Positions 1-14,868 of a DNA stretch of 14,868 nucleotides are shown in pieces. The notes beneath the pieces were generated by a model. That model had not been told where the DNA came from, did no database searches, and saw nothing but the letters and a program-made list of their open reading frames with translations. Location: the NCBI GenBank assembly GCA_030744095.1, contig JASLRF010000486.1:1-14868 (forward strand), in the 5' to 3' direction. The position numbers and the translations under genes were made by a program. This DNA is from Pirellulaceae bacterium (GTDB lineage: Bacteria; Planctomycetota; Planctomycetia; Pirellulales; Pirellulaceae). Within the stretch, counting starts at the first letter, position 1. Every line of letters starts with the position of its first letter.

Positions 1-74
1 ATGACAAGGCGAGGTGGTTGCTGCCCCAGAATTCTCTCGGTCTTCCTGTCGATATGACCCAAAGGATGTTCTGA
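1..74 (+). CDS. 3' end of an upstream gene, product unknown (partial)
   Basis: The frame starting at base 3 is open from the window edge to TGA at 72-74 and gives about 23 residues that end in the sequence PVDMTQRMF. The composition and third-position GC look coding. The TGA is followed directly by the ATG of the Rieske gene (TGAATG), a spacing typical of an operon. The other two plus frames each contain a TGA in this stretch (2-4 and 55-57). The fragment is too short to assign to a family, so I give no function. It could also be a chance open frame. Confidence 0.4.
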   Translation, partial: DKARWLLPQNSLGLPVDMTQRMF

Positions 75-452
75 ATGGCTGACTTCAAGACTGTCGCCAA
101 TGTGGGAGATATTCCAGATGGCCAAGGAATCGCCTACGCTGTCAACGGCCGAATGGTCGCCGTATTCAATCAAGGCGGAGTTTACGAAGCGATCGATGAC
201 TTCTGCCCCCATATGGGTGCTTCACTGGCCGGAGGACATGTCGAAGACGGTGTCGTGTTTTGCCCCTGGCACGCGTGGCGTTTCAAGACCTGTGACGGAA
301 CGTGGTGCGACAACCCCACCATCAGCATCGACCACTTCGAAGTCCGCGTAGATGGTGACGAGATTCAAGTTTGCGTGCCGGACAAGAAACCGCCGAATGC
401 TGGAGTAACTCCAAGTGAGCCGGAAGCCCCGGTTGATGATGCACCTGCCTAG
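75..452 (+). CDS. Small Rieske [2Fe-2S] ferredoxin-like protein
   Basis: This 125-residue protein is essentially a single Rieske domain. The two cluster-binding motifs are clear: C44-P-H46 followed by M-G, and C63-P-W-H66, so both Cys-x-His and Cys-x2-His ligand pairs are present. They would bind a [2Fe-2S] cluster with two Cys and two His. Small Rieske proteins of this size act as electron carriers for oxygenases or resemble the NirD subunit of nitrite reductase; nothing here tells which. There is no signal peptide or membrane segment, so it is probably cytoplasmic. The last 25 residues are rich in Pro, Glu and Asp and are probably disordered. The start is supported by AAAGGA at 61-66, eight bases before the ATG. 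The upstream frame stops immediately before this ATG, so co-transcription with that gene is likely. Confidence 0.88.
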   Translation: MADFKTVANVGDIPDGQGIAYAVNGRMVAVFNQGGVYEAIDDFCPHMGASLAGGHVEDGVVFCPWHAWRFKTCDGTWCDNPTISIDHFEVRVDGDEIQVCVPDKKPPNAGVTPSEPEAPVDDAPA

Positions 453-462
453 CGCGTCTGTC

Positions 463-1371
463 TCACTCGATCGACATCGTCAGCTTTGACGTCGATCGCA
501 CCTCGATCTTCGTGTCACGATACGGACGCACCGTCGTGAGTTTCTGCAGGATCTGGCTGTCAACCAGACGTCCCAAATCACGATCGAACCACAATTCGCC
601 AGTCTGTGACTGCGACTTGATCGTCGTCTTGGCACGGGCGGCATCGGGATCTATTTGCAACGTCGAGTCAACCTTGATCTGCTCGAGCATTCGACCGTCG
701 CGGTCACTGCCGCCAACATAGGTGTAGACGCTTATCTGTTTGAGCGTCCCTAACGGTGAGGCAACGTCGCTCGTCGACTTCCATTCAGCTCCAGCCACAA
801 GTGGTTGTTCGGGGAACACTACGACAGATTGCCGTAGCACGCGTGAAATCCCCTCAGCCGAAAAAAACGACTTTAGCCCTTCACGTGTGTTGGCCGCGAC
901 CGCTTCTTGTGCGGCTGCCGGTAGTTTGACATCCAGGATCTCACCACGACTGTTCATCGTGAGATGAAACTTCGGTCCGATCAGCGGACCAACCGCGGCG
1001 GCAATTTCCTTGGCCGGGGTTGTGATCGGTTCGGCTGCGGAATCATAGTCCACCGAGGCGATGTCGCCCGTCTTCATTGACATCGTGAGGCGATCAAACG
1101 ACTGTGTCATCGTCGCGGTTCCGTCCGCTATCACATCCTCGACGCGCCAGGTCATCTCCATTCCCATCACAATGGCAATGGTCGTACGTGCGCCGGCACC
1201 AGCTGTTTCGGTACTGGCTGTTTGCCGAAACGATACACGGAGTGTTTGGCCAGCTGAGAATTTCCATCGCAACGCTTCCTGCGCGGGTAGGTCAGGAACA
1301 AGCCAGCCAGCCAGTAGCACAAATACCAGCACGGCTAAACGACGTCCAAGTGTCCAAGGCGCAAACATCAT
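463..1371 (-). CDS. Exported protein of unknown function (possibly DUF6263-like)
   Basis: I place the start at base 1371, giving 302 residues, although the open frame runs back to 1596. The reasons are GGGAG six bases upstream of the ATG, and that residues 1-31 then form a good Sec signal peptide: a basic LGRR stretch, a hydrophobic VLVFVLLAGWLV core and a likely cleavage near LPAQ. The longer N-terminus would consist of the intergenic repeat at 1435-1478 and has no coding character. The mature part is rich in beta strand with recurring amphipathic patterns (LRWKFSAGQTLRVSF near the start) and has no catalytic motif I recognise. The pattern recalls the DUF6263 family of planctomycete exported proteins; this is from memory and unverified. 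It converges on the Rieske gene with only 10 bases between the stop codons. Its upstream neighbour on the same strand is the UPF0173 hydrolase. Confidence 0.75.
   Translation of the reverse strand: MMFAPWTLGRRLAVLVFVLLAGWLVPDLPAQEALRWKFSAGQTLRVSFRQTASTETAGAGARTTIAIVMGMEMTWRVEDVIADGTATMTQSFDRLTMSMKTGDIASVDYDSAAEPITTPAKEIAAAVGPLIGPKFHLTMNSRGEILDVKLPAAAQEAVAANTREGLKSFFSAEGISRVLRQSVVVFPEQPLVAGAEWKSTSDVASPLGTLKQISVYTYVGGSDRDGRMLEQIKVDSTLQIDPDAARAKTTIKSQSQTGELWFDRDLGRLVDSQILQKLTTVRPYRDTKIEVRSTSKLTMSIE
468..498. terminator. Possible bidirectional terminator hairpin at convergent gene ends
   Basis: CGATCGAC (468-475) pairs with GTCGATCG (491-498). Inside, GTCA (479-482) pairs with TGAC (487-490) around the loop GCTT, and ATC (476-478) is a bulge. 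The hairpin lies inside the last codons of the minus-strand gene and just after the Rieske stop. Two convergent genes separated by 10 bases have little other room for a terminator. No T-run follows on either strand, so it may be only a coding coincidence. Confidence 0.3.
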
Positions 1372-1434
1372 AAATGTCTCCCGGTTTCCGTCTGCCGCAT
1401 TGGGCCGATAGGACTGGCGCATCGACCATAGTTG

Positions 1435-1478
1435 TTGTTCGCTCTGCGAACTTGGCGTAATGTTCGTGGAGCGAACAA
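1435..1478 (+). repeat. Intergenic double-palindrome element, copy 1
   Basis: The left arm is TTGTTCGCTCTGCGAAC (1435-1451), the spacer TTGGCGTAAT (1452-1461) and the right arm GTTCGTGGAGCGAACAA (1462-1478). The arms are inverted copies differing at two adjacent positions. Each arm is itself a palindrome (GTTCGC-TCT-GCGAAC; GTTCG-TGGAG-CGAAC). Related elements are at 2252-2295 and 5132-5177. It lies between the UPF0173 hydrolase and the exported protein downstream of it. It may be a mobile REP/MITE-like repeat, a transcript-end structure or a protein-binding site. Confidence 0.75.
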
Positions 1479-1510
1479 GGACGATACGACAGCTATGGAT
1501 ACAACGATCC

Positions 1511-2197
1511 TTACAGAGTGAATTTGTCACCAGGATCGAGTACGACGGGTTCCGCCTCGGTGTTCGCGCGAACACTGTCGGCCCATGTCGCCGCATTCTG
1601 CTCGATCGGCGGCCAGGTATTATAGTGGGCCGGTGCGACCCGTCGTGGATGAATCAGCTTGATGGCTTCGATCGAATCCGCTGGGCCCATTGTAAACAGG
1701 TCGCCAATTGGCAATACGGCCAGATCAATCCCCGCTCGACCAATCAACTGCATATCCGAAAAGAGTGCCGTATCGCAGGCGAAATAGACCGTTCCGTCGG
1801 CCAGTTTCAGCAAGAACCCAGCGGGGTTGCCACCATACGAACCGTCCGGAAGCTGCGAGCTATGGTGCGCCACGGTCATCGTCACGCGCCCGAACGGCAG
1901 GTCGATGCCGCCACCGAGGTTCATCCCAACCGTGTTTTTCACGCCATGCTGGGATTCAAACCAGGCACTAACCTCGTAGGCGGCCACCACCGTCGCGCCC
2001 GTCCGATTGGCAATGGAGGCCACATCCGCGACGTGGTCGAAGTGACCATGGGAGACCAGGATGTAGTCTGCTTTGACGTCGTCCGCCTTGACCGGCGATG
2101 TCGGCGAATCATTGAGAAATGGATCGAGCAAAATCGTGTGGCCACCGGTCTCGATCGCCCAACTACCGTGACCAAGCCAAGTTATTTCCGTGGTCAT
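1511..2197 (-). CDS. UPF0173-type metal-dependent hydrolase (metallo-beta-lactamase fold)
   Basis: This 228-residue protein matches the usual length and layout of the UPF0173 family, which are predicted metal-dependent hydrolases of unknown substrate. It opens with the family-typical ITWLGHGSW and then ILLDPFL. The metal-binding motif is S-H50-G-H52-F-D54-H55. Further likely ligands are H111/H112 in AHHSS, the Asp in ACDTALF and the His in APAHYNTWP near the C-terminus. No signal peptide is seen, so it is probably cytoplasmic. I prefer the ATG at 2197 over the longer open frame (to 2266) because AGGAAA lies five bases before it and the family starts there. The extension would run into the repeat at 2252-2295. 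It follows pgi on the same strand after 104 bases. Confidence 0.9.
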   Translation of the reverse strand: MTTEITWLGHGSWAIETGGHTILLDPFLNDSPTSPVKADDVKADYILVSHGHFDHVADVASIANRTGATVVAAYEVSAWFESQHGVKNTVGMNLGGGIDLPFGRVTMTVAHHSSQLPDGSYGGNPAGFLLKLADGTVYFACDTALFSDMQLIGRAGIDLAVLPIGDLFTMGPADSIEAIKLIHPRRVAPAHYNTWPPIEQNAATWADSVRANTEAEPVVLDPGDKFTL

Positions 2198-2251
2198 GTT
2201 TGTTTCCTGTAGGCAAAGTCTATGGTCAAATCTAACGGGCGAGTCGTTTCG

Positions 2252-2295
2252 TCGTTCGATCCGCAAACCTGGCGTTTTGTCCGTTGAACGAACAA
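2252..2295 (+). repeat. Intergenic double-palindrome element, copy 3 (degenerate)
   Basis: The left arm is TCGTTCGATCCGCAAAC (2252-2268), the spacer CTGGCGTTTT (2269-2278) and the right arm GTCCGTTGAACGAACAA (2279-2295). Arm lengths and the 10-base spacer equal those of copy 1. The left arm matches copy 1 at 13 of 17 positions and the spacer at 7 of 10. It lies immediately after the pgi stop codon and upstream of the hydrolase gene. It appears to be an older, more diverged copy. Confidence 0.55.
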
Positions 2296-2301
2296 CAACT
2301 T

Positions 2302-3723
2302 TCAGCCCAGGATTCGATTCGTGTTGATCTTATATGCTTCCACACCAGGTTGGCCGTAGGGGTTGATGCCGATCATCCGACCTTCCACGACCGTCGCCAA
2401 CATCATCATTTGGAAGAACTGTCCCAACGATGCCTCGTCGCCATGCGGAAGATGGATGTCCGCCGTAGGCCGGCCGACATCGCGATATGCCTGGTTGGTC
2501 CCCGCGATGGCTGCCGACATAATATCCGGCAGCGTCTTATTGGCCCGTCGATTCAATCCATCCTGATCGTGATTACTGTGGCCAATCGGCAGCGGATCAC
2601 ACCTCCATTGATCCACGATCAGATTTGAAATCAGTTTGTCGCGTCGGCCTTCCTGGTGTTGTTGAGCGCGCGAATGCAAGTCGCGCGTGTTCACGGTCGT
2701 CAGCGGTGTCGTGCCTCGTTCATCTTTGCCCAGGCTTTCCGCCAGCAACTGGTCGTACCACAAGCCCACAGCCTCGAGTGCCTTCGACCAGACCGACAGA
2801 ACACGAATGGTCGCGCCACGTTCTTCCCACAAATGACCTGTGCCGACATAGTCAAGCACCGCGTTCTGGCCAACCGGTGCGGTGCGAAAATGTTCATTTA
2901 TCGTCGCCGCGCCTTCCAACAGTCGCAGGACATTGATCCCCAAAATGGCCGCAGGTAACAAGCCAACCGCGGACAGAATCGAAAACCGACCGCCGACACC
3001 GTCGGGTACGGGGTAAACGTCCGGACAACCAATCGCGGTCGCCAGATCAAACAGCTTGCCGCTGGTCCCCGTTACTGGAACTACTCTCTGGGCAACGTCA
3101 GCAGGGTCTTCGCAACTTGACTCGAGCGCCGCCAAGAACTGCCGAAATGCGGCGGCCGTTTCGAGCGTTCCGCCGCTCTTGCTGATCACCACAATGGCCC
3201 AGCTGTCATCGACGGTCGTCGCTTTCTTCCCCCTGCCCAGCAATGAAAGCAAGCCCTGGGTCGCATCGTTGTCGACATTGTTGCCTTCAAAATACAGTCG
3301 AGGGTAGCTGCCACGCTCTCCTCGCGATAGTTCGTTAAAAAACGGTTGGCAGCAGGCGTCCATCAGGGCCTTAGCACCCATATAGGATCCACCGATACCA
3401 AGTACGACGACCCGATCAACCTTCTCTCGCAGCCGTTTTGCGGTCTGCATGATGCGGCCTAGTTCGCTGCCCCGCCGATCTTGGTAATATTCCGCCAAAA
3501 GCCGCTCTGGTAGTTGCAAGAAGCCAGCATCCAACGGATTCTTCTCGACAGGAATGGCATTCTCGCCATCGGCAAACAGTTGCAAATCGGTCTCGACCAC
3601 TTCCGTGCGGGCTGCCTCTAGTTGCGGGGTCAGTTCAAGCAGTTTTTTCGCCGAAAAACCTTGGTCGTCAAGAAAAGCATTCTGGAAGTCAAAGCGTAGC
3701 GGTTCAATGGTTGGAGAGTTCAT
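2302..3723 (-). CDS. pgi: Glucose-6-phosphate isomerase
   Basis: This enzyme interconverts glucose 6-phosphate and fructose 6-phosphate in cytoplasmic glycolysis and gluconeogenesis. The protein has 473 residues, close to the shorter Bacillus-type enzymes. The first sugar-phosphate isomerase domain carries GIGGSYMGAKAL (109-120) and the phosphate-binding SKSGGTLET (181-189). The PGI signature DGVGGRFSILSAVG is at 241-254. ERGTTP (335-340) and DLHSRAQQHQEG (348-359) supply the expected active-site region. The C-terminal signature INPYGQPGVEAYK (453-465) ends in the catalytic-type Lys465. The only suitable start is the ATG at 3723; the ribosome site before it is weak (CCAGG directly adjacent). 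It is divergent from the phosphoglycerate mutase gene across 170 bases, so the two glycolytic genes may share a promoter region. Confidence 0.96.
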   Translation of the reverse strand: MNSPTIEPLRFDFQNAFLDDQGFSAKKLLELTPQLEAARTEVVETDLQLFADGENAIPVEKNPLDAGFLQLPERLLAEYYQDRRGSELGRIMQTAKRLREKVDRVVVLGIGGSYMGAKALMDACCQPFFNELSRGERGSYPRLYFEGNNVDNDATQGLLSLLGRGKKATTVDDSWAIVVISKSGGTLETAAAFRQFLAALESSCEDPADVAQRVVPVTGTSGKLFDLATAIGCPDVYPVPDGVGGRFSILSAVGLLPAAILGINVLRLLEGAATINEHFRTAPVGQNAVLDYVGTGHLWEERGATIRVLSVWSKALEAVGLWYDQLLAESLGKDERGTTPLTTVNTRDLHSRAQQHQEGRRDKLISNLIVDQWRCDPLPIGHSNHDQDGLNRRANKTLPDIMSAAIAGTNQAYRDVGRPTADIHLPHGDEASLGQFFQMMMLATVVEGRMIGINPYGQPGVEAYKINTNRILG

Positions 3724-3893
3724 CCTGGTTACTCATGGCGATACGGAAAAATCGTCGCGGGAAAACCGCAGCAGGGAACTCGACGAGAATACCGAACTTC
3801 CAGCAGGCTGGCCACCCACCGCTTGCTTGATTATGCGTTTTTGGTAGGACAAGGAACCCAGCAAATTGGACAAATGCCACAAGGAGATCATCA

Positions 3894-5099
3894 ATGGATA
3901 TGCATGACTTGACGCGTGAACTTCACACTGAGAATGATGCCAAGATCGTGATGCTCGTCGCCGATGGTCTGGGCGGACTCCCGATGACGACCGGTGGCAA
4001 AACAGAATTGGAAACGGCAAACTCGCCGAATCTTGATCAACTTGCCGCGAGTGGAGTCCAAGGTGGCAGCATACCCGTGGCGCCGGGCATCAGCCCTGGA
4101 AGTGGACCAGGTCACTTGGGGTTGTTCGGGTACGATCCACTGAAATACCAGATCGGACGCGGTGCATTAGAAGCGACTGGAATTGGATTCGAATTGCAAA
4201 CCGGGGACGTCGCCATCCGCTGCAACTTCTGTACGCTCGATGCGGATGGCAATATTTCGGATCGACGCGCCGGGCGGATTCCTAGCGAACAGAGCGCGCC
4301 GTTGGCAATCAAACTGCGCGAAGTCACGATTCCGGGTATCGAGATTTTTGTTGAACCGGTCAAGGAACACCGATTTGTCGTCGTCTTTCGCGCCGAGGGC
4401 CTGGGCGGGAACGTTCGCGACACCGATCCCCAGGCGACGGGAGTTCCACCGTTGGATCCAGTGGCCATTGACCAAGCGAGTCAGAAGACGGCGGAGATCG
4501 CTCGCGAGTTTCTCAAGCAGGCTCGCACATTGTTGGCCGATCAGCCCAGAGCCAATTTCCATACCATGCGAGGTTTTGCCGAGAAGCCGAACTTGCCCAG
4601 CTACGAAGAGGTCTACGGTCTTCGCGCCGCGGCGATCGCCGTCTATCCGATGTACAAGGGGCTGGCACGCCTGGTGGGAATGAAAATTGTGGGCCAGGCA
4701 CAGACGCTGGGTGAGCAAGTCGACACGCTGACCCAAAGTTGGAATGACTTCGATTTCTTCTTTCTCCATTTCAAGTACACCGACAGTACTGGTGAAGATG
4801 GTGATTTCGATGCCAAGGTCGCGCGGATCGAAGATCTAGACGCCGCCATTCCCAGCATTATGGCGTTGAATCCAACGGTGATGATTGTGACGGGCGACCA
4901 CAGTACTCCAAGCTTTCTGCGCAACCACAGCTGGCACTCGGTGCCGACACTGTTGGCTTCCGACTGTTGCCGCCCCGATGGGCTCACCGAGTTTACCGAA
5001 AGCAGCTGTATTAGCGGTGGATTAGGGCAATTCAAAGCGAAACACCTCATGACGCTCGCCCTGGCCAACGCGGGGCGGCTCGGTAAATACGGTGCCTAG
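3894..5099 (+). CDS. apgM: Archaeal-type cofactor-independent phosphoglycerate mutase
   Basis: The enzyme interconverts 3- and 2-phosphoglycerate in lower glycolysis without 2,3-bisphosphoglycerate. The 401 residues have the alkaline-phosphatase-superfamily layout of the archaeal-type (ApgM) class. VADGLGG with D24 is a metal ligand. The SPGSGPGHLGLFGYDP block (67-82) contains the likely phosphoserine nucleophile S70. HFKYTDSTGEDGDFDAK and, near the C-terminus, TGDHSTPSFLRNHSWHSVP supply the Asp/His ligands of the two-metal centre. The length fits this class and is shorter than the about 510-residue GpmI type. The start is well supported by AAGGAGAT at 3881-3888. The 170-base gap to divergent pgi shows no recognisable operator. 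After the stop there are 32 bases before repeat copy 2. Confidence 0.93.
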   Translation: MDMHDLTRELHTENDAKIVMLVADGLGGLPMTTGGKTELETANSPNLDQLAASGVQGGSIPVAPGISPGSGPGHLGLFGYDPLKYQIGRGALEATGIGFELQTGDVAIRCNFCTLDADGNISDRRAGRIPSEQSAPLAIKLREVTIPGIEIFVEPVKEHRFVVVFRAEGLGGNVRDTDPQATGVPPLDPVAIDQASQKTAEIAREFLKQARTLLADQPRANFHTMRGFAEKPNLPSYEEVYGLRAAAIAVYPMYKGLARLVGMKIVGQAQTLGEQVDTLTQSWNDFDFFFLHFKYTDSTGEDGDFDAKVARIEDLDAAIPSIMALNPTVMIVTGDHSTPSFLRNHSWHSVPTLLASDCCRPDGLTEFTESSCISGGLGQFKAKHLMTLALANAGRLGKYGA

Positions 5100-5131
5100 A
5101 AACGCCCCGCCAAAGCCGTCCCGCACCGTCG

Positions 5132-5177
5132 TTGTTCGCTCCACGAATATCACGTAATGTTCACGGAGAAACGACAA
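5132..5177 (+). repeat. Intergenic double-palindrome element, copy 2
   Basis: The left arm is TTGTTCGCTCCACGAAT (5132-5148), the spacer ATCACGTAAT (5149-5158) and the right arm GTTCACGGAGAAACGACAA (5159-5177). The left arm is almost identical to the reverse complement of the right arm of copy 1 (16 of 17). The spacer again ends in CGTAAT. It lies 32 bases after the apgM stop and upstream of the exported protein at 5322. An ATG within the element (5157) opens a longer frame for the next gene, which I do not believe is used. Confidence 0.7.
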
Positions 5178-5321
5178 TCACGCGGCTCTCATTCCGCGCG
5201 CCGTCAAACTCAGCCCAGTCCGTATGATCCCGATGCGTTCAAGGTAGGTTGGGCGGACCGCCGATACGGTGAATACACCATCGTCGGTAAACACCTCCCG
5301 GCAATCGAAAAGAGGAACGCG

Positions 5322-7373
5322 ATGCGACTGGGATTCTGTGGACTGATTTTCGTCGGTCTGACTGCTGTTGCCGTGGTCGCCTGTGCGCAGGCTGTGGCGC
5401 CGGAGGTCTCATCGGCTCGCCCAGCAATCACCCCCGCATATCCGTCGCGCATACTGCGCCAAACCACATTCAATATTCCGTTCACCGTCGATACGGCTGG
5501 ACAACCGCTGGAAGTGCAGCTGTACCTCAGCCGAGACCGTGGACACACCTGGAAACTGTACGCGCGGCAGAATCCAAGTGCCAAGTACTTTCCGTTCCAG
5601 GCGACTCAGGACGGCGAGTATTGGTTTGCATCGCTGAGCATTTTCGCGAATCGATCGCCCGCCGACATTGCGGGGCGCCAGGCGGAACTGCACGTCGTGA
5701 TCGATACTGTGCCACCAGAATTCGAGTTTCAGGCCGCCGTCGGCCCCTCGCGCGAAGTTCAGGTTACCTGGCGCTACTCGGATCCAACGATCGATCCCGC
5801 CTCGTTGAAGATCGAATACAAAATGGGTCGTGAACAGCCATGGCAACCGGTTGCTGCCGATCAAACGACCGCGTCCAACTCGACCGCCTCAGGCCGGTTA
5901 ACATTTCGGCCGCGCAACGCCTGGGTGGAACTACAGGTTCGAGCAGAGATCAGCGACCTCGCCAGGAACAAGGCGGTCGTCAACCGGCGATTGTCGTTGT
6001 CCGTCAGTGCACTCCCGCCCAACAACGGACAACAAACGTGGCGACCAATCGCTACACGCTCGCCAAACCAGCAAGAACGCCCCATCGTGCTTCCGCTGAC
6101 GGCACCTGACAATGGAAACCCCATCGGCGGAAACCCCATCGGCAGAAACACTGCGTCTGCCATTGACCGGTCGGCCAACCAAAGCTATTCGTCCGAAGTC
6201 CGAGACCGCCAATATTATCCTGTGGGCCGTGGAACATCTCCAACAGGCTTCGGCTCCGCGTCAGCCGCAGGCGTGTTGGCAGGCAGACCGCCTTCCAGAA
6301 ATCTCGCTTCCGGAATTCCCCTCGACCCCTATGCGGACGCCCGGCTCAGTGCAACGGAGGTCCCGTCGATTGACCCTCCAACGGCAGCTCCCGTGCAGTC
6401 AGATTCGACCAACGTTGCGCCTACGACGGAATGGAAGTCAATCAGTCAATCCGCGGTGGGGGAAAGTGGCTTCAATCGGACCGCCGCGCCAAGTGAATTC
6501 GAATCCAATCGACCGCGCAATCCGCTCGTCCCAGGCGGCGATTACCAGCCGCAACCAAGTCAAGTCCATCCACTGGTCGCGCAACAAATCGCACCGGCGC
6601 AGCAGAGTACGCGGCCCGATCTTGATGCAACTGCGCCGTCGGCAATCCGTTCCGATTCAAATCACGTCTCGATGTTGCAAACGCGGATGACATCGGCGAT
6701 GCGTTTTGAAGTGGACTATGAGTTTGACGCGGCCGCGGCCAACGGCGTACGTTCCGTTGAACTTTGGGGAACGAAAGACCAAGGTCACACGTGGTCCCGT
6801 TGGCAAATTGACACCGATCGGCAAAGCCCACTCGATGTGCGGGTGGATGGCGAGGGCACGTATGGCTTCCGAATCGTCATCGTAGGGAACAATGGCCTGG
6901 CAGGTAACCCGCCCAGAAATGGCGACGACGCGGATCTCTGGGTTGGCGTTGACACCACCGCACCGATTGTCGAGATCACCACCGCGACCTACGGCGAAGG
7001 CGAACACGCGGGGCAACTCGACATTCGTTGGACGGCCTCCGATGCATCCTTTGGTGAACGTCCGATTAGCATTCTCTTCAGTGACAAAGCCACTGGACCC
7101 TGGACGACAATTGTCGCGGGCATCCCGAATTCAGGTCAGTACTTTTGGCCAATCGACCCTCGCGTTCCCGAGCATCTGTTCCTGCGAATCGAGGCGCGTG
7201 ACCAAGCAGGAAACCAGGGCGAATATCGTTTGCCAGCTTCGATTAACCTATCTGGGTTTACGCCCAAAGCGCGCATTCGTGGTATCCGCCCGTTGACGAG
7301 TTCATCGCGGCCTGCCCCGTCGGACTTGGATTCGTCACCTCGGGCGACGCGCAACCCATACGCGTACCGCTAA
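5322..7373 (+). CDS. Large exported protein with two beta-rich BNR/Ig-like modules, function unknown
   Basis: I start this gene at 5322 (683 residues). GAGG lies six bases upstream, and the N-terminus is then a clean export signal ending near VVACAQA. VVAC also fits a lipobox with C21, so it may be a lipoprotein. The frame is open back to 5157, but that part begins inside the repeat and is not protein-like. Two similar modules flank a long low-complexity linker. Each has a BNR-like strand, SRDRGHTWKLY at 70-80 and TKDQGHTWSRW at 484-494, then an aromatic/Gly strand (DGEYWF; EGTYGF), then DTVPPEFEF or DTTAPIVEI typical of Ig/fibronectin-like repeats. The linker (about 235-450) is rich in Pro, Ser, Asn and Gln and contains the exact tandem GNPIG-GNPIG. 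No catalytic residues were recognised; a surface adhesion or structural role is a guess. Confidence 0.72.
   Translation: MRLGFCGLIFVGLTAVAVVACAQAVAPEVSSARPAITPAYPSRILRQTTFNIPFTVDTAGQPLEVQLYLSRDRGHTWKLYARQNPSAKYFPFQATQDGEYWFASLSIFANRSPADIAGRQAELHVVIDTVPPEFEFQAAVGPSREVQVTWRYSDPTIDPASLKIEYKMGREQPWQPVAADQTTASNSTASGRLTFRPRNAWVELQVRAEISDLARNKAVVNRRLSLSVSALPPNNGQQTWRPIATRSPNQQERPIVLPLTAPDNGNPIGGNPIGRNTASAIDRSANQSYSSEVRDRQYYPVGRGTSPTGFGSASAAGVLAGRPPSRNLASGIPLDPYADARLSATEVPSIDPPTAAPVQSDSTNVAPTTEWKSISQSAVGESGFNRTAAPSEFESNRPRNPLVPGGDYQPQPSQVHPLVAQQIAPAQQSTRPDLDATAPSAIRSDSNHVSMLQTRMTSAMRFEVDYEFDAAAANGVRSVELWGTKDQGHTWSRWQIDTDRQSPLDVRVDGEGTYGFRIVIVGNNGLAGNPPRNGDDADLWVGVDTTAPIVEITTATYGEGEHAGQLDIRWTASDASFGERPISILFSDKATGPWTTIVAGIPNSGQYFWPIDPRVPEHLFLRIEARDQAGNQGEYRLPASINLSGFTPKARIRGIRPLTSSSRPAPSDLDSSPRATRNPYAYR
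6114..6143 (+). repeat. Tandem 15-bp repeat within the exported protein gene
   Basis: GGAAACCCCATCGGC occurs twice in direct succession (6114-6128 and 6129-6143), followed by a partial third unit (GGCAGAAAC). It keeps the reading frame and encodes GNPIG-GNPIG-RN within the low-complexity linker. Slipped-strand copy-number variation would be in-frame. Confidence 0.8.
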
Positions 7374-7463
7374 AGCGTTGGCTAGGGCTTGTTACCTCTC
7401 GACGCGGTTGATAGTCTCACACTGGACGATCTTCCGTCGAGGTCCGCACCGGCCAACCTTCCG

Positions 7464-8546
7464 ATGTCGAACACGCTACATGTATTCGAGTTTCTTTCTC
7501 AAGCCGATACAATGCCGGCCGCGGTTACCGTTTTGTTTGGTGACGAACCGTTCTTAAAGAGACTGGCCCTGAAACAGCTTGTGGCCAGGCTGCTCGGTGA
7601 CGATGACGACGCCCCCTACACCACATTTCGCGGGACGGCCGAATGGCGGGATGTGGCCGACGAACTCTCCACCGTGTCATTGTTTGGCGGTAACCGGCCT
7701 CGGTTGGCGATCGTCGAAGAGGCGGATCCGTTTGTCACAAAACAACGCGGACAGCTGGAGACCTACGTCGCTAAGCCAAAGTCCAACGGCGTATTGGTGC
7801 TCGAAGTCAGCACCTGGGCCGCGAATACTCGGCTGTACAAAGCCGTCAACAAGACTGGTTTGCAGATCGAATGTCGCGCTCCGCAGAAAGCGGCGGGCAA
7901 GAGCAAGGTCTTGGACGAAAAACAGCTTTGCACGTGGCTTACAAAATGGGCCAAGACACAGCACGACGTGAAATTCGAGAGCCACGCGGCGTCCACGCTG
8001 CTCGAAGTCGTTGGGCCCGAGTTCGGATTGTTGGACCAGGAATTGGCAAAGTTGGCATTGTTTGCCGGCTCGGGTGGCAAGATCACCACCGAGATGGTCG
8101 CCGATGTGGTGGGAGGCTGGCGGGCGAAAACGACTTGGGACCTCGTAGATGCGGCCGCGGAAGGAGACGCCGGCGAGGCCCTCCGGCAGCTAGAACGTCT
8201 GCTGTACAGCGGTGAACACCCGGTCGCCCTGTTTGGCCAAATTGCCTGGTCGCTTCGTCGACTCGCCGCTGCGACGCGCATCTACCAGAACGCCGAACGC
8301 AGCCGGCGGAAGATGCCGTTGCGAGATGCCCTGATCCAGGCGGGAATCCAGCACTGGAATCGCAAGGGCTTGGAAAAAGCGGAGAAGCAACTCATCCAGC
8401 TAGGTCGCCACCGTGCAGGGCAGCTGTATCGTTGGTTGCTGGAAGCGGACTTGGCCCTCAAAGGCAGCCATTCGACAACTCATCGCGCTCGCTTTGTGCT
8501 TGAACGGCTCATTCTGCGGATGGCGAAAGCGTCGAGTTTACGATGA
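7464..8546 (+). CDS. holA: DNA polymerase III, delta subunit
   Basis: The delta subunit opens the beta sliding clamp as part of the clamp loader at the replication fork. The protein (360 residues from this start) has the family's usual length. The beta-interacting N-terminal region VTVLFGDEPFLKRLALKQLV lies at 21-40. The middle has SLFGGNRPRLAIVEEAD, the typical position of the Walker B-like strand. The C-terminal collar region includes DLVDAAAEGDAGEALRQLERLLYSGEHPVALFGQIAWSLRRL-like helices. As is normal for delta, no ATP-binding P-loop is seen. The frame is open back to 7389; ATG at 7464 is favoured by length, though its ribosome site is weak, and ATG at 7512 is possible. It follows the exported protein by 90 bases and precedes the lipoprotein gene by 131 bases. 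Confidence 0.88.
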   Translation: MSNTLHVFEFLSQADTMPAAVTVLFGDEPFLKRLALKQLVARLLGDDDDAPYTTFRGTAEWRDVADELSTVSLFGGNRPRLAIVEEADPFVTKQRGQLETYVAKPKSNGVLVLEVSTWAANTRLYKAVNKTGLQIECRAPQKAAGKSKVLDEKQLCTWLTKWAKTQHDVKFESHAASTLLEVVGPEFGLLDQELAKLALFAGSGGKITTEMVADVVGGWRAKTTWDLVDAAAEGDAGEALRQLERLLYSGEHPVALFGQIAWSLRRLAAATRIYQNAERSRRKMPLRDALIQAGIQHWNRKGLEKAEKQLIQLGRHRAGQLYRWLLEADLALKGSHSTTHRARFVLERLILRMAKASSLR

Positions 8547-8677
8547 ACACGACGACGGGAAGGTGTCGCTGGTGTTGCTTGTTGCTAGCGAGGAGCCATC
8601 GACCTTGAGCGGATCGACGGGTTCTCGTACTATTCGCCGCCTCTTTTTCGCAACCGCTCTCGTGTGGAACGACCATC

Positions 8678-10171
8678 GTGGCTCGAAAACCTCTCGGAAT
8701 CGTCCTACTATTGATCGCAACCTCCGGCTGTGCTGGTCGACCTTGGCTGGCACGACATGGCTCGAACGACCGAACCGCGGTGATCGCGCCAAGTCACGAC
8801 GATCGAATAGCCACGAATCCATCGACACCAGGTTTCTTGCCAGCCGGATATTCGACTCCCGGATCGCCAACGCGCGGGGCAGCGACGCCGCCGACACAGT
8901 CGCCCTATCAACGGCTACACAATCAACCGCTACACCGTCAAACGTTACCTGGCGACGAATCACCTCGTCGGCAGAGCCCGTCCGGTTCGTCTTACGGCCA
9001 ACAGATTGCCGCACCACCCATGGCTGCAATTCCCGGGTCGCATTCCATGCCCTTCTACGAAGGCTCTCATCCGGGGACACTTCCTGGTTTTCAGCAATAC
9101 GTACAACAGTCGGTCGTAGATGAAGTGCGCCGTCAGAACTTGACGTCAACACCTCTTGCATCGTCGAACGCGATACCCGTGGCGGCCAGCCCATCAGACA
9201 CCGAGACCCCGGAAGGAAGGCGCGCCGCGGAGTTTAATATCAACGATGCTCAAGCTGCCAGCGAATCCACATTGGCATCAACTGGCACGTTACCAACTGA
9301 CGCCTCACCAACTGGCAGGTCACCAAAAGGCGATCCAGGCGAAACGCCCAAAGCAGATCTCCAGTCGAATCCTAGCGGAAGCCAACCGGCCAGCGATGAT
9401 CCCAAAATGCTCGATGGTCAGGTTGTCCAAGCTTCACACACCACGACGGAGAACTTGGATCCCGCGTCAGGCCAATGGCGTGATGCAGCAGCGAACACGC
9501 TGGCAACCATCAACAGGGAGTTGGCCAAGAACGACCTCAGCACGGCGGAACGAACTCGTTTGAACGTTATGGGGCGTCTTCTGCACGCATTCTTGAATGA
9601 TTCTGAGAAGGCCCTAGCACCCATTGAAGGCGTCGATGAAGACGAGAGCGAATACTGGAAGCACTTTGCTCATAGCTTGGTGATATTCCTCGACGCTGAC
9701 GAGAAGAACACCTCCAGTCGACGCTCGGCGCTGACCTTACGAAGCCTCCGTGTCGCTGCGGACCACCTGGCCAACATCAGCAAGTTGGACGTCCGTAACC
9801 TGGCCTTCTGTAGCAAAGTCGAAAGTTATGGACGGTTTGACGAGTTTAAAACGTACGGATTCAAGCCTGGACAAGAAGTGCTGTTATATGTCGAAGTTGA
9901 GAACTTTGCCGTCGAATCCGATTCGAACCGTCACGAAACGGAATTGCAGGGCGAATACACAATCTTCAATGTCGATGGCAAACGGGTTGCCAACGCTGGC
10001 CTCCCCTTGGACAAGCAAGTCAGCAAGAATCGGCGACATGACTATTTCATCGCCTATCGAGTTTTCATGCCCAAAAGGATCGAGCAAGGGCATTACACGT
10101 TGCAGTTGACCATTGAAGATCTCAAAGGCAGTAAGTCTAATCAATCCACGGTCGAATTTTGGATTCGATGA
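8678..10171 (+). CDS. Putative lipoprotein of unknown function
   Basis: This 497-residue protein starts at a GTG, the only start codon in frame near the signal. Its first 18 residues are basic then hydrophobic (ARKPLGIVLLLIATSGC) and end in a plausible, slightly atypical lipobox (TSG-C18), suggesting lipid anchoring. Residues about 20-250 are low-complexity, rich in Ser, Thr, Pro and Gln. A helical segment with ATINRELAKNDLSTAERTRL and a stretch ending in DEDESEYWKHFAHSLVIFLD follow. The C-terminal about 120 residues (KTYGFKPGQEVLLYVEVENF to STVEFWIR) look like a beta-sandwich of the kind that binds or decorates a surface. No enzymatic motif is seen. GGAA about nine bases before the GTG is a weak ribosome site. 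The stop codon abuts that of convergent glyS. The 131 bases before it show nothing notable. Confidence 0.72.
   Translation: MARKPLGIVLLLIATSGCAGRPWLARHGSNDRTAVIAPSHDDRIATNPSTPGFLPAGYSTPGSPTRGAATPPTQSPYQRLHNQPLHRQTLPGDESPRRQSPSGSSYGQQIAAPPMAAIPGSHSMPFYEGSHPGTLPGFQQYVQQSVVDEVRRQNLTSTPLASSNAIPVAASPSDTETPEGRRAAEFNINDAQAASESTLASTGTLPTDASPTGRSPKGDPGETPKADLQSNPSGSQPASDDPKMLDGQVVQASHTTTENLDPASGQWRDAAANTLATINRELAKNDLSTAERTRLNVMGRLLHAFLNDSEKALAPIEGVDEDESEYWKHFAHSLVIFLDADEKNTSSRRSALTLRSLRVAADHLANISKLDVRNLAFCSKVESYGRFDEFKTYGFKPGQEVLLYVEVENFAVESDSNRHETELQGEYTIFNVDGKRVANAGLPLDKQVSKNRRHDYFIAYRVFMPKRIEQGHYTLQLTIEDLKGSKSNQSTVEFWIR
9281..9326 (+). repeat. Short direct repeat in the lipoprotein gene
   Basis: ACTGGCACGTTACCAA (9281-9296) and ACTGGCAGGTCACCAA (9311-9326) match at 14 of 16 positions with a 30-base period. 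They lie in the Ser/Thr/Pro-rich linker and keep the reading frame (TGTLP and TGRSP). They are probably a remnant of local duplication. Confidence 0.6.
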
Positions 10172-11863
10172 TCAGATCATTCGCGGTCGCAAGTCTTCCG
10201 CGATGTCGTCGATCTTGACGCGCCACTGCTCGAGCGAATCGCGATCCCGGACGGTGACTGTCTGATCTTCCAACGTCTGACCATCCACTGTGATGCAAAA
10301 CGGCGTTCCGATTTCATCCTGCCGTCGGTACCGCCGTCCAACGGCCCCCTTTTCGTCGTAGAACACGTTGAAGTGCGATTTCAAGTCCCGGTAAACCTGC
10401 TGCGCCACAGCGGGCATCCCGTCTTTCTTGACCAACGGAAAAACAGCCGCTTTGACTGGTGCCAATCGCGGGTGGAATCGCATCACGGTTCGCGTTTGCA
10501 TCTTGCCTTTTTCGTCGGGCGCTTGATCTTCGTCGTAAGACTCGCATAGAAACGCCAACGTGGCACGGTCCGCGCCGGCTGAAGGTTCGATCACGTGCGG
10601 GATGTACTGATATGGTGCCCCTGGCTGATCGGCGTCTTTGTTCTGCTTGACGTATTCCTTGAATGATCGCAGGCCGTGCTGTTCCTTGTCCCGTTCCCAA
10701 GCGTCGTCATCAAAGTAGGACAGGTCTTTTCCGCTACCGCGCCATTTCGGTTTACCATCCGGTCCCAATTGAACCTCCAGGGGCGAACTCTTCTCGTCCA
10801 GCTTGCCTTCCATGTGGCTACGCAGGTCGAAGTCGCCACGGTGGGCAATACCTTCCAATTCACCAAACTCGCCTTCGGGCAGGAAGGGAAACGCATACTC
10901 AATGTCGGCCGTACCGGTCGAATAGTGACTCAGTTCCTCTGGCGGGTGTTCGCGCAATCGCAACCGTTCGCCCGCCAGCCCCATGTCGATATACCATTGC
11001 ATCCGCCTGTCGCGCCAATACTGATACCACTCGTGAGAGGTCTCTGGGTGACAAAAGAACTCGATCTCCATCTGCTCGAATTCGCGCGAGCGGAAGGTGA
11101 AATTACGAGGCGTGATTTCGTTGCGAAAGCTTTTACCAGTTTGGGCGATGCCAAACGGAATCTTGACACGGCTGCTGTCGAGCACGTTTTTGAAATTGAC
11201 GAAGATGCCCTGTGCCGTTTCAGGTCGAAGAAAGGAGACGTCGTCTTCGCCACCGAGGGCGCCGACCGTGGTCTTGAACATGAGGTTAAATTCGCGAGGC
11301 TCGGTCAGTGTGTCGAGCGATTTCGCATCGGGCCCCAGCACTTTGCTGGTGTCGTCAACTTCGGGCAAAGCGATGAAATCGCCGATCCAATTCAGTTGTT
11401 CCGCGTTCTTGGCCCGCAAGTTAAAGAACTTAAGTGCCTTTGCCTGGATTGAACTCTGCTCTTCTTCCACGGAGTCCATCGTCGTCACGAAAATCCGCTG
11501 GTCCTTGGCTTCAACCCAGCGGCCGCGGACCTGATCGTGACGATAACGCTTTCTTGATTCACGACAGTCAACCATGTAGTCGTGGAACAGGTCGTAATGG
11601 CCGGAGCACTTCCAGACCTGCGGATGCATGATGATGGTGCAGTCGAGTCCAGTCATTTCGTAAGCAGCTGGTGCGCCGGCGGGTGCCGTCAAATCGTCAT
11701 GGGCATTTACCATATCTCGCCACCAGGCGTCTTTGACGTTGCGTTTCAGCTCGACGCCCAACGGACCGTAGTCCCAAAACCCCTGTAGGCCGCCATAAAT
11801 CTCACTCGATTGAAACAAGAAGCCTCGTCGTTTGCAGAGCGAGACAAGTTTTTCCATTTGCAT
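10172..11863 (-). CDS. glyS: Glycyl-tRNA synthetase, single-chain (alpha2) type
   Basis: This class II synthetase charges tRNA-Gly for translation. It is the one-polypeptide dimeric type, not the two-subunit glyQ/glyS enzyme. The N-terminus (LCKRRGFLFQSSEIYGG, 9-25) and WDYGPLGVELK (30-40) are characteristic. FLRPETAQGIFVNF (211-224) is followed by motif 2 around SFRNEITPRNFTFRSREFEQ (245-264) and by motif 3 around VIEPSAGADRATLAFL (424-439). The anticodon-binding domain runs from about 460 to the end (PVKAAVFPLVKK, GRRYRRQDEIGTPFCITVD). At 563 residues it is longer than typical enzymes near 500. Much of the excess seems to be an insert at about 352-421, between DFDLRSH and PHVIEPSAG. The start is ATG at 11863; AAGGA lies rather far upstream. 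A second ATG two codons later is possible. Confidence 0.96.
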   Translation of the reverse strand: MQMEKLVSLCKRRGFLFQSSEIYGGLQGFWDYGPLGVELKRNVKDAWWRDMVNAHDDLTAPAGAPAAYEMTGLDCTIIMHPQVWKCSGHYDLFHDYMVDCRESRKRYRHDQVRGRWVEAKDQRIFVTTMDSVEEEQSSIQAKALKFFNLRAKNAEQLNWIGDFIALPEVDDTSKVLGPDAKSLDTLTEPREFNLMFKTTVGALGGEDDVSFLRPETAQGIFVNFKNVLDSSRVKIPFGIAQTGKSFRNEITPRNFTFRSREFEQMEIEFFCHPETSHEWYQYWRDRRMQWYIDMGLAGERLRLREHPPEELSHYSTGTADIEYAFPFLPEGEFGELEGIAHRGDFDLRSHMEGKLDEKSSPLEVQLGPDGKPKWRGSGKDLSYFDDDAWERDKEQHGLRSFKEYVKQNKDADQPGAPYQYIPHVIEPSAGADRATLAFLCESYDEDQAPDEKGKMQTRTVMRFHPRLAPVKAAVFPLVKKDGMPAVAQQVYRDLKSHFNVFYDEKGAVGRRYRRQDEIGTPFCITVDGQTLEDQTVTVRDRDSLEQWRVKIDDIAEDLRPRMI

Positions 11864-11923
11864 TTTCGTCGCATTCCTTCGGAAGATCTGGGGTGATGGT
11901 CAAGCCACCCAGTTTACAAGGCA

Positions 11924-12006
11924 ACCCTGGAGAGGGTCCATGCCAGTCATTCTGCCGTGGAAGGCGCGGAAGGCGCCATTTCGACCCCCTTTGAAGGGGC
12001 CATGCC
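11924..12006. repeat. Cluster of three short hairpins with a repeated 3' flank
   Basis: Hairpin 1 is ACCCT-GGAG-AGGGT (11924-11937). Hairpin 2 is GGCGC-GGAAG-GCGCC (11963-11977), overlapping a tandem of GGAAGGCGC. Hairpin 3 is CCCCT-TTGA-AGGGG (11986-11999). Hairpins 1 and 3 are each followed by the same CCATGCC (11938-11944; 12000-12006). On the minus strand they lie in the leader of glyS and after the small ORF stop. They could be terminators, a structured 5' leader, or repeat remnants. Confidence 0.5.
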
Positions 12007-12024
12007 GAGTTTGCGTACCAGGGG

Positions 12025-12228
12025 CTAAAACAATTGCGGGTCATCGGCCGCTGGGTCATCGTCAGTGCGGCGCACTGGCCAATTCCGACGGAATTCGCTC
12101 CGCAGGAATTCATCTCCACGGCCAAGATCGTCGCTTTTGAAAATCCGCGGATCACCCACGACCCGCACGCCCATAAACGTGGACTCTTCAGCCACACCAA
12201 GACAACAGTTTTGCGTCGCCAGTCGCAA
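12025..12228 (-). CDS. Possible small protein of unknown function
   Basis: The minus-strand frame ending at TAG (12025-12027) is open back to a stop at 12301-12303, about 91 codons. Its composition looks protein-like: VGDPRIFKSDDLGRGDEF followed by an Arg/Asp-rich tail ending DDPAADDPQLF, with G-rich first codon positions. No ATG with a ribosome site opens the full stretch. Candidate starts are TTG at 12228 (67 residues) and ATG at 12174 (49 residues). It has no signal peptide and no motif I recognise. It sits between glyS and the divergent redoxin gene. The opposite strand is open in the same register (12034-12300), so the coding strand is not certain. It may equally be a decayed gene fragment. 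Confidence 0.3.
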   Translation of the reverse strand: MRLATQNCCLGVAEESTFMGVRVVGDPRIFKSDDLGRGDEFLRSEFRRNWPVRRTDDDPAADDPQLF

Positions 12229-12338
12229 GTGATAGGATATATTGACCAGGTCAAGATCGGTGGCGACTCCCTCGGTCCTGGCGGCTTTCGGTCCAGGTAG
12301 TCAAACTTTTAACGTCACGTAATCACGAGGTATTTCCA

Positions 12339-13430
12339 ATGAACCTGAGAATCATGCTGCCGATCTCTTTGTTGGCGACGCTACTGGTTCCACCCTTGTC
12401 GGCGGAAGATGATGTCGGCACACAGCTTGAGCAAATCAAGAAATCGTACGACAAGGCCTACCAAGAGTTCCTCAGTGACTATCGGGCCGAGACGGACGCA
12501 ACGAAGAAGCGCGAGATCGTCTCGACGCGGCTTCCGGCGATATCAAAGGAGTATTTAGATAAGTACCAGGAATTGGCAGACAAACACGCAAAGACCCCCG
12601 CTGCCGTTGAAGCATTGGCCATGGTCTGCCAACTCGGTGGACGCGCGCCGGGTGGTCGGGCGTTGATCGAGAAGGCAAAAGAACGATTATTGGCCGACCA
12701 TCTCAATGAAAAGGGCTTCGCAAAAGTCGTTAGCTTGTGGAGTCGCGACGACGAAATGTTGGCGAAGATCGCCAAAGAGTCGACTAGCCGTGACGTGCAA
12801 GGTCTGGCGCTTTACTTCCAAATGTCCAAAGCCAAAGGCCGACAACTGACGGAGAAGAACGTCGCCGAGGTCAAACCGATGATGAAGCGGATTACCGATG
12901 AGTTTGGTGACGTGCGAATGGTATACGCCAGTGGCAGAGATCGCGGGACGTTGGCCGAGCTCATCGATAACGAGTTGTTTGCTTTTGAAAACCTGCGGAT
13001 CGGTAAAGTCGCTCCGGAGATCACTGGCGAAGACCTCGACGGCGTGAACTTCAAACTTAGCGACTATCGTGGAAAAGTAGTCGTGATCGACTTCTGGGGC
13101 GATTGGTGACCTCCTTGTCGGGCGATGTACCCACACGAGCGGTCGCTCGTGAAGAAGCTCGCAAACGAACCTTTCGTTTTACTTGGTGTGAACAGCGATC
13201 CGAAAGAGAAAGTGCTTGCTGCCCTCGAACGGGAGAACATCACATGGCGCTCTTTCTGGGATGGCGGAAACACCTCGGGACCGATCGCGTCACGCTGGAA
13301 TGTGAGGGGTTGGCCGACCATCTATGTGTTGGATCAGAAAGGCGTAATCCGATACAAGAACGTCCGTGGTAAAGCCATGGATAAGGCTGTTGATGCGTTG
13401 CTGGCCGAAGCCAGTTCCAACGGGTCATAG
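12339..13430 (+). CDS. Exported TlpA/redoxin-like selenoprotein with in-frame TGA (Sec257)
   Basis: I read one 363-residue protein through the TGA at 13107-13109. Residues 1-22 are a signal peptide (cleavage near LSA-ED). Residues 23-220 are a mainly helical, Lys/Glu-rich region of unknown role. Residues 221-363 form a thioredoxin/TlpA-like domain: KVAPEITGEDLDG, then KVVVIDFWGDW, then U257-P-P-C260-R, then GVNSD (283-287), and the cis-proline G-W-P326-T. The first cysteine of the canonical WCxxC is exactly the TGA, while the resolving C260 is intact. The frame continues uninterrupted for 107 codons with all expected fold elements, so simple decay is unlikely. A SECIS-like hairpin follows. 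GAGG at 12327-12330 supports the start. The likely role is a thiol-disulfide or peroxide-related reductase outside the cytoplasmic membrane. A sequencing error turning TGT or TGC into TGA is the main alternative. Confidence 0.82.
13107..13109 (+). other. In-frame TGA proposed to encode selenocysteine
   Basis: The codon replaces the first active-site Cys of a thioredoxin motif, giving W256-U257-P-P-C260. Elsewhere in the window TGA acts as a normal stop (holA, glyS, menG), so wholesale recoding of TGA is ruled out and context-dependent Sec insertion is the fitting explanation. Confidence 0.8.
13134..13151 (+). promoter_or_regulatory. Candidate bacterial SECIS hairpin
   Basis: CACGAGC (13134-13140) pairs perfectly with GCTCGTG (13145-13151) around the tetraloop GGUC (13141-13144). 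There are 31 bases between the TGA and the loop. Bacterial SECIS elements, recognised by SelB, lie in the coding region just after the UGA, with the loop roughly 16-37 bases away and a G among its first two bases; all three hold. The loop sequence GGUC also occurs within the apical loop of the E. coli fdhF element. A further GCGA/TCGC pairing (13122-13125 with 13159-13162) could extend it. The bulged U of the E. coli element is not evident. Confidence 0.72.
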
Positions 13431-13443
13431 AGCCGCTATGACC
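13423..13443 (+). terminator. Probable terminator after the selenoprotein gene
   Basis: GGTCATAG (13423-13430) pairs perfectly with CTATGACC (13436-13443) around the loop AGCCG, followed by TTTCC. The stop codon TAG is inside the left arm. An 8-bp stem directly at a gene end suggests an intrinsic terminator, although the T-run is only three bases. A second, larger inverted repeat (CCGGCCC 13447-13453 with GGGCCGG 13477-13483) follows and could assist. Confidence 0.5.
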
Positions 13444-13803
13444 TTTCCGGCCCGCGGACCACACGAAGTTGTCTGTGGGCCGGAGGTGGCGGCTGTCTGT
13501 CGGAATCTCCTAATTCATCTTGTTTGCGACCGTGTTCGCAGAGACGCAGCGGCATTGAGTGATTCGCTGCGCAATGCCCAAAGCGCACAGATCGTAACGA
13601 CGATTGAAGACGGCTCGGTCGTTGATTCCGGGCAAGGCTACTCACCGTTATCGGTTTGCTCGTCCAGCGCAAGCCTATCTTTAGTTGAGTGCAATGCCCC
13701 CCTCAACATGGTTCATTGGTTAAGTTACGCTGGTCGCTGCGGTATATTGGAAACTGGACGGCTATTGTCGGCCAAGCTCCTCGATTTTTCAGTCAGTTAC
13801 CCC
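13444..13803. other. 360-base intergenic stretch before menG/ubiE
   Basis: The plus frame used by menG is open back to 13366, but the translation of this stretch is not protein-like and overlaps the selenoprotein end and its terminator. It contains the inverted repeat CCGGCCC/GGGCCGG (13447-13483). A weak promoter candidate upstream of menG has TTAAGT at 13720-13725 and TATATT at 13743-13748, with a 17-base spacer. I see no RNA gene or repeat copy here. Confidence 0.4.
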
Positions 13804-14574
13804 ATGAAGCTAGACAAATCCAACGCCCGCGTGCGAAAAATGTTCGGTGAGATCGCACCGCGATACGATTTGATGAACCATCTGCTGTCGTTGAATGTTG
13901 ATCGCTACTGGCGCTGGCGGACGGTCAATCTCGCGCCGCCTCGCGACGGGTCGCCGATCTTGGATGTTTGCACGGGGACCGGCGATCTGGCGCTGGCGTA
14001 TTCGCGTCGGACGGCTGGTGCCACCCCAGTGGTTGGGACGGACTTCTGCCCGGAGATGTTGCGAATCGGCCAGAAGAAGCAGAGCCGCGCTGGACTCGAC
14101 GGACAAGTCACTTTCATCGAAGCTGATACGCAGCAGTTGCCGTTCGAGGCGGATCACTTTCAACTCGTCACGGTTGCTTTTGGACTACGAAACGTGTCCG
14201 ACACCGATCAGGGGCTCGCCGAAATGGTCCGAGTTTGTCAGCCAGGAGGTCGGGTTGCCGTCCTCGAATTCTCGATGCCGCGTTGGCAGCCATGTAAAGG
14301 TTTCTACAGTTTCTATTTTCGCCGTGTCCTCCCCAAGGTCGGGCAATGGTTAGCGCGGAATCGGCAAGGAGCGTACAGCTACCTTCCCGATAGTGTCAGC
14401 CAGTTCCCATCGGGCGATGCGCTCGCCACGCGGATGACAGCGGCCGGGCTGGAGCAGATCCGCATGGTTCCGTTCACGTTGGGAATCGCCACGCTCTATC
14501 TCGGTACGAAACCGGAAAGCGAGGCAAACGAAGACAGTACCACCTTCGAGTCAAGGCAAGATTCCGCACCATGA
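13804..14574 (+). CDS. menG/ubiE: Demethylmenaquinone/ubiquinone biosynthesis C-methyltransferase
   Basis: This SAM-dependent enzyme adds the ring methyl group in menaquinone (and, in some bacteria, ubiquinone) biosynthesis. I start at ATG 13804 (256 residues) because the family begins with the block at VRKMFGEIAPRYDLMNHLLSLNVDRYWR (10-37), although the frame is open 146 codons further. SAM motif I is LDVCTGTGDLA (53-63). VAFGLRNVSD (124-133) and RVCQPGGRVAVLEFSMP (143-159) are the typical UbiE signatures. LPDSVSQFPSGDAL (194-207) is the conserved substrate-side segment. The last 20 residues are an acidic, Ser/Thr-rich tail. No good ribosome site precedes the ATG. It overlaps the next gene by ATGA, so translational coupling with ubiX is likely. 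Menaquinone is the expected quinone in planctomycetes. Confidence 0.92.
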   Translation: MKLDKSNARVRKMFGEIAPRYDLMNHLLSLNVDRYWRWRTVNLAPPRDGSPILDVCTGTGDLALAYSRRTAGATPVVGTDFCPEMLRIGQKKQSRAGLDGQVTFIEADTQQLPFEADHFQLVTVAFGLRNVSDTDQGLAEMVRVCQPGGRVAVLEFSMPRWQPCKGFYSFYFRRVLPKVGQWLARNRQGAYSYLPDSVSQFPSGDALATRMTAAGLEQIRMVPFTLGIATLYLGTKPESEANEDSTTFESRQDSAP

Positions 14575-14868
14575 ATCATCCCTTGGTCCTGGCCATCACC
14601 GGTGCCAGCGGCGCGATCTATGCCGTCCGCCTGCTGGAGTTGTTGCTGCTAAGCGGTCGCCATGTGGAACTCACGATCAGCCCTTCAGCCTCCGCCGTGC
14701 TAAAGCAGGAACTCGACTGCAATCTTAATCTTGACGCTTTTCGGCTGACTGACCTTATCGACCTTGATGAGCACACTGGGCGACTGTCTTACTATCATTA
14801 TTCCGACATCATGGCACCCATTGCCAGCGGTTCGCATTTGACCGACGGCATGGTGATCTGCCCTTGTT
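14571..14868 (+). CDS. ubiX: Flavin prenyltransferase UbiX (5' part, cut by window end)
   Basis: The first 99 codons are present. The protein opens with LVLAITGASGAIYAVRLLELLL, the FMN-binding start of the UbiX/Pad1 flavoprotein family, and continues with the conserved ELTISPSASAVLKQEL region and IMAPIASGSHLTDGMVICP, which matches the family's substrate/phosphate-binding SGS segment. UbiX makes prenylated FMN, the cofactor of UbiD-type decarboxylases, including those in quinone biosynthesis. The start ATG overlaps the menG stop (ATGA), which fits one operon in which both gene products serve quinone synthesis. The gene runs off the window, so its C-terminal half cannot be assessed. Confidence 0.93.
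   Translation, partial: MNHPLVLAITGASGAIYAVRLLELLLLSGRHVELTISPSASAVLKQELDCNLNLDAFRLTDLIDLDEHTGRLSYYHYSDIMAPIASGSHLTDGMVICPC

Follow-up and report, generated by a model that had tools for sequence, protein, structure and literature searches.

The window analysed here, i.e., the whole stretch of 14,868 nucleotides, carries on its plus strand a TlpA/redoxin-like reading frame that stops at an in-frame TGA and stays open behind it. The following features were assigned to this locus.

12339..13430, plus strand: whole predicted selenoprotein gene, 363 residues if the TGA is read as selenocysteine (Sec), stop TAG at 13428-13430; Pfam scores far over the cut-offs
12339..12404, plus strand: candidate N-terminal signal peptide, residues 1-22, ending ...LVPPLSA before EDD; judged by eye from the N-terminus
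12405..12992, plus strand: predicted all-helical N-terminal domain, residues 23-218; model pLDDT >90 over most of it
12993..13373, plus strand: TlpA/ResA-like redoxin domain, residues 219-345; from Pfam and the predicted structure
13107..13109, plus strand: in-frame TGA, codon 257, predicted Sec; aligns with the first Cys of WCxxC
13116..13118, plus strand: TGT, Cys260, the expected resolving residue; from the read-through translation
13134..13151, plus strand: SECIS-type hairpin CACGAGC-GGUC-GCUCGUG, loop at 13141-13144; -10.5 kcal/mol; conserved
13314..13316, plus strand: Pro326 of GWPT, by position the cis-proline of the thioredoxin fold; from translation and structural alignments

Reading frame and predicted fold

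The ORF 12339..13109 encodes 256 amino acids, and the TGA at 13107-13109 is directly seen to be the sole interruption of the frame up to the TAG at 13428-13430. Reading through it gives the active site W-U-P-P-C260, and GVNSD and the cis-proline of GWPT, which the initial annotation had also placed downstream of the TGA, are all present in the translation. The continuation of the frame was thus described correctly, although its length of 107 codons has to be amended to 106 sense codons plus the stop; likewise, of the two products expected from automated annotation the 256-residue one was found as described, while the ORF starting at the downstream ATG encodes 101 amino acids instead of 102. 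The read-through protein matched AhpC-TSA with 78.7 bits (cut-off 26) and Redoxin with 69.1 bits (cut-off 26.6) over residues 221-345, which confirms the redoxin-like nature of the interrupted frame. The upstream piece alone scored 24.9 bits for AhpC-TSA, slightly under the cut-off of 26, and the downstream piece alone was barely over the thresholds, with 27.8 bits for AhpC-TSA and 27.8 bits for Thioredoxin_8 (cut-off 27).

The predicted structure gives the redoxin domain a thioredoxin-type fold as in ResA, the fold matches spanning mainly residues 214-362. When aligned to solved thioredoxin-type proteins (3hdc, 3kcm and TlpA 1jfu), the TGA lies opposite the first Cys of WCxxC, in agreement with the position originally proposed for it. 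An earlier structure model, built from the truncated alignment A1, had the redoxin domain at low confidence, and the later model was used instead. No Pfam match fell within the helical N-terminal domain (residues 23-218).

Occurrence of the TGA codon and selection around it

Using P0001 as the query and a match threshold of 1e-20, we obtained matches in 82 of 246 sampled Planctomycetota genomes, 60 of which were flagged as having a TGA in a match and the other 22 had none. Inspection of the flagged genomes located the TGA at codon 257 in 59 (58 at inspected loci and G093 by pattern). The only exception was G244, whose locus L172 has TGC at this site; this genome was left out of the TGA carriers, and the p-values for the Sec machinery given below were computed without it. 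In addition, 392 genomes were searched with a degenerate DNA pattern in which the codon was left free as TGN (TGA, TGC, TGT or TGG), as were the synonymous positions. All 60 matches, found in 46 genomes, had TGA; 59 of them carried CACGAGCGGTCGCT and one carried CATGAGCGGTCGCT, and the reversed control of the pattern had no match in the 392 genomes. In Verrucomicrobiota the presence was patchy: the strict pattern gave two matches, both with TGA, in one of 288 genomes. Among 80 related loci W-TGA-x-x-C was found in 77, a set biased by a query alignment that is mostly of the TGA type and to which the truncated products P0008 and P0009, from L001 and L002, belong; the samples taken by phylum are less affected by this bias. 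L046 and L064 had no active-site match with the patterns used, and L075 matched only with a wider pattern.

The database proteins stop at the same place. The best ten protein homologues (57-100% identity) are 237-263 residues long and all end in ...DFWGDW, as do P0017, P0024, P0025, P0059, P0078, P0085 and P0115. One homologue, P0002, is the 256-residue N-terminal piece at 100% identity and comes from another source (lgn; 7 sequences from 2 contigs, clustered at 90%); since the identical product was recovered there, it is improbable that the TGA arose as an error in a single record. Close relatives of 250 or 254 residues that end at the same codon (P0005 and P0010) are annotated as 'hypothetical protein'. 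Because the database products stop at the TGA, the active site is lost in annotation, and a redox enzyme present in roughly one in four of the Planctomycetota genomes sampled (59/246) is stripped of it. Homologues with Cys at this position, the comparison that the initial annotation had proposed, do exist, namely L151 and others at the DNA level and P0018 and P0020 among the proteins.

Each of the loci L004, L005, L014, L018, L022, L023, L027, L039, L044 and L053 has two or three redoxin active sites of the TGA type, from which a tandem origin of the redoxin paralogues seems to follow. The database proteins P0029, P0035 and P0064 start with MYPHERSLV and end with DFWGHW, and they look like the segment of a fused tandem redoxin that lies between its two Sec codons.

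The closest relatives of the gene are L001 and L002, with 74 and 70% identity in the protein and 93 and 90% in glyS, respectively. The gene order hyp8678-glyS-redoxin is common to these two loci and the window; ubiE was looked for in the flanks of L001 and L002 and was not found there. Over the 103 codons after the TGA, the dN/dS values of the window against L001, L002 and L025 were 0.04, 0.055 and 0.13, and over the 38 codons before it they were 0.055 (L001) and 0.085 (L025), the comparison with L002 being saturated. Translated in either of the other frames, the stretch after the TGA had dN exceeding dS, as well as stops. L003 and L004 were left out of the calculation on account of an unaligned indel that put the codons out of register, with only 30 identical residues. 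The part downstream of the TGA evolves as protein in the TGA-interrupted frame and is under purifying selection.

The SECIS-type hairpin and the Sec machinery

The hairpin at 13134-13151 has a stem of 7 bp and a loop of 4 nt (GGUC), and one of 200 shuffled sequences was equally stable. The stem begins 24 nt and the loop 31 nt from the TGA. The limits published for bSECIS elements in PMC13188914 are a stem of 4-16 bp, a loop of 3-9 nt with G in its first two bases, a distance of 16-37 nt from the UGA and an MFE of at most -7.5, and the hairpin lies within every one of them. Longer stretches around it do not all adopt the hairpin as their minimum-energy form, and none of them is unusually stable (z-scores of -0.2 to -1.7); the case for the hairpin therefore rests on conservation. 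The Rfam scan of positions 12900-13400 gave no match.

Conservation of the hairpin sequence is directly observed. In 110 distinct sites encoding HERSL, the codons GAG, CGG and TCG were invariant (110/110), despite six codons being available each for Arg and Ser, and CAC and CTC had two exceptions each. Among the remaining codons between +1 and +19, those with synonyms showed a synonymous entropy of 0.45 to 2.54 bits at the same sites. When 136 Sec-type sites were picked by peptide, 135 had Glu-Arg, always encoded by GAG-CGG and followed by TCG. In contrast, seven Cys homologues with Glu-Arg that were compared as DNA use GAG or GAA and CGC, CGT, CGA or CGG, never have Ser next and lack the hairpin sequence. 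Most of the exceptions keep the pairing: CAT in L049, and again in L235, a locus added later, forms a U-G pair, and CTT in L039 forms a G-U pair (twice), so that the stem is kept. In L147 (1516-1560) CAT faces A since the next codon is ATG and not GTN, which amounts to a two-sided replacement of C-G by U-A; the peptide of this locus has Met in place of Val. The outer stem pairs are lost in L176. The distance between the TGA and the GAG of the hairpin is ten codons in 121 of 135 distinct hairpins; of the others, 11 have TGAs at both seven and ten codons, one at seven and eleven, and two have no TGA in reach, these being L179 (contig edge) and a Ser paralogue in L204. In L193 the hairpin was observed inside a short or broken frame.

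The L204 paralogue (at about 3430, genome G777) lies near a TGA-type copy and encodes W-S-L-P-S, TCA (Ser) replacing the TGA, with the hairpin kept. It is likely a form that has lost Sec and, having neither an active-site Cys nor Sec, retains a leftover hairpin. Because this paralogue keeps the hairpin in the absence of a TGA, the hairpin by itself is no proof of Sec use. Similarly, the peptide HERSLV is not unique to the Sec forms, since P0018 and P0020 have it together with Cys. When 21 genomes were searched loosely for the hairpin preceded at 10-40 nt by any TGA, 79 matches were obtained, compared with 24 in the reversed control, and part of these matches is thus due to chance. The frozen hairpin sequence is absent from more divergent TGA homologues, e.g., L171, L174, L175, L189, L190, L236 and L237, and also from L242-L246 and L248-L251; such homologues would have to rely on other structures. 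L174, L175, L189, L190, L236 and L242 were seen to be divergent W-TGA-GPC redoxins with different peptides after the site.

In the genomes of the two closest relatives (G001 and G002) selA, selB, selD and tRNA-Sec were all directly detected over the cut-offs, the selD match in G001 being partial. In 31 carrier genomes, covering 32 of the 80 loci, selB passed in 29 and tRNA-Sec in 27. Among the 246 Planctomycetota genomes, selB was present in 56 of the 59 TGA genomes and in 105 of the 187 others (p 4e-9), and tRNA-Sec in 52 of 59 and 107 of 187, respectively (p 8e-6), with kinship ignored in both comparisons. At the thresholds used, selB was not found in three and tRNA-Sec in seven of the 59 TGA genomes, whose completeness is unstated, and in G031 and G159 neither was found. 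The tRNA scan of the 14,868-nt window found none. As a separate observation, 10 of the 14 selD matches from 13 genomes searched contained an in-frame TGA themselves (G002, G003, G006 and seven others).

Interpretation and relation to known redoxins

We have high confidence that a real selenoprotein gene lies at 12339-13430. The proposal of one 363-residue selenoprotein made in the initial annotation is supported by the TGA shared at codon 257, the conserved SECIS-type hairpin, the existence of Cys homologues and the Sec machinery found in the two closest relatives. Very probably the TGA at 13107-13109 is read as Sec by means of the hairpin at 13134-13151, yielding one likely exported TlpA/ResA-like redoxin with the predicted active site Trp-Sec-Pro-Pro-Cys.

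A Cys gene broken by a nonsense mutation, or a base-call or assembly error, would make the locus a pseudogene or the TGA false, and TGA is indeed one base from TGT and TGC. However, it is scarcely credible that such an event would leave one and the same TGA in 59 of the 60 genomes flagged and in every pattern match, the identical product P0002 in another source, and purifying selection downstream of the codon; on these grounds both the pseudogene and the sequencing error were rejected. Near-cognate tRNAs cause read-through in bacteria, and UGA could in principle be read as some other amino acid through a changed code or leaky suppression. This is just as improbable, since TGA serves as an ordinary stop in the window, where it ends 6 of the 11 genes while none of the other 10 genes has an internal TGA, and since the SECIS-type hairpin is conserved and selB and tRNA-Sec co-occur with the codon. 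A reassigned UGA was rejected on these observations.

It is slightly less improbable, but still very unlikely, that the UGA mainly terminates translation, leaving a 256-residue helical product and a separate downstream part, or that the UGA and the hairpin form a selenium-dependent switch. The model shows the helical domain as a complete fold, ATG 13125 opens a 101-aa ORF and one paralogue (L204) keeps the hairpin without a TGA. However, purifying selection acts on the redoxin domain both before and after the TGA, and such a split would deprive this domain of its attacking residue; the Cys homologues are one continuous protein. Moreover, the Met of ATG 13125 lies within a RAMY stretch that is also present in the Cys homologues P0018 and P0020. 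A different matter is what a selenoprotein of this kind does: that it acts as an oxidant/isomerase or a peroxide reductase, instead of an extracytoplasmic disulfide reductant, is the less probable option but one that carries appreciable weight.

The redoxin is likely to work as a reductant of disulfides outside the cytoplasm. Hairpin-bound SelB would deliver Sec-tRNA to the UGA, and the N-terminus, as read by eye, would direct the protein across the inner membrane. There Sec257, which would be a selenolate at physiological pH, could attack the disulfide of a partner protein, the mixed selenenyl-sulfide could be resolved by Cys260, and a membrane reductase of the DsbD/CcdA type would re-reduce the oxidised Sec-Cys pair. 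The helical N-terminal domain may determine the choice of partner. Under selenium shortage, translation would be expected to terminate at the UGA, with only the helical domain left.

Both redox codons are TGA (UxxU) in ten loci from nine genomes: L194, L195 (G026), L196 (G018), L177/L201 (G094), L178/L200 (G137), L219, L220, L221, L227 and L230. All ten have the same hairpin, GAGCGGTCGCTC, and in the full frames of L194, L195, L196, L200 and L201 the redoxin domain is complete and has TPT or TPV. Among the matches listed for the family of G028, to which G026 belongs, at least 15 have two TGAs. These loci likely represent a group of diselenide redoxins. A wider proposal, for and against which we see about equal grounds, is that one near-frozen hairpin, GAG-CGG-UCG-CUC at ten codons downstream of the UGA, governs a large redoxin family of Planctomycetota, has reached some Verrucomicrobiota and licenses both UxxC and, in the related group from nine genomes, UxxU at both redox positions of a diselenide redoxin; HERSLV would then be kept for the sake of the RNA bases and not as residues of the enzyme. 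The hairpin leads to these UxxU relatives, in which a diselenide could stand in for the usual disulfide. Being near-invariant, it can also serve as an exact DNA signature in the search for further genes of this kind, and it is a simple test case for RNA structure dictating protein sequence.

Selenoproteins of the same fold with UxxC and UxxU are already known. PMC13188914 lists Prx-like thiol:disulfide oxidoreductases (PF00578, UxxC/UxxU) and a 'Redoxin family protein' (PF08534, UxxC; HEU0032618.1), and PMC2398784, a GOS survey, describes Prx-like 1 and 3; UxxU in Prx-like selenoproteins is reported in both. The present gene resembles them, as far as these texts describe them, in its Pfam families, in having Sec for the first Cys and in having UxxU relatives; compared by description only, it differs in its near-frozen hairpin and in having a helical domain at the N-terminus. 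What is distinctive is the spread, the near-frozen SECIS and the UxxU group. Putative selenoproteins were reported in two planctomycetes in PMC4807772. We found no description of the present Planctomycetota family in the accessible text of PMC4807772, PMC13188914, PMC9312934, PMC2398784, PMC9402790 and PMC5029168, and a search of annotated phages gave no match.

In comparison with ResA, TlpA and CcmG (DsbE), the protein has a predicted Sec at the first Cys and an extra helical N-terminal domain of about 195 residues. Its NCBIfam scores are far below the cut-offs for ResA (NF002854; 63.1 against 170 bits) and TlpA (50.4 against 230). NF041054 (WAxxUGC_long) is also a ResA-like selenoprotein family, in which Sec is, judging by the name, elsewhere in the motif, and its score was 27.7 bits against a cut-off of 300. 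The Cys homologues P0020 (WCPPC, 332 aa) and P0018 (WCGPC, 605 aa), both known as protein, share the same redoxin domain at 45-47% identity but have Cys in place of the predicted Sec.

Elsewhere in the window, the minus-strand ORF 463-1596 was observed to overlap the neighbouring ORF 1511-2266 of a metal-dependent hydrolase, and the true start of the former is probably further in than listed.
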